Assembly: GCF_009674625.1 (NCBI RefSeq)
Contig: NZ_WKJQ01000001.1
Location: 2,232,001-2,296,000, forward strand
Direction of reading: 5' to 3'
Source of the DNA: Haloferax marinum
GTDB taxonomy: Archaea > Halobacteriota > Halobacteria > Halobacteriales > Haloferacaceae
DNA length: 64,000 nt
The number at the start of each line of letters is the position of its first letter. The first letter of the stretch is position 1. Shown here in pieces: positions 1 to 64,000 of this stretch. Made by a program: the position numbers and the translations under genes. The notes under the pieces are model-generated. The model saw nothing but the letters and a program-made list of their open reading frames with translations, was not told the origin of the DNA and searched no databases.

Positions 1-1234
1 CGTCGAGTGGGTCTCTGTAGTCGCCGCGCGGGACGTCTCGTTCTCCAACGTACCGTGTTCCGTCACGGGTCACCACTTCGACGCGTGCACCCCACTTGTC
101 GGGGAACGCCCGTTCGTACGCGTCGTCTACGTGCAGGTCGACGCGTTCTGTGAGCGACTGGACTGGCTCCTCGTCGAGGGCGTCGTCGAGGAAGTGTTCG
201 AGTGAAATCTCACCGTCTGCGACCCACCGTGCGAGCACGTACGGCGTGGAGAACTTTGCCGCCGTCAACGTATCCGGCCGCACGTGGCCCATGTCGACGC
301 CGTTTCGGTACGTGTAGACGTCGATGCGGGCTACGTCCTCGGGGTCGAGGTCGCCCGTGTCTGCGTCGCGGAGGGCGTCGAGTGGCGCGTGGGTGTACCG
401 ACACGATGGGTACGGTTTGTGGTACGCCTCTGTGACCCACCACTCGTCGCCGAGCGACTCGAACAGGTGGGCGAACGCTCCATCTTCGAGGAGCCACTCG
501 AACGGGTCGTAGACGGCTTCCATCGCCGCCGCAGACCCACGAAGACCGGCACCCGCGAGCGTCGCCGCGCTCACACCTGCCTGGGCGGAAAAGCCGGCTG
601 TGAAGTTCCGTGACGGTGCTCCTTCGGCGAATGGGTCGTGCATCGAGACGACTGCGAGGTTGAGCGCAGTTCGCACCGTCTCACGAAGTTGGTCTGGCGA
701 CTGTCCCATGCAGACGGCCGCCGTGAGCGCTGGCCCGAGGGTCGTCCACGTCGAGTGTGGGTCGCGGACGAGCCACGGAATCGCGTCGTTGAGTCGCGCC
801 TTCATCGCGAAGATGGCGTACTCGAAGCGGGTGCAGAGTTCGTAGGACCGAACGCACGCGTCGACGAACGTCTCGCCGTCGACGTCGTGCGCCTCGGCGA
901 CGCCGACGGCGCCAGCGACGATGCTCGCACCGACGTGTCCGCCCCGGTTGTGGCCTTCTTCTATCTCCTGTGTAATCGCGGCGGTCACGTTCAGGAGGGC
1001 CGCGTGAGCGGGGTCGGTCCGACGGTCGGTCCCGAGGACGGCAGCGGGGCCGTCTCCAAGTGGCAGCTCTCGGAACACGTCGGCGTTCTGCGGCGCTGCG
1101 GCACCTGCGACGGTGGCCGCGAGCACGTCCGCGACGACACGACTTCCGTCCGCTCGAACCGCGGGTGGAATCTCGGTGGAAAGAAAGTCGGACAGTTGCT
1201 GTTCCCAATCTCGAACTGGTTTCTGTGAAATCAT
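1..1234 (-). CDS. MmgE/PrpD family protein (3' end outside window)
   Basis: Reading the minus strand from the ATG at 1234 gives an open frame with no stop through base 1, about 411 codons, so the C-terminus lies outside the window. It begins MISQKPVRDWEQQLSDFLST and carries MmgE/PrpD-type features: an N-terminal helical part, the stretch EIEEGHNRGGHVGASIVAGA near residues 90-110 (compare the ELDEGHR motif of its neighbour), and YHKPYPSCRYTHAPLDAL near residue 270. MmgE/PrpD proteins dehydrate or isomerise small tricarboxylates and related acids (2-methylcitrate dehydratase, cis-aconitate decarboxylase). The next gene upstream belongs to the same family, and together they form the tail of the Liv transporter operon. 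Substrate not predictable. Overlapping ORFs in other frames here are shadows. Confidence 0.85.
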   Translation of the reverse strand, partial: MISQKPVRDWEQQLSDFLSTEIPPAVRADGSRVVADVLAATVAGAAAPQNADVFRELPLGDGPAAVLGTDRRTDPAHAALLNVTAAITQEIEEGHNRGGHVGASIVAGAVGVAEAHDVDGETFVDACVRSYELCTRFEYAIFAMKARLNDAIPWLVRDPHSTWTTLGPALTAAVCMGQSPDQLRETVRTALNLAVVSMHDPFAEGAPSRNFTAGFSAQAGVSAATLAGAGLRGSAAAMEAVYDPFEWLLEDGAFAHLFESLGDEWWVTEAYHKPYPSCRYTHAPLDALRDADTGDLDPEDVARIDVYTYRNGVDMGHVRPDTLTAAKFSTPYVLARWVADGEISLEHFLDDALDEEPVQSLTERVDLHVDDAYERAFPDKWGARVEVVTRDGTRYVGERDVPRGDYRDPLD

Positions 1235-1297
1235 TGGTCTCTCGAATGCTTGGTGTCTCGAATCGTTGTCTCTCTCGAAGGAGGAACGGAAGGTGGC

Positions 1298-2626
1298 TCA
1301 GGCCCGTGTGAGGGCACAGAGGACGCGGGGGGCGGCTGGTTCGCGTGCTGCGGTCCAAAGCCCGTCGACGCTCTCGTCTCCGATGACGGGTGCGACGAGT
1401 TGGTCGAACTTCGTTCGGAGGTCGGCGTCTGTAATCGGGTCGTGTTCGCCACCGCGTGCCGCTCGAACCTCGTGGGCGAACACGGCTCCGTCGTTCGTCT
1501 CGATGGTCACACGTGCACCGCGTTCGTCGGGCGCTCGGGCGGCGAACTCGTCGGTCGCGGTGACCTCGACGCGCTCCGCTACGTCGAGCACCTCGCGGGT
1601 CACCGCCTCGTCGGTGAACGACGACTTGCCCGTCTCGCCGGTCGTCAGCGCCGATGCGACGGCGAACGGAATCGAGAACTTGGCCTGGAGTGCGTTCTTC
1701 GGTCGTGTGTTCGATAAGGCCGCTGCCGAGGGGTACGTCTCGACGTGGACCGCCGCGACGTCGGCCGCGTCGAACGCGTGTCGTTCAGCGAGGGTCTCGA
1801 CGACGTCGAGGACCGCGTGGGTGTAGCGACACGCCGCGTGGACCTTGAAGTAGCCGCGCTGTATCTCCCAGCGGTCGCCCAAGCCGTCGGTGAGGGCGGC
1901 CCGGTCGGGGTCGCCGGCAGCAACCGACGACAGGTGGCGGGCGATGCCGTCGTCGAGGCCGGTGAACCCTGCTTCGGCCTGTTCGACGGCGACGAGTCCC
2001 GAGAGGTTGCTCATGCCCGCGTAACTGTTTCGGACGGTCGCACCCTCGGTCGCCGCTTCGAACCGTGTGTGTTGTGCGTAGTTCGCCGCGATGCGCATCG
2101 CGTGGAGGGTCGTCTCGGCGTCGAGTTCGCGGAGTCGTGCGACGGCCGCCGCGGTTCCGACGCCACCCCACACCCCGTGTGGGTGGACGCCGTCGGCCAA
2201 CGGGACGACCATCTCGGCCACGCGGACGGCGGCCTCGTACCCGGCGACGAAGGCGGTCAGTAGTTCGTCACCGCTCCGGTAGGACGACTCACCATCCGCG
2301 AGGAGTGCTGGGAGGACGTGAATGGCCGGGTGGCCGGCCGCGAAGCGGTGGCCTTCGTCGAGTTCGAGGACGGTTCCGGCCGTCGCGTTGACGAACGCAG
2401 CACGGTAGGCAGACGTTCGTTCACCGGCCGTCCCCAGGATAGTCGCTTGGCCACTGTTGTCGTTCGCCCAGGCTCGCGTGAGCGCCGAGACTGCCGGGTC
2501 GGACGCACCACCGAGGATGACGCCGACCGTGTCGGCGATGGCGAGTGACGCTCGGGTCGCGACGTCGTCTGGGACGTCTTCGCGGTCGAGCGTCGAGACG
2601 AACGATGCGAGGGCCGCGTCCTCCAT
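1298..2626 (-). CDS. MmgE/PrpD family protein (2-methylcitrate dehydratase-like)
   Basis: A 442-residue protein read from the ATG at 2626. This start lies one base beyond the livF stop and is preferred to an upstream in-frame ATG that would overlap livF. Family signs are VLELDEGHRFAAGHPAIHV, the HPHGVWGGVGTAAAVARL stretch and AACRYTHAVLDVVE. The family includes dehydratases, isomerases and decarboxylases of citrate-like acids. It is followed 63 bp downstream by a second, diverged family member, so the two may act in sequence or as a hetero-oligomer. Linkage to an importer suggests the imported compound or an early product is the substrate. The family call is secure; the reaction is not. Confidence 0.88.
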   Translation of the reverse strand: MEDAALASFVSTLDREDVPDDVATRASLAIADTVGVILGGASDPAVSALTRAWANDNSGQATILGTAGERTSAYRAAFVNATAGTVLELDEGHRFAAGHPAIHVLPALLADGESSYRSGDELLTAFVAGYEAAVRVAEMVVPLADGVHPHGVWGGVGTAAAVARLRELDAETTLHAMRIAANYAQHTRFEAATEGATVRNSYAGMSNLSGLVAVEQAEAGFTGLDDGIARHLSSVAAGDPDRAALTDGLGDRWEIQRGYFKVHAACRYTHAVLDVVETLAERHAFDAADVAAVHVETYPSAAALSNTRPKNALQAKFSIPFAVASALTTGETGKSSFTDEAVTREVLDVAERVEVTATDEFAARAPDERGARVTIETNDGAVFAHEVRAARGGEHDPITDADLRTKFDQLVAPVIGDESVDGLWTAAREPAAPRVLCALTRA

Positions 2627-2627
2627 C

Positions 2628-3332
2628 TCACACCCCGAGGTAGGCTTCGACGACGCTGTCGTCTTCGAGGAGGGCGCTCCCACTGGCGCTCATGGTGATA
2701 CGGCCGTTCTCCATGACGTAGCCGCGGTCGGCCAGTTGGAGCGTCTGCTGGACGTTCTGTTCGACCATGAGTACGGTCACGCCCTGTTGGTGAATCTCTT
2801 CGACCACGTCGAACACCTCCTGGACGAGGTGCGGCGCGAGTCCGATGGACGGTTCGTCGAGGATGAGGAGGTCGGGTTCACCCATCAGCGCCCGTGCGAG
2901 CGTCAACATCTGCTGTTCGCCGCCCGACATCGTCCCAGCGCGCTGTTTCTTTCGTTCTTCGAGGCGTGGGAACAGGTCGAGCATCTCCGCGAGGTTCTCC
3001 TCACGGTTTGCAATCGCTTCGTCGGTCTGCGCCCCGAGGAGGAGGTTATTCATCACCGTCATGTTGGTGAACAGGTCGCGGTTCTCCGGAACCTGCACGA
3101 TGCCGCGTTCGACGATTTCGTGCGACGGTTTCGTGTGAATCTCCTCGCCACGGTAGGTGATGCGGCCGTGACTCGGCGAGAGGATGCCGCAAATCGTGCG
3201 CATCGTCGTCGTCTTCCCGGCCCCGTTCGAACCGATGAGCGCGACGATTTCTCCCTCGTCGACGTGCATGTCGACGCCGTGGAGCACCTCGATTTCGTCG
3301 TAGCCGGCGCGGACGCCTTCGAGTTCAAGCAT
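2628..3332 (-). CDS. livF: Branched-chain amino-acid-type ABC transporter ATPase LivF
   Basis: 234 residues, the normal LivF length. Walker A GSNGAGKT is at residues 34-41, the signature SGGEQ at 136-140 and Walker B LLILDE at 155-160. The start overlaps the livG stop by 8 bp. LivF pairs with LivG on the cytoplasmic face of LivHM to power uptake. In haloarchaea these cassettes import amino acids, amides, urea or organic acids, so the name denotes the family, not leucine specificity. Context (PrpD-like enzymes downstream) favours an organic acid or cyclic amide. Confidence 0.93.
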   Translation of the reverse strand: MLELEGVRAGYDEIEVLHGVDMHVDEGEIVALIGSNGAGKTTTMRTICGILSPSHGRITYRGEEIHTKPSHEIVERGIVQVPENRDLFTNMTVMNNLLLGAQTDEAIANREENLAEMLDLFPRLEERKKQRAGTMSGGEQQMLTLARALMGEPDLLILDEPSIGLAPHLVQEVFDVVEEIHQQGVTVLMVEQNVQQTLQLADRGYVMENGRITMSASGSALLEDDSVVEAYLGV

Positions 3333-4089
3333 CGACGTCGAACCCTCCGATGTACGCCTCGATGACGCGTTCGTCTTTCACGACGTCTTCTGGGTTGCCG
3401 AAGGCGATACCACGGCCCTGGTCGAGTACTTTCACGTAGTCTGAGATGTTCATGATGGCTTTCATGTCGTGTTCGATGATGAGGAGGCTCGTCCCGCGAC
3501 CGCGCAACTGCCGGAACAGGTCGAGCATATGCTTCGTCTCCTGTGGTGTCAGCCCCGCCATTATCTCGTCGAGGAGCAGAATCTTCGGTCGCGTCGAGAT
3601 GGCCCGAGCGAGTTCGAGGCGCTTCTGTGCGCCGACGGTGAGTTCGCCGGCTTGTTCGTCTGCACGGTCGGCGAGCCCGACGAATTCGAGGTTCTCCATG
3701 GCGATGTCGCGCGCTTCACGGCGACGACGGGTGTGGATGTGCGCGCCAACCATCGCGTTCTCGACGACGGTGAGTTCTTCCAACGGGCGCGTAATCTGGA
3801 ACGTCCGGGCGAGCCCCGACCGTGCGACTTTGTGCGCGGGCAGTCCGGAGATGACCGCTCCTTCCAACGTGACCGTCCCCGACGTGGGTGGGAACGCGCC
3901 GCTGATACAGTTGAACAGCGTCGTCTTCCCGGCACCGTTCGGGCCGATGAGGCCGATAATCTCGCCGCTGTTGACGGTCATGTCGATGTCTTCGAGCGCT
4001 TGCAGGCCCGCGAACCGCTTTCCGACACCCTCGACGGTGAGGAGCGTCTCCCCCTCGCGTTCGAGTGACTGCTGGTCTTGTGACGACAT
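3325..4089 (-). CDS. livG: Branched-chain amino-acid-type ABC transporter ATPase LivG
   Basis: 254 residues from the ATG at 4089, which shares one base with the livM stop (TGATG). A GTG one codon earlier is possible but less likely. Walker A GPNGAGKT is at residues 49-56. Walker B reads ILLLDEIMAGL and the switch His is in LLIIEHDMKAI. The signature position reads LTVGAQKRLELA, a weaker LSGGQ match than in LivF, as is common in LivG. The terminal RVIEAYIGG is typical of the family. It forms the second ATPase subunit of the transporter. Confidence 0.93.
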   Translation of the reverse strand: MSSQDQQSLEREGETLLTVEGVGKRFAGLQALEDIDMTVNSGEIIGLIGPNGAGKTTLFNCISGAFPPTSGTVTLEGAVISGLPAHKVARSGLARTFQITRPLEELTVVENAMVGAHIHTRRRREARDIAMENLEFVGLADRADEQAGELTVGAQKRLELARAISTRPKILLLDEIMAGLTPQETKHMLDLFRQLRGRGTSLLIIEHDMKAIMNISDYVKVLDQGRGIAFGNPEDVVKDERVIEAYIGGFDVDA

Positions 4090-5165
4090 CACTCGCTCAC
4101 CTCCTCGTCACCTTTCAGGCGAGACCACAGCGCACGGGCACGACTCGGCCAACTCACCACGCCGCGTGGGGAGTAGATGACGATGGCGACGAGGAACGCG
4201 CCGTAGATGATGCGGTCCAGCCCGTTGATGTCGGTGAACGTCGTCCGGGCGACTTCGCTGACCGGCGTGACGATGAACGACCCGACGATGGGGCCGATGA
4301 GCGTCCCTGGTCCACCGACGACGGCGGGCAGCAGTATCTCGACGTTCTTGAACAGCGCGAAGACGGTGTCCGGGCGGATCGTGTTGAAGTACATCGACCA
4401 GTACGCACCGCCGAGGGCGGTGAAGAAGGCACTCACGGCGACACCGACGAGTTTGTACCGGAACGACGGCACGCCAACGCTCGCGGCGGCCCGTTCGTCT
4501 TCACGGATGGCGAAGAAGTAGAGCCCGACCCACGAGTTCTTGATAGCCCACGAGACGACTGTCACGACGAGCAGGAACCCGAGGATGATGTAGTAGTACG
4601 GGAGGTCGGTCTGGAACTGGAAGGCAGCGAGGCCGTACTCTGCGCCGTAATCACGGGGGAACGGCTTGAAGTAGCCGTTCGCGCCGTTCAGTTCGGACAT
4701 GTTCGTGACGACGAACCGGAGGAGTTCGGCGAACGCGAGCGTCGCCAGTGCGAAGTAGTGACCCTTGAGGTTGAACCGGAACGTGAGTGCGCCGATTACG
4801 AGGCCGTACAGCCCCGCGAGGAGGCCCCCGATGAGCATTCCTATCCATGGGTTGAGCCCGACGTCGGTCAGGAGCAACTGGGTCGCGTAGGCGCCGACGC
4901 CGAAGAACGCGGCGTGCCCGAAGGAGAACTGCCCGGTGTAGCCGGACATGATGTTCCACGACTGGGCCGTGTATGCGTAGATGACGGTGAGGATGAGCAC
5001 CTTCAGACTCAGCGTGGCCGCGAGTTCCATCCCGGCCACGTCGATTTCGATGATGTACGGCAATGCCGCGAGGAGGGCGAACAGTGCGACTCCCTTCACG
5101 AACGGTGCGTACCGTTGGTCGTCGAACGTTCGGTAGCCCTCGCGGACGGATTCGAGTGTACTCAT
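4089..5165 (-). CDS. livM: Branched-chain amino-acid-type ABC transporter permease LivM
   Basis: 358 residues with about nine hydrophobic segments. The permease motif region SGYTGQFSFGHAAFFGVGAY and a later GGPGTLIGP are diagnostic of the LivM/BPD-transp-2 family. Start and stop overlap its neighbours (ATGA with livH, TGATG with livG), so translation is probably coupled. The N-terminal tail of about 20 charged residues is cytoplasmic. It forms half of the membrane channel. Confidence 0.93.
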   Translation of the reverse strand: MSTLESVREGYRTFDDQRYAPFVKGVALFALLAALPYIIEIDVAGMELAATLSLKVLILTVIYAYTAQSWNIMSGYTGQFSFGHAAFFGVGAYATQLLLTDVGLNPWIGMLIGGLLAGLYGLVIGALTFRFNLKGHYFALATLAFAELLRFVVTNMSELNGANGYFKPFPRDYGAEYGLAAFQFQTDLPYYYIILGFLLVVTVVSWAIKNSWVGLYFFAIREDERAAASVGVPSFRYKLVGVAVSAFFTALGGAYWSMYFNTIRPDTVFALFKNVEILLPAVVGGPGTLIGPIVGSFIVTPVSEVARTTFTDINGLDRIIYGAFLVAIVIYSPRGVVSWPSRARALWSRLKGDEEVSE

Positions 5166-6127
5166 GCTTCTGCACCTCCGAAGAGGCCTTCTGGCTTCAC
5201 GAGAAGCGTCCCGATGAACAGGAGGAAGATGAGCACCTGCGAGGTCGTTCCGGGGAGGTAGTAGCCGCCGAACACCTGAATCATGCCGACGATGAGGCCG
5301 CCGACGAACGCCCCTGGGAACGACCCGAGTCCACCGAGGATGACGATGACGAAGGCGTTGATGAGGTACGCCTCACCGGTGAACGGGTCGAACCGCTGGA
5401 AGAGCGCGATGGACCCGCCGGCGACGCCGGCGAGCGCCGCCCCGATACCGAAGGTGAGATAATTGATTTGTGGGACGTTGATACCGACGTAGCGAGCACC
5501 GTCGCGGTTGTCTGCGGTCCCGCGAATCTTCCGGCCGAGGTCGGTCCGGTTCAAGAACGCGCGGACACCGAGCATCGTCCCGAGGGCGATGAGGAGCGCG
5601 TAGAACTGGCCGAGCGGGATGAACACGCCGCCGACCTGGACCGACCCCAGAGAGAGTTCGACTTGCTGTGGGTCGGGTGTGAAGATGATCTCGATCGCCG
5701 ATTGGATTATCAGCAAGACGCCGAGTGTGGCGATGAGTTGGTTCTGTTGCGGCGCCTCGATGATCGGTTCGACCGTCAAGATGTGGACGCCGATACCCAA
5801 AGCGAACAAGACGACCGCTGCGATGGGGATTCCGATGAACGGGCTGATTCCGAGCGTGGTCGACACCAACCACACCGTGTACATTCCGACGACGAGGAAC
5901 ACACCGTGGGCGAAGTTGATGACGTCCATCACGCCGAATATCATCGTCAGTCCGAGCGCCGTGAGCGCGTAGACACCTCCGAGGAGGAGGCCGAACGCGA
6001 GCAACTGGAGCAAGACGGGCTCCATGTTGGCGATATCGGTCAAGAACTGTGCAAAGGGGTCGATGAACCGGTCGAGACCACCGCCTTGGAGCGGCGCTGC
6101 CGCGACCGATGTGACTAGGTGTCGCAT
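5162..6127 (-). CDS. livH: Branched-chain amino-acid-type ABC transporter permease LivH
   Basis: 321 residues if translation begins at the ATG at 6127. An in-frame ATG at 6157 would add ten residues, but a TATA-like CTTTTATGC at 6163-6171 (minus strand) predicts transcription from about 6141, which favours 6127. Membrane segments fill most of the protein. The family stretch LGLTMIFGVMDVINFAHGVF is near residue 60, and GGLGSFPGAFVGGLIVG lies near the C-terminus. It is the second membrane half of the importer. The separate TATA-like box suggests it can be transcribed independently of the binding-protein gene. Confidence 0.92.
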   Translation of the reverse strand: MRHLVTSVAAAPLQGGGLDRFIDPFAQFLTDIANMEPVLLQLLAFGLLLGGVYALTALGLTMIFGVMDVINFAHGVFLVVGMYTVWLVSTTLGISPFIGIPIAAVVLFALGIGVHILTVEPIIEAPQQNQLIATLGVLLIIQSAIEIIFTPDPQQVELSLGSVQVGGVFIPLGQFYALLIALGTMLGVRAFLNRTDLGRKIRGTADNRDGARYVGINVPQINYLTFGIGAALAGVAGGSIALFQRFDPFTGEAYLINAFVIVILGGLGSFPGAFVGGLIVGMIQVFGGYYLPGTTSQVLIFLLFIGTLLVKPEGLFGGAEA

Positions 6128-6162
6128 ACGGTTTCTACGCTCGGGGATTGTTGGCATCCAGC

Positions 6163-6171
6163 ATAAAAGGT
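6163..6171 (-). promoter_or_regulatory. TATA-like box for livH operon
   Basis: Minus-strand CTTTTATGC. Its centre is about 27 bp upstream of a predicted start near 6141, giving a leader of about 14 nt to the ATG at 6127. It sits between the binding-protein gene and livH. Confidence 0.4.
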
Positions 6172-6211
6172 ATCCATTTTTCGAGGCGGTTCGTTGACGT
6201 GTACGCGGGGT

Positions 6212-7543
6212 TCAGACCTGTGGGGGGGCCTCCGCGTACTCCTCCGGGTAGACGACTTTGACCGTGAGGTCCTGGACCTGGTTGACCGGCCCGAGTGCGT
6301 TGACGTTCTCACCTTCGTCGTTGAATTCGATGGTGCCCATCGCGGAGATGTGGTCGTCGTACTGGAGATTCTTCAGCGCCTCGTTGATGTCGTCGGGGTC
6401 GTCGCTGCCCGCCTCTTCGACCGCCTGGATGATGACTTCGGCCGCCGTGTACGCCATCCCGACGGACGCAGAGAACTCCTGTTCGTAGTTGTCGAGGAAC
6501 TGCGAGCGGACTTCGGCAGTCTTGTCGATGGTCGGGTTCAGCGCGTAGTTGTTGTCCATCACGCCGTTGGCGAAGTCGCCGATGTCCCTGACGGCCTTGT
6601 CGTCGGTGAACGTCGCCGACGCGGACGCAGTCAGGTGGGGCGGACGGTACTCCTGGTCTTGGAGTGCCTGTGCGAGGAGGACACCACCCGCGACGTACGT
6701 CGTCGCGATGATGGTGTCGGGGTCGGCGCTCCGGAGTCGCGAGACTTGCGTGTTCGCGTCGGACGCGCCGAACTCGATAGCCGTCTCCTCGACGATTTCG
6801 ACGTTCTGTTCGGGGAGGAACTCCCGGAGGCCGTCGCGAATCGCCTGGCCGTAACTGTTGTTGATGTAGAACAGTCCTGCCGTGTCGAGCGTTCCGCCAC
6901 CGTCGCGGATGACCGCCGGCACGAGGTCGGCGTAGTCCCTTGCGAGACGCCGCGCGGGTGGTTGTGGTCGGTAGATGTAGTTGAACCCGCGACCCTGCAA
7001 GATGTTGTCCGCCGCGGCGATGGAGACGACGAAGGGGACACCCTGTCGCTCGGCGACCTGTGTCGCTGCCGTCGTCACCGGCGAGGAGTAACATCCGGTG
7101 AGCACGTGTGCGCCGTCGCTGAGCAGTTCTTCGCTCACCTGTCCGCCGAGTTCTTGTTTACCCTGATTGTCGCCCTCGATGACCTTCACCTCGGCACCAT
7201 CGAGCGACTGGATGCCACCTTCCTCGTTTTTCCGCATCGCGGCGAGTTTGATGGCGTTACTCATCCCGACACCCGTGGCGGCGAGGCCACCCGAGAGCGG
7301 GTGATTCGACCCGATGATAATCTCCTCGACAGACTGTTGGGGCGTCCCGGTCGTCGTCCCCTGGCTCCCGCCGGAGTCACCGCCGGAGCCACCGGAGTCG
7401 CCGCCGGAGCCACCAGAGTCGCCGCCGTTGCCGCCGGCGTCGTCGCTCGTACAGCCAGCCAGTGTCAGTGCAGCGACACTCGCGCCCGTTGCTTTGAGGA
7501 AGCGTCGCCTGTTGCTCGTCGAAGACTTGAAAGTCTTACCCAT
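6212..7543 (-). CDS. Liv-type ABC transporter substrate-binding lipoprotein (Tat-exported)
   Basis: 443 residues. The N-terminus has a twin-arginine signal (SNRRRFLKATG) followed by a hydrophobic stretch and a lipobox LAGC, so the protein is exported folded and lipid-anchored. Next comes a low-complexity Gly/Ser/Asp linker of about 30 residues built from GGDSGGS repeats, then a periplasmic-binding-protein type 1 fold starting IIIGSNHPLSGGLAATGVG. It captures the ligand outside the cell for LivHMGF. It precedes livH by about 85 bp on the same strand. A TATA-like box at 7576-7583 fits a short leader. The ligand cannot be read from the sequence. Confidence 0.93.
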   Translation of the reverse strand: MGKTFKSSTSNRRRFLKATGASVAALTLAGCTSDDAGGNGGDSGGSGGDSGGSGGDSGGSQGTTTGTPQQSVEEIIIGSNHPLSGGLAATGVGMSNAIKLAAMRKNEEGGIQSLDGAEVKVIEGDNQGKQELGGQVSEELLSDGAHVLTGCYSSPVTTAATQVAERQGVPFVVSIAAADNILQGRGFNYIYRPQPPARRLARDYADLVPAVIRDGGGTLDTAGLFYINNSYGQAIRDGLREFLPEQNVEIVEETAIEFGASDANTQVSRLRSADPDTIIATTYVAGGVLLAQALQDQEYRPPHLTASASATFTDDKAVRDIGDFANGVMDNNYALNPTIDKTAEVRSQFLDNYEQEFSASVGMAYTAAEVIIQAVEEAGSDDPDDINEALKNLQYDDHISAMGTIEFNDEGENVNALGPVNQVQDLTVKVVYPEEYAEAPPQV

Positions 7544-7575
7544 GGCAATCGTTCCCAGGGTTGGAGTGTATGAGC

Positions 7576-7583
7576 AATAAAGA
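7576..7583 (-). promoter_or_regulatory. TATA-like box for substrate-binding protein gene
   Basis: Minus-strand TCTTTATT, about 27 bp upstream of a predicted start near 7553 and so about 10 nt before the ATG at 7543. It lies in the divergent region shared with the SDR gene. Confidence 0.4.
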
Positions 7584-7742
7584 CTACCGTACTCGTTCTG
7601 TCACGTTTCGAAGACGTCCAACGTTCTAATATGGCCAAATCAGCACATTCTGGCCGTCTACCTCTCGGATAGTCGAATTTCTCTGCCGGCAGGGTGCCAG
7701 TAGTTAACATACGTTCATTACGCCGCGCGCTGTACGCCCGCC

Positions 7743-8525
7743 ATGGTCACACGAGAGGGGCGACAGTCGGTCCAGAGCGACTGCGCGTTCGGGAATCGAA
7801 CTGTCGTCGTCACGGGAACGGCGAGTGGAATCGGGCAGTCGTGCGCCCAGACGTTCGTCGCTGCCGGTGGAACCGTCATCGGTGGCGACACCGCAGACCA
7901 AGACGAGACAGAAGCGCTGTGTGCCGACGCGCAGGGGTCGTTTCACCCCGTCGCCGTGGACGTCACCGACGACGGCGAGGTCAGACGACTCGTGGACACC
8001 GCCGTCGAGACCGGCGGCCTCGACGTGCTGGTCAACGTCGCGGGCATCATCAGACGCGGGTCCGTGGCCGACCTCTCGGACGCCGACTGGACCGACTCGC
8101 TCGACGTGAACCTCTCGGGACCGTTTCGCACCTGTCGGGCGGCAGCACCCTCCCTCAGAGACGGTGGTGGTGCCGTCGTGAACGTCTCGTCTATCTACGG
8201 GCAACTCGGTGCGGCGGACCGGGGAAGTTACGTCGCATCGAAAGCCGGTGTCGAAGGACTCACGCGGACACTCGCCGCCGAGTGGGGGGCCGACGGTGTC
8301 CGCGTCAATGCCGTCGCCCCCGGATACATCCGGACCCCGATGACCGAACCGTTCGAAGACGACGCGGAGGCACTCGACCGGTTTCGGTCGCTGTCGGCGC
8401 TCGAACGCGTCGGTGACCCTGCGGAGGTGGCGTCGGTCGTCGCGTTTCTGGCGAGTGACGCCGCGAGTTTCGTCACCGGCGAGACGATACTCGTCGATGG
8501 TGGGCGCGCGACGGTGGAAAACTGA
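7743..8525 (+). CDS. SDR-family NAD(P)-dependent oxidoreductase
   Basis: 260 residues, standard for a classical short-chain dehydrogenase. The cofactor glycine motif TGTASGIG is at residues 24-31, NVAG at 98-101, the catalytic Ser in NVSS (about 150), and YVASK with Tyr163 and Lys167. The C-terminus has the usual [12 protein letters not shown]. It oxidises or reduces an alcohol/ketone using NAD(P)H. The Asp after the second beta strand (GGDT) suggests NAD preference. It is divergent from the transporter genes and probably part of the same catabolic block. Confidence 0.92.
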
Positions 8526-8580
8526 GACGACTGCCGATTCGGCCGATGACCCCGTATTCGGTTGGTGCCGTATTCTCCTC

Positions 8581-10014
8581 TTATTCGAGCGACTCTCTCG
8601 CGTGGATACCGGCGAGTCGGCCGTATCCGAGCGCGGTCGTCAACCCGTTTCCGGAGAGGTAGCCACCGGCACCGTGGCCGCTGATTCCGCAGGCTGTCCC
8701 GCCGCCGGCGTAGAGGTTCGTGACCACGCTCCCGTCGGTTCTGAGAACCCGTGCGTGCTCGTCGACGACGAGCCCACCCTGGGTGTGGAAGAGCGACCCG
8801 GTCACTTTCGTGCCGTAGAACGGCGCTTCGAGCGGGCGTGTCCCGTCGACGCGGCCGACTTCGTCCGGTTCGCCCGCCGAAGCGGCCTCGTTGTACGCGG
8901 TCACGGTTGCTGCGGCCTGTTCACCGTCGGCCCCGAGACGGGCCGCGAGTTCGTCGACCGAGTCGGCGCTGTGGTACGTCCCGTGTTCGACCGCCTCGTC
9001 GAAGTCGTCGAATTCGCCCTGTAACTTCTGGAAGATGCGCTCGTCGAACAGTTGCACCGCCTGTCCACCGGGTTGTTTCAACACGTCGATGGCGAACTCG
9101 CTGTACCCCGCCGACTCGTCTCCGAAACGCTCGCCCGCTTCGTTGACCAGAATCCCCCCACTCATGATGACCGCGTAGGTCGAGAGCATCCCCGTCTGAC
9201 TCGCGACGGTCGCGTGCCCCTGATAGGCGTCCATGCAGGCGAGTTCGCCACCGAGTTCCGCGCCGAATCGGACGCCATCGCCGGTGTTGCCGTCGGACCC
9301 GAAGTAGAGTGCTCGTTCGATGTCCTCCTCACAGTACTCCGTGACCATCTCTCGGTTTCCGGCGAATCCGTCGGTCGCGAGGATGACCTTCTTCGCCTCG
9401 ATGGCTTCGTCGTGGGTCCGCCCAGCGACGACACCGTGGACGACCCCGTCCGCAGCGACGAGTTTCGTCACCGGTGCATTCGTTAGGAGTTCGATGTTCG
9501 GCGTCGCCTCGACGCGTTCGACGAGTTCCGCGACGAGGTTCTCGCCGTTTCGCCCCTCGGGTGCGTGCATCCGGTACTCGGAGTGTTTGGGATATTTGAA
9601 GTCGTCGACGAGGTGGAGGGTGACGTCCCAGTCGTCGACCAACCAGTGGATGAGGTTCGCGCTCTCTTCGCAGAGATACGTCACCCGCTTTTCGTCCGCC
9701 TGGTAGTCGTTCTTCTCGAGGATGTCTCGTGCCATGTCGGCGGGTGTCTCTTCGATACCTGCTTCGCGCTGGAGTCGCGTCCCCGCCGCCGGAATCATCC
9801 CCGTCGAAAGCGACGTGTTGCCGCCGCAGTGTGGTGCCTTCTCTAACACTGTCACGCGGGTGTCCGGATTCTCACTGGCAGCGAGTGCGGCGACCAGTCC
9901 GGTTCCACCGCCACCCGCGACGAGAACGTCGGTGTCGACGTCCCAGGTGACCGCTTCGACCGAGACGACCTCGGTGACGCCATCGCTTGGCGTGCGCTTG
10001 GCTTGCTCGTCCAT
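8581..10014 (-). CDS. FAD-binding dehydrogenase/fumarate-reductase-type flavoprotein
   Basis: 477 residues. The dinucleotide motif GGGGTG is at residues 34-39, followed by an acidic strand end (VTVLEKAP). The family stretches CGGNTSLSTGMIPAAGTRLQ, ILATDGFAGN, HTQGGLVVDEHARVL and CGISGHGAGGYLSGNGL mark the FAD_binding_2 family (soluble fumarate reductases, 3-ketosteroid dehydrogenases, urocanate-reductase-like enzymes). No haem or FMN domain and no Tat signal, so it is a cytoplasmic oxidoreductase acting on a C-C double bond or alpha-hydroxy acid. A TATA-like TCGTAAAG (as read on the plus strand) at 10038-10045 fits a leaderless message. It is convergent with the SDR gene. Confidence 0.88.
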   Translation of the reverse strand: MDEQAKRTPSDGVTEVVSVEAVTWDVDTDVLVAGGGGTGLVAALAASENPDTRVTVLEKAPHCGGNTSLSTGMIPAAGTRLQREAGIEETPADMARDILEKNDYQADEKRVTYLCEESANLIHWLVDDWDVTLHLVDDFKYPKHSEYRMHAPEGRNGENLVAELVERVEATPNIELLTNAPVTKLVAADGVVHGVVAGRTHDEAIEAKKVILATDGFAGNREMVTEYCEEDIERALYFGSDGNTGDGVRFGAELGGELACMDAYQGHATVASQTGMLSTYAVIMSGGILVNEAGERFGDESAGYSEFAIDVLKQPGGQAVQLFDERIFQKLQGEFDDFDEAVEHGTYHSADSVDELAARLGADGEQAAATVTAYNEAASAGEPDEVGRVDGTRPLEAPFYGTKVTGSLFHTQGGLVVDEHARVLRTDGSVVTNLYAGGGTACGISGHGAGGYLSGNGLTTALGYGRLAGIHARESLE

Positions 10015-10153
10015 GGACCTTGCTAGTGAGAGTCTTTCGTAAAGCTACCGCCAGCGCTCTGCCTCGCTCGCGTACGCGTCTGAAGCACTGTGCGACCAGA
10101 TTATCGGGGTCGACGAGAGTGAAATCTATGGTGTTTGGGCGCACGCTGATACC

Positions 10154-10579
10154 ATGGACTCACCACGAGTCATCGTCGAAGCGTTCTTCGACCGGATGGA
10201 AGACGACAGGAGAGACACCGTCGGCGACCTGTTCGCCGAGGACGCGACTATCACCCTCCCCGGTGCGACGTTCGAGGGGCCGACAGCGGCCTACGACTTC
10301 CTCGACTTCCTCGCGCCCCGATACGAGTGGGCCGCCAAAGAGTTCGACCGGTGGATAGAGGCAGGAGACACCGTCGTGAGCATCGGGCGACTCTACGGCG
10401 TCGACAACGACGGCATCGAGTTCGAAGACGTGCGATACGTCGACGTCTACGAGGTTCGCCGTGGACTCATCCAGCGACTCGACATCTGGAACGACCTCGC
10501 CGTCGATGGCGTCGTCCCCGTCGAACCGCCCGCCACAGCCGATTCGACGGTCGCAGGCGCGTCGAGTGAGGAGGAATGA
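10154..10579 (+). CDS. SnoaL-like/NTF2-fold protein
   Basis: 141 residues. The pattern VIVEAFFDRMEDDRRDTVGD followed by EDATITLPGATFEGPTAAYDF is typical of SnoaL-like NTF2-fold proteins, which are small cyclases, isomerases, hydrolases or binding proteins. The stop overlaps the next start (ATGA), so it is translated with the LLM oxidoreductase. AAATCTATGG about 27 bp upstream could be the TATA box of a leaderless transcript. The last 20 residues are low complexity. Exact activity unknown. Confidence 0.75.
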   Translation: MDSPRVIVEAFFDRMEDDRRDTVGDLFAEDATITLPGATFEGPTAAYDFLDFLAPRYEWAAKEFDRWIEAGDTVVSIGRLYGVDNDGIEFEDVRYVDVYEVRRGLIQRLDIWNDLAVDGVVPVEPPATADSTVAGASSEEE

Positions 10580-11553
10580 CCGACAGAACTGGCGTCCTCT
10601 TCGCGCTCAGAGACGACCCAACGCTCGTCGCCCGTGCGGAAGCGTTGGGATACGAATCGGCGTGGGCGGCGGAAGGACAAGGGAAGACTGCATTCGGAAA
10701 ACTCGAGCGCTGGGCCGTTCGCACAGAGGAAATCGGACTCGCGACGGGAATCGTCAACGTGTTCTCACGCTCACCGGCGACGCTCGCGGCGGCGACGGCG
10801 ACGCTGGACGAACACTCGAACGGTCGGGCCATCCTCGGTCTCGGTGTCGCCCACCCTGGCGTCGTCGAGACGTTCCACGGCGTCCCGTTCGAGCGCCCGC
10901 TCGCACGGATGCACGAGTACGTCGAACTCGTCCGTCGGTATCTCCGCGGCGACGCGACCGAGTTCGAAGGGGAGTTCTTCACGCCCGAGCGCACCAGTTT
11001 CTGGGAGGCGTTCGAACCGGTTCGCGACGAGGTACCCATCTACAACGGCGCGCTCGGTCCAGGAAACGTCCGACTGACCGGACAGGTCGCCGACGGCTGG
11101 CTCCCGAACCTCTACCCGCGACCGCAGTTCGAAGAGGCGCTGGAGTGGCTCGAAACAGGAGCAACTCGCGCTGGACGCGACGTCGCCGACGTCGACGTGG
11201 CGATGTACGTGCTCACCGCGGTCCACGACGACCCGGCCGAAGCGAGACGCGCCGCCGCCGAGCACGTCTCGTACTACCTGCGTGACGTCCCCGGATACTA
11301 CGACCGCGCCGCAGAACAGGCAGGGTTCACGGCCGACGTCGATGCGGCACGGGCCGCGCCGACGACCGAGGCTGGCGCACGCGAACTCTCGGACGAGTTC
11401 CTCGACCTCGTCGCGCTCGTCGGGACACCGGACGAGACGCGGGAGCGACTCGCCGAACTCCGCGAGATGGGCGTCGACCTCCCAATCGTCCGCGCCCCAG
11501 GTGGCGTCGACCGCGAGTGGGTCGCCCGAACGCTGGAGGTGTTCGCACCGTAA
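10576..11553 (+). CDS. LLM-class (F420- or flavin-dependent) oxidoreductase
   Basis: 325 residues, the luciferase-like monooxygenase TIM-barrel family that includes coenzyme-F420-dependent methylenetetrahydromethanopterin reductase. Supporting stretches are ALGYESAWAAEG, IGLATGIVNVFSRSPATLAA, GRAILGLGVAHPGV and the late LVGTPDETRERLAELREMGV. Haloarchaea make F420, so F420 dependence is likely. Its four-base overlap with the SnoaL-like gene suggests the two act on one substrate. Confidence 0.88.
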   Translation: MTDRTGVLFALRDDPTLVARAEALGYESAWAAEGQGKTAFGKLERWAVRTEEIGLATGIVNVFSRSPATLAAATATLDEHSNGRAILGLGVAHPGVVETFHGVPFERPLARMHEYVELVRRYLRGDATEFEGEFFTPERTSFWEAFEPVRDEVPIYNGALGPGNVRLTGQVADGWLPNLYPRPQFEEALEWLETGATRAGRDVADVDVAMYVLTAVHDDPAEARRAAAEHVSYYLRDVPGYYDRAAEQAGFTADVDAARAAPTTEAGARELSDEFLDLVALVGTPDETRERLAELREMGVDLPIVRAPGGVDREWVARTLEVFAP

Positions 11554-11580
11554 CATGACCGGGCCGAGCTGTGCCGTACT

Positions 11581-11587
11581 TTTATGC
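11581..11587 (+). promoter_or_regulatory. TATA-like box for amidohydrolase operon
   Basis: TTTTATG about 27 bp upstream of a predicted transcription start near 11610. This favours the ATG at 11620 over the in-frame ATG at 11584 and marks the head of the operon running to 17826. Confidence 0.4.
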
Positions 11588-11619
11588 TGGATGCCATCGC
11601 ATCTCAGTCGAAGCGAGTC

Positions 11620-12279
11620 ATGACAGACCGTATCTGGGAGGACCTGCTATCCGAACAGGATAAGCAGGTCATCACGAAGGCTGGTTACGACAAGGAGGGC
11701 GCCTCGTCGTGGGAGTCGCGCGGCATGGGCGAGAACCCGATGGTTCTCGTCATCGACATGCAGCGACTCATCGTCGGCGAGAACGTCCCCATCCTCGACG
11801 CAGTCGAGGAGTATCGGACGGCGATGGGCGACATCGCCTGGGACGCCATCGAGTACATCGACCCGTTCTTGTCGTTCGCACGCGACAACGAGATACCGGT
11901 GACCTACACCCGTGTCGTCCCGTCGAGTTACGACGACCCCGACCACCCGGACCTCGACATCGTCGACCCCGTCGCACCCGAGGAGGGTGACACGGTCGTC
12001 GACAAGTCCTACGCCTCGGCGTTCTACGGGACCGACCTGCTGTCGCGTCTCGTCCGTGGTGGCCACGACTCGGTCATCATCGTCGGCAACTCGACGAGTG
12101 GCTGTGTCAGGGCGACGGCGGTCGACGCGAAGCAAAACGGGTTCAGCGTCATCCTGCCGCAAGAGTGTATCTTCGACCGTATCGAAGCGTCACACAAGAT
12201 TGGTCTCCTCGACCTGTGGATGAAGTACGCCGAGGTACTGGAGACCGACGAGGTGAAGGCGTGGGTCGAGACGCTATGA
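11620..12279 (+). CDS. Isochorismatase-family amidohydrolase (N-carbamoylsarcosine amidase-like)
   Basis: 219 residues from the ATG at 11620. The catalytic triad of cysteine hydrolases is present: Asp46 in VIDMQR, Lys129 in VVDKSYASAFYGTDL, and nucleophile Cys162 in STSGCVRATAVDA. The GCVRATAVDA context and the N-terminal extension match N-carbamoylsarcosine amidase, maleamate amidase and nicotinamidase relatives more than isochorismatase itself. It hydrolyses an amide or carbamoyl group, releasing ammonia. The stop overlaps the hydantoinase-like start (ATGA). That pairing suggests consecutive steps: ring opening of a cyclic amide, then removal of the carbamoyl or amide group. Confidence 0.85.
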   Translation: MTDRIWEDLLSEQDKQVITKAGYDKEGASSWESRGMGENPMVLVIDMQRLIVGENVPILDAVEEYRTAMGDIAWDAIEYIDPFLSFARDNEIPVTYTRVVPSSYDDPDHPDLDIVDPVAPEEGDTVVDKSYASAFYGTDLLSRLVRGGHDSVIIVGNSTSGCVRATAVDAKQNGFSVILPQECIFDRIEASHKIGLLDLWMKYAEVLETDEVKAWVETL

Positions 12280-13676
12280 CGTACGACCTCGTCATCTCGA
12301 ACGGTACCGTCGTCACCCCCGAACACGGAACCGTCGACGCTGACGTCGCGGCCGACGGTGAGACCATCTCGGCTATCGCCGCACCGGGGACGCTCTCGGG
12401 CGAGACGGAGATCGACGCGACTGGGAAGTACGTCCTCCCCGGCGCAATCGACCCGCACACCCACCACGGCATCTACCGCGGGTTGGAAGCGGACGCCGAA
12501 TCCGAGTCGAAGTCAGACCTCGTCGGGGGCGTGACCACCATCGGGAACTACTTCCGCCGCGCCGGTGCCTACGAGGACATCATGCCGGGGTACTTCGACG
12601 AGGCCGAACCCAACTACTACCACGACTACTTCTTCTCGCTCGGGTTGCTCTCGATGGAGCACGTCGAGGAGATTCCGACCATCATCGAGGAGTTCGGTAT
12701 CACGACGTTCAAGTGGTACATGAACTACAAATACGCCGCCCGCGAGAAGTTCGGCGTCGACTGCGACATGAAAGACGACTTCGGCGACGCCTTCATCAAG
12801 AAACTCGCCGACCAGGACGTCCCGACGACCCTCGGATACCACTCCGAGAACGTCGAGATTACGAGCGCCCTCGCCGGCGGCAACGTCTACGTCACCTCCG
12901 AGTCCGACGACACCGAGGCCGACGCCGACGAAGGGTACGAAGTGATGGTCGAAGAGTTCCCTGGCTACGCCGAGACCCAGAGCATGGTCGCTGGGGCGTC
13001 GCTCGCGAAGGTCCACGGCTACGACGACCGGTTCTACGCGGTCCACATCTCCGCTGGACAGACCGCAGACGAACTCGCCGCGCTTCACGACGCCGGCTAT
13101 CGGGCGTGGGGCGAGACGTGTATCCACTACCTCACGCTCACGACCGAGGAGTGCGACGAGCGGATGAAAGTCAACCCGCCTGTCCGGTCGAAAGCCGACC
13201 AAGAGACGCTGTGGAAGCGCCTCGCAGACGGGACCATCTCGACTATCGGCACCGACCACTGCGCCAACCTCGCCGAGAACAAGTTCGGCGACGGGATTCG
13301 CGACAGTCTCCTCGGCTTCCCCTCGACGCCGGTGATGCTCCCGCTCATCCTCTCTGCGGGCGTCAACGAGGGCCGAATCTCCCTCGAACGCGCCGTCGAG
13401 GTCACGTCCACCAACGCCGCGAAGGCGTTCAATCTCTACCCCAAGAAAGGAACTGTCCGGGTCGGCAGCGACGCGGACCTCGTCGTCGTCGACTTAGACG
13501 AGACGAAGACGGTGACGCCCGAACTCCTGCACAGCGTGAGTGGTTACTCACCCTACGAGGGACGCGAGGTCACCGGCTGGCCGACACAGACCGTCGTGAA
13601 GGGGCAACTCGCCTACGACGACGGCGACATCGTCGGCACGAAAGGATATGGGACGCACGTCGACCGACCCGTCTGA
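12276..13676 (+). CDS. Hydantoinase/dihydropyrimidinase-type cyclic amidohydrolase
   Basis: 466 residues from the ATG at 12276, which overlaps the preceding stop; a longer upstream start would lie inside the neighbour. Binuclear metal-site residues can be placed: His61 and His63 in DPHTHH, Lys146 in TTFKWYMN (likely carboxylated), His189 in GYHSEN, His257 in VHISAG and Asp327 in GTDHC. The fold is the urease/dihydroorotase superfamily. It hydrolyses a cyclic amide such as a hydantoin, dihydropyrimidine or lactam (enamidase of nicotinate fermentation is a relative). The C-terminal FNLYPKKGTVRVGSDADLVV is the standard small beta-domain end. Confidence 0.88.
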   Translation: MTYDLVISNGTVVTPEHGTVDADVAADGETISAIAAPGTLSGETEIDATGKYVLPGAIDPHTHHGIYRGLEADAESESKSDLVGGVTTIGNYFRRAGAYEDIMPGYFDEAEPNYYHDYFFSLGLLSMEHVEEIPTIIEEFGITTFKWYMNYKYAAREKFGVDCDMKDDFGDAFIKKLADQDVPTTLGYHSENVEITSALAGGNVYVTSESDDTEADADEGYEVMVEEFPGYAETQSMVAGASLAKVHGYDDRFYAVHISAGQTADELAALHDAGYRAWGETCIHYLTLTTEECDERMKVNPPVRSKADQETLWKRLADGTISTIGTDHCANLAENKFGDGIRDSLLGFPSTPVMLPLILSAGVNEGRISLERAVEVTSTNAAKAFNLYPKKGTVRVGSDADLVVVDLDETKTVTPELLHSVSGYSPYEGREVTGWPTQTVVKGQLAYDDGDIVGTKGYGTHVDRPV

Positions 13677-13703
13677 CCACGTGTCTCTCACTGTACCGAC
13701 GTG

Positions 13704-13787
13704 ACCGAACACGAAACCGAACCACCAACCGAACCACCGACCGAACACGAAACCGAACCACCAACCGAACACGAAACCGAACCACAC
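13704..13787 (+). repeat. Degenerate 24-bp tandem repeat upstream of CoA transferase
   Basis: Three copies of a unit starting ACCGAACACGAAACC (13704, 13740, 13764) with a 12-bp half copy at 13728. The frame stays open from a GTG at 13701 into the CoA-transferase gene and would encode a Thr/Glu/Pro-rich leader. However, third codon positions are mostly A or C, unlike the GC-ended codons of the neighbouring genes, so it is probably untranslated. Confidence 0.7.
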
Positions 13788-13829
13788 AGACACGAACGAG
13801 ACACTCACGAAAAACGAGATACCCACGAA

Positions 13830-15035
13830 ATGACACACGACACGAACGGACCACTCGACGGACTCGTCGTCCTCGAAGCCGGGTCGATGATTTCGGGCCC
13901 GACGGTCGGCCGCTTCATGGCTGACTTCGGGGCGACGGTCATCAAGATAGAACACCCGGAGTTCGGCGACCACATCCGACGATTCGGCCCGCAGAAAGAC
14001 GGCGTTGGCCTCTGGCACAAGTACCTCTCACGGAACAAGCAGTCGGTCACCCTGAACATCTCCACCGAGGAGGGCACAGCGGTGTTCGAAGACCTCGTGA
14101 GCGACGCCGACCTCCTCATCGAGAACTTCCGACCGGGAACCCTCGAACGCTGGGGCGTCGGGTGGGAGACGCTCTCCGAGGTGAATCCCGAACTCGTCAT
14201 GCTCCGGATGTCTGGCTTCGGCCAGACGGGGCCGTACTCTCAGCGCCCCGGATTCGGCACGCTCGCCGAGGCGATGTCCGGGTTCGCCTACTTGAACGGC
14301 TTCCCCGACTCGCCACCGCTGTTACCGCCGACGGGGCTGGCAGACAACATCGCGGCGTTGTTCTCGACGTTCGCGGTGATGTTCGCCCTCTATCACCGCG
14401 ACGTCCACGGCGGCGGCGGCCAGTACATCGACACGAGCCTCATCGAACCCATCTTCGGACTCCTCGGCCCGCAACCGCTCCGCTACGACCAACTCGGCGA
14501 AATCGAAGCGCGGTCGGGTAACCGCTCGACGTCGTCGGCACCGCGGAACGTCTACCGGACGGGTGACGACCGCTGGGTCGCCATCTCCGCAAGCGCACAA
14601 CCGCTCGCCGAGCGGACCTTCGAGGCGATTGGCCGCCCCGACCTGATAGACGACCCGCGCTTTGCGACCAACGAGGACCGACTGGCCAACGTCGAGGAAC
14701 TCGACGAAATCATCCAAGGCTGGATGGACGACCACTCACGCGAGGAGATTCTCACCGCCTTCGAGGAGGCCGACGCGACGCTCGCACCGGTGTACAACGT
14801 CGAAGACATCCTCAACGACGAACACTACCGGGCCCGCGAGGCGTTCGTGACCATCGACGACCCCGACCTCGGGGACGCCGTCGTCCAGAACGCCTTCCCC
14901 AAATTCTCCGAGACGCCGGGAGCGGTGAACTACCTCGGCCCGAGTCTCGGCGAACACAACGAGGCGGTGTTCCGCGACCGACTCGGCTACGACGACGAGT
15001 TCCTCGCAGAACTCGAAGCGGAGGGTGTAATATGA
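13830..15035 (+). CDS. CaiB/BaiF family III CoA transferase
   Basis: 401 residues from the ATG at 13830; an in-frame GTG at 13701 would add a low-complexity leader. It begins GPLDGLVVLEAGSMISGPTV, with the catalytic-Asp region DADLLIENFRPG (residues 90-105) and FGQTGPYSQRPGFGTLAEAM, all characteristic of family III CoA transferases (carnitine, succinate, mesaconate, itaconate, oxalate). It moves CoA from a donor acyl-CoA to a free acid, activating it for the lyase encoded next, whose start overlaps its stop (ATGA). The acceptor is unknown; a branched dicarboxylate is an inference from the LeuCD-like partner. Confidence 0.92.
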   Translation: MTHDTNGPLDGLVVLEAGSMISGPTVGRFMADFGATVIKIEHPEFGDHIRRFGPQKDGVGLWHKYLSRNKQSVTLNISTEEGTAVFEDLVSDADLLIENFRPGTLERWGVGWETLSEVNPELVMLRMSGFGQTGPYSQRPGFGTLAEAMSGFAYLNGFPDSPPLLPPTGLADNIAALFSTFAVMFALYHRDVHGGGGQYIDTSLIEPIFGLLGPQPLRYDQLGEIEARSGNRSTSSAPRNVYRTGDDRWVAISASAQPLAERTFEAIGRPDLIDDPRFATNEDRLANVEELDEIIQGWMDDHSREEILTAFEEADATLAPVYNVEDILNDEHYRAREAFVTIDDPDLGDAVVQNAFPKFSETPGAVNYLGPSLGEHNEAVFRDRLGYDDEFLAELEAEGVI

Positions 15036-15985
15036 ACTTACTCGAAGAACTTCCAGACCAGATTCACGTCGTCGAGATGCTGCCCCGCGACGGGTTCCAG
15101 CGCCTCGACGAGTTCGTCCCGACCGACGAGAAAGTCGAGATAATCGACCGCCTCTCTGAGACCGGCGTCGACGAGATAGAGATCTCGTCGTTCACCCACC
15201 CTCGGGCCGTCCCGACGCTCCGAGACGCCGACGAAGTGGCGAAGCAAATCACTCGCCACGACGACGTCACCTATCGGGCGCTCGTCCCGAACCTCGTCGG
15301 CATGGAGCGTGCCGTCGAAGCGGAGGTCGACAAGGTGAACGCGCTCGTCACGGTGAGCGAGACGTACACGAAGAAGAACCAGAACCGGACGCGAGACGAG
15401 GTGCTCGCTGAGATGGACGACATCGTCGAACTCGCCCACGCCCACGACATCGAAGTCGAAGCGGGGATGGGGACCAGTTTCTACTGCCCGTACGAAGGCA
15501 AGATAGACGCCACCGAGACGCTCGCCGTCGTCGACCGCGTCGTCGAATCGGGCGTCGACGAGGTGACGCTCGCGACGACGATGGGACTCGCGAACCCGGT
15601 GGAGATAACCGAGCGATTCAGTGCAGCGTTCGACGCCCACCCCGGCCTCGATATGGGGTTGCACCTCCACGACACGAACGGGATGAGTCTCGCCAACACC
15701 CTCGCCGCGATGGCAGTCGGTGTAGACCGGTTCGACTCGTCTGTCTGTGGTCTCGGCGGCGGTGTCGTCCTCCCCGAGGGGATGTCCGGCGTCGGGAACA
15801 CGCCGACCGAAGACCTCGTCCAGATGCTCACGCAGATGGGCGTGAACCACGGCGTCGACTTCGACCGCATCGAAGCCGCCGCCCACGACGTGTCCGACCG
15901 CCTCGACCTCGGGGCGACGAGCCACGTCCTCATGGGAGGGACGGTAGAGCGCGTGCTCGAAACCGTCGCTTCCGGCCAGGAGTAA
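15032..15985 (+). CDS. HMG-CoA-lyase-like TIM-barrel lyase lacking the loop cysteine
   Basis: 317 residues of the pyruvate carboxyltransferase/HMG-CoA lyase family. The metal and catalytic residues are present: Arg19-Asp20 in PRDGFQ, His211 and His213 in LHLHDTNG. The flexible loop reads SSVCGLGGGVVLPEG, and residue 244, which by spacing (31 after the second His) corresponds to Cys266 of human HMG-CoA lyase, is Gly. It may cleave a different 3-hydroxyacyl-CoA such as a citramalyl- or dimethylmalyl-type thioester, or run an aldol addition. It sits between a CoA transferase and a LeuCD-like hydratase. Stop to the leuC-like start is only 3 bp. Confidence 0.85.
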   Translation: MNLLEELPDQIHVVEMLPRDGFQRLDEFVPTDEKVEIIDRLSETGVDEIEISSFTHPRAVPTLRDADEVAKQITRHDDVTYRALVPNLVGMERAVEAEVDKVNALVTVSETYTKKNQNRTRDEVLAEMDDIVELAHAHDIEVEAGMGTSFYCPYEGKIDATETLAVVDRVVESGVDEVTLATTMGLANPVEITERFSAAFDAHPGLDMGLHLHDTNGMSLANTLAAMAVGVDRFDSSVCGLGGGVVLPEGMSGVGNTPTEDLVQMLTQMGVNHGVDFDRIEAAAHDVSDRLDLGATSHVLMGGTVERVLETVASGQE

Positions 15986-15988
15986 TAC

Positions 15989-17302
15989 ATGACCGGAAAG
16001 ACACTTGCAGAGAAACTCCTCTCGGAGAAGTCAGGAACCGACGCCCGCGCCGGCGACTACGTCGAAGCCGAAATCGACGTGGCGATGGCGCACGACATCA
16101 CGGGACCGCTCGCGTTCCAGACGTTCCACGAGGTGGCGGGCGAGGACGCCGACCTGTTCGCGCCCGACCGAACCATCTTCACGATCGACCACCACGCCCC
16201 CGCCGACGGGGTTCAAGCGGCGAACAACCACAACGCTGTCCGCGAGTTCGCCGCGAAACACGGCGCGAACCAGTTCGACGTCGGCGACGGCATCTGTCAC
16301 GCCGTCCTCGTCGAGGAAGGGTTCGTCCGACCCGGTGACCTCGTTATCGGTGCGGACTCCCACTCGACGACCTACGGCGGCCTCGGCGCGTTCGGCACCG
16401 GCGTTGGCTCGACCGACCTCGGGACGGCGTTGGCAACCGGTGACCTCTGGTTCCGCGTCCCGCAGACGATGCGGTTCGAAGTCGACGGCGACTTGCAAGA
16501 CGGCGTCTACGCGAAGGACCTGATTCTCCGGTTCATCGGCGACGTCGGCTTCGATGGCTGTACCTACATGGCCGCGGAGTACGCCGGCAGCACGATCGAG
16601 TCGCTGCCAATCCACGAGCGACTCGTCTTGTCGAACATGGCTATCGAGATGGGTGGGAAGACGGGACTCGTTGCCCCAGACGACCGAACCGCGTCGTATC
16701 TCGAACGCCAGACCGGCACCGAAATCGACCTGGACGACGCGTTCCGCTCGGACGACGACGCTGTCTACGAGTCGGTTCACACCTACGACGCCACCGAGTT
16801 GGCACCGCAGGTGTCGAAGCCGTCGAACCCGCAGAACGCCGTCGACGTGACGGAGGTGGCTGGGACCCCTCTCGACCAGATTTTCGTCGGCACCTGCACC
16901 AACGGCCGGTACGAAGACATCAAAATCGTCGCGGACATCCTCGACGGCGAGACGCTCGCGCCGAACGTGCGCATGGTCGTCGTGCCAGCCTCGAAGTCCG
17001 TCTACAGTCACATGCTGAACACGGGTATCTTCCAGACGCTCACCGAAGCTGGTGCGGTCATCCAGAATGCAGGCTGTGGCCCCTGTGCGGGCTACCATCA
17101 GGGCGTCCTCGGCGACGGCGACGTCTCCCTGGCGACGGCGAACCGCAACTTCCCCGGCCGGGAGGGGTCGATGGAGTCGCGGGTGTACCTCGGAAGCCCG
17201 GCAACGGCCGGTGTGAGCGCCCTCTACGGGGAGATTACGGACCCACGAGAGGTCCAGACGAACCGCTACGACGACACCGTCTTCGCGGAGGTGCTGCCAT
17301 GA
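15989..17302 (+). CDS. Aconitase-family hydratase large subunit (LeuC-like)
   Basis: 437 residues. The three [4Fe-4S] cysteines are visible: Cys303 in GTCTNGR, Cys363 and Cys366 in NAGCGPCAG. DHHAPADG, GADSHSTTYGGLGAFGTGVG and the late NRNFPGREGS also match. It is the shorter, two-subunit LeuC/homoaconitase/dimethylmaleate-hydratase type, and its partner gene overlaps the stop. It adds or removes water on a cis-unsaturated dicarboxylate. Placement in a catabolic operon, without leuA or leuB, argues against leucine biosynthesis; citraconate- or dimethylmaleate-like substrates are plausible. Confidence 0.9.
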   Translation: MTGKTLAEKLLSEKSGTDARAGDYVEAEIDVAMAHDITGPLAFQTFHEVAGEDADLFAPDRTIFTIDHHAPADGVQAANNHNAVREFAAKHGANQFDVGDGICHAVLVEEGFVRPGDLVIGADSHSTTYGGLGAFGTGVGSTDLGTALATGDLWFRVPQTMRFEVDGDLQDGVYAKDLILRFIGDVGFDGCTYMAAEYAGSTIESLPIHERLVLSNMAIEMGGKTGLVAPDDRTASYLERQTGTEIDLDDAFRSDDDAVYESVHTYDATELAPQVSKPSNPQNAVDVTEVAGTPLDQIFVGTCTNGRYEDIKIVADILDGETLAPNVRMVVVPASKSVYSHMLNTGIFQTLTEAGAVIQNAGCGPCAGYHQGVLGDGDVSLATANRNFPGREGSMESRVYLGSPATAGVSALYGEITDPREVQTNRYDDTVFAEVLP

Positions 17303-17826
17303 CGACACCGAGCGACGCCACCGCACGGCCAGACCCGAGCGAACCGGCGCGGGCGTGGGTGTTCGGCGACAATATCGACACCGACCAGATTACGCCGTCG
17401 CGCTTCATCGTCTCGTCGGACCCCGACGAACTCGCGACACACGCGTTCGAAGACCTCAGACCAGAGTTCTCCCAGTCCGTCGAACCCGGTGACTTCGTCG
17501 TCGCCGGAGAGAACTTCGGCAGCGGTTCCTCGCGAGAGCACTCGCCGCTCGCACTCGTCGGTGCGGGCGTCTCGGGTGTCGTCGCCCAGTCGTTCGCGCG
17601 TATCTTCTTCCGCAACGCCATCAATCTCGGCCTCCCCGTGCTCATCTGCCAGGGTGCAGACGCCATCGACGACGGTGACGAGATTCACATGGACCTCGAC
17701 GCGGGTATCGTCGTCAACCACACGAAAGACGAGCAGTACGACGCGGAGGCGCTCCCGCAGTTCCTCCAGTCGCTCGTCGAACAAGGAGGGCTGAAAGCGT
17801 ACACGAAAGCGAAACTCGACCGGTGA
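17299..17826 (+). CDS. Aconitase-family hydratase small subunit (LeuD-like)
   Basis: 175 residues, the swivelling domain of the aconitase family. Key stretches are FGDNIDTDQITPSRF near the N-terminus, the substrate-binding GSGSSREHSPLAL loop, and SFARIFFRNAINLGLPVL. A 15-residue N-terminal extension rich in Pro, Ala and Ser precedes the domain. The start overlaps the LeuC-like stop (ATGA), as expected for equimolar subunits. It is the last gene of the operon; about 85 bp later lies the convergent MFS gene. Confidence 0.9.
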   Translation: MTTPSDATARPDPSEPARAWVFGDNIDTDQITPSRFIVSSDPDELATHAFEDLRPEFSQSVEPGDFVVAGENFGSGSSREHSPLALVGAGVSGVVAQSFARIFFRNAINLGLPVLICQGADAIDDGDEIHMDLDAGIVVNHTKDEQYDAEALPQFLQSLVEQGGLKAYTKAKLDR

Positions 17827-17912
17827 GCGGGCACTCGCCGGTCGACCCGAGGCACTGAGCGACGACTCCCACAGAGGCACCCACTGAACGCCCTTCGAGA
17901 CGGGGTTCGATT

Positions 17913-19100
17913 TTACTGCACGCGTACGTCCCAGTAGAGGAGTCCAGCGGCGACGACGAGTGCGACGACGAGCCCCGCGAACGCTGCGACGTAACTCAGA
18001 TACGTGGCGACGACTCCGACGTAGGCCGGGCCGATTGCGTTCGCACCGAGGAAGAACGCTCGCGCCGCTCCGAGGTCTGCCCCACGGTCCTCCTCTGGGG
18101 CGTTGTCGAAGATGATGGCGTCCGCGAGGGGGAACTCCATCTTGTAGCCGAGGGCCAACCCGACGACGGCGAGGAAGATGAACGCCCGACCGTCTACGAA
18201 CGAGAGCACGGCCAGTGACCCGGCAGCGACGAGGAGTCCCACGATGGCGATGGACTCGCGGCGGAACCGGTCGCTCAGACTCCCCGAGACGGGTTTGATG
18301 GTGATGCCGACGAGGAACACGATGGCGAACGTGGCGCTCGCGAGCTGCTCGTCGAACCCTTTCGCCTGGATGAGGTACGTCGGAAAGAAGGTGATGAACC
18401 CGCCGACCATGAAGTAAAACAGGCCGAACGCGACGATGGTGCGACGTTGTGCGGGACTCGCGAGCACCCTCCGGAGGGTGCCGGAGACGTCCAACGTTGC
18501 AGGCCCAACCGTGTACCCCTCTGTCGACCTGACTGCAAAGAGGACGGTGAGGACACCGAGCACGGCGGCGATGGGCAGAAACGGTGTCCGCCACGTTCCG
18601 TAGGTGAGCGCCAGAACTGCGAGTCCGGACGCGAGGAGTCCGCCGAGGTCGGTCCCTGCAGCGTAGACGCCGAGTGCACGACCCCGTCGTTCGACGAAGA
18701 GGTCCGAGAGGAGCGCGCGCGACGGGATTGCGAAAAAGCCCTTGCCGACTCCGGTGACGACGGCCGCGACGAGGAACCCCACCAGTCCACCTGCGATGCC
18801 GAACGTCGCAAACCCGACGACCAGTAACGCGAGACCGGGAACGATGAGCGTCGCTCGCGTCCACCGGTCGGAGTACTCCCCGCCGGGGTACTGAGTAATC
18901 GCGTAGACGCCCTGAAGCACTGCGAGCGCGACGCCTGCAGTCGCTTCGGTAATCTGGAGGTCTTCGATGATTGCCGGGAGGAGTGGCGACAACACGAAAC
19001 GTCCCGTCTGGAGCACCGCCCACGCGAGCGAGACGGAGAGCAACATCTGACCACGGTAGCCCGAGAGCACGTGCTGGCCAGTTGCTGTCTTCTGTTTCAC
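17913..19100 (-). CDS. MFS transporter
   Basis: About 395 residues if started at the GTG at 19100; a GTG at 19184 would add 28 polar residues that look untranslated. Twelve hydrophobic segments are visible. The loop 2-3 region GGEYSDRWTRATLIVPG matches the MFS DRxGRR-type motif, and SGSLSDRFRRES after helix 6 is the repeat of it. It moves a small solute by proton or sodium coupling. Position next to the catabolic operon suggests export or uptake of a related compound, but no specificity can be read. Confidence 0.88.
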   Translation of the reverse strand: MKQKTATGQHVLSGYRGQMLLSVSLAWAVLQTGRFVLSPLLPAIIEDLQITEATAGVALAVLQGVYAITQYPGGEYSDRWTRATLIVPGLALLVVGFATFGIAGGLVGFLVAAVVTGVGKGFFAIPSRALLSDLFVERRGRALGVYAAGTDLGGLLASGLAVLALTYGTWRTPFLPIAAVLGVLTVLFAVRSTEGYTVGPATLDVSGTLRRVLASPAQRRTIVAFGLFYFMVGGFITFFPTYLIQAKGFDEQLASATFAIVFLVGITIKPVSGSLSDRFRRESIAIVGLLVAAGSLAVLSFVDGRAFIFLAVVGLALGYKMEFPLADAIIFDNAPEEDRGADLGAARAFFLGANAIGPAYVGVVATYLSYVAAFAGLVVALVVAAGLLYWDVRVQ

Positions 19101-19249
19101 ACCATCTGTATGCTGACCTGTTACCAATGGATTGTGGTTTCGGCCCCGCCGGGTGAGTCCGAGAACCTGCCCGTCGTCGGTCACTCTCGCTGTCGGTGTT
19201 CGGGTCGTCCACCGGATTATTTACCACCCGTGCAGTCGATACCAGGTCC

Positions 19250-19657
19250 ATGGACGCGAGAGCGATAGACCACGTCAACCTCAGAATCCCAGAAGACGGC
19301 GTCGAGACGGCCGTCGCGTTTTACGGCGACGCCCTCGGGTTCGACATCGAGAACCGCGACCTGTTCGAAGCCGGTGACAAACCGTTCATCTCGGTTCGAC
19401 TGACGCCAGTGAGCATCGTCCATCTCCAACCAACGGCGAAGTTCCACCCACCGGACGAGACGGCGTTCGACCACGTCGCAATCGAGTTCGACCACACTAT
19501 CGACGAGATACGGGCGTCCCTCGATGCGGCAGGCGTCGAGGTCGACCGCCAACTCGACCCACTCGGTGCGACCGGTGTTGCACCTGCGGTGTACGTCACA
19601 GACCCCTTCGGATACACCCTGGAGTTGAAGGCGCTCCCGACCGAAAGTACAGAGTAG
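19250..19657 (+). CDS. Glyoxalase/VOC-fold protein
   Basis: 135 residues from the ATG at 19250. A TATA-like ATTATTTA at 19215-19222 fits a short leader, so the upstream in-frame start at 19196 is rejected. The protein begins MDARAIDHVNLRIP and has a second betaalphabetabeta module with FDHVAIEFDHTIDEI and YVTDPFGYTLELK. Paired metal-ligand positions (His near 9, Glu in LELK) suggest an intact metal site. VOC proteins include lactoylglutathione lyase, methylmalonyl-CoA epimerase and extradiol dioxygenases. A role in the adjacent pathway, possibly as an epimerase, is inference. Confidence 0.85.
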   Translation: MDARAIDHVNLRIPEDGVETAVAFYGDALGFDIENRDLFEAGDKPFISVRLTPVSIVHLQPTAKFHPPDETAFDHVAIEFDHTIDEIRASLDAAGVEVDRQLDPLGATGVAPAVYVTDPFGYTLELKALPTESTE

Positions 19658-20236
19658 GATTGTGAATTAAGTACAATTTTAGGCCCTTACTTGTCTCTTT
19701 GTTGACTATCTCGCCCACGTCACAAAGAGAGCAGTGTGCCGTCGTTCGACCGAGACATCTCCGTGATGGGCTGGCCGAAATCAATATGACAGAACTCAAA
19801 TACGTGACGAAAAATACAATTTTTTAAACACAGAAATAAGCTCTATAATTGCTAATGTATTTCCTTAGTTGGATTTCCACCGTCCGTCGAAAATTCATCA
19901 ATATGTAGTGTTATTCACGTGTCGTAGTTGCTAGCTGATGCATCTTGTTGTCCCTTTCAGGTCTGCCGGGAGACTCGAAAAGAGTGAGTATTTGGCTACG
20001 AATATCGCTAGACAATATTGTATTAAAAACCCAATATAGTCTGCAGTACATACGGGAATAAGTCGCCTCGAGCAGCGAACCTGTCGCGTCCGACGACAGT
20101 GTCCGGTTCGGTGAGTGTCTTCCTCTCAATTACGTATAATTTCCAATAGAATATTATAGACCGTGCACAAACTTTGAGGTGAAGCGACTTACGAGAAACC
20201 GCCGGCCGTCGGTAATTACGGTGTGACCCCACAATC
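19658..20236. other. AT-rich intergenic region, no supported gene
   Basis: About 580 bp, with an AT-rich core at about 19800-19900 and 19980-20050, unlike its GC-rich flanks. Short minus-strand frames here have no initiation context or family likeness. It may be the scar of a lost element. The end holds a TATA-like GTAATTAC near 20211, positioned for the next gene. Confidence 0.5.
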
Positions 20237-20470
20237 ATGGAAGATACTCCACTTCAACACGACGACACTGACGCGATGATGACGACGACGGAGCCAGGGT
20301 CGAGCGTATCCCCGGCCGACGACGTGGAGTACGTGGCAATCGTCGCCCCGTACGACGACGCACCGGACGAGTGCACCATCTTCCCCGCTGGCCTCTCCGA
20401 AGAGGAACTGCTGACGACGTGGGTCTCCGCAGCGGAAGGCTCGTACGTCTCGCTCGACGAGATGGTGTGA
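20237..20470 (+). CDS. Small acidic haloarchaeal protein (DUF7511-like)
   Basis: 77 residues, strongly acidic. A disordered N-terminus is followed by VEYVAIVAPYDDAPDECTIFPAGLSEEELLTTWVSA, a compact pattern that recurs in small haloarchaeal proteins (I associate it with DUF7511, from memory). The TATA-like box about 25 bp upstream suggests a leaderless message. It is convergent with rnhB. Function unknown. Confidence 0.7.
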   Translation: MEDTPLQHDDTDAMMTTTEPGSSVSPADDVEYVAIVAPYDDAPDECTIFPAGLSEEELLTTWVSAAEGSYVSLDEMV

Positions 20471-20523
20471 GTTCGGCTCACCGTCTCCCGCTCGAATAGC
20501 CCTCCAACGGTCCGATTTTCCGA

Positions 20524-21171
20524 TTAAAAGTCGCCGAGCGACGCCTGTTCGTGTGCCGCAAGCAAGTCGGCACAGGTGGACCACGACTTGCGTGCGCACT
20601 CCGGGAGGATGCCGTGTTCGCGGACGAACTCGCGTAAGAACTCACGCGTCGTCTGGTCACTCGGATAGCCACTGCCCACCTCGCCGTACTCTGCGGCGAT
20701 CTCCTCGACTCGCCGGTCACGTTCGACTTTCGCCACGATACTCGCCGCGCCGACGATTGCGTGTTCGTCGTCTGCGCGGTGCTGGGCGTGGACGTCGACA
20801 GAGACTCCTGTCTCGGCTACGCCCTCGCGGACGCGTCGTCCGAATCGAGACTCGCTCACGTCGCCGGCGTCGCAGACGAGTTCGTCGCCGTCGGCGGCGA
20901 CTTCGGCGGCCGCTTCGACCTGTGCCCGGACGGTAAGCAGGTTCATGTCCGTCTCCGGGTCGTCGATGGTCTCGGGTTCGACGAACGCGACGCCGACGGC
21001 GATATCGTCGCGCTCGCGGAGCGTCGCCGCGAGTTCTTCTCGGCGGGCGGGTGAGAGGCGTTTCGAGTCGGCGATTCCGTCTGGAAGCGTCTCCGGGTCT
21101 GCGCGGACCGCTGCAGCGACCATCGGACCCAAGACGGGTCCCTTTCCGGCCTCGTCGACGCCGATGTGCAT
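20524..21171 (-). CDS. rnhB: Ribonuclease HII
   Basis: 215 residues. It begins MHIGVDEAGKGPVLGPMV, the RNase HII signature with catalytic Asp6-Glu7. Further acidic residues fall in ELVCDAGDV and AQHRADDEHAIVGAASIVAKVERD. The C-terminal GSGYPSDQTTREFL matches the family. It nicks RNA-DNA hybrids and removes single ribonucleotides during replication and repair. It lies just downstream of pus10 on the same strand, 75 bp apart. Confidence 0.95.
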   Translation of the reverse strand: MHIGVDEAGKGPVLGPMVAAAVRADPETLPDGIADSKRLSPARREELAATLRERDDIAVGVAFVEPETIDDPETDMNLLTVRAQVEAAAEVAADGDELVCDAGDVSESRFGRRVREGVAETGVSVDVHAQHRADDEHAIVGAASIVAKVERDRRVEEIAAEYGEVGSGYPSDQTTREFLREFVREHGILPECARKSWSTCADLLAAHEQASLGDF

Positions 21172-21246
21172 ACGTGGTCGGGTCTTGGAGGGAGAGATTC
21201 AAGATTGCGGTCTGCCCCGCGAAAATCAGCCTTCGACGGACGCGCC

Positions 21247-22530
21247 TCAGTCTTTGAAGAACTCGTCGTCTTCGAAGGGTTCGTCTTCGCCTTCGACGGC
21301 GATGACGTCGAGTGCCGTCACGACAGCGCCCGTGTCGAGGAGGCCAGCGAGACTCGGGTTCGTCCGACCCTCGTCGCCGGAGACGAGTTCCTTGATGTAG
21401 AGGCCGCCTTCGCCGTGGACTTCGACGGTTCCGTGGCGGGCGTCTTCGAGTTCGCCGGTGGCGTCGTAGACCTGTCGCGTCCGCGTGAGACTCGCGCGGC
21501 GGTGGTCGACGCGGTGGGGTGTGTACTGCTCGATGGTCGCCCCGGTGAGTTCGTCCAGCGCCGCCTGCAGGTCCTCGTCGGCCACGTCGTCGTCGAACTC
21601 GACGGCGGCGCGGTACTGCTTGCTCGCGTCGAGTTTCTTCACGCGTTCGACCATGTCGTAGGTGGCGAGTCGAAGGCCTTCGACTTCGATTGCGCCGTCG
21701 GCCATCGCGTTGACGTCGCCTTCGAGTTGCGCTACGTCGATATCCCGGCGACGTGGCTCCATGACTTCGACCACGAAGGGACGACCCGTCCCGAGCATGA
21801 GGGCGTCGACGTCCTCACGGCCGGCACCGTGGAACTTCGCGTCCACGCCGTCCATCACGTCGACGACGACGGGGGCGACGAAGCCTTCGACACTGTGTTC
21901 GTAGAGATAGCCCGACCCTCCGCAGTAGTCACAGGGCTCTTTTCCTTTGTATCCAGACCCGTCGCACTCTCGGCAGGGCCACTCGGTCTGCGGGATGTCG
22001 CGTTCGAGTTTGCGATAGCGGCCGTAGATGAACGCCGAGTTGATCTGCGCCTCGACGGTGTCCGCCTCGATGTCGAGGAGGAACTGCACGTCCGGCCGCG
22101 TGAAGTCCACCTCTGTGCCGGTGAGACGGCCGACGCGCTTGCCGACTTCGCGGTTGAACTCGGATTTGAACAGTTCGCCGGCGTCGTCGGGGAGGCCAGC
22201 GCCTTCGCGGAGGAGAATCTCGTTTTCTTCGACGAGCGGTGGTGCTCGCGTTCCCACCTGGTACGTCTCGACTTCGACGTCGTCGATGGCCGCCGCACAG
22301 CGTTCGGCCCACTCGTCGAAGCGTGCACACTCTCCTTCACAGACCCAGCACGCCTCGGTCCCGACTGCTTCGTACGGTTCGTCTGCGTCGAGGGCGGCGG
22401 CGATTCGGAGCGACTGCCCTCGTTCCGCGTTCGTCAACCCGAAACTTCGGTCGGCGAACGCCCGCCCGAGACAGGCGTCACAGACCGGCCCGCTCTCGGC
22501 GAGTGCGCGGGCGTCTTCGAGGATACTCAT
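21247..22530 (-). CDS. pus10: tRNA pseudouridine synthase Pus10
   Basis: 427 residues, normal for archaeal Pus10. The N-terminal THUMP-like part holds a zinc site (CDACLGR near residue 18, then CWVCEGEC near 62). The catalytic Asp region is GREDVDALMLGTGRPFVVEV. An inserted pair of CxxC motifs (CRECDGSGYKGKEPCDYC) follows WPCREC. Pus10 makes pseudouridine 54 and 55 in archaeal tRNA. TrmY, encoded near 35.3 kb, methylates position 54 afterwards. Confidence 0.94.
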   Translation of the reverse strand: MSILEDARALAESGPVCDACLGRAFADRSFGLTNAERGQSLRIAAALDADEPYEAVGTEACWVCEGECARFDEWAERCAAAIDDVEVETYQVGTRAPPLVEENEILLREGAGLPDDAGELFKSEFNREVGKRVGRLTGTEVDFTRPDVQFLLDIEADTVEAQINSAFIYGRYRKLERDIPQTEWPCRECDGSGYKGKEPCDYCGGSGYLYEHSVEGFVAPVVVDVMDGVDAKFHGAGREDVDALMLGTGRPFVVEVMEPRRRDIDVAQLEGDVNAMADGAIEVEGLRLATYDMVERVKKLDASKQYRAAVEFDDDVADEDLQAALDELTGATIEQYTPHRVDHRRASLTRTRQVYDATGELEDARHGTVEVHGEGGLYIKELVSGDEGRTNPSLAGLLDTGAVVTALDVIAVEGEDEPFEDDEFFKD

Positions 22531-22710
22531 ACTCGGGTTCTCTCGGGGCGCGCGTAACTACCTTACTTTGTTCGGACGTCGGTTTCGACCCATCCGAATT
22601 CTGAGATGTATGTCAACACCTGCCACCCGAGCTGGTGCCACGTCTTTGAGAAATTTCATATACGGGGGCGTGGTAGCCGGGGCAACACCTGGGCCGTAGG
22701 TCGATATATC

Positions 22711-23724
22711 GTGTCTATCGGAACACAAACACATCGAAATCTCGCACTGTTCGTCACACTCGCCGTCCTCTGGGGGACGTCCTTCATCGCCATCGAAGTC
22801 GGGTTGGAGGTTCTCCCTCCCGCTCTCTTTGCTGCCCTTCGGTACGACGTTGCCGGGGCGGTGCTGTTCGTCTATGGACTCCTCGCCGCCGAAGACTGGC
22901 GGCCGCGTGGCCGCGACGAGTGGGTCGTCGTCGGCGTTGGCGCCGTCCTCCTCATCGGTGCGCACTTCTCACTGTTGTTCTCTGGCCAGCGGTACGTCAC
23001 CAGCGGCGTCGCGGCCATCGTTCTCAGCACCTCCCCGATTCTCACGCCACTCTTTGCGTGGTCGATGCTCCCCGAAGAGCGACTCGACGCTGGCGGATTC
23101 GTCGGCGTCTTCTTCGGACTCGTCGGCACCGTCGTCATCGCGCTGTCGTCGGGGTCGGTCGGCGGTCAACTCGTCGGCGTCGTGTTGCTCTTTCTCGCCG
23201 CCGTGAGTTGGGCGTTCGGCACCGTCCTCGTCAAACGCCTCCCCGGCAACCCGCCGGTCGTCGCGATGCAGTCGTGGATGATGCTTCTCGGTGCTGGGCT
23301 CTTACACGCCGTGAGTCCCGTTCTGGGAGAGCCGGGCCTCACCACCGTCGAGTGGTCGCCGCTCGTCGTCGCAGCGCTGCTCTTCCTCGCCGTCATCTGC
23401 AGCGCCGCCGGGTTCATCATCTACTTCGTCCTCTTGGACCGCATCGGGGCCATCGAAATCAACCTCGTGAGTTACGCCGTCCCCATCGTCGCCGCGCTCA
23501 GCGGGTGGGCCCTCCTCGGTGAGGAGATTGGCTCGACGACGGTCACTGGTTTCCTGTTCATCCTCGTCGGGTTCGCGCTGATGAAGCGTCGGGCACTCGC
23601 TCCGTTCGTGTACGAACTCTGCGTCCGAACCGGCGATGTCGCACTTCGGTTGGTCGGCGACCACGACCCCGCTCCCGACCACGACTCGACTCCCGACCAC
23701 GACCGCGCTCCGTCGGACGACTGA
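22711..23724 (+). CDS. EamA-family (DMT) transporter
   Basis: 337 residues from the GTG at 22711; the in-frame ATG at 22606 would add a Cys/His-rich leader that looks untranslated. Ten hydrophobic segments in two EamA repeats: LFVTLAVLWGTSFIAIEVGL opens the first and AAVSWAFGTVLVKRL the second. A charged C-terminal tail of about 40 residues contains three imperfect PDHD repeats. Members export amino acids, metabolites or drugs. Substrate unknown. Confidence 0.88.
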   Translation: MSIGTQTHRNLALFVTLAVLWGTSFIAIEVGLEVLPPALFAALRYDVAGAVLFVYGLLAAEDWRPRGRDEWVVVGVGAVLLIGAHFSLLFSGQRYVTSGVAAIVLSTSPILTPLFAWSMLPEERLDAGGFVGVFFGLVGTVVIALSSGSVGGQLVGVVLLFLAAVSWAFGTVLVKRLPGNPPVVAMQSWMMLLGAGLLHAVSPVLGEPGLTTVEWSPLVVAALLFLAVICSAAGFIIYFVLLDRIGAIEINLVSYAVPIVAALSGWALLGEEIGSTTVTGFLFILVGFALMKRRALAPFVYELCVRTGDVALRLVGDHDPAPDHDSTPDHDRAPSDD

Positions 23725-23800
23725 GTTTCGACGTCTCCCGTCGTCGACTGCGCCGAACTGGCCGCGTCTTCGAATAAAAAGGTTCGCTGACCGCTGTCGC

Positions 23801-24343
23801 TTAGAACACCCCGAACTGCCCCAACGCCCACAACGCGGCGAGTGTGATACCGACGCCGAGTGCGACGAGGAGAACCGTGATGACGGCGACGGCGACGAGG
23901 ATGACCCGTCGGTCTGCTTCGACCCCCTCGCCCGAGAAGTCGCCGTAGCGTTCTTCGAGGAGACGGACGTTTCGGGTGTTCGCCTTCCACGCGGCGTCGA
24001 ACACGTCTCCGACGAGCGGTATCGACCCGAAAACGGTGTCCAAAAGGACGTTACCGAACATCCGAGCGAGCGTCGCCCGAGGGACGCCCAGCATCGCCGC
24101 CTCGACGAGGATGTACGCCGACATCGCCGACGCCGTCGTATCGCCGATGCCCGGAACGAGACCGAGAATCGGGTCGAGTCCGATTCGGTAGTTCGTCCCC
24201 GGAATCGCGATCGCGTTGTCGAGGTAGTAACTCACGGTCCGGAGTCTGTCCAGCGTGTCTTCGGGCGTGGCGTCGTCGAAATCGACGATTGCGTCGGGTT
24301 CGAGTGAGCGCTCCCCACCGTATCGGTACGTCGAGTCGTCCAC
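23801..24343 (-). CDS. DUF4112 membrane protein
   Basis: 180 residues from a GTG start. The diagnostic stretch is IPGTNYRIGLDPILGLVPGIGD, followed by a second GSIPLVGDVFDAAWKANTRN, both characteristic of DUF4112. Two membrane segments sit at the C-terminus. Function unknown; the gene is widespread in haloarchaea. Confidence 0.88.
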   Translation of the reverse strand: MDDSTYRYGGERSLEPDAIVDFDDATPEDTLDRLRTVSYYLDNAIAIPGTNYRIGLDPILGLVPGIGDTTASAMSAYILVEAAMLGVPRATLARMFGNVLLDTVFGSIPLVGDVFDAAWKANTRNVRLLEERYGDFSGEGVEADRRVILVAVAVITVLLVALGVGITLAALWALGQFGVF

Positions 24344-24472
24344 GGTGGACGTATCGCGTCGTGTGGTCTTGAGCGTAGTGTCGACTCGTCAGGTCGTACA
24401 GACTGTCGAGTCGGCCACCGAGTACAGTCGAAAAAACGAGTGGTACGTCGCCCCCACGGTGTCGGGCGACGT

Positions 24473-24550
24473 GCCCTGTTTAGAGGCCGAGTGCCTGCTT
24501 AGAAGCCGAGTGCTCTGTTTAGAGACTGAGTGCCTGCTTAGAGACCGACT
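24473..24550 (-). repeat. Four tandem copies of the aceB 3' end
   Basis: Four copies of a 19-20 bp unit (24473, 24493, 24512, 24532), alternating 20 and 19 bp. The last copy contains the final aceB codons and stop; each of the others repeats the same GxCTCTAA or GxTTCTAA end on the minus strand. The array therefore places extra stop codons and pyrimidine runs downstream of aceB. Confidence 0.8.
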
Positions 24551-25839
24551 TCCATCGCGCGTTCGACGACGCCTGCGCCGTAGCGTTCGTCCAACTCGTC
24601 GTGTTGGTCCGGGCGGTTCTCGTAGACGTCTTGGAACAGGCTGATTGGCGTCATCGCGGCCTGGTAGGTCGCTTCGTCCCACATCCGGTCTTTCGAGATG
24701 GAGACCTCGGTCTCACCGAGTCGGAGCGTCGCGGACTGCTCCATCGCGATGGCACCTCTGCCTGCTTCTTTTGCGGCTTCGAACTCCTCCATGGAGTCGA
24801 CGATGTCGTCCATGCTCGGGACGTACGAGGTCAGGCCGAGGAGTTCCTCGTGTAGTTCGTCTTCGTCGAGGTGGCGCGTGTCGCCACCGACGCGGAGTTC
24901 GTACCCGTCGTCGGTCTGTTCGAGCGACAGTCGGTCGCCGTCGTACACTTCGACGCCGTCTTCGGAGGCGAGTTCGACCTGCTCGCCGTCGACGTCGAGG
25001 AGCCAACTGCCGGTCTTCGGTGGGAGCGGCGACTGGTTCGCTTCGACGACCTGTCCGGGCGTCAGCGACCAGATGCCGAGCATCCCTTTGGCCTGGTTTT
25101 CGGTCATGCGCTCGTGGTAGCCTTCCACGTCGCGGATGTCGTCGTACGGGCCGTCGATGGCGATACACCCGTTCGCGCTGGCACCGCGAGAGGTGTTGTG
25201 TCGCAGTTCGGGCCACGCGGGAAGTTCGCCCGTCGGCGTCATCGCGCGCATGTCCTTCGTGTAGTCGACCTCGCCGTCGACGAAGAGGAACAACCGTTCG
25301 AGGTTGTTCGTCGCCTTGCCCATCTCGTCGCGGAGTTTCCCCATCGCGAGTTCGGACTCTCCGCTCTCGATGATGACGGACATCGCGAGACTGCCTTCTT
25401 CGAGACCGCATTCGTTTTCGACGATGGTGAAGAACTCGTCGGCCTTCTTCCAGTCGTCGATGTCGCCGACTTCGGGGATGACGAAGCCGTCGATGTGTTC
25501 GATTGCACCGGTGTCGGAACTCGCAATCTCCAGCATGTGCTGGAAGCCCTGATAGCGCGTCGCGGGACTGTCGCGGTGCCAGACCATCCGGGGGTGAATC
25601 TCGCCGGGGAAGTCGGCACCGTGTTCGGCGACGACGTCGATGATGTTCTCGACACCTTCGTCGCGCATCGAGGGGGCGGTCGCGTCTTCGTTGTCCGGGA
25701 CCCACACGTCGGGGGCCTGCATCCCCCGAAGTTGGGCCGCTCGTCGAATCATCTTCGCGGAGTCTTCTTCGCCTTCGATGGCCGTCGGCGACGTGAAGAA
25801 CGTCCGAACGAACTCTCTTTCGTGTCTTCGTTCAGTCAT
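24538..25839 (-). CDS. aceB: Malate synthase, haloarchaeal type
   Basis: 433 residues, matching the length I recall for the Haloferax volcanii enzyme, which belongs to the HpcH/HpaI citrate-lyase-beta superfamily rather than the usual malate synthase families. Visible family stretches are APDVWVPDNEDATAPSMRDEG, HPRMVWHRDSPATRYQGFQHM, and the metal region VIIESGESELAMGKLRDEMG. It condenses glyoxylate with acetyl-CoA to malate. It lies 66 bp downstream of aceA, completing the glyoxylate shunt. A one-base-spaced inverted repeat lies between the two genes. Confidence 0.93.
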   Translation of the reverse strand: MTERRHEREFVRTFFTSPTAIEGEEDSAKMIRRAAQLRGMQAPDVWVPDNEDATAPSMRDEGVENIIDVVAEHGADFPGEIHPRMVWHRDSPATRYQGFQHMLEIASSDTGAIEHIDGFVIPEVGDIDDWKKADEFFTIVENECGLEEGSLAMSVIIESGESELAMGKLRDEMGKATNNLERLFLFVDGEVDYTKDMRAMTPTGELPAWPELRHNTSRGASANGCIAIDGPYDDIRDVEGYHERMTENQAKGMLGIWSLTPGQVVEANQSPLPPKTGSWLLDVDGEQVELASEDGVEVYDGDRLSLEQTDDGYELRVGGDTRHLDEDELHEELLGLTSYVPSMDDIVDSMEEFEAAKEAGRGAIAMEQSATLRLGETEVSISKDRMWDEATYQAAMTPISLFQDVYENRPDQHDELDERYGAGVVERAMEVGL

Positions 25840-25883
25840 ATGTGTGTATGTATCTCAATTATTTGTTGTTAAGAATTGGTGTG

Positions 25884-25896
25884 GCAGAAATTCTGC
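25884..25896. promoter_or_regulatory. Perfect inverted repeat between aceA and aceB
   Basis: GCAGAA, a single A, then TTCTGC: a perfect 6+6 palindrome in the 66-bp gap between aceA and aceB. It could be a regulator site for separate control of aceB or a stem that trims the joint transcript. No long stem or T-run is attached, so an operator is favoured. Confidence 0.4.
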
Positions 25897-25905
25897 GTGG
25901 AACCC

Positions 25906-26940
25906 CTAGTCGTCGTTCGAGGTGATGGGGTCTGCCTGGTCTTCGCTGAAGCCTTCAGACTGCTCGATGCGACGTCGTGCTTCGGGGTCGAACTTCGTCT
26001 CGATATCCTGATACCGCGAGACGAACGAGAGTTCGTGGTGACTCTCGGTCGGGTGGCCGAGGTAGCGTTGTTCGAGGTCGAACTGTCCCTGTTCGTCCTG
26101 TTCGGCGAGCTTTTTAAAGTCCTCGTAGACGGAGTGAGCGCCCGAGTGGAGACCGAACAGCGTGATGAAGATGTACTTGTAGCCGAGGTCACCCAGTTCC
26201 TGGAACGTGAGTGGGTCTTCTTCTTCCGACCACGCGAACGACGACGAGTAGTTGAACGCGAGTTTCAGGTCGGGATGCGTCTCGTGAATCGTCTCGGCGT
26301 ACTCGACCGCATCTTCTCTGCTCGGGTTGGGCATCTCGGGCCAGACCAGGTCGACGCCGGCGTCGGCGTAGATGCGGCCGCGTTCGAGGTGTTCTTCCCA
26401 GTCACCGTTCGACGAGCCGTAGGCGTCCGTGCGAGCGATGATGATGGTATCCTCGCTCTGCTTGGCGTCGACGGCCGCCTCGAAGCGAGCACGGGCCTTC
26501 TCGCGGGAGACGATTTGCTTGCCTGCGATGTGGCCACAGCGCTTCGGCGTCGTCTGGTCTTCGATGTGAATCGCAGCGACGCCGGCCTTCTCGTACTCGC
26601 GGACGGCACGGCGGACGTTGTGGGTTCCGCCGTAGCCAGTGTCACAGTCGGCGATGATGGGGAGGTTGGTCGCTTCGACCATCCGCTTGGCGTTTTCGAC
26701 CATCTCGGTCATCGTGACCATCTCGAGGTCCGGGAAGCCGAACTGGCCGAGGACGGTCGAGTAGCCGGACATGTACGCGGCGTCGTGGCCGGTCATCTCG
26801 GCCAGACGGGCGTCGAGTGCGTGGTACATGCCGGGGGCGAACACGAAGTCCTGCGTGTTCAGCATCTCGCGGAGTTCGCGGGCTTTCGGATTGTCGATAT
26901 CGCGGGTGAAGACGTCGCTGTCGAGTTCGGTCGGATTCAT
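25906..26940 (-). CDS. aceA: Isocitrate lyase
   Basis: 344 residues. The active-site signature KRCGH (residues 129-139 region) is present, in the context [20 protein letters not shown]. The Mg-binding ADCDTGYGG and the later [13 protein letters not shown] also match the family. The enzyme splits isocitrate into glyoxylate and succinate. The start overlaps the stop of a small Thr-rich ORF by 4 bp, so expression is coupled to that ORF and to the AT-rich promoter region near 27.37 kb. Needed for growth on acetate or fatty acids. Confidence 0.95.
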
Positions 26941-27227
26941 TGGGTGTCGGTAGGAGTCGTGGTCTGCATCGTCTGCTCGATCCGGTTCAGTTGGCTACGG
27001 AGCGCGGCGAGTTCTCGTCGGATGTTCGTCATCTCGTCTTCCTCACCGGGCTGCTGGATGAAGGGGACGAGCGGCGCGTCCATGTTCTCAATGTCGTTGG
27101 GGTAGCGCCGCGATGGCCGGGGAGGGCGAGTCGTGGTCGTCGAACGAGTGTTCGTCGCCGTCGAGGGCGTGGTGGTCGTCGAGCGGGTCGTCGTGTCGGT
27201 GCGAGTCGTGTTGGGTCGGTCTGTCAT
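26937..27227 (-). CDS. Small Thr-rich, coiled-coil protein leading the aceA operon
   Basis: 96 residues. The first half is a Thr/Arg/Pro low-complexity stretch. The second half reads [20 protein letters not shown] followed by a heptad-like [20 protein letters not shown], which predicts a short coiled coil. The stop overlaps the aceA ATG. An internal start at the Met of NMDAPLV (48 residues) would avoid the low-complexity part and is possible. I do not recognise the family. It may be a regulator or scaffold for the glyoxylate enzymes (inference). Confidence 0.6.
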
Positions 27228-27365
27228 TGGTTACGTCGGGGGTGTGGGTGGTCGATAGGGGTCGAAGCGGGTGTCGGTCGATTTGTGCTGTGCTGCGTCG
27301 GATACTGCGGATACTACCATTGTGCGTTACCTCACTCGGTTCGACTCGAGAGCGATATTAAAAGT

Positions 27366-27385
27366 TAATCATTTATAATGATAAT
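27366..27385. promoter_or_regulatory. AT-rich near-palindrome upstream of the glyoxylate operon
   Basis: TTAATCATT and AATGATAA flank a central TA-rich core, giving a near-perfect inverted repeat within the 314-bp gap between the Thr-rich ORF and the divergent ABC gene. TATA-like sequences overlap it (TTATAAATG, and CTTTTAATA at 27355-27363 on the minus strand). A likely operator or promoter for the aceA-aceB operon. Confidence 0.4.
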
Positions 27386-27541
27386 ATTCGTTAATGACTT
27401 ATTTTGATACGGTCGAATAATAGGTGTTAATTTGGCATGTCACAGCATAGCAAACCCTCACCAGTGGCCGTGTCATGCGTTCACAGTGCATTCCGCGTAC
27501 AGCACGCTTAATCGGGTCCACACCTGACGACGCAACAGCGA

Positions 27542-28495
27542 ATGGCATCTGCGATAGAGATACGAAACCTGACGAAGTCCTACGGCGACGTCACGGCGCT
27601 CGACGGTGTCGACCTCGACGTGCCCGAAGGGTCGTTCTTCGGACTGTTGGGTCCCAACGGTGCCGGAAAGACGACGTTCATCAACATCCTCGTCGGCCTC
27701 GTCCGCAAGTCCGGCGGGACGGCGACCGTCTTCGGATACGACGTCGAAGACGACTACCGCGAGGCCCGTGACCTGATTGGGCTGGCCCCACAGGAGTTCA
27801 ACGTCGACAAGTTCTTCCCAATCCAGGAGATTCTGGAGACGAAAGCCGGCTATCACGGGATTCCACGAGACGTGGCACGAGAACGCGCCGAAGAGGTCCT
27901 CAAACGCGTCGGCATCTACGACAAGCGCGACACCCGTTTCGATTGGCTCTCTGGCGGGATGAAACGCCGATTCATGCTCGCACGGGCGCTCATCACGGAC
28001 CCCGACCTGCTCATCCTCGACGAACCGACCGCGGGCGTGGACGTACAACTCCGCCACGAACTGTGGGAGACCATCATCGACCTCAACGACAAGGGGACGA
28101 CGATTCTCCTCACCACGCACTACATCGAAGAAGCAGAACGGCTCTGTGACGAGGTGGCGATTCTCGACTCCGGCCGAATCATCGAAGTCGCCAGTCCCGA
28201 GGAACTGATGGACCGCGGCACAGACGACATCGTCGTCCAACTGCGCGACGAACCGACTGCTATCCCCGACTTCGCGGCCGACGACGACCGGGTCGAATCC
28301 GTCGAACTCGACGGCACCCGACTCGTCGTCACCGCCCAACAGGGTGGCCTCGTCGCCCCCGACGTGGTGCAGGCGCTCGACGACGCCGGCCACGAAATCG
28401 TCGACCTCGAAATCTCGCGCACGTCGCTCGAAGAGGTGTTCGTCGAGATGACCAGACAGGGTGAGGGTCGCGCGACGATGGAGGTCGACCAATGA
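27542..28495 (+). CDS. ABC-2-type exporter ATP-binding protein
   Basis: 317 residues. Walker A GPNGAGKT is near residue 38, signature LSGGM(KRR) near 138, Walker B LLILDEPTAGVD near 158 and switch His in TTHYIEEAERL. The C-terminal 90 residues form the accessory domain common in drug and polysaccharide exporter ATPases. The stop overlaps the permease start by 4 bp. GCTTAAT at 27506-27512 gives a short leader. Substrate unknown. Confidence 0.92.
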   Translation: MASAIEIRNLTKSYGDVTALDGVDLDVPEGSFFGLLGPNGAGKTTFINILVGLVRKSGGTATVFGYDVEDDYREARDLIGLAPQEFNVDKFFPIQEILETKAGYHGIPRDVARERAEEVLKRVGIYDKRDTRFDWLSGGMKRRFMLARALITDPDLLILDEPTAGVDVQLRHELWETIIDLNDKGTTILLTTHYIEEAERLCDEVAILDSGRIIEVASPEELMDRGTDDIVVQLRDEPTAIPDFAADDDRVESVELDGTRLVVTAQQGGLVAPDVVQALDDAGHEIVDLEISRTSLEEVFVEMTRQGEGRATMEVDQ

Positions 28496-29259
28496 ACGTC
28501 GACCTGACGGGCTTTGTCGCCCTCCTGCGTCGTGAGATACTCCGATTCGTTCGCCGCCCCCGAAACACGTTCGTCCCACCCTTTATCACGAACGTGCTGT
28601 ACTTCTCGGTGTTCGGCGTCATCCTCGGAGAGCGCATCGACCAGATTGCAGGCGTCCGGTACATCCTGTTCATCCTCCCCGGACTCATCGTCCTCGGGGC
28701 CGTCTCGAACGCCTTCGAGAACGCCTCCTTTTCTATCTTCCACGGTCGCTGGAATCGGTACATCGAGGAGGCACTCACGTCGCCGCTGTCGTACACGTCG
28801 ATGGTCGGCGCGTACATCCTCGCCAGCGCGACTCGCGGCTTGGTCGTCGGCGTCCTCATCGCCCTCATCGGTGCGTTCTTCACCGCCGTCGGCGTCGCCA
28901 AACCGTTCTACCTCGTCGCGTTCATGCTCGTCATCACGCTGTTGTTCGCCTCTATCGGCGTCGTCGGCGGTCTCTGGGCGGAAGACTGGGACGACCTGAC
29001 GATGATGAACCAGTTCATCCTCCGACCGCTCGTCTTCTTCGGCGGCGTCTTCTACTCGCTCAACGAGATTCCGGAACTGTTCCGACAGGCGTCGCTCCTC
29101 AACCCGATGATTTACATGGTCAACGGCGTCCGGTTCGGCTTCCTCGGCGTCACGGAAGTCGACCCGAACCTCTCGCTCGGTATCCTCTCCGGACTCACGC
29201 TCGCCATCGTCGGCATCGACATCGCACTCTTCCGACGTGGCTACGGACTGACCGACTGA
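28492..29259 (+). CDS. ABC-2-type exporter permease
   Basis: 255 residues with six hydrophobic segments. The conserved ABC-2 stretch FFGGVFYSLNEIPELFRQASLLNPMIY is near residue 180. It pairs with the preceding ATPase. Proteins of this pair export lipids, drugs or polysaccharides. Confidence 0.9.
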   Translation: MNVDLTGFVALLRREILRFVRRPRNTFVPPFITNVLYFSVFGVILGERIDQIAGVRYILFILPGLIVLGAVSNAFENASFSIFHGRWNRYIEEALTSPLSYTSMVGAYILASATRGLVVGVLIALIGAFFTAVGVAKPFYLVAFMLVITLLFASIGVVGGLWAEDWDDLTMMNQFILRPLVFFGGVFYSLNEIPELFRQASLLNPMIYMVNGVRFGFLGVTEVDPNLSLGILSGLTLAIVGIDIALFRRGYGLTD

Positions 29260-29494
29260 CTTCGGCGCGTTTCGGCCGTTTCGGTCGCTATCTGTTCTTT
29301 TGGGTTTGTTGAATATTTGGGAAGTTGATAGGACCCGTGTGCTGAAGAGAGAGGGTGGGTGTATCATCTGAGACCCTCAATTGTTGCTCCCATCCCGAAC
29401 CAGACGAACCACACAGGTTTTCGAGGAGTGTCCCACGAGCACTGAGGCCGCGGTAGCGGGAGGACTCATATGTAATAAGAACGTGACGTCCGTC

Positions 29495-29683
29495 ATGGAC
29501 CTGCCTACTAAAAAAGAGATGACCTACATTGCGGTCATCGCCCTGATATTCTCTCTGAACAGTTTGTCGTCCGGTTTCGCTGTCGCACTTGGGTCGTTCG
29601 TCGGGACTGTCGTGTTCCTCTCGGTACTTGCGATAGTTGTGAAGACGACGCTCGACCTTTTCGCAAAACGCATCGGGCAATGA
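29495..29683 (+). CDS. Small two-TM membrane protein
   Basis: 62 residues from the ATG at 29495, with two hydrophobic segments (YIAVIALIFSLNSLSSGFAV and a second from VGTVVFLSVLAIVV) and a basic C-terminus. An upstream in-frame start at 29381 would add residues unlike the rest. GTAATAAG at 29472-29479 is a TATA candidate. No family recognised. Confidence 0.6.
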   Translation: MDLPTKKEMTYIAVIALIFSLNSLSSGFAVALGSFVGTVVFLSVLAIVVKTTLDLFAKRIGQ

Positions 29684-29701
29684 GTCCGAGGTAGGGAGTC
29701 G

Positions 29702-29845
29702 TCAGAAGTCGAACAATCCGGCATAGGGTGTCCCCACAAGCAGTAGAATGGCAAACCCGAGGAGCACGCCGAGATTATCAGACGCGATGTAGATAGACCG
29801 CGAGAAGCGGCATCTGCAGTCGTGCGAAATCACATGGAGTACCAT
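29702..29845 (-). CDS. Possible 47-residue single-TM protein
   Basis: An open frame of 47 codons from the ATG at 29845 to the TGA at 29702, ending LGVLLGFAILLLVGTPYAG plus four residues. One membrane segment sits near the C-terminus after a Cys/Arg-rich start. It is convergent with the 62-residue membrane protein gene. Codon use is plausible but there is no family match or clear promoter. Confidence 0.35.
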   Translation of the reverse strand: MVLHVISHDCRCRFSRSIYIASDNLGVLLGFAILLLVGTPYAGLFDF

Positions 29846-30057
29846 CTTCCCCGAACCTATGTGTTGCTTTCACAACAAGAACGTGAGAAACTACTGTGAG
29901 AAACTACTGACTGACTCGCGCCCGCTATTCAGCACGCCTCGACAAACTAGCATGGCCGGAGAATTCAACAGCACGTCCTTCTCTGTGTCCTCCCGACGCC
30001 TCCGTCACCCTCTCCGGGAGCCGAAAGGCTATGCGGTGTGTTTACGAAGCTCACTCC

Positions 30058-31686
30058 ATGCCCGAATTAACTCCCGACCTCGACCGCTTTACCTCCCGGC
30101 GGTCGACTGTCTACGCCCCCAACGGCGTCGTCGCAACGAGTCAGCCACTGGCCGCGCAGGCGGGCGTGGAGATTCTCGCGAACGGTGGCAACGCGTTCGA
30201 CGCCGCCGTGGCGGCGGCCGCCGCACTGAACGTCGTCGAACCGACGTCGACAGGCCTCGGTGGCGACGTCTTCGCCTGCTATCGAACCGCCGATGGCGAG
30301 GTCGGCGCGATGCGCAGTTGTGGCGGCGCACCCGCGGCGGCGACGCGTGACGAGGTTCGCAAGGCAGTCGCGTCGGACGAGGGTGTCCCGCTCTACGAGG
30401 CGACGATGCCGGAGACCGGTGCCCACACGGTCACCGTTCCTGGGACGGCACGCGGGTGGGAAGCGACCCTCGACCGCTTCGGTGCGAAATCGTTGGGAGA
30501 CGTACTCCAACCGGCGATTCACTACGCGACAGCAGGCTATCCCGTCACGGAAGTCGTGGCGGCCCAGTGGCAACACGGCGAAGGCCTGTTCGAATCCGAC
30601 CACGCCCGCGACGCGTACTTGTTCGATGGTGCTGCGCCGACAGTCGGCCAGACTGTCACACTCCCGAAACTCGGTCGCACACTCGAACGAGTTGCCGACG
30701 AGGGCGCTGACGTCATCTACGAGGGCGACGTCGCGGCGGCCATCGCCGACGAAGTTCAGTCGAACGGCGGATTTCTCACGACCGACGACCTCGCCGCCTT
30801 CGAACCCGAGTTCGTCGAGCCGGTTTCGACGACGTACGGCGGCGTCGAAGTGTACGAACTCCCGCCGAACAATCAGGGACTCATCGCACTCGAAGCCCTC
30901 AACGTCGCAGACGAAGTCGACGCCGGCGACCATCCGTTCGGTTCGGCCGAGTCGGTCCACCGATTCGCCGAGGCGACGAAAGTCGCGTTCCACGACGGCC
31001 ACCGCTACATCACCGACCCCGAGTACGAGGAGATTCCTCCGCTTGCCTCTCGTGAGTGGGCGGCGAAGCGGGCCGAAGAAATCGGCGACGAGGCGAACCA
31101 CGACGTGACGTTTGGCGTTCCAGACGCCCACGCCGAAGACGCCGACACCGTCCTCTGTTGTGTCGCCGACGCCGCCGGCAACGTCGTCTCGTTCATCAAC
31201 TCTCGGTTCGCCGGATTCGGGTCCGGACTGGTCGCGGGCGACACCGGCATCGCCCTGCAGAACCGTGGCGCGTCGTTCTCACTGGACGACGACCACCCGA
31301 ACCGGCTGGAACCCGGAAAACGTCCGTTCCACACGCTCGTTCCTGGCCTCCTCGAATTCGGTGAGAACGACTGGGCGGCCTTCGGCGTGATGGGCGGGTA
31401 CATGCAACCGCAAGGGCACGTGCAGGTCGTCTCGAATCTCGTCGACCACGGCCTGCCTGCACAGGCCGCTCTCGACGCGCCTCGCTGGCGGTACCGCGAA
31501 GACGGGACGCTCGCAGTCGAAGACCGACTCGCCGGCCGTCTCGGTGCGAAACTCGCCCGAAAAGGCCACGATGTTCGAGTGCTCCCGGCGGCGATGTTCG
31601 GCGGTGCACAGTTCGCCCGCTGGGACGACGGAACGCTCTCGGGGGCGACCGAACCGCGGAAAGACGGACAGGTTGCCGGCTACTGA
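30058..31686 (+). CDS. ggt: Gamma-glutamyltransferase
   Basis: 542 residues from the ATG at 30058 (an in-frame ATG at 30031 is also possible). Family stretches are ANGGNAFDAAVAAAAALNVV and TSTGLGGDVFACYR near the N-terminus. The autoprocessing/nucleophile residue is Thr364 in DADTVLCC, which becomes the first residue of the small subunit, followed by NSRFAGFGSGLV and GKRPFHTLVPGLL. It transfers or hydrolyses gamma-glutamyl groups. Haloarchaea use gamma-glutamylcysteine rather than glutathione, so that may be the substrate. No signal peptide is visible, so it is probably cytoplasmic. Confidence 0.92.
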   Translation: MPELTPDLDRFTSRRSTVYAPNGVVATSQPLAAQAGVEILANGGNAFDAAVAAAAALNVVEPTSTGLGGDVFACYRTADGEVGAMRSCGGAPAAATRDEVRKAVASDEGVPLYEATMPETGAHTVTVPGTARGWEATLDRFGAKSLGDVLQPAIHYATAGYPVTEVVAAQWQHGEGLFESDHARDAYLFDGAAPTVGQTVTLPKLGRTLERVADEGADVIYEGDVAAAIADEVQSNGGFLTTDDLAAFEPEFVEPVSTTYGGVEVYELPPNNQGLIALEALNVADEVDAGDHPFGSAESVHRFAEATKVAFHDGHRYITDPEYEEIPPLASREWAAKRAEEIGDEANHDVTFGVPDAHAEDADTVLCCVADAAGNVVSFINSRFAGFGSGLVAGDTGIALQNRGASFSLDDDHPNRLEPGKRPFHTLVPGLLEFGENDWAAFGVMGGYMQPQGHVQVVSNLVDHGLPAQAALDAPRWRYREDGTLAVEDRLAGRLGAKLARKGHDVRVLPAAMFGGAQFARWDDGTLSGATEPRKDGQVAGY

Positions 31687-31787
31687 GGAGTCATCGGCAT
31701 GGGCTGGCTGAGTTCGTGCCGAGTGGTATCTATGTCGTATGGTAGCACGTGAGTAACGCTAAAGGGGTCTCACTCGACAGATGGTGC

Positions 31788-33137
31788 ATGGTTCCGCTCG
31801 GGCGACGGGAATTTCTCGCGGGTGTTGGCACCGCTGTTGGCGTCACGGGAAGCCTCGCGGGCGTCGCCGGAGCATCGCAGTCCGAGTCTAGATTCGACCC
31901 AGTGCGAGACGGATTCGGGTTTCCGAACTGGGCGTCGAAAGATACGTGGTATCCGGAACACGAGCACGTCCGCGTCGACCCGGCGTCGGTCGAAGCGCGG
32001 ATTCGACGCGAGTGGAAATCGACCTTCGCCGAAGTGTTTGGATACGCACTCTCGAACACACCGGGAGCGCTGCTCACGCTCCTCTCTCGACAGCTCTCCG
32101 TCTCGGTCAACCAACTCGCGGCGTCGAACGGACACTGTTACGGCATGACCTATGCGGCACAGCGCTACTTCGAGCGGCCGGGTGACCTCCCCGACGAAGT
32201 CGACGTTGCCGCCGAGGTGTCCGACCCGGAGATTCCGCTCGGGTCCGACGAGGGGCCAATCGGTGACCTCATCGACCACTACCAGACGCGACAACTGCTC
32301 GACATCCACGCGTGGCTTGGCCGCCGTCGGATGTTCCGACCCAAACACATCGACTTCGAAGCAGAACTCGCCGCGCTGGTCGCAGTCATAGACGAGTTCG
32401 GGACGGCCGGCGTCACGCTCGTCGACACGGTGTCGGGAACGTCGCATCAGGTCCTCGCCTACGACTACACCGACACGGCCGATGGGGCACAGCTCGCACT
32501 CTACGACCCCAACTACCCAGCCCGGCAGTATCGGCAGACGAAACGGACGTTTACTATCGACGCGAGCAAGACGCGACCAGTATCGGGCTATGCCGAATAC
32601 GACGCCTTCGTCTTCAACCGTTGGGACCGCGCGATTCGGTCGAACGCGGACACCACGTCACCGGTAGAGAGCAACTCCCGTGACGACTTCGGGCACCTCT
32701 TGAAACGAGTCGTGCGCGTCGCTGTCGATACGAAAGACGTCTCACTCGCCATCGTCGACCCGGACGGCAACCCGGTTGGGAGAAACAACTCGGGGTATAT
32801 GGACCGGCGACGGACCGACGTGTGGGCGACGCGGTATCGGTACGACGCGCCACCGGGACGGTACCGTCTCGCAGTGGTCGCCACTCGAGAGACAGACTAC
32901 GAGATGCGTGTGCAGGTTGCGGGTCTCGAAACTGAGGCACTCGATACGAGAATTTCGAAGGCGATGGCGTCCGGTGAGGTCCACGAGTACGTCGTCGACG
33001 TCCCCGAGCGTGGCACACCGTCGATAGCGCGGGTCTACGAGAATCCGACGACGCTCATCCCGAATCTGGACCCGGCGAGCGTCGCCGTCGGTGTCGCAAG
33101 CGGCGCAGCACTCACCTATCTCGCCCAGTCTCGGTGA
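31788..33137 (+). CDS. Tat-exported protein with a possible Cys-His-Asp hydrolase core
   Basis: 449 residues from the ATG at 31788 (GTG at 31749 would add 13). The N-terminal GRREFLAGVGTAVGVTG is a twin-arginine signal without a lipobox. The middle has SNGHCYGMTYAAQRYF (Cys117), GTSHQVLAYDY (His220) and LALYDPNYP (Asp240), in the order and context of papain/C39-type cysteine hydrolases. The C-terminal third resembles a beta-rich domain, and the extreme C-terminus (VAVGVASGAALTYLAQ) is hydrophobic. Family name unknown. The protease assignment is inference from residue order. Confidence 0.7.
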   Translation: MVPLGRREFLAGVGTAVGVTGSLAGVAGASQSESRFDPVRDGFGFPNWASKDTWYPEHEHVRVDPASVEARIRREWKSTFAEVFGYALSNTPGALLTLLSRQLSVSVNQLAASNGHCYGMTYAAQRYFERPGDLPDEVDVAAEVSDPEIPLGSDEGPIGDLIDHYQTRQLLDIHAWLGRRRMFRPKHIDFEAELAALVAVIDEFGTAGVTLVDTVSGTSHQVLAYDYTDTADGAQLALYDPNYPARQYRQTKRTFTIDASKTRPVSGYAEYDAFVFNRWDRAIRSNADTTSPVESNSRDDFGHLLKRVVRVAVDTKDVSLAIVDPDGNPVGRNNSGYMDRRRTDVWATRYRYDAPPGRYRLAVVATRETDYEMRVQVAGLETEALDTRISKAMASGEVHEYVVDVPERGTPSIARVYENPTTLIPNLDPASVAVGVASGAALTYLAQSR

Positions 33138-33141
33138 GGTC

Positions 33142-33219
33142 CTCGTTCACTCTTTTCTTCCGTCTCCCTCGTTCACTCTTTTCTTCTGTCTCCCACGCTC
33201 ACTCTTCTCCTCCGTCTGT
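33142..33219 (-). repeat. Three tandem 26-bp copies covering the ABC exporter 3' end
   Basis: Three copies (33142, 33168, 33194) of a pyrimidine-rich unit with CACTCTTTTCTTC at its core. The third holds the last codons and TGA stop of the minus-strand ABC gene; the other two repeat the same stop context. The T-rich runs also make it a plausible terminator for the plus-strand gene ending at 33137. Confidence 0.75.
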
Positions 33220-35109
33220 CGTCACACCGTCTGTGAGTAAGTCGGCAGTGCGACCACGCTCGACGAGTCGGTCGATGAGGTCGGCAGAGATTCCAGACAC
33301 GTCGCCCGCCTGTACCCCCCAGAGCGTCGCGTACAGGCCGCCTTCTGCGACGAGTTCGTCGTGAGTCCCGGATTCGACGACCCGCCCCTCGTCGAGGACG
33401 ACGATCGTGTCTGCGTGTCGAACCGTCGAGAGACGGTGGGCGATGACGAGCGTCGTCCGCCCTGTCGTCAGTCGGTCGAGCGCGCGCTGGATGAGCAGTT
33501 CCGTCTCGGTGTCGACGGCGCTCGTCGCCTCGTCCAAGACGAGTATCTTCGGGTCCTGAAGCATCGCGCGGGCGATGGAGAGTCGCTGACGTTGCCCTCC
33601 AGAGAGTTTCACACCGCGTTCGCCGATGCGCGTGTCGTAGCCGTCGGGTAAGTGTGAGACGAACTCGTGTGCCTCGGCGGCCGTCGCGGCCGCGACCATC
33701 GCTGCGTCTGTCGAATCGAACGCCCCGTACAACAGGTTCTCCCGAACGGTTCCGTCGAACAGATACACGTCTTGACTGACGTACCCGATGGCCTCACGGA
33801 GGCTTCGAATCGAGACGTCACGAACGTCGTGGCCGTCGACGCGGACTGCACCCTCGGTCGTATCGTAGAGACGCAAGACGAGTTTTGCAGCGGTCGATTT
33901 CCCCGCACCCGTCGGCCCGACGAGCGCCACCGTCTGGCCGGGCTCGGCAACGAACGACACGTCGGAGAGGACCGGCCGACCTGCCGCGTAGGCGAACGAG
34001 ACGTCGTCGAACTCGATGCGACCGGCGACGGGACCGAGGTCGACCACGTCGGCGGCGTCTCGGACCGTCACGTCGCGGTCGGTCAGCCCGAAGATTCGCT
34101 CGCCAGAGGCGCGAGCGTTCTCGTAGGCGTTGACGATGCGTCCTGCGCCAGAGAGCGGGTCGATGAACCGCTGGGTCATAAACAGGAACGTGACGAACTC
34201 ACCGACGAGGAGTTCGCCGGTGAACGGCCCCGGCGGCCCGGTGATGAGCCAGATACCACCGATAGCGAAGGTGGCCGCGAAGGCGACGCCTGCGAGGAGT
34301 TCCATCGTCGGTTGGTAGAGGTAGTCCAACCGAACCACCGCGAGCGCGCGTGTGTAGTAGTCCATCGACGCGTCGGCCACGCGCTCGGTCTCGTACTCCT
34401 CTGTCGTCGAGGCTTTGATGACCTCCATCCCGGCGATGTTGTTCTCGATACGCGTGTTGAGCGCGCCGACGCTCGCGCGGAGGGCGCGATACATCGGCCG
34501 AATCGTCCGCATGAACCAGACGGTGAAGACTGTGAGCAACGGGACGGCGACGAGGGTGACGGCGGCGAGTTGCGCGTTCAAGTAGAAAAGCACGCCCGCG
34601 ATACCGACGACGGAGACGACGAGTTGCAGGCCACCCGAGAGCGTGCTGTCGAGGAACGTCCGCAAGTTTCGCACGTCGCTGTCGAGAATCGACAGTAATT
34701 GTCCGGTCTGTTTGTCGTCGAAGAAGGTCATATCGAGGTGCTGGAGCACGTCGTAGGTGTCGACGCGGACGGCGTGCTGGACGCGGTTCGAGTAGACTGC
34801 CAGTCCGAGTCCCTGTACCCACGAGAGGCCGACGCCGGCGGCGAACGCCGCGATGACCAGCCAGAAACTCAGCCAGAACTGTCCCGAAATCGTCGCCGGA
34901 AGCCACGTCTCGGGGACCAGCGGAAGGCGATACGCGGTGTTCTGGAAGAACACGGCGTCGATGGCGACACCGAGAACCAGTGCTGGGACGATACCCACGA
35001 GTCGGTTGAGGACGCTCGCTAGCAACCCCACGACGAAGAACGGGAGGTTCTCGCGTCCGTATTCGCTGAACAGACGGACCATCGGGTCGCGTCTGGATTG
35101 GGTACTCAC
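33199..35109 (-). CDS. ABC transporter, fused permease/ATPase half-exporter
   Basis: 636 residues. A six-helix type-1 exporter membrane domain (about residues 20-340) is followed by a nucleotide-binding domain with Walker A GPTGAGKST, signature LSGGQRQRLSIARA, Walker B ILVLDEATSAVD and switch IAHRLSTVRHAD. It works as a homodimer to export lipids, peptides or drugs. A TATA-like GTCTTATCG at 35133-35141 fits a leaderless transcript. It is convergent with the Tat-protein gene. Confidence 0.93.
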   Translation of the reverse strand: MSTQSRRDPMVRLFSEYGRENLPFFVVGLLASVLNRLVGIVPALVLGVAIDAVFFQNTAYRLPLVPETWLPATISGQFWLSFWLVIAAFAAGVGLSWVQGLGLAVYSNRVQHAVRVDTYDVLQHLDMTFFDDKQTGQLLSILDSDVRNLRTFLDSTLSGGLQLVVSVVGIAGVLFYLNAQLAAVTLVAVPLLTVFTVWFMRTIRPMYRALRASVGALNTRIENNIAGMEVIKASTTEEYETERVADASMDYYTRALAVVRLDYLYQPTMELLAGVAFAATFAIGGIWLITGPPGPFTGELLVGEFVTFLFMTQRFIDPLSGAGRIVNAYENARASGERIFGLTDRDVTVRDAADVVDLGPVAGRIEFDDVSFAYAAGRPVLSDVSFVAEPGQTVALVGPTGAGKSTAAKLVLRLYDTTEGAVRVDGHDVRDVSIRSLREAIGYVSQDVYLFDGTVRENLLYGAFDSTDAAMVAAATAAEAHEFVSHLPDGYDTRIGERGVKLSGGQRQRLSIARAMLQDPKILVLDEATSAVDTETELLIQRALDRLTTGRTTLVIAHRLSTVRHADTIVVLDEGRVVESGTHDELVAEGGLYATLWGVQAGDVSGISADLIDRLVERGRTADLLTDGVTTDGGEE

Positions 35110-35236
35110 TTACCTCGGGTAAGCGTCCTGCCGATAAGACGTGCGCGGTGGGGGATACCTGTGCACCCGCGCACACGCTTGCTCGTCGTCACTTCGAGTG
35201 AACAGGGCTAAGGCCCTCTCCGGCCGAGTCGCTCTC

Positions 35237-35833
35237 ATGCGTCAATTCATCGTCCTCGGCCACGACGTGCCGACGACACCCGACTTCTCGCTGGACGACA
35301 TCGCCGGCGGTGCCGGCCGTCTCGACGTCCTCTGCCGCTGTGTCAACTCTGCGTTCTTCCTCTCGCACGACATTCGCAAGGACGTGCGCGTCCACCTCGT
35401 CCTCGGAGACGAGTACACCGTCCGATTCGAAGGCTCCGAACTCCGGCGACTCAACCCAGACGAGCGCTCGACTGCCGCACTCGTTCGGAAGGCACTGGAG
35501 AAACGCGACGAGGCCATCGGCCACATGCCCGCCGAGTCGTCGCCGGGCGTCTCGATTCGCCGGATGGGATTCGAGGCGACGCTGGAGGAGGCGGCCCGCG
35601 ATTCGACTGTCGTGGAACTCCACGAAGATGGTGACCCCGTAGTCGACGTCGAACCCCCGGAGAACCCGCTGTTCGTCCTCTCGGACCACAACGACTTCAC
35701 CGACGAGGAAGCCGAGTTGCTGGCAGATGTTTCGGATGAACGAGTTCGTCTGGGTCCGGAAATCCTCCACGCCGACCACTCGATTACGGTGGCGCACAAC
35801 TACCTCGACACCAAGGGCTATTCGCAGTACTGA
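35237..35833 (+). CDS. trmY: tRNA (pseudouridine(54)-N1)-methyltransferase TrmY
   Basis: 198 residues from the ATG at 35237, the length of archaeal TrmY; the longer frame from 35141 is rejected. It begins [17 protein letters not shown] and contains [32 protein letters not shown] and [17 protein letters not shown], all typical of this SPOUT methyltransferase. It methylates pseudouridine 54, made by Pus10, using S-adenosylmethionine. GCTAAGG about 27 bp upstream would give a leaderless message. Confidence 0.93.
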
Positions 35834-35916
35834 GCGGCGGTGACCGTGTGTCATCGAGTCTGACGGTGGCCACTAATCACAACTGTTAAACGCAATCGTG
35901 GCTTGCCTCAAAATGC

Positions 35917-35989
35917 GGGCCGGTGGGGTAGCTTGGTATCCTTCGGCCTTCGGGTGGCCGTAACCTCAGTTCGAATCTGAGCCGGCCCA
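35917..35989 (+). tRNA. tRNA-Pro (anticodon CGG)
   Basis: 73 nt. The acceptor stem GGGCCGG pairs fully with CCGGCCC at 35982-35988, and the discriminator base is A. The anticodon stem CGGCC/GGCCG encloses the loop TTCGGGT, giving anticodon CGG with G37. The T arm CTCAG-TTCGAAT-CTGAG is perfect. No CCA is encoded. A TATA-like GTTAAAC lies about 30 bp upstream. The GC drop and accessory genes begin right after it, so it is the likely integration point of the element to the right. Confidence 0.95.
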
Positions 35990-36189
35990 TTTCTTGCTAC
36001 CCTCGTTTTGGTGCCGACAACAATCGCCATACAGCGACGGGTTTCGCACTGCTATCGCGCCCATGGTGGGGTTGATTCCATTTGCAGTGCAGTGGGTGGT
36101 CAAAGCAGTCATGCGATTTCCGTAGAGCCGACAACGGATGGTGAACGAACCGTAATAAAACCTTGCACCAGCCGACGTTCTCGTGCGCG

Positions 36190-36478
36190 CTGATGCATTC
36201 ACTATCAACAATCAGAGGGATCGTTCCCGAGGAAGATCGAACAGTTGCTTAGGTTTCCCGAACAGACGGTTTACGACTGGTTGGACGCGATCGCCGAGGG
36301 CGGCGAGGTTGTGCTCGGCGACCGGGGGGAGTCCGCCTGGGACTATATCCAAAAAGGTGCGAATCCTCTTTTTGAAGTACTTTTCGCCGGTAGTTCTAGC
36401 CGAACAGCGGTGGCGGTCGCGCGAGTGGTGTCGCGCGTGACGTCGCCAGCGACGTGCGACTGCGACCTGGAAGTGTGA
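36190..36478 (+). pseudogene. Fragment of a helix-turn-helix-like protein, possibly a transposase remnant
   Basis: The frame reads RKIEQLLRFPEQTVYDWLDA then IAEGGEVVLGDRG, an HTH-like segment, without a convincing start codon and with an abrupt, unrelated C-terminal stretch before the stop at 36476-36478. It lies about 250 bp after the tRNA, in mixed-composition DNA. It may be the broken end of an insertion element or recombinase. Identity uncertain. Confidence 0.4.
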
Positions 36479-36529
36479 GGAGTGAATGTGAGTCGAGATT
36501 CCTGCAGTGATGAAGTGAAGTGTGTCGGT

Positions 36530-36579
36530 TTCATTTCGATTGTGGGGTCTTCATTTCGACGACGGCCCCTTCATTTCGA
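36530..36579 (+). repeat. Three direct repeats TTCATTTCGA with exact 20-bp spacing
   Basis: Copies at 36530-36539, 36550-36559 and 36570-36579, spaced exactly 20 bp (about two helical turns). They lie about 140 bp upstream of the next gene. The phased spacing suggests cooperative binding of a protein, as in operators or iterons. An extra copy in reverse orientation is near 39508-39519. Confidence 0.75.
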
Positions 36580-36717
36580 AGATGGTGAATCAGTGGTGAA
36601 CCGAGGTGCGCGTATTGGTTCCGACCACAGCGAGGGTGATGCGCGATGAGTGACAAGGAAGCTCTGATTCCTCTCCCGTACCCGGAGCATTAACTGACAG
36701 AACAATAGACACTAAGT

Positions 36718-37584
36718 ATGGATTTCTCCCTTGAGGACGGCCTCTCAACCAAACAAACAGCAGTAATCATCGGCGGGGCGATACTCCTCGTTCTCAGCAT
36801 CATCGTAGCCACCGATCAGCAAATACTCAGCATACAGGGGGCAGGGTTACTGATGGATGGGGTCTTGACAATCGGCACGCTTGGGTATGTCTTCCTCACG
36901 TACAGTATGGTATCACAAATGCGGCGAGACATCGAAATTCGCGAACGACACCAATTCCGACCGAACATTATCGAACGGTTAGAATCAGCCTTGTTACCGC
37001 TGAGAAGAGACATACAACGAATTCGCAGGATTATCCGAGACGGGGAGCCCGGATGGAATGGCCCGAATGAGACTGTGATCGGTGAATCGGTTTATCGGTC
37101 ATATCACGAAGTAAAACCGGGATACGGTACTCAGTCTATTCCACGCTTCACCGCGCATATTGACGTGGACAATGGCTTGACTTACGATGTGTACCAGTCG
37201 GTAGAGAAGTATTCTGATACCTACCAAGAGGCAGTATATGAGATCCAACGGCTGATCTTGGAAGAATTAGATGATTTCGAGGGAGATTCTGATCAGGTGC
37301 AGGACTTCGCTGTGCTTGCGTTGAAGGTGGATGACGGCGTTCGTGGCCATTCACTTTGGGACGCTTGGAAGGATGAGATTGTTCCGTTACGGGATGAAAT
37401 CCCGGATTTGATGTCTGAACTCGACGAACTCAGGAACGACGTGAACACGGCGTGTCATAAGGCGTTCAGAGAGATTGATCCAGTTCTGAATGAGACGTTG
37501 AAGGAGTATAGTATTAGCGAGGATGAGTTAGGCCCGGATTCGCCTCCTGAGCGGGGCGATAGCCTTGCGCCGGCGTTACGTTAA
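36718..37584 (+). CDS. Hypothetical two-TM protein
   Basis: 288 residues. Two N-terminal membrane segments (AVIIGGAILLVLSIIVATD; LLMDGVLTIGTLGYVFLTYS) are followed by a basic stretch and a mostly helical cytoplasmic domain with several coiled-coil-like runs (for example PLRDEIPDLMSELDELRNDV). GCATTAAC about 30 bp upstream is a good TATA candidate. No family recognised. It is the first intact gene of the low-GC accessory region. Confidence 0.7.
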   Translation: MDFSLEDGLSTKQTAVIIGGAILLVLSIIVATDQQILSIQGAGLLMDGVLTIGTLGYVFLTYSMVSQMRRDIEIRERHQFRPNIIERLESALLPLRRDIQRIRRIIRDGEPGWNGPNETVIGESVYRSYHEVKPGYGTQSIPRFTAHIDVDNGLTYDVYQSVEKYSDTYQEAVYEIQRLILEELDDFEGDSDQVQDFAVLALKVDDGVRGHSLWDAWKDEIVPLRDEIPDLMSELDELRNDVNTACHKAFREIDPVLNETLKEYSISEDELGPDSPPERGDSLAPALR

Positions 37585-38043
37585 CGAGAAAGTTGATCTT
37601 TGGAGAGAACGCGACATGACTCATCTCCCAGCCTGATTTTTGAAACAGATTCCAAAACTGTGGGTGTGGTGGGAGTCTGTAGCACCCCGAGAGGATCCGT
37701 GAGCGCGAATATACGTATATGCGCGTACCCGTCTATCTGGACATTCGGTTAGTTGTGTATACTACTATACACAGTGCTCTCGGTCATCATTGATATCATG
37801 GTGCGCGTTTCCCAAACGATAATCACAGTATGTCGGTGCATTCTCTGAAAAATGATTTCTGACCACGTCCCAAACGTAACTCCGAGAGACACCGCGAATC
37901 CCAAATGAAAACTAGTCGTGTATGTGCATATTTGGCTACCCGGTAACACGAGTAGCCGGGTTCGCGTGTATTCGAATATGTGAATATCCGAACACTCGCC
38001 TCTGTTGAAACCCTCTGTCGTTGATAGACGAACTGACTGTATC
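37585..38043. other. Intergenic region with dispersed AT-rich repeat (copy A)
   Basis: 460 bp without a supported gene. It contains the repeat block CCCAAATGAAAACTA (about 37900), then GGCTACCCGG, GAGTAGCCGGG and TATTCGAATATGTGAATATC ending near 38005. A related but weaker block with ATACGTATATGCGCGTACCC lies near 37710. Matching blocks recur near 40.3, 41.1, 41.6 and 63.7 kb. Confidence 0.6.
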
Positions 38044-38751
38044 TCAAATCCAGATGCCGGCGCTGGTCAGTGGGTGAGTACTGTCGTTACGTTCCACATC
38101 CCAACCTGCATCTTCGAGTTCTTGTTCAATACCTTCCACATGGCCTTGGCCGCATAGAACCAGTATCTCCTCGTACCCCTTGTCCTCGGCAGTTTCCAAA
38201 ATGGACTCAGACATGATGTCGTCCCGAATGCCTTCACCGCCCACTGCAAGGATGACCACTCCTGCAGAGAAGCCAAGTGGAGTGAGACATGCGATGATGA
38301 CTGAGCTTAACCCAACGGGAATCATGCCAAAAACGGGGGATCCGATGAATGGGTTGAGTAATGCGTAGGCGACCGCCGCAACCGCGAGGTAGTACAGACG
38401 CCGGCGAGTCTCACCCTGGGCGAGGTACCATACCTCGTGTAACTCAGCGTCGATTTCATCTTCGATGACGAGGTCTCTCCTCTCTGCCTCTTCCCGTGCA
38501 TCCCACCCACAACCAGGGATGAGTCCGTAGACCCAATCACTCGTCAGATAGATGAGTTCGAGCGTGAGGTACCCGAGGAGAAACAGGACGTATCCGTGCG
38601 TGTACGAGTCCAATTGGATAGTCGCGCTTCGACCTTCAACGAAGAGTGCATCTGCTGTTGACGTATCTCTTTCAAGGAGGTTCTTGGCGTCCCGTGGGGA
38701 AGCGTGGAATTCGCCCTGTACAACTGCCTCAAGTGTCACAGTAGAGAACAT
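38044..38751 (-). CDS. TraB/GumN-like membrane protein
   Basis: 235 residues. The N-terminal domain begins with a strand and HASPRDAKNLLERD, includes ADALFVEGR, and the C-terminal part has ILVLCGQGHVEGIEQELEDA, resembling the TraB/Tiki pattern in which a glycine-rich G.GH motif follows a beta strand. Two or three membrane segments lie in the middle (GYVLFLLGYLTLELIYL; VFGMIPVGLSSVIIACLTPL). Related haloarchaeal TraB proteins have unknown roles. Assignment is from pattern memory only. Confidence 0.55.
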   Translation of the reverse strand: MFSTVTLEAVVQGEFHASPRDAKNLLERDTSTADALFVEGRSATIQLDSYTHGYVLFLLGYLTLELIYLTSDWVYGLIPGCGWDAREEAERRDLVIEDEIDAELHEVWYLAQGETRRRLYYLAVAAVAYALLNPFIGSPVFGMIPVGLSSVIIACLTPLGFSAGVVILAVGGEGIRDDIMSESILETAEDKGYEEILVLCGQGHVEGIEQELEDAGWDVERNDSTHPLTSAGIWI

Positions 38752-38841
38752 TCAACACCGTGTAATAGATTTTTCGAGCGAGTTTGTTTCGAATTAAATC
38801 GGTCTTGAGATTTATTATGCTGAAGTGCAAATGGTTTGAAA

Positions 38842-39414
38842 ATGGTCAGGTATCTACGCGATGATCCCAATTCAGTTTACGCAATTGATGATGTCAAAAA
38901 CCCAGGGACTGTTGGCACACCATTTGATTCTGGGACATCTACTTCTTATGAAGAATTCATATCGGAGGTTCCTGGCTTCCAGGGAGCAGCAGACGCGTAT
39001 GTCTATGCAATTGAATTACTCAGAAACTCTGACGATTCAATTTGGTATTACGTAGGACAGAGTCATGCAGACAACGGCGAAAACGGACTTAAAAATCGGA
39101 TACGGAGCCATACATCAGGATTCAACGAGGCACGTACAATTGTGAGGCACGATGATGAAATCCTATTAGGGCGAACCAAGACCTCTGCATACCGACCGCC
39201 CTCAGATTCTGACTCACACCGGGTTATCGGTGTAGAGCGAGTAGAGTCACTCTTCCTCGAGAATATTGAGGTAGAGGCACCCAATGAGTATTGGGAAGAA
39301 AATATGGATTATCCGAGCTCACATTTCACTTGTGTTGTAGACGAGATGGAGAGGAGAGTTGCATTTGAGGTCGCAATTGAAAATAACACTACTAATGTGT
39401 TGGGTGGAAAATAA
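38842..39414 (+). CDS. GIY-YIG-like nuclease-domain protein
   Basis: 190 residues from the ATG at 38842; TTTATTA at 38814-38820 gives a leaderless transcript and excludes the TTG at 38836. AYVYAIELL (residues 52-60) and IWYYVGQS (67-74) form the GIY-YIG strand pair, followed by GLKNRIRSH with a basic residue at 86 and a later Glu-rich helix VERVESLFLEN. That spacing fits the family catalytic Tyr, Arg and Glu. It could be a homing-type or defence nuclease or a single-domain GIY-YIG protein of unknown target. AT-rich codon use marks it as acquired. Confidence 0.6.
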   Translation: MVRYLRDDPNSVYAIDDVKNPGTVGTPFDSGTSTSYEEFISEVPGFQGAADAYVYAIELLRNSDDSIWYYVGQSHADNGENGLKNRIRSHTSGFNEARTIVRHDDEILLGRTKTSAYRPPSDSDSHRVIGVERVESLFLENIEVEAPNEYWEENMDYPSSHFTCVVDEMERRVAFEVAIENNTTNVLGGK

Positions 39415-39671
39415 TGTCCAAGCGGCTTTCGTAGCGTTTTAGGTTTGGTATCTGCGGTGCAGAGTCCCCTCTATTTTAGACCTTGAAGAGATCTGAGAGA
39501 CACCACATTCGAAATGAATCACGCTTGGCATTCATGGTTTCACTTGGTCGAATTCGATTGAATTGAGGTTACTGGACACCGCTAAAATCTTCAGAGCGAT
39601 ACAGGAATATCGTGTCGATTGCAGAGTGTGTACGAACCAGTTCGCAACAAAAACCATGAGTGGCTATGACG
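39415..39671. other. Intergenic, no supported gene
   Basis: 257 bp. It holds a reverse copy of the TTCATTTCGA motif seen upstream (near 39510). No frame with a start and family likeness. Confidence 0.4.
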
Positions 39672-40256
39672 CTATTTCAGGTTCTCAAGGATCTGAAGGA
39701 ACCGGAATGCAGGGGCACCATGGTTACTGATATCACCATCTGCCTCTTCTCGAAGTTCCTGAATCCGTGCGGTGTAGTCTTGGTTGATGATGAGTTCGAG
39801 TTCCTCACCAGTTTCGTCTTCGAACCTTTCTGTGAGTGCTTCAAGACCTCGGATGATGTCGCTGCCATTCTGCCAGCCTGAGACGACAGGTGCCCAGAAC
39901 TGGTATGAGTGTTTGTCGGCGTTCCCGAAGGTGTCATTCACGTATCGGTAGTCCTCGCGGAACTTCTGCTCAAGTTTTTGCAGTGAGTACTGGTAGGCCT
40001 TGGTGTTGGTGTACTCTGTCCACCAGCCATCATCTGGTGACCCCGAATATAGATCTCCACTCATGTGGGTCACCACTTCACAGACGTACACGTTTTGCTC
40101 ACCGGTGTCTCGATCGTTGTCGATGGCAATCACGTCGGCCTCCATCTGGTTTCCAGCCTCCTCTGACCGGTTGTTGTAGCTGACCACCTCGCATCCGTTC
40201 AATCGCTTGTGATACGCGCCAACCAGTAGTTCGCCCCAACTCGCATTGATAGACAT
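39672..40256 (-). CDS. PD-(D/E)XK-like nuclease-fold protein
   Basis: 194 residues. The N-terminal half reads SWGELLVGAYHKRLNGCEVV, then EADVIAIDNDRDTG and VYVCEVVTHMSG. The Glu, Asp and ExxT order and spacing match the core of PD-(D/E)XK nucleases, but the usual Lys after the second acidic residue is replaced (EVVTH), so activity is uncertain. TTCTTATCAA about 27 bp upstream suggests a leaderless message. It could be a defence or DNA-repair nuclease, or an inactive binding protein. Confidence 0.6.
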   Translation of the reverse strand: MSINASWGELLVGAYHKRLNGCEVVSYNNRSEEAGNQMEADVIAIDNDRDTGEQNVYVCEVVTHMSGDLYSGSPDDGWWTEYTNTKAYQYSLQKLEQKFREDYRYVNDTFGNADKHSYQFWAPVVSGWQNGSDIIRGLEALTERFEDETGEELELIINQDYTARIQELREEADGDISNHGAPAFRFLQILENLK

Positions 40257-40601
40257 AACGTCACAATGATTTTACTTTGATAAGAACCCTTGGGGGTATT
40301 CTGTCGATGAGTTTCTGAAGGTACGGGTACGTGTGTAGCTGGGTATTCAGATATTCACACACCCGGTTATCTCGCTATCCGAGTAATCGAGAACGTGTGT
40401 GTTTGTCTATTCGAATACCGATATATACGGATCTCCGTGTGCAGTCTGTTGTAGCGGTCATGAGTAGGTGTTCACCCTCCAGTTGGCCGTTGAAGTGGGT
40501 CTGAAGGCACTGAGAGACGTCTCACCAGACACAAAGGTCGGAGGACTGCAAATCGCGAGCGAGAAAACGGAGTTGAACCACCTTTCGCCGAACTCAGCGA
40601 C
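40257..40601. other. Intergenic region with dispersed repeat (copy B)
   Basis: 345 bp. Repeat copy B spans about 40321-40447: GTAGCTGGGTATTCAGATATT, then CCGGTTATCTCGCTATCCGA and TATTCGAATACCGATATATA. The rest has no supported gene. Confidence 0.6.
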
Positions 40602-40860
40602 TCACGACCTGAACACGCCAGTCCTACCAATCTCTACAGCCTCCGCGGAGGCTTCTCGTTCATGCTCAATCTCTTCTAACTCGTAACCAAGTAGCCTCTC
40701 AGCATCTTCTTCGGAGATCTCTCCCAGCACATATGGCCGATGCAGTGCAATCTTTTCCTCGTCGCTCAGTTCTCGACCAGGACGTAACTCGGCGTGCTCA
40801 AGCTCTTCTCCTCGGTTAAAACCCCGTATCGAGGCGAACCCTCCTCAAAATCATCTATAC
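40602..40860 (-). pseudogene. Frameshifted remnant of a small acidic protein
   Basis: On the minus strand one frame reads DDFEEGSPRYGVLTEEK then VLVEN and stops. The overlapping frame carries on with RELSDEEKIALHRPYVLGEI, SEEDAERLLGYELEEIEHER and ends GVFRS at the TGA at 40602-40604. Joined by one frameshift this is a coherent acidic protein C-terminus with no start codon of its own. The ISEEDAERLLGYELEEIE part resembles haloarchaeal antitoxin-like proteins. It indicates decay of a former toxin-antitoxin or regulator gene. Confidence 0.5.
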
Positions 40861-41228
40861 CTCGTCTACAGTTGGAACCCGCAAGAACTCTATCGAGCCC
40901 CGACTCACGTGAAAACTCGCCGGTTCAGCCTGCTCTTCTCGACACAAACACCGCGTCTCCCAAACGAAAAATCGCTAGGTTGCGGTGGAATTGTTTAGGA
41001 AGGGCGTGTCGACCGGACACCAAACGATACACACAGACAACAGCCCGAGTTCCAAATGAAAACTATGCTTCTATCTGGGTAGCCGGACATCTGCGTACCC
41101 GACTAGGTTGTTATGCGCGCTACCAGGTATGTGTGCAACTCTCTATACGAATATGCGAATATACAGATATCCGTGTGTCGGCATCAAAACCCCGGAATGT
41201 TAACCGTGCAGGTGTGTACTATCCAATA
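40861..41228. other. Intergenic region with dispersed repeat (copy C)
   Basis: 368 bp. Copy C spans about 41052-41182: CCAAATGAAAACTA, TATCTGGGTAGCCGGACATC, GCGTACCCGACTAGG, TATACGAATATGCGAATATA and ATATCCGTGTG. No supported gene. Confidence 0.6.
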
Positions 41229-41336
41229 ATGATCTGCTATCGGCCAGACACAGACCGATATGGAGGATTCAGCAAGTCGAAGGAGTTGGAGAACGCGGAG
41301 TTGCCACCTGAGCGACCTCGAAGGGATAGAGGGTGA
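41229..41336 (+). CDS. Possible 35-residue small protein
   Basis: Open frame of 35 codons from the ATG at 41229, containing KSKELENAELPPERPRRDRG. It ends 8 bp before the start of the next small acidic ORF, so the two could be co-transcribed. Very short, no family, low confidence. Confidence 0.3.
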   Translation: MICYRPDTDRYGGFSKSKELENAELPPERPRRDRG

Positions 41337-41344
41337 CAACAACG

Positions 41345-41488
41345 ATGACTGACCCCCGTGATGACGGAAAGGAACCGTATCCTGATGATGTCGAGGAGGG
41401 CTGGCCCGACGACGATGAGGAACTCCCAGTATACACTGGCGTAGCGAACGAGGATTGGAAGTGTTCGTATCCCAAAGATACGGATTAA
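41345..41488 (+). CDS. 47-residue acidic small protein
   Basis: Open frame from the ATG at 41345 to the TAA at 41486-41488. Highly acidic (PDDVEEGWPDDDEELPVYTG), ending with a single Cys (WKCSYPKDTD). Composition is typical of real small haloarchaeal proteins. It is flanked on both sides by copies of the intergenic repeat. Function unknown. Confidence 0.5.
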   Translation: MTDPRDDGKEPYPDDVEEGWPDDDEELPVYTGVANEDWKCSYPKDTD

Positions 41489-41794
41489 TCGGTGCTGTAT
41501 TGCCCATTTGTAACTGGCAGTCTGGCTCACACATTCCCAAATAAAAACTGTGTGTATCTGGGTATTCGGATATCAGCGTGCTTGGTTAGCTTGCTATACG
41601 AGTAGTTGAGTCTGGGGGTAACTGTATATGCGAATATTTGTCTATCCGTGCATTCTCACCTCCTGAAACCCTGAATAACGACTGCACTCAACGAGAGGCA
41701 ATGAGCCGCTGGACAAACTCACACAGTCGATGTTTGGGAACTGTACTTTCGAAGGTAATCCAGTGCGGTGGTTAGGGGCGATTGACTACAGAGA
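41489..41794. other. Intergenic region with dispersed repeat (copy D)
   Basis: About 305 bp. Copy D spans about 41533-41653: TTCCCAAATAAAAACT, GTATCTGGGTATTCGGATAT, GGTTAGCTTGCTATACGAGT, TATATGCGAATATTTG and TATCCGTGC. No supported gene. Confidence 0.6.
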
Positions 41795-41962
41795 TTAGCG
41801 CCGTAGACCCAAACTGACGGCGAAAATCAGAGATACCACGATTAACACGGCACCCACAGCAGGGGACGGATTCACGAGTCCAAGTAACCCGAGCGTTCCG
41901 AGAACCACCATCCCAATAGCGATTGTAATCAACAGGATATCCTGGTTCTCAATCACGCGCAT
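41795..41962 (-). CDS. Small two-TM protein (55 residues)
   Basis: Open frame from the ATG at 41962 to the TAA at 41795-41797. Two hydrophobic segments (LLITIAIGMVVLGTLGLLGL and VGAVLIVVSLIFAVSLGL) with a Pro-containing turn and a basic end (LRR). It follows the HicB-like gene by 8 bp on the same strand, where a HicA toxin might be expected, but it has no HicA likeness. Confidence 0.6.
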   Translation of the reverse strand: MRVIENQDILLITIAIGMVVLGTLGLLGLVNPSPAVGAVLIVVSLIFAVSLGLRR

Positions 41963-41970
41963 GTAGTCCC

Positions 41971-42228
41971 CTAAGGCATCCCGTCAGGCGTGTCGATTCC
42001 CTCTGTGACGTCTTCTTTGTCGATACCAAACCGCTCCAGCATCTCGGTCTGGTAGTTGTCGTCTCCCGGTGCGTGGGGTTGTTCGTGGAGCTTTGCTGCC
42101 TCTCGCGCCATTTTGACGGCCTCGGTGGGTGTATCTCCTTGACTGGCAACACCTGTATCAACGTGGACGGCGACCCAGACGTTCCCATCTTGGGTAAGCT
42201 CGTATTCTGGAGGTGTTTGGGAGATCAT
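41971..42228 (-). CDS. HicB-family antitoxin-like protein
   Basis: 85 residues from the ATG at 42228. YELTQDGNVWVAVHVDTGVA followed by SQGDTPTEAVKMAREAAKLH is the HicB partial RNase-H-like fold. The last 30 residues (LERFGIDKEDVTEGIDTPDG) are a short acidic tail rather than a clear DNA-binding domain. No HicA double-stranded-RNA-binding-like toxin is recognisable on either side, so it appears to be an orphan or to work with the 55-residue membrane protein downstream. Confidence 0.75.
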   Translation of the reverse strand: MISQTPPEYELTQDGNVWVAVHVDTGVASQGDTPTEAVKMAREAAKLHEQPHAPGDDNYQTEMLERFGIDKEDVTEGIDTPDGMP

Positions 42229-42525
42229 TGTTTGCGTATCTATTCTGCCCACTGCGATATGAAATCACGTCTGAGGCCAATCCGTGTCGGAGAAGCCTGT
42301 TTTGCTAACCAACTCTCATTTACACTTTCGGTCTGGCTCACTCAGTTATAATGTCATCAAGACACGATACTAGTGTATCGCCCTGAGTAGTGTAGGCCAA
42401 TTCATATCCCAATGCTGAACACACACGTGGCCTCCGTAGTAGAGGGAAAGGTACATTAAACAACCCGTCAGAAATTAACGAACAGTAATCACCCACAATC
42501 CTTGGATTTGCCAGCAAGGTGAATA
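42229..42525. other. Intergenic region upstream of the three-gene operon
   Basis: 297 bp, no supported gene. TATA candidates for the operon at 42526 are CATTAAAC near 42455 and AAATTAAC near 42471; the second would give a leader of about 25 nt. Confidence 0.4.
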
Positions 42526-43647
42526 ATGAAAAAGTCAGGAACCCTGCTCGATTTCGCTAAGATTGACACGCTTTCAAAGCTGTCACAATACACCGAGCAG
42601 CGGGTACAACGTGAAGACGACCCTGTTAGAGCAATAACCTTCGTTTCAGAACGACCGCCCGTCGATGTTTTTGACGAATTTGACCCATCCGGTTTCCGCA
42701 TCGAACTCGAAGACCAAGGCGAGTTCATAACCGCTTCTCTCACCCGTCGGCTGAAGGGCCAAGGTGAGGAATACGACGATGACGGATATCGGTATGTAGA
42801 GGGTGAATTCTACCTCTTTGCACACGACAACTCTGACGTCTATACTGCATACACAATCTCAGACAGCGACTTCTACAACTACGGACTCAAGCGGTACCTC
42901 CAAGCCCTCCCACCAGAACTATCGTTGTCTTTCATGGATAGCGGCGACCTTCGGCGCCTGTTCGAAGCACTCGATGACAGTATTGATGGTCAACTCATCG
43001 CAACAAGGGCGGTCATCAAGTCTCCAGGTGCGAACACAGATGTTCGGTATTTCGACGACACTGATTACTTCGAGGTGTTCAACTCACCAGAAGTCGCTGA
43101 AGAAGATTACTACGTAGACAAGTTGGAGTTTGAAGTCAGGCAGTCATCTCGAGACTTCAGTGGACAAGTCTCTCGAAAGGCTGAGTCTCGCTTCGTGAAC
43201 GGCGAGAGCGCAATTTACTTCCAACTCTTGTTGGAGAACATTGCCTCACTTATTTCCGACAAGAGCGACCTATTTTCCAACCGATCACGTGAATACGGCT
43301 CCAGAGAGGCCGAACCAATACAAATCACTTACCGAGAAGGAGCAATCGAAGGGCGCGAAGAGAACTACCGGTTAATCCGTGCGCTGGACGGTCTGAGCAA
43401 ATCTTCGGTCACGGTCTATCACGACAACCCGTATATGCACGCCTCTGTCCTCGACTTCAACGATGGAACCACAGCAGATGTATTTCTAACCTCCGACAGC
43501 AATGTTTCCATTATCCCTGGGTTCAATGCCTCGCAGCGAGCCCTCTCCCGAATCACCGACCAGATTCTTGAGGGCTTCCGTGAAGGTGACCTCTCCGTTG
43601 GGCGTGGGTCTAAACGAGATTTTGACGACTACTTTTCAGAGGGGTAG
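42526..43647 (+). CDS. Unrecognised protein, first gene of a three-gene cassette
   Basis: 373 residues, acidic, with no membrane segment or signal peptide. It appears alpha/beta, with features such as AITFVSERPPVDVFDEFDPS, GEFYLFAHDNSDVYTAYTIS, a central KLEFEVRQSSRDFSGQVSRK, and a C-terminal GFNASQRALSRITDQILEGF. I recognise no family. The next gene starts 6 bp after its stop and a 4-TM gene follows, so the three are translated together. A cytoplasmic sensor or effector role in a defence cassette is inference from the architecture and its place in an island with other defence-type genes. Confidence 0.75.
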   Translation: MKKSGTLLDFAKIDTLSKLSQYTEQRVQREDDPVRAITFVSERPPVDVFDEFDPSGFRIELEDQGEFITASLTRRLKGQGEEYDDDGYRYVEGEFYLFAHDNSDVYTAYTISDSDFYNYGLKRYLQALPPELSLSFMDSGDLRRLFEALDDSIDGQLIATRAVIKSPGANTDVRYFDDTDYFEVFNSPEVAEEDYYVDKLEFEVRQSSRDFSGQVSRKAESRFVNGESAIYFQLLLENIASLISDKSDLFSNRSREYGSREAEPIQITYREGAIEGREENYRLIRALDGLSKSSVTVYHDNPYMHASVLDFNDGTTADVFLTSDSNVSIIPGFNASQRALSRITDQILEGFREGDLSVGRGSKRDFDDYFSEG

Positions 43648-43653
43648 ACACGC

Positions 43654-44808
43654 ATGGGTGAGGAGGAGTACCGAGAATGCGTTGACGCTACCTTCGAGAG
43701 CTTTCGAACCTACGATCAATATGTCGACGTCGTCTCCAGCTGGGAACACTTTCTCACCGAACAGTACGATACCAATGACACGTTCTATTTCGATCGTTTC
43801 CCGGCATATTTCCCATCTGATTCGGATACATCGTTAGAACCCAGTTTCTCGGCACTGTTCAACGAGGACTATGGAATCGTATTTGATGTAAACCAAAAGC
43901 TTCCATCAGTCGAATCCCAATTTGAAACCAGACTCAACGAGCTGGAGCAATACGACCAAGACTTGCAGTTCCGCACTGGAAACGGTGATCTGGTCACCCC
44001 TTCACAGCACGATATCGCGCTGTTAATTCACGGGGATAACTTCCAAACCGAGAAGCTCCGGATCAGGAATGCACTTGAGGATGGTGAGTTGGATGTGGAG
44101 TCGAATCTGGTGTTGTTGAGCTACCAGTACATCGATCAGGATACTAACCCAAAGTACCAGTTCCAGAGGGCCTCGATGGTCGGGGATAACTTCGGAGATG
44201 ACGCCCTACCCGACGCCCTTCAGATGAGTACTCGAATGTCGATGGAGGGGGGTACGTTTGAGAATATCAACATTCCGGCAGAGGTTTTCTACGACCGAAA
44301 GGCTACCGGGGTGTTGTTTAACACTGAGCCACCGTCACTGTATCTTGCGTGCTATGTCTGGCATACGGTGTTCTATGACCTCTTAGACGATGACCAAAGA
44401 ATTGTCTGGCAGCGAAGAGACCCGACTAAGACCCTCGACTTGGTCGTCGATGTTAGTGACCTTACAGAGCGTCTGAACCGGGACTACATCCCAGGCGGCG
44501 GTGTGCATGAAAAATGGGTAGACAATACGTTGGAGTACATGTGTGTTGCCGAAACTGCAGAGAAAATCTCCGATGGTGAGTACTACGTGAAGTTCCGGAA
44601 TCTACGAGACAAGCGTAGAGAGTACAATGACACGCTCAGCGACCGGAGTGAACACTCGGATTTAGCCCACCTCTTCGCTGAGTGGCACTGTGAGAATACA
44701 GTTGAGTTGGAGAATAGAGAACTGAATGAATTGGTGAAGGCAGATTCAGCGAACGGGCCCAATAAGCCTCGAGAAGACCTCACACAACCTGAACTCGGAG
44801 AGTTCTGA
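43654..44808 (+). CDS. Unrecognised protein, second gene of a three-gene cassette
   Basis: 384 residues, acidic and soluble. LEPSFSALFNEDYGIVFDVN followed by QKLP (residues about 60-85) resembles the Asp-X(n)-(D/E)XK strand pair of PD-(D/E)XK nucleases, but the second motif is DVNQK rather than ExK, so this is a weak lead only. The C-terminal third has a basic patch FRNLRDKRREY then a helical acidic tail. Starts 6 bp after the first gene and ends 5 bp before the third. Confidence 0.75.
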   Translation: MGEEEYRECVDATFESFRTYDQYVDVVSSWEHFLTEQYDTNDTFYFDRFPAYFPSDSDTSLEPSFSALFNEDYGIVFDVNQKLPSVESQFETRLNELEQYDQDLQFRTGNGDLVTPSQHDIALLIHGDNFQTEKLRIRNALEDGELDVESNLVLLSYQYIDQDTNPKYQFQRASMVGDNFGDDALPDALQMSTRMSMEGGTFENINIPAEVFYDRKATGVLFNTEPPSLYLACYVWHTVFYDLLDDDQRIVWQRRDPTKTLDLVVDVSDLTERLNRDYIPGGGVHEKWVDNTLEYMCVAETAEKISDGEYYVKFRNLRDKRREYNDTLSDRSEHSDLAHLFAEWHCENTVELENRELNELVKADSANGPNKPREDLTQPELGEF

Positions 44809-44813
44809 TACGA

Positions 44814-45470
44814 ATGGACGGTGATGCCCAAGTAGTGATTGAAAGGCGATTTTCTGCAAAGGAAGACTTGGCTGATCGGTATCAGGAGATGCTGGACAGT
44901 CAGTTGTCTGCAATTGAAAATTTCGACACAAAGGCTTGGAGGGCAGCACGGCTGGTTGGGATTCTACTGGGTGTACTTTTCACTGGTGTGTCGGTCTTCT
45001 CTTCAGAGGTTTCTGTGGAATTGACTGTAGAGTATCTCCCAGTAATCATAGCAGTAGGTTCTGGGGTTTCGGCACTGATTATTTCCCTCATCTTTGCTGC
45101 GTTGTGTATTCTAAGTACAACAGCTGGGTTCGGCCTCAGGGTGGAACTTGCAGATGCCCTCAACGAGGGTGAAGTCAATGAGGAGGACTATCCTGGGATT
45201 GTCACAAAGAGCTACTCAAAGAATATCGAGAACAACATCAAAGTAATGCGGGCAAAGGGGAGTCGGCTCCGATATGCTCTTTCTGCGCTGGTTGCTGGTA
45301 TTCTAATGCTTTCGACGGCAGGGATTTTTCTCTTCGTGACGCTTACGTATTGGACTCAGATTGGATTCTTGGTCGTTGTCGCGGCATTGATTGTGTGGAT
45401 CCTATACTACATCCTGACGATGCAGTATTCTGTGTTGGAGACTGAAGATGATGACACCGATGGAGACTGA
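44814..45470 (+). CDS. Four-TM protein, third gene of a three-gene cassette
   Basis: 218 residues. A cytoplasmic N-terminal helix of about 45 residues leads into a TM pair (LVGILLGVLFTGVSVFS; YLPVIIAVGSGVSALIISLI with following FAALCIL). A charged helical segment of about 60 residues and a second TM pair (YALSALVAGILMLSTAGIFL; IGFLVVVAALIVWILYYIL) follow, then an acidic tail. This two-pair layout resembles SLATT-like or KwaA-like membrane partners of antiviral cassettes, though no homology is claimed. It begins 5 bp after the second gene. Confidence 0.75.
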   Translation: MDGDAQVVIERRFSAKEDLADRYQEMLDSQLSAIENFDTKAWRAARLVGILLGVLFTGVSVFSSEVSVELTVEYLPVIIAVGSGVSALIISLIFAALCILSTTAGFGLRVELADALNEGEVNEEDYPGIVTKSYSKNIENNIKVMRAKGSRLRYALSALVAGILMLSTAGIFLFVTLTYWTQIGFLVVVAALIVWILYYILTMQYSVLETEDDDTDGD

Positions 45471-45586
45471 GTTCGTGCCTGCCAACTGCTCGTTGTATCT
45501 GTGAATAGGTAAAAAGACGACCGAGAACGGAATTCTACAGGCTAAAAGTAGGGGGTAACCATATTTGTGAGACGACTTCCTCGCGT

Positions 45587-46357
45587 CTATTGTCGTAGTG
45601 TTTCTAAACCAGAAGGATATTCGACACTGTATTCTTCTGCATCGGTCAGATACGCTTCCCTTCGGGAGAGAATATTTGCGATGGTTCCTTGACCGATACC
45701 GGTCTCGTCTTCAATCTCGCGGTAGGTCGCGCCACCGTCACGAAGGGACAGAACACGGAGTGCTCGCCGAAAGTCGTCCCCAGGTACCTGTGCAGTCTTC
45801 GCATTGTTGTATGTGTAGCCGTACTTCGGTCGACCAAGGTCATCACCACGTTCTTTCTTCCGTTCGATAGCGCGGATGGCGTCCTCGATTTCTTGTTCTT
45901 TCTGCTTGCGAGCAATCAGGTGTTCAACGCTGCTGCCGACACTATCGACTTCGTTGTCGTCTTTCCACAGTACGAATTCAGCGTTACCGAATACGGTCGC
46001 TGCGCGTTTGATTTCGTTGAAGAAATCGTCGCGACTGATGCGATTCTTGTCTTTTCCAATGACGTACTGAAACTTGCCGGTCTTGAGCTCCGCGAGGAGT
46101 GTTTGGATGTCCCCGTTTTGGTCGAGGAGCTCGCCGTCGTACTCGTTTGGGTTGCGAGTGTATGTTGAGAACCCGGTGTGAATGCCGATGTCAATAATTT
46201 CCACTTGCGCTCCGGTGCCGAATAGGCCGATGCCGCTAGCGTGACAGTCAACGAGGGAGCAGGCAATTCGTGGGAGAACTTCTCGTTGTTCACGTAGGGA
46301 CTCCTTCGCACTGTCTCCCTGACTTGACCTAATGAGAACAACAGCACGTTCACTCAT
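45587..46357 (-). CDS. Serine recombinase (resolvase/invertase family)
   Basis: 256 residues from the ATG at 46357. The N-terminal catalytic domain begins RAVVLIRSSQGDSAKESLREQ with the nucleophile Ser in the RSS motif; the arginine region reads GKDKNRISRDDFFNEIK. After an acidic linker helix a C-terminal GRPKYGYTYNN and YREIEDETGIGQGTIANILS form the DNA-binding helix-turn-helix. It cuts and rejoins DNA at short sites, as resolvase, invertase or small-element integrase. Its start overlaps the AbrB-like gene by 8 bp. It is the only recombinase seen in the accessory region. Confidence 0.85.
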   Translation of the reverse strand: MSERAVVLIRSSQGDSAKESLREQREVLPRIACSLVDCHASGIGLFGTGAQVEIIDIGIHTGFSTYTRNPNEYDGELLDQNGDIQTLLAELKTGKFQYVIGKDKNRISRDDFFNEIKRAATVFGNAEFVLWKDDNEVDSVGSSVEHLIARKQKEQEIEDAIRAIERKKERGDDLGRPKYGYTYNNAKTAQVPGDDFRRALRVLSLRDGGATYREIEDETGIGQGTIANILSRREAYLTDAEEYSVEYPSGLETLRQ

Positions 46358-46553
46358 CGTCCTCACCGTTTTCGTCGCGTTCGACGAACTCCACTTCGAC
46401 CGCACCCGTATCCGGATTAACCGACCAGTGAATCTCCAAATTTTCCGCCGGAGGTGCACCTTTGATCATGCGTAGGGGTTGGGGGATGGTAGTAGCGACA
46501 CTGGACTGGCCGCGTGGCCATGCTTTCGTCTTGTATGTAATCCGTTCTGTCAT
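46350..46553 (-). CDS. Small AbrB/SpoVT-like protein
   Basis: 67 residues: a strand-rich start (ITYKTKAWPRGQSSVATTIP) followed by QPLRMIKGAPPAENLEIHWS and a final strand VEVEFVERDE. This is the swapped-hairpin AbrB/MazE pattern (strand, TIPxPLR helix, strand). It overlaps the recombinase start by 8 bp, so it may regulate that operon or be its accessory DNA-binding protein. Family assignment is moderate. Confidence 0.6.
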   Translation of the reverse strand: MTERITYKTKAWPRGQSSVATTIPQPLRMIKGAPPAENLEIHWSVNPDTGAVEVEFVERDENGEDDE

Positions 46554-46918
46554 GATTAGAGGGCGTTTCAGGCTGGTTCTATTGTGCCTTACTCTATGTA
46601 TTATTGTGTGCCTTATCTTTATAAGTAATTGGGGTTAGTGTAGGCCGCTGAGAAAACCCCGGTATTCTGAGCAGGAGCGTTCGAGGAAGCAATGGGCGTT
46701 TATCGGACAGGTGTCTTCGAAAAGTGAGGCAAGAGAAGGAGATGTTCTGTCGGCTAGTTTTTCTTTGAAACGTGGGGTTTCGACAGGGTAGAGAGGCCGT
46801 CTCAGGGGTCATCGCGAATCGCGGGTTTGCCACAGACGGCACAGTCGTGGTCATTCATGCTAATGTGTTGATTCAGAGGTGTCAAAAGAATAGCCACGGT
46901 CAATGGTCGACCGGTGTT
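46554..46918. other. Intergenic region; possible 18-codon micro-ORF
   Basis: 365 bp with no ordinary gene. On the minus strand 46802-46858 encodes MNDHDCAVCGKPAIRDDP and stops, a tiny CxxC-bearing frame that may be the relic of a zinc-ribbon protein. Otherwise featureless. Confidence 0.3.
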
Positions 46919-47089
46919 TCACCAGATATCGGCAGAGCGACGACCAGCTTGGAACGCGACTATGAGCACAGTCAGGAATATTAGTGTCAAGCCCTGTGAC
47001 CGCCCGATTAGCCCCTCCAAGATTAACACGCCAAATAGAATCATGCCGACGGGGAGTAAGAACCGAGAGACTTCACGCGCGATGTTCAT
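46919..47089 (-). CDS. Small two-TM protein (56 residues)
   Basis: From the ATG at 47089: MNIAREVSRFLLPVGMILFG and a second hydrophobic segment GLTLIFLTVLIVAFQAG, ending with basic RRSADIW. The longer upstream frame has no sensible start. It lies 41 bp downstream of the zinc-finger gene on the same strand. No family recognised. Confidence 0.55.
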   Translation of the reverse strand: MNIAREVSRFLLPVGMILFGVLILEGLIGRSQGLTLIFLTVLIVAFQAGRRSADIW

Positions 47090-47130
47090 GTAGGGTTGTC
47101 TAGACTTCGAGAAGTATAGAACCGGTGCAC

Positions 47131-47364
47131 TCACGCGGGGGTACTTCCAATGTAAGTCAGAATGCTCTGCTGCTCGGACGTGTCTTCCCGGTCGGGGCGA
47201 CCGTTTGCAATGCAGCGTTCGCAAACCCAGTATTCGTCGTCTTCGAACCAGATTCTGCGCCCTTCGCAGAATACTTTGTAGCGGTCACAATCAGCACAAA
47301 AGTCTCTGCGTTCTCGTTCGTCAATTGCGCGTTGCGTCTTTGGAGGGTGTCTATGAGTTGTCAT
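47131..47364 (-). CDS. Small zinc-finger protein
   Basis: 77 residues. Two CxxC pairs, CADC and CERC, separated by about 20 residues with an additional Cys (KVFCEGRRIW), form a probable zinc ribbon. The N-terminus is basic and His-rich. Such short zinc-finger proteins are common in haloarchaeal plasmids and viruses. Function unknown. Confidence 0.65.
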   Translation of the reverse strand: MTTHRHPPKTQRAIDERERRDFCADCDRYKVFCEGRRIWFEDDEYWVCERCIANGRPDREDTSEQQSILTYIGSTPA

Positions 47365-47404
47365 AGAGAGGGGAGGCGAACAGTACGGGGACTGTTTCGA
47401 TGAG

Positions 47405-47467
47405 AACCGTGGCAGGAGTCGAACCTGCCGTAAACGACCGGTACGGGGGGAAACTCGCCGGACGGTT
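47405..47467 (-). ncRNA. tRNA-like structure at the 3' end of a gene
   Basis: On the minus strand AACCGT (47467-47462) pairs with ACGGTT (47410-47405). Inside are a hairpin CCGTA/TACGG and a T-arm-like hairpin GGCAGG-TTCGA-CTCCTGCC (47429-47411). The T-loop follows the tRNA GGTTCRANYCC rule, but there is no normal D arm. It starts at the stop codon of the 135-residue gene. It could be a tRNA remnant marking an attachment site, a processing signal or a tRNA mimic. Confidence 0.4.
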
Positions 47468-47873
47468 AGTCTGCGATACTGATGTTGTCAAGCGTTGTCT
47501 GTCGCGACGAGTGCTCGTCAGATTCATCGATATTTTCAGCGTCATCGTCACCAACAGCGACATCGCTCGATTCTGGGTTCTTCGGTGGGAAATCGTTCTG
47601 ATTGTATGCAAACATTCGGACGGCGTCGAGGACGATTTCGTTGTCAAGCGCGTCAGGATGGTCACTGCGGTCTTCCATCCCGAGGTCGACGCATACGTCC
47701 CAGCCTTCTCGTGTGAGACAGAATAACTGTAGACTGGTTACGGTACTCCCAGAGAGCTCGATTTGCATTCTGGCGTATCGTTCTGAGTGTTCGTAAACGC
47801 GTTCTGTTGGGGTTTCGAGGAGGGATTCCCAGGAATCTGAGAGTGGGATTGTGTCGTTGATGTTACGCAACAT
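47466..47873 (-). CDS. Hypothetical acidic protein
   Basis: 135 residues from the ATG at 47873 (an ATG at 47885 is also in frame). A folded N-terminal half (YEHSERYARMQIELSGSTVT, LFCLTREGWDVCVDLGM) is followed by a disordered acidic C-terminus. Its start overlaps the stop of the next upstream gene by 11 bp, so the two form an operon. No family recognised. Confidence 0.6.
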   Translation of the reverse strand: MLRNINDTIPLSDSWESLLETPTERVYEHSERYARMQIELSGSTVTSLQLFCLTREGWDVCVDLGMEDRSDHPDALDNEIVLDAVRMFAYNQNDFPPKNPESSDVAVGDDDAENIDESDEHSSRQTTLDNISIAD

Positions 47874-48234
47874 GGAGGTCTCCATTGGGCGAGTAGATGT
47901 CTTCGATTTCTTGTTGCAGAGCGGCAATCCACTCGGAAACGAAAAAGAATGCGAGGTCGTACGTCTCTTGGCCGTCTACATCGTCGAATCCAATCACGGA
48001 CGCGAATCCGTAGTCTCGATTGACGTCAATATGCCGGTGAACTTCGATGTCTAGTTTTTCCCAGATGAACGGTTTTTTGGGGTCTGCTGCCGCGATTTCG
48101 AGGACTTCGGTTTTGTCGAAGAAGTCGAGAGTTTTGTTGTATGATTCTGTTTTGTGGATGGTCTGTTCAGATTCTGGAAGCACGTTGTAGTGTTCGGCGA
48201 GTTTTTCAGCGCGACTTTTTTGTATATTTTTCAT
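47863..48234 (-). CDS. Hypothetical protein
   Basis: 123 residues. It begins with a basic helix (KNIQKSRAEKLAEHYNV) and has a strand-rich core (ASVIGFDDVDGQETYDLAFF). TTTTTATTCG at 48262-48271 gives a short leader. Divergent from the 94-residue gene across about 108 bp. No family recognised. Confidence 0.6.
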   Translation of the reverse strand: MKNIQKSRAEKLAEHYNVLPESEQTIHKTESYNKTLDFFDKTEVLEIAAADPKKPFIWEKLDIEVHRHIDVNRDYGFASVIGFDDVDGQETYDLAFFFVSEWIAALQQEIEDIYSPNGDLHVA

Positions 48235-48342
48235 ATCTACAGATTAAGTTAAGGAATATACGAATAAAAACCTTTGTCAGATACTGGAATTTCAGACAGT
48301 TCTCGCCACACAACTTATTTGTACCCAACACAATGTGAAAAT

Positions 48343-48627
48343 ATGGGACAACGAGCTCTCCTCACAGAACGCGAACGAGAAGTCATCCAAGGAACTGACA
48401 TCAACGATATTGAGAACGTCAACGCCTACAAACAGAAGATAAGAACACGTGTGCGCAAACGAATCAAAAACCTCGAAGATGACATAGAAATCCTCTCAGA
48501 AGAGGAACCCGAACTAGCCGACGGCGCCCGCCGATCAGTATGCGGGCCAAGCCCGATGTTCGAACAAGTAAGAGATGAAATCAGAGAGCTCCGAGAGAAG
48601 CTCCACAGTGAGACAGGGAAGGTATGA
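48343..48627 (+). CDS. Small coiled-coil haloarchaeal protein
   Basis: 94 residues from the ATG at 48343; ACTTATTTG about 28 bp upstream gives a leaderless message, so the longer frame from 48274 is rejected. RALLTEREREVIQGTDINDI then a long charged helix (KQKIRTRVRKRIKNLEDDIE) and a second helix at the C-terminus. The pattern recurs in small haloarchaeal proteins that I know only as hypothetical. Possibly DNA-binding (inference). Confidence 0.65.
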   Translation: MGQRALLTEREREVIQGTDINDIENVNAYKQKIRTRVRKRIKNLEDDIEILSEEEPELADGARRSVCGPSPMFEQVRDEIRELREKLHSETGKV

Positions 48628-48878
48628 TAACATCTCAAAGAGCAGAAAATAACCAACTCAATCAATGCCGGGTTCTACCACTCTCTCGCATGGAACCGAC
48701 GATGATGTCGATGTGGTTTCGATGGCAGGACGTTCGGGCCGCTCCCGACAGTGATTAACGATCTTGAGGTCAGTCAATAGCATCCTCGTTTTCTTCCACA
48801 CTGAGGTCTTCGAACACCATGGTTGAGGTAGAAGATCCAGGAACCAAACAGGTGAAGTCTTGTATGAGAAAACTAGAG

Positions 48879-49757
48879 TCAGCTCCAAGTGGTCGAATCA
48901 ATTTCTGCAACCGCTTTCTGGACGTGTCGTTCCGATACAGTACTCTCGCCTGTGAGAGACGCTTCGGCACCGGCTCGTAATAACAACTCCTGAGCACCAC
49001 GAGGTGTTGCGTTCCGTTCGACAGCGATTTTAGCACATAGTTCGAGAATTCCTTCACTTACAGCTCCGGATTTAAACGCAACTGCTGCCTTCTGCGTGAG
49101 AATTCTAGCCGTCTCTTCTTGCGAGTAGCAGTTGAGTTCTAGGTGTATCGGCCCACCATCAACAAAGCAGCCTGCCAGTTTTTCATACCGTTCCTTGTAC
49201 GAGAGAAAAGCCAGACCTAGAGGGGGTTCTGTCGCTTCATTTCGCAATGGGAGAAGAACTTCTCTGATAATACTCTCTACTGGTGCTGTGAGCGTAAACT
49301 CGTCTATGATAACGATAACTGGGGTAGAGAGCGTCTGGAGTCGTTCCTGGATTTTTCCTCGGACTACCTCCTCCGAAGGCTTGCAACGGAGGGAAGGGGC
49401 ATCGGTTGGGGAAGGCAGTTGATCGTCGAAACAACGACAGAGCAGGCGTAATGCGTTTCCACTCTTTGTCTGGTTCATCTGTTTGATCCAGACCGTCGAC
49501 ATCGTACTGTTACTGGTGTTCGGCTTTCGTTCCCACTCAAAGCAGTGTTTCGTGAGATAGGTTTTCCCACTCCCAGTAGGCCCAGAAAGGAAGACTACAG
49601 GTGGAACCTTTCCCTTCTCCAAGATGTCGACTACCGAACCAAGAGCGGAAAGTGCCGTTTGTTGGTTGATTGGTGCCTCATCTAACTTCTTCAAGCCTTT
49701 GAGTGCGGAATAGTCCTCAAATATTCGAGTATCCGGGATATCATCGAAGGGGGACAT
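48879..49757 (-). CDS. Orc1/Cdc6-like AAA+ ATPase without winged-helix domain
   Basis: 292 residues. Walker A GPTGSGKT is at 59-66 and Walker B VIIDE ends at 152; sensor-like positions and a helical lid (ATPRGAQELLLRAGAEASLT) follow. The order fits archaeal Orc1/Cdc6, but the usual C-terminal winged-helix domain of about 90 residues is absent, and the frame beyond the stop does not supply it. Orc proteins recognise origin recognition boxes and load MCM. It is divergent from an AT-rich region with two inverted ORB-like boxes, as at haloarchaeal origins. Confidence 0.75.
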   Translation of the reverse strand: MSPFDDIPDTRIFEDYSALKGLKKLDEAPINQQTALSALGSVVDILEKGKVPPVVFLSGPTGSGKTYLTKHCFEWERKPNTSNSTMSTVWIKQMNQTKSGNALRLLCRCFDDQLPSPTDAPSLRCKPSEEVVRGKIQERLQTLSTPVIVIIDEFTLTAPVESIIREVLLPLRNEATEPPLGLAFLSYKERYEKLAGCFVDGGPIHLELNCYSQEETARILTQKAAVAFKSGAVSEGILELCAKIAVERNATPRGAQELLLRAGAEASLTGESTVSERHVQKAVAEIDSTTWS

Positions 49758-50074
49758 TGGTGCTACAACTGACTCATCTTACTATAGTTCCACCAGTTCC
49801 GATTCGGCCACCGGCACCTTGGTCTGGCGCTCTTCTCAAGAGCACTGAACTTGTTCGGGTGTCCGACTCCTGGGTATTATTTTCTGACCCGTTCTCGAAT
49901 CACACGATTCGACTAACTCGTCATCCGAGTCGGTGGGGAGATGGAGTAGGCTCAGACAGACTGACGGCTAGTATCCTTGCACTGCAGGTATTACCTCGGG
50001 GATAAATCAGGGTGAAAATCACCCGTAACCAAGCCGACTGATAAGGAATCAGTCAGATCAATCAGGATACAAAC

Positions 50075-50119
50075 ACACACAGAGTGCCACTTCCAGTCTG
50101 AGCACTCACGAAGGGGGGT
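50075..50119 (+). repeat. ORB-like box 1
   Basis: ACACACAGAGT, five bases, TTCCAGTCTG, twelve bases ending in AA, then GGGGGG. It matches box 2 in reverse orientation with the same spacing. G-run plus TTCCAGT is reminiscent of haloarchaeal origin recognition boxes. Confidence 0.6.
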
Positions 50120-50271
50120 ACCCCCTCCCTCGCCAGGACAAATAGCGGCAATACACTTAATACAACACTCCGTATACAATACCGTAGTAGGAACAAAAGT
50201 AAATTTATTACTAGTCCTAAACGTGAGTAACTTAGTCGAGTGAAATCTGAAAATTTTCTTAGTTCACCCCG

Positions 50272-50315
50272 ACCCCCTTTCTGAACAGCCAGACTGGAAC
50301 TGATACTCTGTGTGT
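50272..50315 (-). repeat. ORB-like box 2 (inverted)
   Basis: Read on the minus strand: ACACACAGAGT, five bases, TTCCAGTCTG, twelve bases ending in AA, then GGGGG. Same spacing as box 1, opposite orientation. The DNA between (about 50150-50260) is AT-rich and would serve as the unwinding element. Confidence 0.6.
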
Positions 50316-50587
50316 CTCGACATGATTCTGTAATAACATAACACATATCATATGTTTCTATGGAACTCATTTAGAGATCACCAGTTCAGAGTTGGCCGTC
50401 ATCACCCACACTTCTGAATACATCTCGGGAGAAGATTCTGGACTAACCCCATCAGAATCAGACCGACCGACTAATTTACGAAACGAGGTGTACCTCGATG
50501 AAGGCTTTCGAGGCGAGAGGTAGATGAAAAAAGGTTGACCAATAATAATAAGTGACTATCAACAGGAGATATTGTAACCCAAAATCG

Positions 50588-50602
50588 ACCGCGTAATGCG
50601 GT
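50588..50602. promoter_or_regulatory. Inverted repeat before the helicase operon
   Basis: ACCGC, GTAAT, GCGGT: a perfect 5+5 inverted repeat, 17 bp upstream of the ATG at 50619 and next to a TATA-like GTTTAATC. A plausible operator for the defence operon. Confidence 0.4.
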
Positions 50603-50618
50603 TGTGTAGGTTTAATCT

Positions 50619-53480
50619 ATGAGTTCATATCACTCTAATTATGTCCGGCCAGGTTCTGTGATTGAAAACCGGAACCGACTATGGAGGGTTGATCGGGTCG
50701 AGGGAGATGAAGTTGTTGCAACTGCCCTAGGTGGAACTGCAGCAGACACACACCGATTCTACTCACCCATCGAAAACATCTCCGAAGGTAGCCTTGAGCC
50801 ACCTAACCCGAGTAAAATTGGGAATCCACAGTACCAACGGCTTCTACTTCAAGCGCACCAGCTTTCGATGTTGCACGGAACTGCTCCCCTTGTAAGCCTT
50901 CAGCGCTCACGTGTGATACCTACTGAGTACCAACTCACCCCTGTGGTGATGGCACTGGATATGCCTCGTGTGAGAATGCTTCTAGCCGACGACGTCGGTC
51001 TGGGGAAAACGATTGAGGCAGGTCTCATCACCAGCGAGCTTCTTGCCCGGAATCGTGCGGAGCGAATCCTCATCATTACCCCGGCAAACCTTAGAGAACA
51101 GTGGAAAGACGCCTTCAACCACTTCTTCCACATCGACGCTCAAATCATCAGTACGCGTCACCGAAAGGCGATGGAAAAGGAGCTTCCCCCCGGAGCAAAT
51201 CCGTGGGAGCATCACTCGAAGCTAATCGCGAGTATTGACTATGCGAAACAGCCCTCTGTTCGGAACCAAATTCTCGAACAGGATTGGGATCTCTGCATCA
51301 TTGATGAGGCACACAATGCAGCGAAACCACACCAAACATCAGCCGACCAAACTGTCGACATGCAGCGATGGAACGTGGCTACCGATCTCGCAGACCATGC
51401 TAAACATCTTCTCCTGCTAACTGCTACTCCACATAACGGCTACTCTGACTCGTTTGCTAGCCTTCTCCGAATGTTGGACGTTGGGGCTGTTTCAGGCCCA
51501 CAACACGAACCGTATATCAACAGAGACGTAGCGAAGAAACACGTCGTTCAACGTCGCCGTGACGACGTCAAAGAGTGGTTCAAAGATGATGATCAGGAGA
51601 GTCCGTTCCCCGATCGAGACCAAGACGAGGTCTATGTCAGGCCAACCACCTACGAAAAGGAAGTTTTGGATGCAGTCCGAACCTACGGTGACACACTTCT
51701 TTCGACGGCTAGCTCGGGGTCGGCTCACGGTCAAACGCTGGCTCGCTGGTCGATTATCCACTTCCTCAAGCGGACACTCAGCAGCCCAGAAGCACTCCGA
51801 CGTTCGCTTTCCAACCGCCGAGAGAAGTTAGAAGAGCGGCTCGAAGAGGCTGAGGAAGACGTCATAGAAGAGGACGCAGGGATTACGGAAGAGGTTGCTC
51901 GTGCGAATGCCCTCGACAACGATACTGGTGAGCAGTACTCCGAAGATGAAGCTGGTCAACGAGTCGAGCGCGTTGTAACCGGGGACAAAACCGCAATCGA
52001 ACACGAACTGGAAGTTCTCGAAGAGGTTGCAGAGAAAGCGGAGAGAGTGACAAAAACTCGTGACAGCAAGCTCCAAGAGCTCTTGAAGAACACCCTCAGA
52101 AACCGCCTGAACACTGACCAGCGGGTCATCATCTTCACGAAATACACGGACACACTGGAGTATCTTGCCGACCAGATTGCAGAGAGTGGTCGATACGACG
52201 ACTGCGACCTGTTTACCCTACACGGGAAGCTCAGTGAAGGGCAGCGAAGAGACCGGTTCAGCGACTTCGAGAATTCTAACCGAGCCATCCTGGTCTCCAC
52301 GGACGTTATCTCGGAGGGGATGAACCTCCAACACGCGTGTAACCAAATCATCCACTACGAACTTCCTTGGAACCCGAACCGACTTGAGCAGCGGAACGGG
52401 CGTGTTGACCGCTACGGTCAGCCGAAGAATGTGGCTTACATTCGAACGATGGTGGTGGAGGATGAGATGGACGCGGCCATCCTCCAAACGCTGGTGAAGA
52501 AGGCAGAACAGATTCGTAGTGACTACGGATTCTCACCGCCGTACTTCGGCGACGACACTGGGGTTCTCTCCATCATCGAGGAGCAAGGACTCGACGTAGG
52601 AATCCCACAGACGACCTTGGATGAGTTCACCCAACAGACACCCGATCAGGGCAGCTCAAACGCATTCGACGAAGATACCCTCGAACGCATCAAGTCCGAT
52701 TCGTTCTACGGCCACACCGAGGTAAACCTCCAAGACGTTCGGGATCGTCTCCAAGAGACTCAGGAACGGATGGGTGGTGAAAACGGATTACAGCGATTCG
52801 TCCGGAGTTCACTGAACTTGTTTGGTTGTCCGATGGAGATGAATGCCGACTCGACATATAGTGTCACAGTCACGGATGACCGGTTGTTGTCTGGTGATGT
52901 AAAACGCGAGTACGAACAGGTGACGTTCGACGCCCGACATGCCGAAGAGCACCAAGGCGTCGAGATGCTGGACGTTGCTCATCCACTCGTCCAACGGCTC
53001 ATTGAGGTCTCCAAACAGACTGCGTTTACCGACGAAGATCGGAATGGGCGAACAGCAGCACAAGGGTCTGCTGAAGTGAATGAAGACACTGCAGTGTACA
53101 CGATTCTAGCCAGGTATGTCGCCCACACTGAGCCAGACCCAACCATCATGGAGGAACTTGTGGAGGTGGCGATTCCGCTATTCGGAGACGAACCACTCGA
53201 GATGTCCGAGATTGACACAATCACCGACAGTGAGGCCAAACCGGCGGGGCGTGCGGAGCAAGAAATCAAAGCAGATCTTCAAGACGCCCTCGACCACCCA
53301 CAACTTGAGGCGGCAATCGACGACCGGGTTTCAACCCGACAGTCCGAGATTGAGGCCGAACGCACATCGATGCGTGAGCGACTCGAATCGGTGAGCGACT
53401 CGGACTGGCTCGAAGGAATTGACGATGTAACCGTCGGCAGCACAGACCTGCTTGCCGTGACCCTCTACTACCCCAACTAA
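50619..53480 (+). CDS. SNF2-family helicase (DrmD-like)
   Basis: 953 residues. Motif I DDVGLGKT is at 124-131, DEAH at 229-232, motif III LLTATPHNGYSDSFASLLRM follows, and the C-terminal helicase half has FTKYTDTLEYLADQI and STDVISEGMNLQHACNQIIHYELPWNPNRLEQRNGRVDRYGQ. This is the SNF2-like family that includes DrmD of class 1 DISARM and helicases of other defence islands. An inserted acidic coiled region (about residues 410-470) separates the RecA lobes. It is the first of three overlapping or nearly touching genes (2 bp to the next). It likely translocates on DNA to help target recognition or methylation. Confidence 0.85.
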   Translation: MSSYHSNYVRPGSVIENRNRLWRVDRVEGDEVVATALGGTAADTHRFYSPIENISEGSLEPPNPSKIGNPQYQRLLLQAHQLSMLHGTAPLVSLQRSRVIPTEYQLTPVVMALDMPRVRMLLADDVGLGKTIEAGLITSELLARNRAERILIITPANLREQWKDAFNHFFHIDAQIISTRHRKAMEKELPPGANPWEHHSKLIASIDYAKQPSVRNQILEQDWDLCIIDEAHNAAKPHQTSADQTVDMQRWNVATDLADHAKHLLLLTATPHNGYSDSFASLLRMLDVGAVSGPQHEPYINRDVAKKHVVQRRRDDVKEWFKDDDQESPFPDRDQDEVYVRPTTYEKEVLDAVRTYGDTLLSTASSGSAHGQTLARWSIIHFLKRTLSSPEALRRSLSNRREKLEERLEEAEEDVIEEDAGITEEVARANALDNDTGEQYSEDEAGQRVERVVTGDKTAIEHELEVLEEVAEKAERVTKTRDSKLQELLKNTLRNRLNTDQRVIIFTKYTDTLEYLADQIAESGRYDDCDLFTLHGKLSEGQRRDRFSDFENSNRAILVSTDVISEGMNLQHACNQIIHYELPWNPNRLEQRNGRVDRYGQPKNVAYIRTMVVEDEMDAAILQTLVKKAEQIRSDYGFSPPYFGDDTGVLSIIEEQGLDVGIPQTTLDEFTQQTPDQGSSNAFDEDTLERIKSDSFYGHTEVNLQDVRDRLQETQERMGGENGLQRFVRSSLNLFGCPMEMNADSTYSVTVTDDRLLSGDVKREYEQVTFDARHAEEHQGVEMLDVAHPLVQRLIEVSKQTAFTDEDRNGRTAAQGSAEVNEDTAVYTILARYVAHTEPDPTIMEELVEVAIPLFGDEPLEMSEIDTITDSEAKPAGRAEQEIKADLQDALDHPQLEAAIDDRVSTRQSEIEAERTSMRERLESVSDSDWLEGIDDVTVGSTDLLAVTLYYPN

Positions 53481-53482
53481 CA

Positions 53483-56400
53483 ATGAGTAAATCAGAATCT
53501 GCGTCCGACTCGTCGACACCCGGAACCGACCCCACGTACATCCCGTCGAACGAGACCACGTCGTTCATCGAGACAAGCGGGGGACTCCTTACTGAACAGA
53601 CAATCCTTTCACTTCGTCAGGAGCGCTTCGATCACCCAGCAGCCAAGCCCGAGACGTTTGCTCTTCCGGGAGAGGAGCCACCGACACAAAACGAGCTTGA
53701 GGAGCGTATCGCCCTAATTTGGGAGGATCTCGTCGAGCGCTGGGACGAACTCACCCAGAAAGGCCGCCTGTTTGAGATGGATATCTCTGAGGCACGGTCG
53801 AAGTGGATTCTCAAGCTGTTCCAGGCACTCGACTTCGAGCCGGTCTACCAGCGCTCCAATATCGAAGTGGAGGGACTGAGTTTCGATCTCTCGCACAAGG
53901 GATGGCCAGACGACGAGATTGCGGACTACGGAAACATGGGTGGTGCACGGGCACCGATTCTCCACACCATCGAACCGGAAAGCGAGCGTGACCTCGATAG
54001 AGAGAACAAGCTCGACCGGAAACCGGAGGGTGCAGGACGTGGTGCTTCGAGCCCACACGATACGCTCCAGAGCTTCCTCAACGCTAGTAAGAAACACAAT
54101 TGGGGAATCGTCACAGACGGCGTCACCCTCCGAGTGCTTCGTGACTACTACCACACGTACACGCGCGGGTACGTCGAGTTCGACCTGGAGAACATCTTCA
54201 CGTCGCGGAATTACCAGGACTTCCGTGCGCTCTACCGTCTCTGTCATCCGTCCCGGTTCCTTCCACGGAACAAAGATGCACTGGACAAGCCGCTCGAAGA
54301 GGTTCTGAAGGACGACCGAGACGGGACAGAGGAGGACGAAGAAGCAGAGATATCGACGCCACTGGAGATGCTCTACCAGACGAGCCTCTCGACCGGCGTC
54401 AAGGTTGGTCAAGACCTCCAGTCGAACGTCATCAGCGCGCTTGAGACACTCGGCAATGGGCTACTGAACCCAGAGATTCGGGAGTTCCTGCGCGAAGGTG
54501 GCGAAGAAGAGGCCCAAGAGTACTACCAGGAACTGTTGATGATTATCTACCGGCTCTTGTTCCTCCTCTACGCCGAGCAGCGGGGCATGATGCCGGGGCG
54601 AGACAGCCTCTATACCGACGAATACAGTGTCACTAAGCTCCGGCAGCGGGCTGAGAAACGTCGGTCGCAAGCAGACAACAATACCGACCTCTGGCACGGT
54701 CTGCAAGCAACGTTCAAGCTTGCCGAGGAAGGCAACAAGGAGTTGGGTGTTCCAGCCTACAACGGGATGCTGTTCGACTCCGAGAAGCTGAACCTCATCT
54801 CGGAGAGTGAATGTGCCAACAAGGCACTCCTCAGCGCAATTTCAGACCTCACTCTCATCGAGCACGATGGTGTCCTCCAGCGCATTTCGTACGCCGACCT
54901 CGGTGTCGAAGAGGTTGGTTCCATCTACGAGAGCCTGCTTGAGTTCACGCCGCGGCTAGCGGAGGAGAAACTGGAAATCGAGGGCGAGACAGTCCACTCA
55001 GGCGACTTCTACCTCGACTCCCGAGGGATGGAGCGCAAAGAGACCGGGAGCTACTACACAGACCCGAAGCTCGTCCAGGAACTCATCAAGAGCGCACTCG
55101 AACCGGTGGTAAACGATCGGCTAGCAAAAGCCGACGATACGAAGGAAGCACAGGAAGCTGCCCTCCTCGATATCGACGTCGTCGACCCTGCGTGTGGGAG
55201 TGCTGCGTTCCTCATCGCGGCGACGAACTATCTCGGTCGGCGTCTTGCAGAAATTCGAGAGGGGATGGAGTACCCGCTCGAAGACGACGTCCGAGATGCT
55301 CGCCGCTCCGTACTCCAGCACTGTATCTATGGTGTAGACCTCAACCCAATGGCAGTCGAACTGGCTAAGGTTAGTCTGTGGATCGACTCTGCGGTTAAGG
55401 ACAAGCCGTTGAACTTCCTCGACCACCACATTAAGTGTGGGAACTCACTTCTTGGAACAAGCTCAAAACTAATTGAAAACGGACTCCCTCACGATGCATA
55501 TGAAACCACTCAAGGTAGGGAGTGGTACGATGGTAATGGCCTTCGAAAACGAGTCCGGAACGAAAATAGTGAACGTACTCAGACAATTCTTGGTGAATAT
55601 GCTGGTGGCACTAAGCCCGAGTATATTGATGTCGCCAAAAAGATAAATGAGGTTAATGAACTGAACTCCGAAGATATTCGCGAAAAGCAAAATCTGTACC
55701 GAGATCTCCGAGACAGTGATGTTTTCAAACGTGAAAAATTGGCATACGATGTTTGGACAGCCGCATTCTTCTGGCCCGTTACCCGGTCTGTAAACGAGTT
55801 CCCAACACCAAAAACAATCGACAGAATTCGTCGCGGAGGTGCTAATGGTGAGTCAGACTTTGAAGAGGTAATTAGTCGCACAAAACGTATTGCAGCAAGG
55901 CAAAATTTCTTCCACTGGGAACTTGAGTTCCCAGCAGTCTATGCCGATGGTGGGTTTGATTGTATAATCGGAAACCCTCCTTGGGAAACTTTTGAAGTTA
56001 AAGATAAAGAGTTCTTTGCAGTCGAAGCACCAGAGATAGCAAATTCGAGTACGAAATCAGAGCGAAAGAAGCTGATTGAAGAACTTGAATTTGAAAACCC
56101 AGAGCTCTATCAGAGATATCACACAGCAGTCCGTGACATGGATCGTACTAACCGATTTGTTCGTGAGAGTGGACGGTTCCCCCTCACAGCGGTTGGGCAC
56201 ATAAACACGTATGGCCTTTTTGCTGAACATGCGATCAATAATGTTAATGAAGAAGGGTATTCGGGGTCAATTGTTCCAACTGGAATCGCTACAGATTCCA
56301 ATATGCAGGATTTCTTCCGAAGAATCATTAAAAATAACTCTCTCGTTTCATTATACGACTTTCAGAATACGGAGGGCATATTTGAAAATGTGACCACAAA

Positions 56401-57571
56401 TTACAGGTTCTGCTTGCTGACATTGGCAGGGGAGTTCGTTGATATTGATGAGTTTGAACTGGCTTTCGAATTGACCAATGTAGACCAGTTGAATGATGTT
56501 GAAAGAAAATTTGATTTATCAGAAGACGAAATTGAACTAATCAACCCAAATACAAAGACTTGCCCAGTATTTAGGTCTCGGAAAGATGCAGAACTCACTA
56601 TTGATATCTATGAGCATTCTGGGGCACTCAAACAAACAACAGGTTCCAATTCATGGGACATAAACATACGACGAATGTTTAATATGTCTGATGATTCTGG
56701 GGAATTCGTCACTCGCAAACAATTGATTAGTCAAGGCTGTCAACAAGATGGAAATCAATTCTACGACGAGGAGTCTCGTTTCCTACCAATCTATGAGTCT
56801 AAGATGATGCATCAATACGATCACCGTCATGCGTCATTTGAGTACGTATCAGATATCGACAATGGCAGTCCTGAAAGGCTTTCTGTGGAAGAAAAAAATA
56901 ATCCATCACAATTAGCGTTTCCTCGATACTGGATGGATTCAGACACTTACGAAAATAAAGAGATGGGCGATTGGCACATCATATTACGGAATATTGCCCG
57001 CGCTACAGACGAGCATACAATCATTGGGACGATTATCCCGAACTACCCAACCGTTCACTCAGTAAATCATATTGAAGGAACAAACCCTGAAGATGGGGCG
57101 CTCTTGTTGGCATGCTTAAATTCATTTGTTCTAAATTATGTTGCTAAACAGAAAATTAGCGGAATGAATATCAGCCATTACATTTTACGTCAACTTCCAG
57201 TTCCAACCCCAGATCAGTTTGAGGAATTTGATATCGGAAACGAATCTGCGAGTGAGGTTGTACAAAACTTGGTTTTACAACTTATTTACACTGCTGAAGA
57301 TTTAGCCGAGTTCGCAGCAGAAATTGGGGGTGCTAAAAAACCATATCAGTTTGACGGTGAAGAGCGCACAAGAGAATCTATTAGATTTGAACTTGAAGCG
57401 ATTCTCTTACACATCTACGGAGTAAGCGAATCTCAAATTGAGACCGTGTTTGACCGTTTCGACCAGACAAAAAAGAATGATATCCAAAAGTATGGGGAGT
57501 ACAGGACTCAAAACAAAATCTTGGAAAAATACAGAGACTTGGAAGACCGGGTTAGTGGAGGGAGAAAGTGA
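53483..57571 (+). CDS. Large N6-adenine DNA methyltransferase (DrmMI/PglX-like)
   Basis: 1362 residues. The N-terminal 500 residues are a helical/nuclease-like domain as in type IIG and PglX proteins. [20 protein letters not shown] precedes SAM motif I DPACGSA (about 569), and the catalytic NPPW is near 830 ([13 protein letters not shown]). The C-terminal part should contain target recognition ([10 protein letters not shown] is typical of this group). It modifies host DNA to protect it in a DISARM-like system. From about 55445 to the end the base composition turns AT-rich while the reading frame is intact, so the catalytic/specificity half may have been swapped in. It overlaps the next start by one base. 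Confidence 0.85.
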
Positions 57572-60500
57572 TGTCCCGAATGAATCCCTTCGAGGCTCTC
57601 GACGACATCCAGCAGTCGTACCGATCCTACGTCGAGACGTTCCAGCAGTTCGAAAACGAGACCATCGAAGAATGGGTAACACGACGAATCGACCGAGGTT
57701 CGGTGCTGTGGAAGGAACCATTCGTTCAGCTCAACCAACGATTCGAGGAGGGAACGCCGCTCAAGTCCTTCGTCGACGACGGTGTGCTCCACGAAGGCGT
57801 CCTTGACGTCTTCACTGGCGGCGACGGCGAGCCGATTCAACCGTACAAGCACCAGTCCGAAGCGATTCGGTCGGTGACCGATGGCAACAACACCATCGTT
57901 GCAACCGGCACGGGGTCAGGGAAGAGTTTCGCCTTCGGAATGCCCATCATCAGCCACTGTCTCGACGCTCGTGACCGCGGCGAGGACGGCATCAAGGCGG
58001 TCATCATCTACCCGATGAACGCACTGGCGAACTCGCAATACGAGGACTTCGCCGAACGTCTCGATGGGTCTGGCCTTCGGCTAGCGTTGTACACTGGTGA
58101 TACTCCGTACAAACCGGACGAAGGGCGAGAGTTTATAAAGCAAAGCATGGGCAGAGATATCCCATATGACTGTGAAGTGCTCTCCCGCGAGGAAATTCGT
58201 GAGGATCCACCGGATATCCTCATGACCAACTACGCCATGCTGGAGCTCATCCTCACCCGACTTGAGGATAAGCAGCTCTTTCCGAAAGACCACAAAGGTG
58301 TCCTTCAGTACCTCGTCCTCGACGAGGTTCACACCTACACTGGAAAGCAAGGGGCTGACGTCGCCTCACTCATTCGTCGACTCAAGCAACACACCGGAAC
58401 CATCGGCGATATAGATTGTATCGGTACCAGTGCTACCGTCCAGAGCGGCGAGGGTATCGACGCCGAGGAAGAGATTGCTGACTTCGCGGAGAAGCTGTTC
58501 GGCGAGTCTGTCTCTCAAAGTAACGTCATCGGTGAGTCTCACTATTCGCTCCCGTTCACAGAGGGTGAATCGCTACCGAACCGTGTGCAGATAAAGAATG
58601 AAGATGTCGAAGAATTCGACGGTTCGATTTCTTCTGCTGCAGCGCTGGCTGAAAAGCTCCTCGACCGTGAGTTGACACGGAAAGAGCGTGAGGACGAAGA
58701 TGCGCTCGGTGATGCACTTGCAGGCCACCCAACCGTCAAGTTCCTCCAAGATGCGCTGAATGAGGAAAGCCAGCCTGTTCGAAGCACAGGTGACGAAGAC
58801 GATGACGATCTTGTAGACCAGTATCGTCGCGAGCATCGTAGTGCATCGCCTCCACGGGCATGTGAGCGCGAGCTGCAAGCCACTCTCCTAGCCGGAACAA
58901 TTGGAACGATTGACGTTCAAGGCGAGCGCCAGCCAATCTTCGTCCCAAAGCTCCATTCATTCTTCAGCCAGGGCTCCGAGTTGGTTGCCTGCATAACTGA
59001 AGACACATTCGAGGATGCAGGGTCTCACCTGAGTACTGCTGGCGATCTCGAGTGCCAGCACTGTTCTCGGTTCCATGGGAACGAACGGTCTGCGTTCCCG
59101 CTCCTGTTTTGCCGATCTTGTGGTCAGGAATACTACAGCGTCCTGATCACAGAGGATGGTGAACTGGTTCAGAAGGAAATAAACGAAGCACCAAGCGACG
59201 ACGAACCTACCAGCGGTTGGTACCTGAGCCCAGATGGTTGGGATAGCGAAGAGACGCCAATCCCCGACGACTGGATTACGGATACAGGAGACATCAGAGA
59301 CCGATACCGAGAGGCGGAGCCGGTTTCAGCAACCTACTGTCCCGAGCACAACGCACTCACATTTGGTGTACAAGATGACCAAGGAATGCTTGACTGCGGT
59401 TGTTTCGCAGTTCAAGGTATCCAAGTAACCGCGTCTAAGGCACCATTCCTGTTCTGCTCGAACTGTGGTGTCCACTACGACCGACGGCCAAGTGAGTTCA
59501 ACAAGCTATTCACCTTCGGCTCTGTTGGTCGTTCGACTGCAACAGACATCCTCGTCGAAGGCAACCTCCGAAACCTGCCCTACGAAAAACGGGATGGTGA
59601 GGTTGTTGTCGACGAACGAAAGGTCATTGCGTTCTCGGACAACCGTCAAGACACCGCGTTGCAAGCGGCTCACCTCAATAACCTGTATCAACGGGTTCAC
59701 TTCCGCAGAGCACTGTACCACTCGCTTGTCGAAGGAGACAAATTCCGCAGCAGTGGCGAACCACTATCGTTGGCTGATGCTGGAACGAGTATCTTTGATA
59801 CGATGGCTGAGTTCGATGCATTACCCCAATATGCTGTGACTGAGAGTAAGTTCGGGCCTAGCCGAGCAGCCCAAACTCAATACAGCAACTATCTGTTGTT
59901 CAACACGATTCTCGAACTGGGGTCGAGCCAGCAACGAACTCAGCAAAACCTCGAGGACACAGCACTCATCGACGTCGAATACGAGTTCCTTGACCAATTA
60001 GCAGACCTCGAAGAGGCCTGGGAACACATTCCGCAACTGAGTAGGTTATCGGCTGAGGAGCGTGAAGATTACCTCAAAGGTTTCCTCGACATATTCCGTC
60101 GTGAACTCGCGGTCGACCACGATAGTGTACTTCAATACTGGGACTTTGAGCGGAATACCATCGAGAAGATTCGAGAAGAGGCCCAGTTCCATGGTGGAAT
60201 CCGATTCCGATTCCCTGTAGGGTACAGTGATACTGCGTCTAACGACTCCTGGAAAGCGCGTGTGCACAGGATGACGAGCCCACGTTCGCGCCATCTCATG
60301 TGGACTAAGCGAACGCTCAATGTTGACCGAGAGGTCGCTGAAGAGGTTGTGAACAAGACAAAGAACGTTCTCAGCCAACCAGACTACGGGGAGCTTCTGC
60401 GGGAAGAGAGCGTCAAAGACGTGGGGAATCTGCTGATGCTGAACCATCGGCTCATGCAGATTGTTCCAGCAGACTCTGACGAGGTCAGCTACTGTCCAAA

Positions 60501-62919
60501 ATGTGACTCACCTACAACCCGCCAACACATCTCGTTGTGTACCAGAACAGGCTGCGGTCAACTTAAACCAGAGTCGAGAGATATCACGGACTCGTACTTC
60601 CACAAACTCTACACAGAGCCTTTCGAGACCGCTGTCAACGTTCTCGCAGGAGAACACAGCGGCCAAGTAGACGGTGACAAACGGAAAGAGATCGAGAACC
60701 GGTTCCGTGAGGGTGATGATATGAACGTCATCGTCTGCACACCAACGATGGAGCTTGGTATCGACATCGGGGCGTTGTCCAGTGTCTATATGCGCAACGT
60801 TCCTCCGAGCCCCAGTAATTACGCCCAACGAGCTGGTCGTGCTGGGCGAAAAAACCAGGCCTCGATAATTACCACGTTCTGTGGGAGTGGGTACGGTCGT
60901 GGGTCACACGACCAGTATTTCTACCAGCATCCAGAGCGAATCATCGCTGGTAAAATCAGTCCGCCAAAGTTCTTGATGAACAACGAGGATCTCCTACGAT
61001 CCCACATCAACTCGCTGGTTCTCGAGACGATTGACATCAAACTGCAAAATGAGATTGGGGCATTCCTCGACCTTGACGAGGACAAAGATGGGCGATACCC
61101 CCTCGTCGAAGACTTCAGAGAAGAAATCGAAACCAAGGTAGAGGACGGTCGAAACCGGATTATCGCTGCTGTCAAAGAAGCGTTCAAACAGGAGATAGAA
61201 GATGATGAGATCGGTGAGTGGCTGACGGATGAGTTTATCGAACAACAGGTCGATTCGTTCGTTGAGAGTTTCGACCGGGCCTTCGACGCGTGGCGAACAG
61301 AATACGATAGACTCACCGAAGAACGCCGAAGTCTGAACAGGGACATCGGTCGTGGTGACGGTGGAAAAGACAAGTACCGTCGACGTACGACAGTGGAGGC
61401 CAGGCTTGACGACATGCGATCCGGTAAGAAGAGTTTCTACACATACCGGTACCTTGGTTCGCAAGGCTTCCTGCCGAATTACGCGTTCCCGCGTTCGAAC
61501 TCGACGCTAACATTCCAGACACTCGAAGACGACATTGAGCGAGACAAAGTTCTCGCACTTCGTGAATTCGCTCCGGGTAATACGGTATACTTCGGTGGTG
61601 AGCGCTTCCAGATTCAGTACGCACGGCCTCGAACTGAAGACGCACAGCCAGTAACACAACAAATGCGAGTCTGTGATGAGTGCGAGACGATTCTCATGGG
61701 CTCGAAGGCTGAAACCGCCGCAGCGTGCCCGAACTGTGAGCATTCATTCGAGGAGACCCATCCGAAGATGAATGCGATGGAGTTCCCCGACCAATTCTCC
61801 ATCCCACGCGGGAACATCACAAGCGATGAAGAGGAGCGCATTCGCAGAGGGTACGACATCAACCCATACTACGAAATGACCGCGGATGCACGTCGATACA
61901 CCTTCGGCCCAGACAACAGTACTTCCCTGACATACGAAGGAAATGCGAAAATTGTCGTGGTGAACAGCGGCCCAAGGAACCAATCCGAGGATAGTAGTAT
62001 AGATGGGTTCGCGCTTTGTCCTGACTGTAATAAGTGGCTACTGAGTGATAACGCTGTAGAAAAGCACACCGAAGACGACGGAAAGCGTGCGTGCAAGAAC
62101 AATGTGGCCCCTGAAGATATCCTACGTGACGTGGAACTCTACTCAGACGGGAACCACGACACGGTAACGGTGACAACTCCTGTTACTGAGGGCATTGAGA
62201 ATGTTGAGTCATTCTACCGGACGTTAAAGGAAGCGTTGTACCAAGGAATCCTCGTAGAGTTCGATCTCGACGCACAAGAGCTTGACTCGTTCTTGAAGCC
62301 TGCTGCTGATGGCAGCGGAGAGTACACGATTGTATTCTACGAGACGAGCGAGGGAGGGGCAGGGGCACTCCATGCTCTCGTCGATGAGGCCAGACTAAGA
62401 CGAGTCATTCACGAAGCGAAGGAAATAATCCATGGTGACAGTGACACCGGGTGTGAGAAGGCCTGTTATGAGTGTCTCATGACCTTCTACAACCAGCGTG
62501 AACATGCATTATTGAACCGGTCACTCATCCAACCATGGCTTGATGAAATGAGCGAAATCACGCTGTCTGAGAGCGAAAGCGACGGTTCGATGGAGGCTGA
62601 ATTTGAGGAATTGGAAAAGCAATGTGAGTCAAGCTTCGAGAAGGACGTACTAGCCGAAATTCGAAAGCGAGGCTACAGGCTCCCCTCTGAAGCACAAAAG
62701 ACGATTTACGATGGTGACGAGCCAGTCGCTGAAGCAGACTTCTACTATGAGTTGGAACCGCAGCCTCTGCTTGTGTTCGTTGATGGCGACCCACACGAGC
62801 TAGATCATATTATTCGAGATGACCGAGAGAAGCGACGAAGACTTCGGAAACTAGGCTACCGTATCGTGCCGATTTCAGATATTGATCAAGTCAAAGACCT
62901 CGGTGATGCACTGAATTGA
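57571..62919 (+). CDS. Helicase-DUF1998-nuclease fusion (DrmA-DrmB-like)
   Basis: 1782 residues from the ATG at 57571, which shares one base with the methylase stop. Order: a helicase core with GTGSGKS (about 113) and DEVH (about 251); Cys-rich inserts (CQHCSRF..CRSCG near 490, FCSNCG near 630, YCPKCD near 970); [14 protein letters not shown] near 690; a helicase C-terminal lobe ending [11 protein letters not shown] (about 1090); zinc motifs CDECE and CPNCE near 1370; a DUF1998 region with CEKACYEC near 1627; and a C-terminal domain with [15 protein letters not shown] resembling Vsr/DUF559 nucleases. In DISARM, DrmA (helicase) and DrmB (DUF1998) are separate subunits of one complex, and DrmC is a PLD nuclease. 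MrfA-like repair helicases are an alternative relative. Confidence 0.85.
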
Positions 62920-63073
62920 GCAGTGTGTGTTTCACTGTTGAGAACTCTGATAGGCAACATCGGCTTCTTTTTTGATTGAGAACGACCAGAACTCCATGAA
63001 GAGCAATCAGAGCTTGAGACAAGTGAATACTCACCCTTCTTGACCGGCCCCTCAACCAAAGGGGGAGTATTCC

Positions 63074-63235
63074 ATGTCTAGCTTCAGCACCGGTTGGTCT
63101 TTCACTGCTCTACGAAACCATGACCGTGCAGGCGAGTTCAGCGGCACTGCTACTGATGCGTATGTTTTGGATATTCCTGATAGCGATACAGCCGAATCGC
63201 CGGAGTCAACGATTGAAACAGCAAAGCAGTGTTAG
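63074..63235 (+). CDS. Possible 53-residue small protein
   Basis: Open frame from the ATG at 63074 to the TAG at 63233-63235: begins MSSFSTGWSFTALRNHDRAG and ends with a Ser/Thr/Glu-rich tail. No family recognised. It lies between the fusion helicase and a convergent HTH gene. Confidence 0.35.
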   Translation: MSSFSTGWSFTALRNHDRAGEFSGTATDAYVLDIPDSDTAESPESTIETAKQC

Positions 63236-63263
63236 CATCTCTGCAGCGAATAGTAGGCGAAGG

Positions 63264-63626
63264 CTAGTTCAATTCACGACTAAACGCATCGTGTGCAGCA
63301 CACAATTCAGAAAGGCCGTCAAGAGGTTCAACAGTCTGTTCAGACCTCCGATAGTGAACAACACCAGCTGAATCAAGACGTGGTAAGTGCCGTTGTATTA
63401 GGCTGATACGAGCACTATGTCTGTCGACTCCATCGGTATTGAGATATTCAGCAATCCGTTCCACGTCAACTTCGTCTTGGTTGGTCTCAGCGAGGAAGAT
63501 TGCAACTTGTCGACGACGATTATTTGCGAGAACGTCATAGTACTCGGAGACAGTTGCAGGATTGCAAACTGGAAGATTCTTATCCAGCTTTCCAAGCTTT
63601 TTCAGCAGGATTTCGAAGATATTCAT
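63264..63626 (-). CDS. Winged-helix regulator-like protein (DUF7344-like)
   Basis: 120 residues. YYDVLANNRRRQVAIFLAET, then DVERIAEYLNTDG, then ARISLIQRHLPRLDSAGVVHYRRSEQ is the winged-helix pattern of the haloarchaeal family I recall as DUF7344 (YxVLxNxRRRxVxxFL and HLPxLDxAGVVxY). It may regulate neighbouring accessory genes. It is convergent with the helicase operon. Confidence 0.75.
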   Translation of the reverse strand: MNIFEILLKKLGKLDKNLPVCNPATVSEYYDVLANNRRRQVAIFLAETNQDEVDVERIAEYLNTDGVDRHSARISLIQRHLPRLDSAGVVHYRRSEQTVEPLDGLSELCAAHDAFSRELN

Positions 63627-63687
63627 TGGGCTCGTTTAGAACCCCTCAAAGGCTAGTATTAAAGCCAAAGACCAGCCATCTACTGAA

Positions 63688-63765
63688 TCATAAAAACTAG
63701 ACGAATACACAACTACGCGTCTACCGGGATACGCGTATATTCGGATACCGGGATACCGATAAAGT
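63688..63765 (+). repeat. Dispersed AT-rich repeat (copy E)
   Basis: CATAAAAACTAGACGAATAC then CTACCGGGATACGCGTATAT and TCGGATACCGGGATACCGAT. Related in content and order to the repeat copies between 37.9 and 41.7 kb, about 22-26 kb away. The surrounding 63627-63969 gap holds no gene. A short ACTGAAAGxGCGAG direct repeat lies near 63860-63885. Confidence 0.5.
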
Positions 63766-63969
63766 AGCTTCATTGTGAAAATCAGGTTCATACAGACTCT
63801 ATTCTTCTTTGTCTGAAAGATTAGAATTCTCCGAGGGAATTGGCTGAAACCAGACTGAAAGCGCGAGTCAGTACTGAAAGAGCGAGAACTGAAAGTTGCA
63901 AAACCGAAAAAGAGACTGACCTCTTCGCCTACGCAACCATTTTATTTTCAGAACCATTAAAATGAAACA

Positions 63970-64000
63970 ATGTCATTGAACAATCCTTCTCACCCCTCTT
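63970..64000 (+). CDS. Possible start of a gene cut by the window edge
   Basis: ATG at 63970 followed by an open frame to the edge (MSLNNPSHPS). TATTTT-rich sequence CATTTTATTTT at about 63937-63947 is placed correctly for a leaderless transcript. Too short to identify. Confidence 0.3.
   Translation, partial: MSLNNPSHPS

Follow-up and report, generated by a model that had tools for sequence, protein, structure and literature searches.

A Probable ARMADA Type I Operon on a tRNA-Pro Island of Haloferax marinum and the Exchange of Half of Its Methyltransferase as a Block

A stretch of 64,000 nucleotides from Haloferax marinum (contig NZ_WKJQ01000001.1; hereafter the window) carries a three-gene operon, armA-armB-armC, which is likely an archaeal ARMADA Type I antiviral system on an island integrated at tRNA-Pro, in which ArmB would mark a motif and ArmC would cut DNA that is not marked. 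Systems of this kind, as well as their archaeal gene order, are already known (Bell et al., 2025; PMC12458937). The C-terminal half of ArmB is exchanged as a block between relatives whose helicases are nearly unchanged, an exchange found neither in the accessible part of that study nor in the literature on ARMADA that was searched. On sequence grounds, ArmB probably serves a restriction-modification-like system as its exchangeable specificity subunit, and the pattern suggests that the exchanged half sets which DNA counts as self.

The Operon and Its Proteins

Three adjacent genes on the + strand make up the operon (Table 1). The first two are separated by +2 bp (53480 to 53483) and the last two meet at -1 bp, provided that armC starts at the ATG at 57571. 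Evidence on this start comes from Natrinema, whose ArmA is 88% identical: its ArmC homologue is annotated with 1782 aa and likewise overlaps the upstream gene by 1 bp, so the ATG is favoured. The first-pass annotation had proposed these three reading frames, both junctions and the domain calls of a SNF2 helicase, an adenine methyltransferase and a helicase/DUF1998 protein, and all of them were borne out by the ORF coordinates and by a Pfam search, which identified SNF2-related and Helicase_C domains in gene 1, Eco57I/N6-MTase domains in gene 2, and DEAD, Helicase_C and MZB (= DUF1998) domains in gene 3. The nuclease-like domain at the C-terminal end of ArmC and the tRNA-Pro island had been overlooked.

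Table 1. Features of the operon and of its island attachment site, in positions of the window
Feature	Coordinates	Strand	Description
tRNA-Pro (CGG)	35917..35989	+	island attachment site
armA	50619..53480	+	953 aa; SNF2/BrxHII/DrmD-like helicase; profile and domain matches
armB	53483..57571	+	1362 aa; PglX/DrmMI-like adenine methyltransferase; profile and domain matches
armB motifs			SAM motif DPACGS at residue 568; NPPW at residue 831
armB exchanged block	55463..57568	+	residues about 661-1362; G+C 0.41
armC	57568..62919	+	YprA-family helicase-nuclease (putative nuclease); 1783 aa from GTG
armC alternative start	57571		ATG; gives 1782 aa
armC DEAD (RecA1) domain	57847..58443	+	residues 94-292; domain match
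armC Helicase_C (RecA2) match	60637..60852	+	residues 1024-1095
armC MZB/DUF1998 zinc-binding match	62224..62478	+	residues 1553-1637
armC C-terminal Vsr/MTES_1575-like nuclease domain	62635..62889	+	residues 1690-1774; E 0.0018, below cut-off

In an alignment of 16 rows, the Walker A and Walker B motifs of ArmC are conserved and the helicase motifs are kept, and three of its eight CxxC motifs are present in 16/16 rows, the others in 10 to 15. The protein ends in a predicted Vsr/PD-(D/E)xK-like nuclease domain, whose MTES_1575 match (E 0.0018) is below Pfam's cut-off; all 16 aligned rows, window included, keep its E, D, D-G, H and D residues without variation, and against PDB profiles it matches 3r3p with an E of 0.0017 and Vsr itself with an E of 0.72. 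ARMADA helicases have a BrxA-like helical insert after RecA1; in the window protein, residues 280-500 were modelled as partly helical (mean pLDDT 71.6), with no significant fold match among the rows searched, a set that did not include BrxA.

Kinship of the Large Helicase

According to the accessible part of Bell et al. (2025; PMC12458937), ARMADA consists of a BrxHII-like helicase, a PglX-like methyltransferase and a YprA-like helicase that ends in a Vsr-type nuclease; archaea fall within Type I, many of them with the gene order seen here; and the YprA family typically carries helicase and DUF1998 in one chain, DISARM being a branch in which they are consistently split. The assignment of the operon to Type I rests on the genes, their order, the DruE-like one-chain YprA protein and the C-terminal nuclease-like domain, which all match. 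Among the papers searched, the name ARMADA appears 103 times in PMC12458937, twice in PMC13192584 and once in PMC12904381.

Among the best 25 PADLOC matches of each protein, gene 1 is recognised by DrmD and BrxHII profiles (DrmD best), gene 2 by DrmMI (best) and type IIG methyltransferases, and gene 3 best by DruE (E 3.1e-136), the DrmA profile reaching only 2.5e-16 over residues 1033-1119. The NCBI DrmD model gives gene 1 a score of 492.7 bits, under its cut-off of 610, and the NCBI DrmA and DrmB models are absent among the best 25 of the 26 matches of gene 3. A Nocardioides plasmid that carries annotated drmA and drmB plus a second YprA operon provides a head-to-head control: by blastp, ArmC matches the ARMADA-like helicase of this plasmid with 611 bits and has no match at E<=10 to its DrmA, its DrmB or both joined end to end. 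The closest solved structures in a PDB profile search are 9tu7 (a DEAD/DEAH helicase of 2108 aa, which we take to be probably Druantia DruE), 9wae and then MrfA (6znp).

A quick tree was built from 27 of the 34 helicases collected, with no protein labelled Type I by Bell et al. (their reference is WP_108720193.1) among these rows. The window ArmC groups with haloarchaeal rows (8 rows), next with Longimonas, two Chloroflexota and one Clostridiaceae row (12 rows), and then with Thermus, Chroococcidiopsis, Deinococcus and two Actinomycetota rows (17 rows, SH-aLRT 99). Outside this clade lie the YprA of the same genome, the tandem-YprA pairs, and the rows of DISARM, Druantia III and E. coli ARMADA II, several of them on long branches whose placement is unsure according to the program. 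DruE profiles, blastp and this tree, with its long branches, place ArmC closest to the Druantia/ARMADA branch.

Only one further YprA gene exists in the genome, on a different contig; its 908-aa product aligns to ArmC over residues 41-305 and 1039-1147 only. An end-to-end alignment of the large protein with stand-alone MrfA/YprA proteins, a possibility that the first-pass annotation had raised against its own reading, was thus checked and is not seen; this partial alignment and the conservation of the operon rule out a stand-alone repair helicase.

Occurrence and Mobile Island

The family search covered 170 genomes, of which 7 have a match at E<=1e-30, five of them at full length, window included. 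The class sample yields matches at E<=1e-15 in 87 of 391 genomes, and 14 of the 391 (window included; G308 cut by a contig end) match over 1392 residues or more with >=55% identity. The trio had been expected to co-occur in other genomes, and so it does: armA-armB-armC is found in one order and strand in 14/14 other full-length haloarchaeal loci, of which the class search contributed 12 and the family search one (G165), Natrinema being the last; the Natribaculum locus was taken from a plasmid record assumed to belong to the same genome as G256. Natrinema gelatinilyticum and Haloquadratum walsbyi C23 are culturable carriers of the operon. The spacing between armB and armC is at most 51 bp in four of these loci, as in the window, and the other ten have an insert of 0.3 to 5.4 kb. 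In G165 armB is split into three ORFs, and in G425 it is doubled, with armA present in part only, at the edge of the stretch examined. A second armB or a silent cassette was also sought in the window genome, where an ArmB protein search returned, besides itself, only three short methyltransferase-core matches.

The operon is carried by a low-G+C island of some 35 kb, which begins within the 3' end of tRNA-Pro. Exact copies of this end (from 35968/35969) occur outside the window, one of 23 nt at the equivalent of position 70752 and one of 26 nt at that of 70885; a tyrosine integrase (69433-70455) lies beside them, and low G+C extends to about 75 kb. The distance from flank to flank is 38.9 kb in the window genome, 0.9-2.3 kb in 10 of 14 congeners (G023, G024, G027, G029, G030, G031, G033, G034, G035 and G036) and 8.0 kb in G028; G025 and G032 gave no usable right-flank match, and in G026 the flanks are on different contigs.

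Exchange Within ArmB

Measured in steps of 300 bp, the DNA identity between the window and Natrinema is 0.74-0.84 across armA and the first half of armB; at about 55.5 kb it drops to 0.52-0.61 for the remainder of armB, and where armC begins it is 0.78-0.85. The G+C content of armB is 0.57 in its first part vs 0.41 in the block. The proteins behave in the same manner. Given in the order ArmA / ArmB residues 1-660 / ArmB 661-end / ArmC, identities are 0.885 / 0.870 / 0.392 / 0.877 for the window and Natrinema, 0.929 / 0.913 / 0.402 / 0.918 for G112 and Haloquadratum, 0.817 / 0.663 / 0.409 / 0.825 for G137 and Natribaculum, and 0.979 / 0.952 / 0.461 / 0.971 for G112 and G231, the clearest pair. 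Across 13 complete trios (78 pairs), ArmA identity correlates at 0.97 with that of ArmC, at 0.82 with that of the N-terminal part of ArmB and at 0.26 with that of its C-terminal part. Six of these trios are the window, G098, G112 and G137 of the family search, and the Natrinema and Natribaculum plasmid records, and seven come from the class search; L019/G165 (armB in three ORFs), L078/G308 (contig end), L079/G294 (26-34% identity) and the fragments G072 and G008 were left out, as was L076/G425, whose two armB genes were compared with each other only. The block is not swapped in every related pair, given that Natribaculum and L073 retain an identity of 0.857 in the C-terminal part. Two sub-blocks were looked for in the archaeal armB and not resolved. 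For ArmB residues 490-1362, a PDB profile search gave nothing at E<=0.001, and a structure model from five sequences has a mean pLDDT of 43.8, too low to show a target-recognition fold in the exchanged half.

In E. coli, Type II armABC is present in 520 of 5426 complete genomes, in 513 of them over at least 80% of the query. An alignment of 10 alleles (ATCC 8739 and nine hand-picked among 60 matches listed) has a pairwise diversity per 250 bp of 0.005-0.016 in armA and 0.006-0.064 in armC; over armB codons about 1047-1463 it is 0.24-0.48. Resolved in 100-bp bins, this armB block consists of two reassorting segments, codons about 1080-1310 and 1310-1480. ATCC 8739 and L036, which its record lists as a pseudogene, are 51-83% identical in the first segment and 98-100% in the second, and ATCC 8739 and L037 are 100% identical in the first up to about codon 1210, then 82-91%, and 39-79% in the second. 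The first segment of L036 is common to L039, L040 and L041 (93-100%), most of the second being different, and L037 and L041 have the second in common (99-100%), with 51-79% in the first. Over at least 80% of the probe, the first segment of ATCC 8739 is found in 18 genomes (383 with any match) and the second in 7. The recognition half-domains of Type I restriction subunits are exchangeable, and two reassorting segments are the pattern expected of such half-domains.

Alternative Explanations

The first-pass annotation had described a distinct archaeal DISARM variant, that is, a Class 1 system in which DrmA and DrmB are fused and DrmC is lost. What holds of this is that the operon is a DISARM-related, three-gene operon of defence type: the gene order agrees, the profile search that had been proposed returns DrmD and DrmMI as the best PADLOC matches of genes 1 and 2, and a PLD-type DrmC is indeed absent downstream, no PLD domain being present among the 10 larger ORFs scanned past 62919. 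The same search parts from DISARM at gene 3, which is DruE-like and has no blast match to genuine DrmA or DrmB, and at the DrmD model, which stays under the NCBI cut-off; moreover, ArmC has a C-terminal nuclease-like domain of its own. A DISARM Class 1 variant is therefore highly improbable. The supposed fusion is rejected on the same evidence, the one-chain form being the norm of the YprA family, and it tells no more about contacts between DrmA and DrmB than other YprA proteins do. There is next to no chance that the operon is a BRIGADE system, in which an ARMADA-like helicase is combined with 7-deazaguanine DNA modification and which is confined to halophilic archaea; the host group and the ARMADA-like helicase agree with it, but no deazaguanine or PLD gene is present among the 20 island ORFs scanned, there is one YprA gene here instead of the usual two, and the tandem-YprA pairs of other haloarchaea fall outside the window clade in the tree. 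ARMADA Type II is ruled out, with no GajB-like/UvrD-type ORF among those scanned after 62919. A 2026 BREX survey (PMC12839542), considered as the source of another name, does not mention YprA, DISARM or DUF1998 in its accessible part, the Type-1 BR systems that it describes being centred on DUF499.

Two further readings concern function and the origin of the ArmB divergence. A main role against plasmids or in DNA repair, and not against viruses, has a small chance of being right: MrfA/YprA relatives function in repair (PMC12458937, accessible part) and relatives are frequently found on plasmids, but E. coli Type II blocks phages (same source), and a patchy distribution (14/391 class genomes) together with cassette exchange fits defence better. 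Fast drift or relaxed constraint in place, with no exchange of recognition cassettes, is quite improbable as the cause of the divergence of the ArmB C-terminal half. It would agree with a block start that varies by pair (about residue 665 or 800) and with the lack of a close donor for the window's block in the 12 other trios (best 0.466); against it, identity drops abruptly and recovers at armC, pairs that are 97-98% identical elsewhere have 46% in the block, and each of the two E. coli segments has 99-100% identity in certain pairs but 39-60% in others, which contradicts drift there.

Proposed Mode of Action

In BREX, PglX is the sole specificity factor, for both marking and defence (PMC11341690, accessible part), and ArmB may likewise be one specificity subunit for marking and attack. 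Reading the archaeal operon as ARMADA Type I, ArmB would most likely methylate host DNA at a motif that its C-terminal half determines; DNA carrying this motif unmarked would be recognised by ArmB with ArmA and ArmC, presumably in a complex, processed by both motors (ArmA and ArmC) and then cut by the putative nuclease of ArmC. Relatives would change the motif by recombining in a new C-terminal half of armB, armA and armC being kept. If the block sets the motif, ArmA and ArmC must be able to work with any motif, since otherwise marking and attack would diverge with each swap; and if both are indifferent to the motif, ArmB probably recruits or licenses them.

Experiments on E. coli Type II, the only type with published anti-phage activity, bear on this scheme: all four genes are needed and the defence is non-abortive, an ArmB NPPW mutant loses protection, and an ArmB SAM-motif mutant keeps part of it (Bell et al., 2025; PMC12458937, accessible part). 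This partial protection implies that a simple marking role of ArmB falls short of a full explanation. Taken together, it is likely that ARMADA is a specificity-switching, restriction-modification-like system, in which the ArmB cassettes (two segments in Type II, one long block in archaeal Type I) alone would set marking and attack, the ArmA and ArmC motors would be sequence-indifferent, and immunity would be changed by a cassette swap or a tandem armB. The accessible part of PMC12458937 gives no account of how ARMADA distinguishes self from foreign DNA, and the exchange of half of armB, with both helicases kept at up to 98% identity, points to ArmB as the only specificity component. Natural experiments are at hand in E. 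coli and haloarchaeal alleles whose main difference is the ArmB block, and these allow a direct comparison of methylated motif and phage range; ATCC 8739 and L037, for example, are close in armA and armC.

Comparison With Known Systems

Type I restriction specificity subunits use one exchangeable recognition region for marking and attack, as proposed here. So does BREX PglX (PMC11341690, accessible part), although no other BREX component is present among the ORFs scanned here and the effector would be a YprA helicase-nuclease. Druantia III DruE is the best profile family for ArmC and likewise a helicase-nuclease, but it has other partners and falls outside the window's clade in the tree. DISARM Class 1 shares the profiles of a DrmD-like helicase and a DrmMI-like methyltransferase; it has separate DrmA and DrmB plus DrmC, whereas the window has one chain in which DrmA and DrmB are unrecognisable, and no DrmC among 10 downstream ORFs. 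ARMADA Type II of E. coli ATCC 8739 is alike in the armA-armB-armC order and in the hypervariable ArmB block, and differs in having, after armC, a GajB-like helicase fused to a RelE-like domain (ArmD), of which none is seen here among the scanned ORFs; its helicase is 22-38% identical to the window ArmC, over parts only. ARMADA Type I in its archaeal order has, as here, a BrxHII-like helicase, a PglX-like methyltransferase and a one-chain YprA helicase with a C-terminal Vsr-type nuclease (predicted in the window), shares the gene order and the tRNA-linked mobile island, and presents no difference in the operon itself among the features compared.

Variation within and around the operon

Duplicated and broken forms of armB were observed (see table for coordinates). 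In genome G425 it is doubled, with two full copies in tandem whose N parts share 72% identity and whose C parts share 46%, while in G277 a short ORF similar to the C-terminus of ArmB adjoins armB; both arrangements could possibly represent steps of cassette change. Elsewhere the gene is split in three pieces, as occurs in genome G165 and in Deinococcus radiodurans MP1, where an IS630 element precedes the last piece.

Gene order is unchanged in the divergent trio of G294. Plasmid pNOCA01 of Nocardioides sp. JS614 (loci L029 and L083) has an ARMADA-like operon arranged as armC-armA-armB, downstream of which come genes of the AAA ATPase and McrC families, in that order; in the same region, annotated DISARM genes adjoin this operon.

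Features of related loci (L, loci of other genomes) and of the window's island
Feature	Coordinates	Strand	Details
Doubled armB, G425	L076:9988-17990
ArmB C-terminus-like ORF, G277	L074:11546-11884		112 aa
Split armB, D. radiodurans MP1	L028:17946-22975
Split armB, G165	L019:4489-11073
Divergent trio, G294	L079:1977-15813		ArmC-like 1790 aa (~27% identity), ArmB-like 1515 aa, ArmA-like 1092 aa
TBP paralogues	L018:7588-9540		three ORFs, between armB and armC
TBP paralogue	L071:11682-12242		one ORF, between armB and armC
TBP paralogues	L072:10486-11469		two ORFs, between armB and armC
TBP paralogue	L074:7000-7542		one ORF, between armB and armC
Tandem YprA-like pair	L080:7022-18032		~1820-1840 aa each
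Tandem YprA-like pair	L081:5225-16203		~1820-1840 aa each
Three island genes	window 42526-45467		co-directional
Invertase-like protein	window 45590-46459	minus	weak DNA-invertase match
Cdc6-like AAA+ ATPase gene	window 48882-49757	minus

Other genes of the island

The three island genes may form another defence unit: weak PADLOC matches link the first to NsnC (E 0.0042) and the third to PycTM (E 3.4e-5), and none of the three has a Pfam family above the cut-off. The Cdc6-like ATPase gene and the invertase-like protein are likely parts of the mobile element.

Comparison with known systems

TATA-binding-protein (TBP) paralogues were found in four of the eight haloarchaeal armB-armC inserts examined; TBP genes are named for TALON and TOTE, and not for ARMADA, in the portion of the main text of PMC12458937 consulted. 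Paired YprA-like matches similar to those of L080 and L081 were present in many genomes of the class sample search (391 genomes), and we infer that these two pairs probably merit the label BRIGADE.
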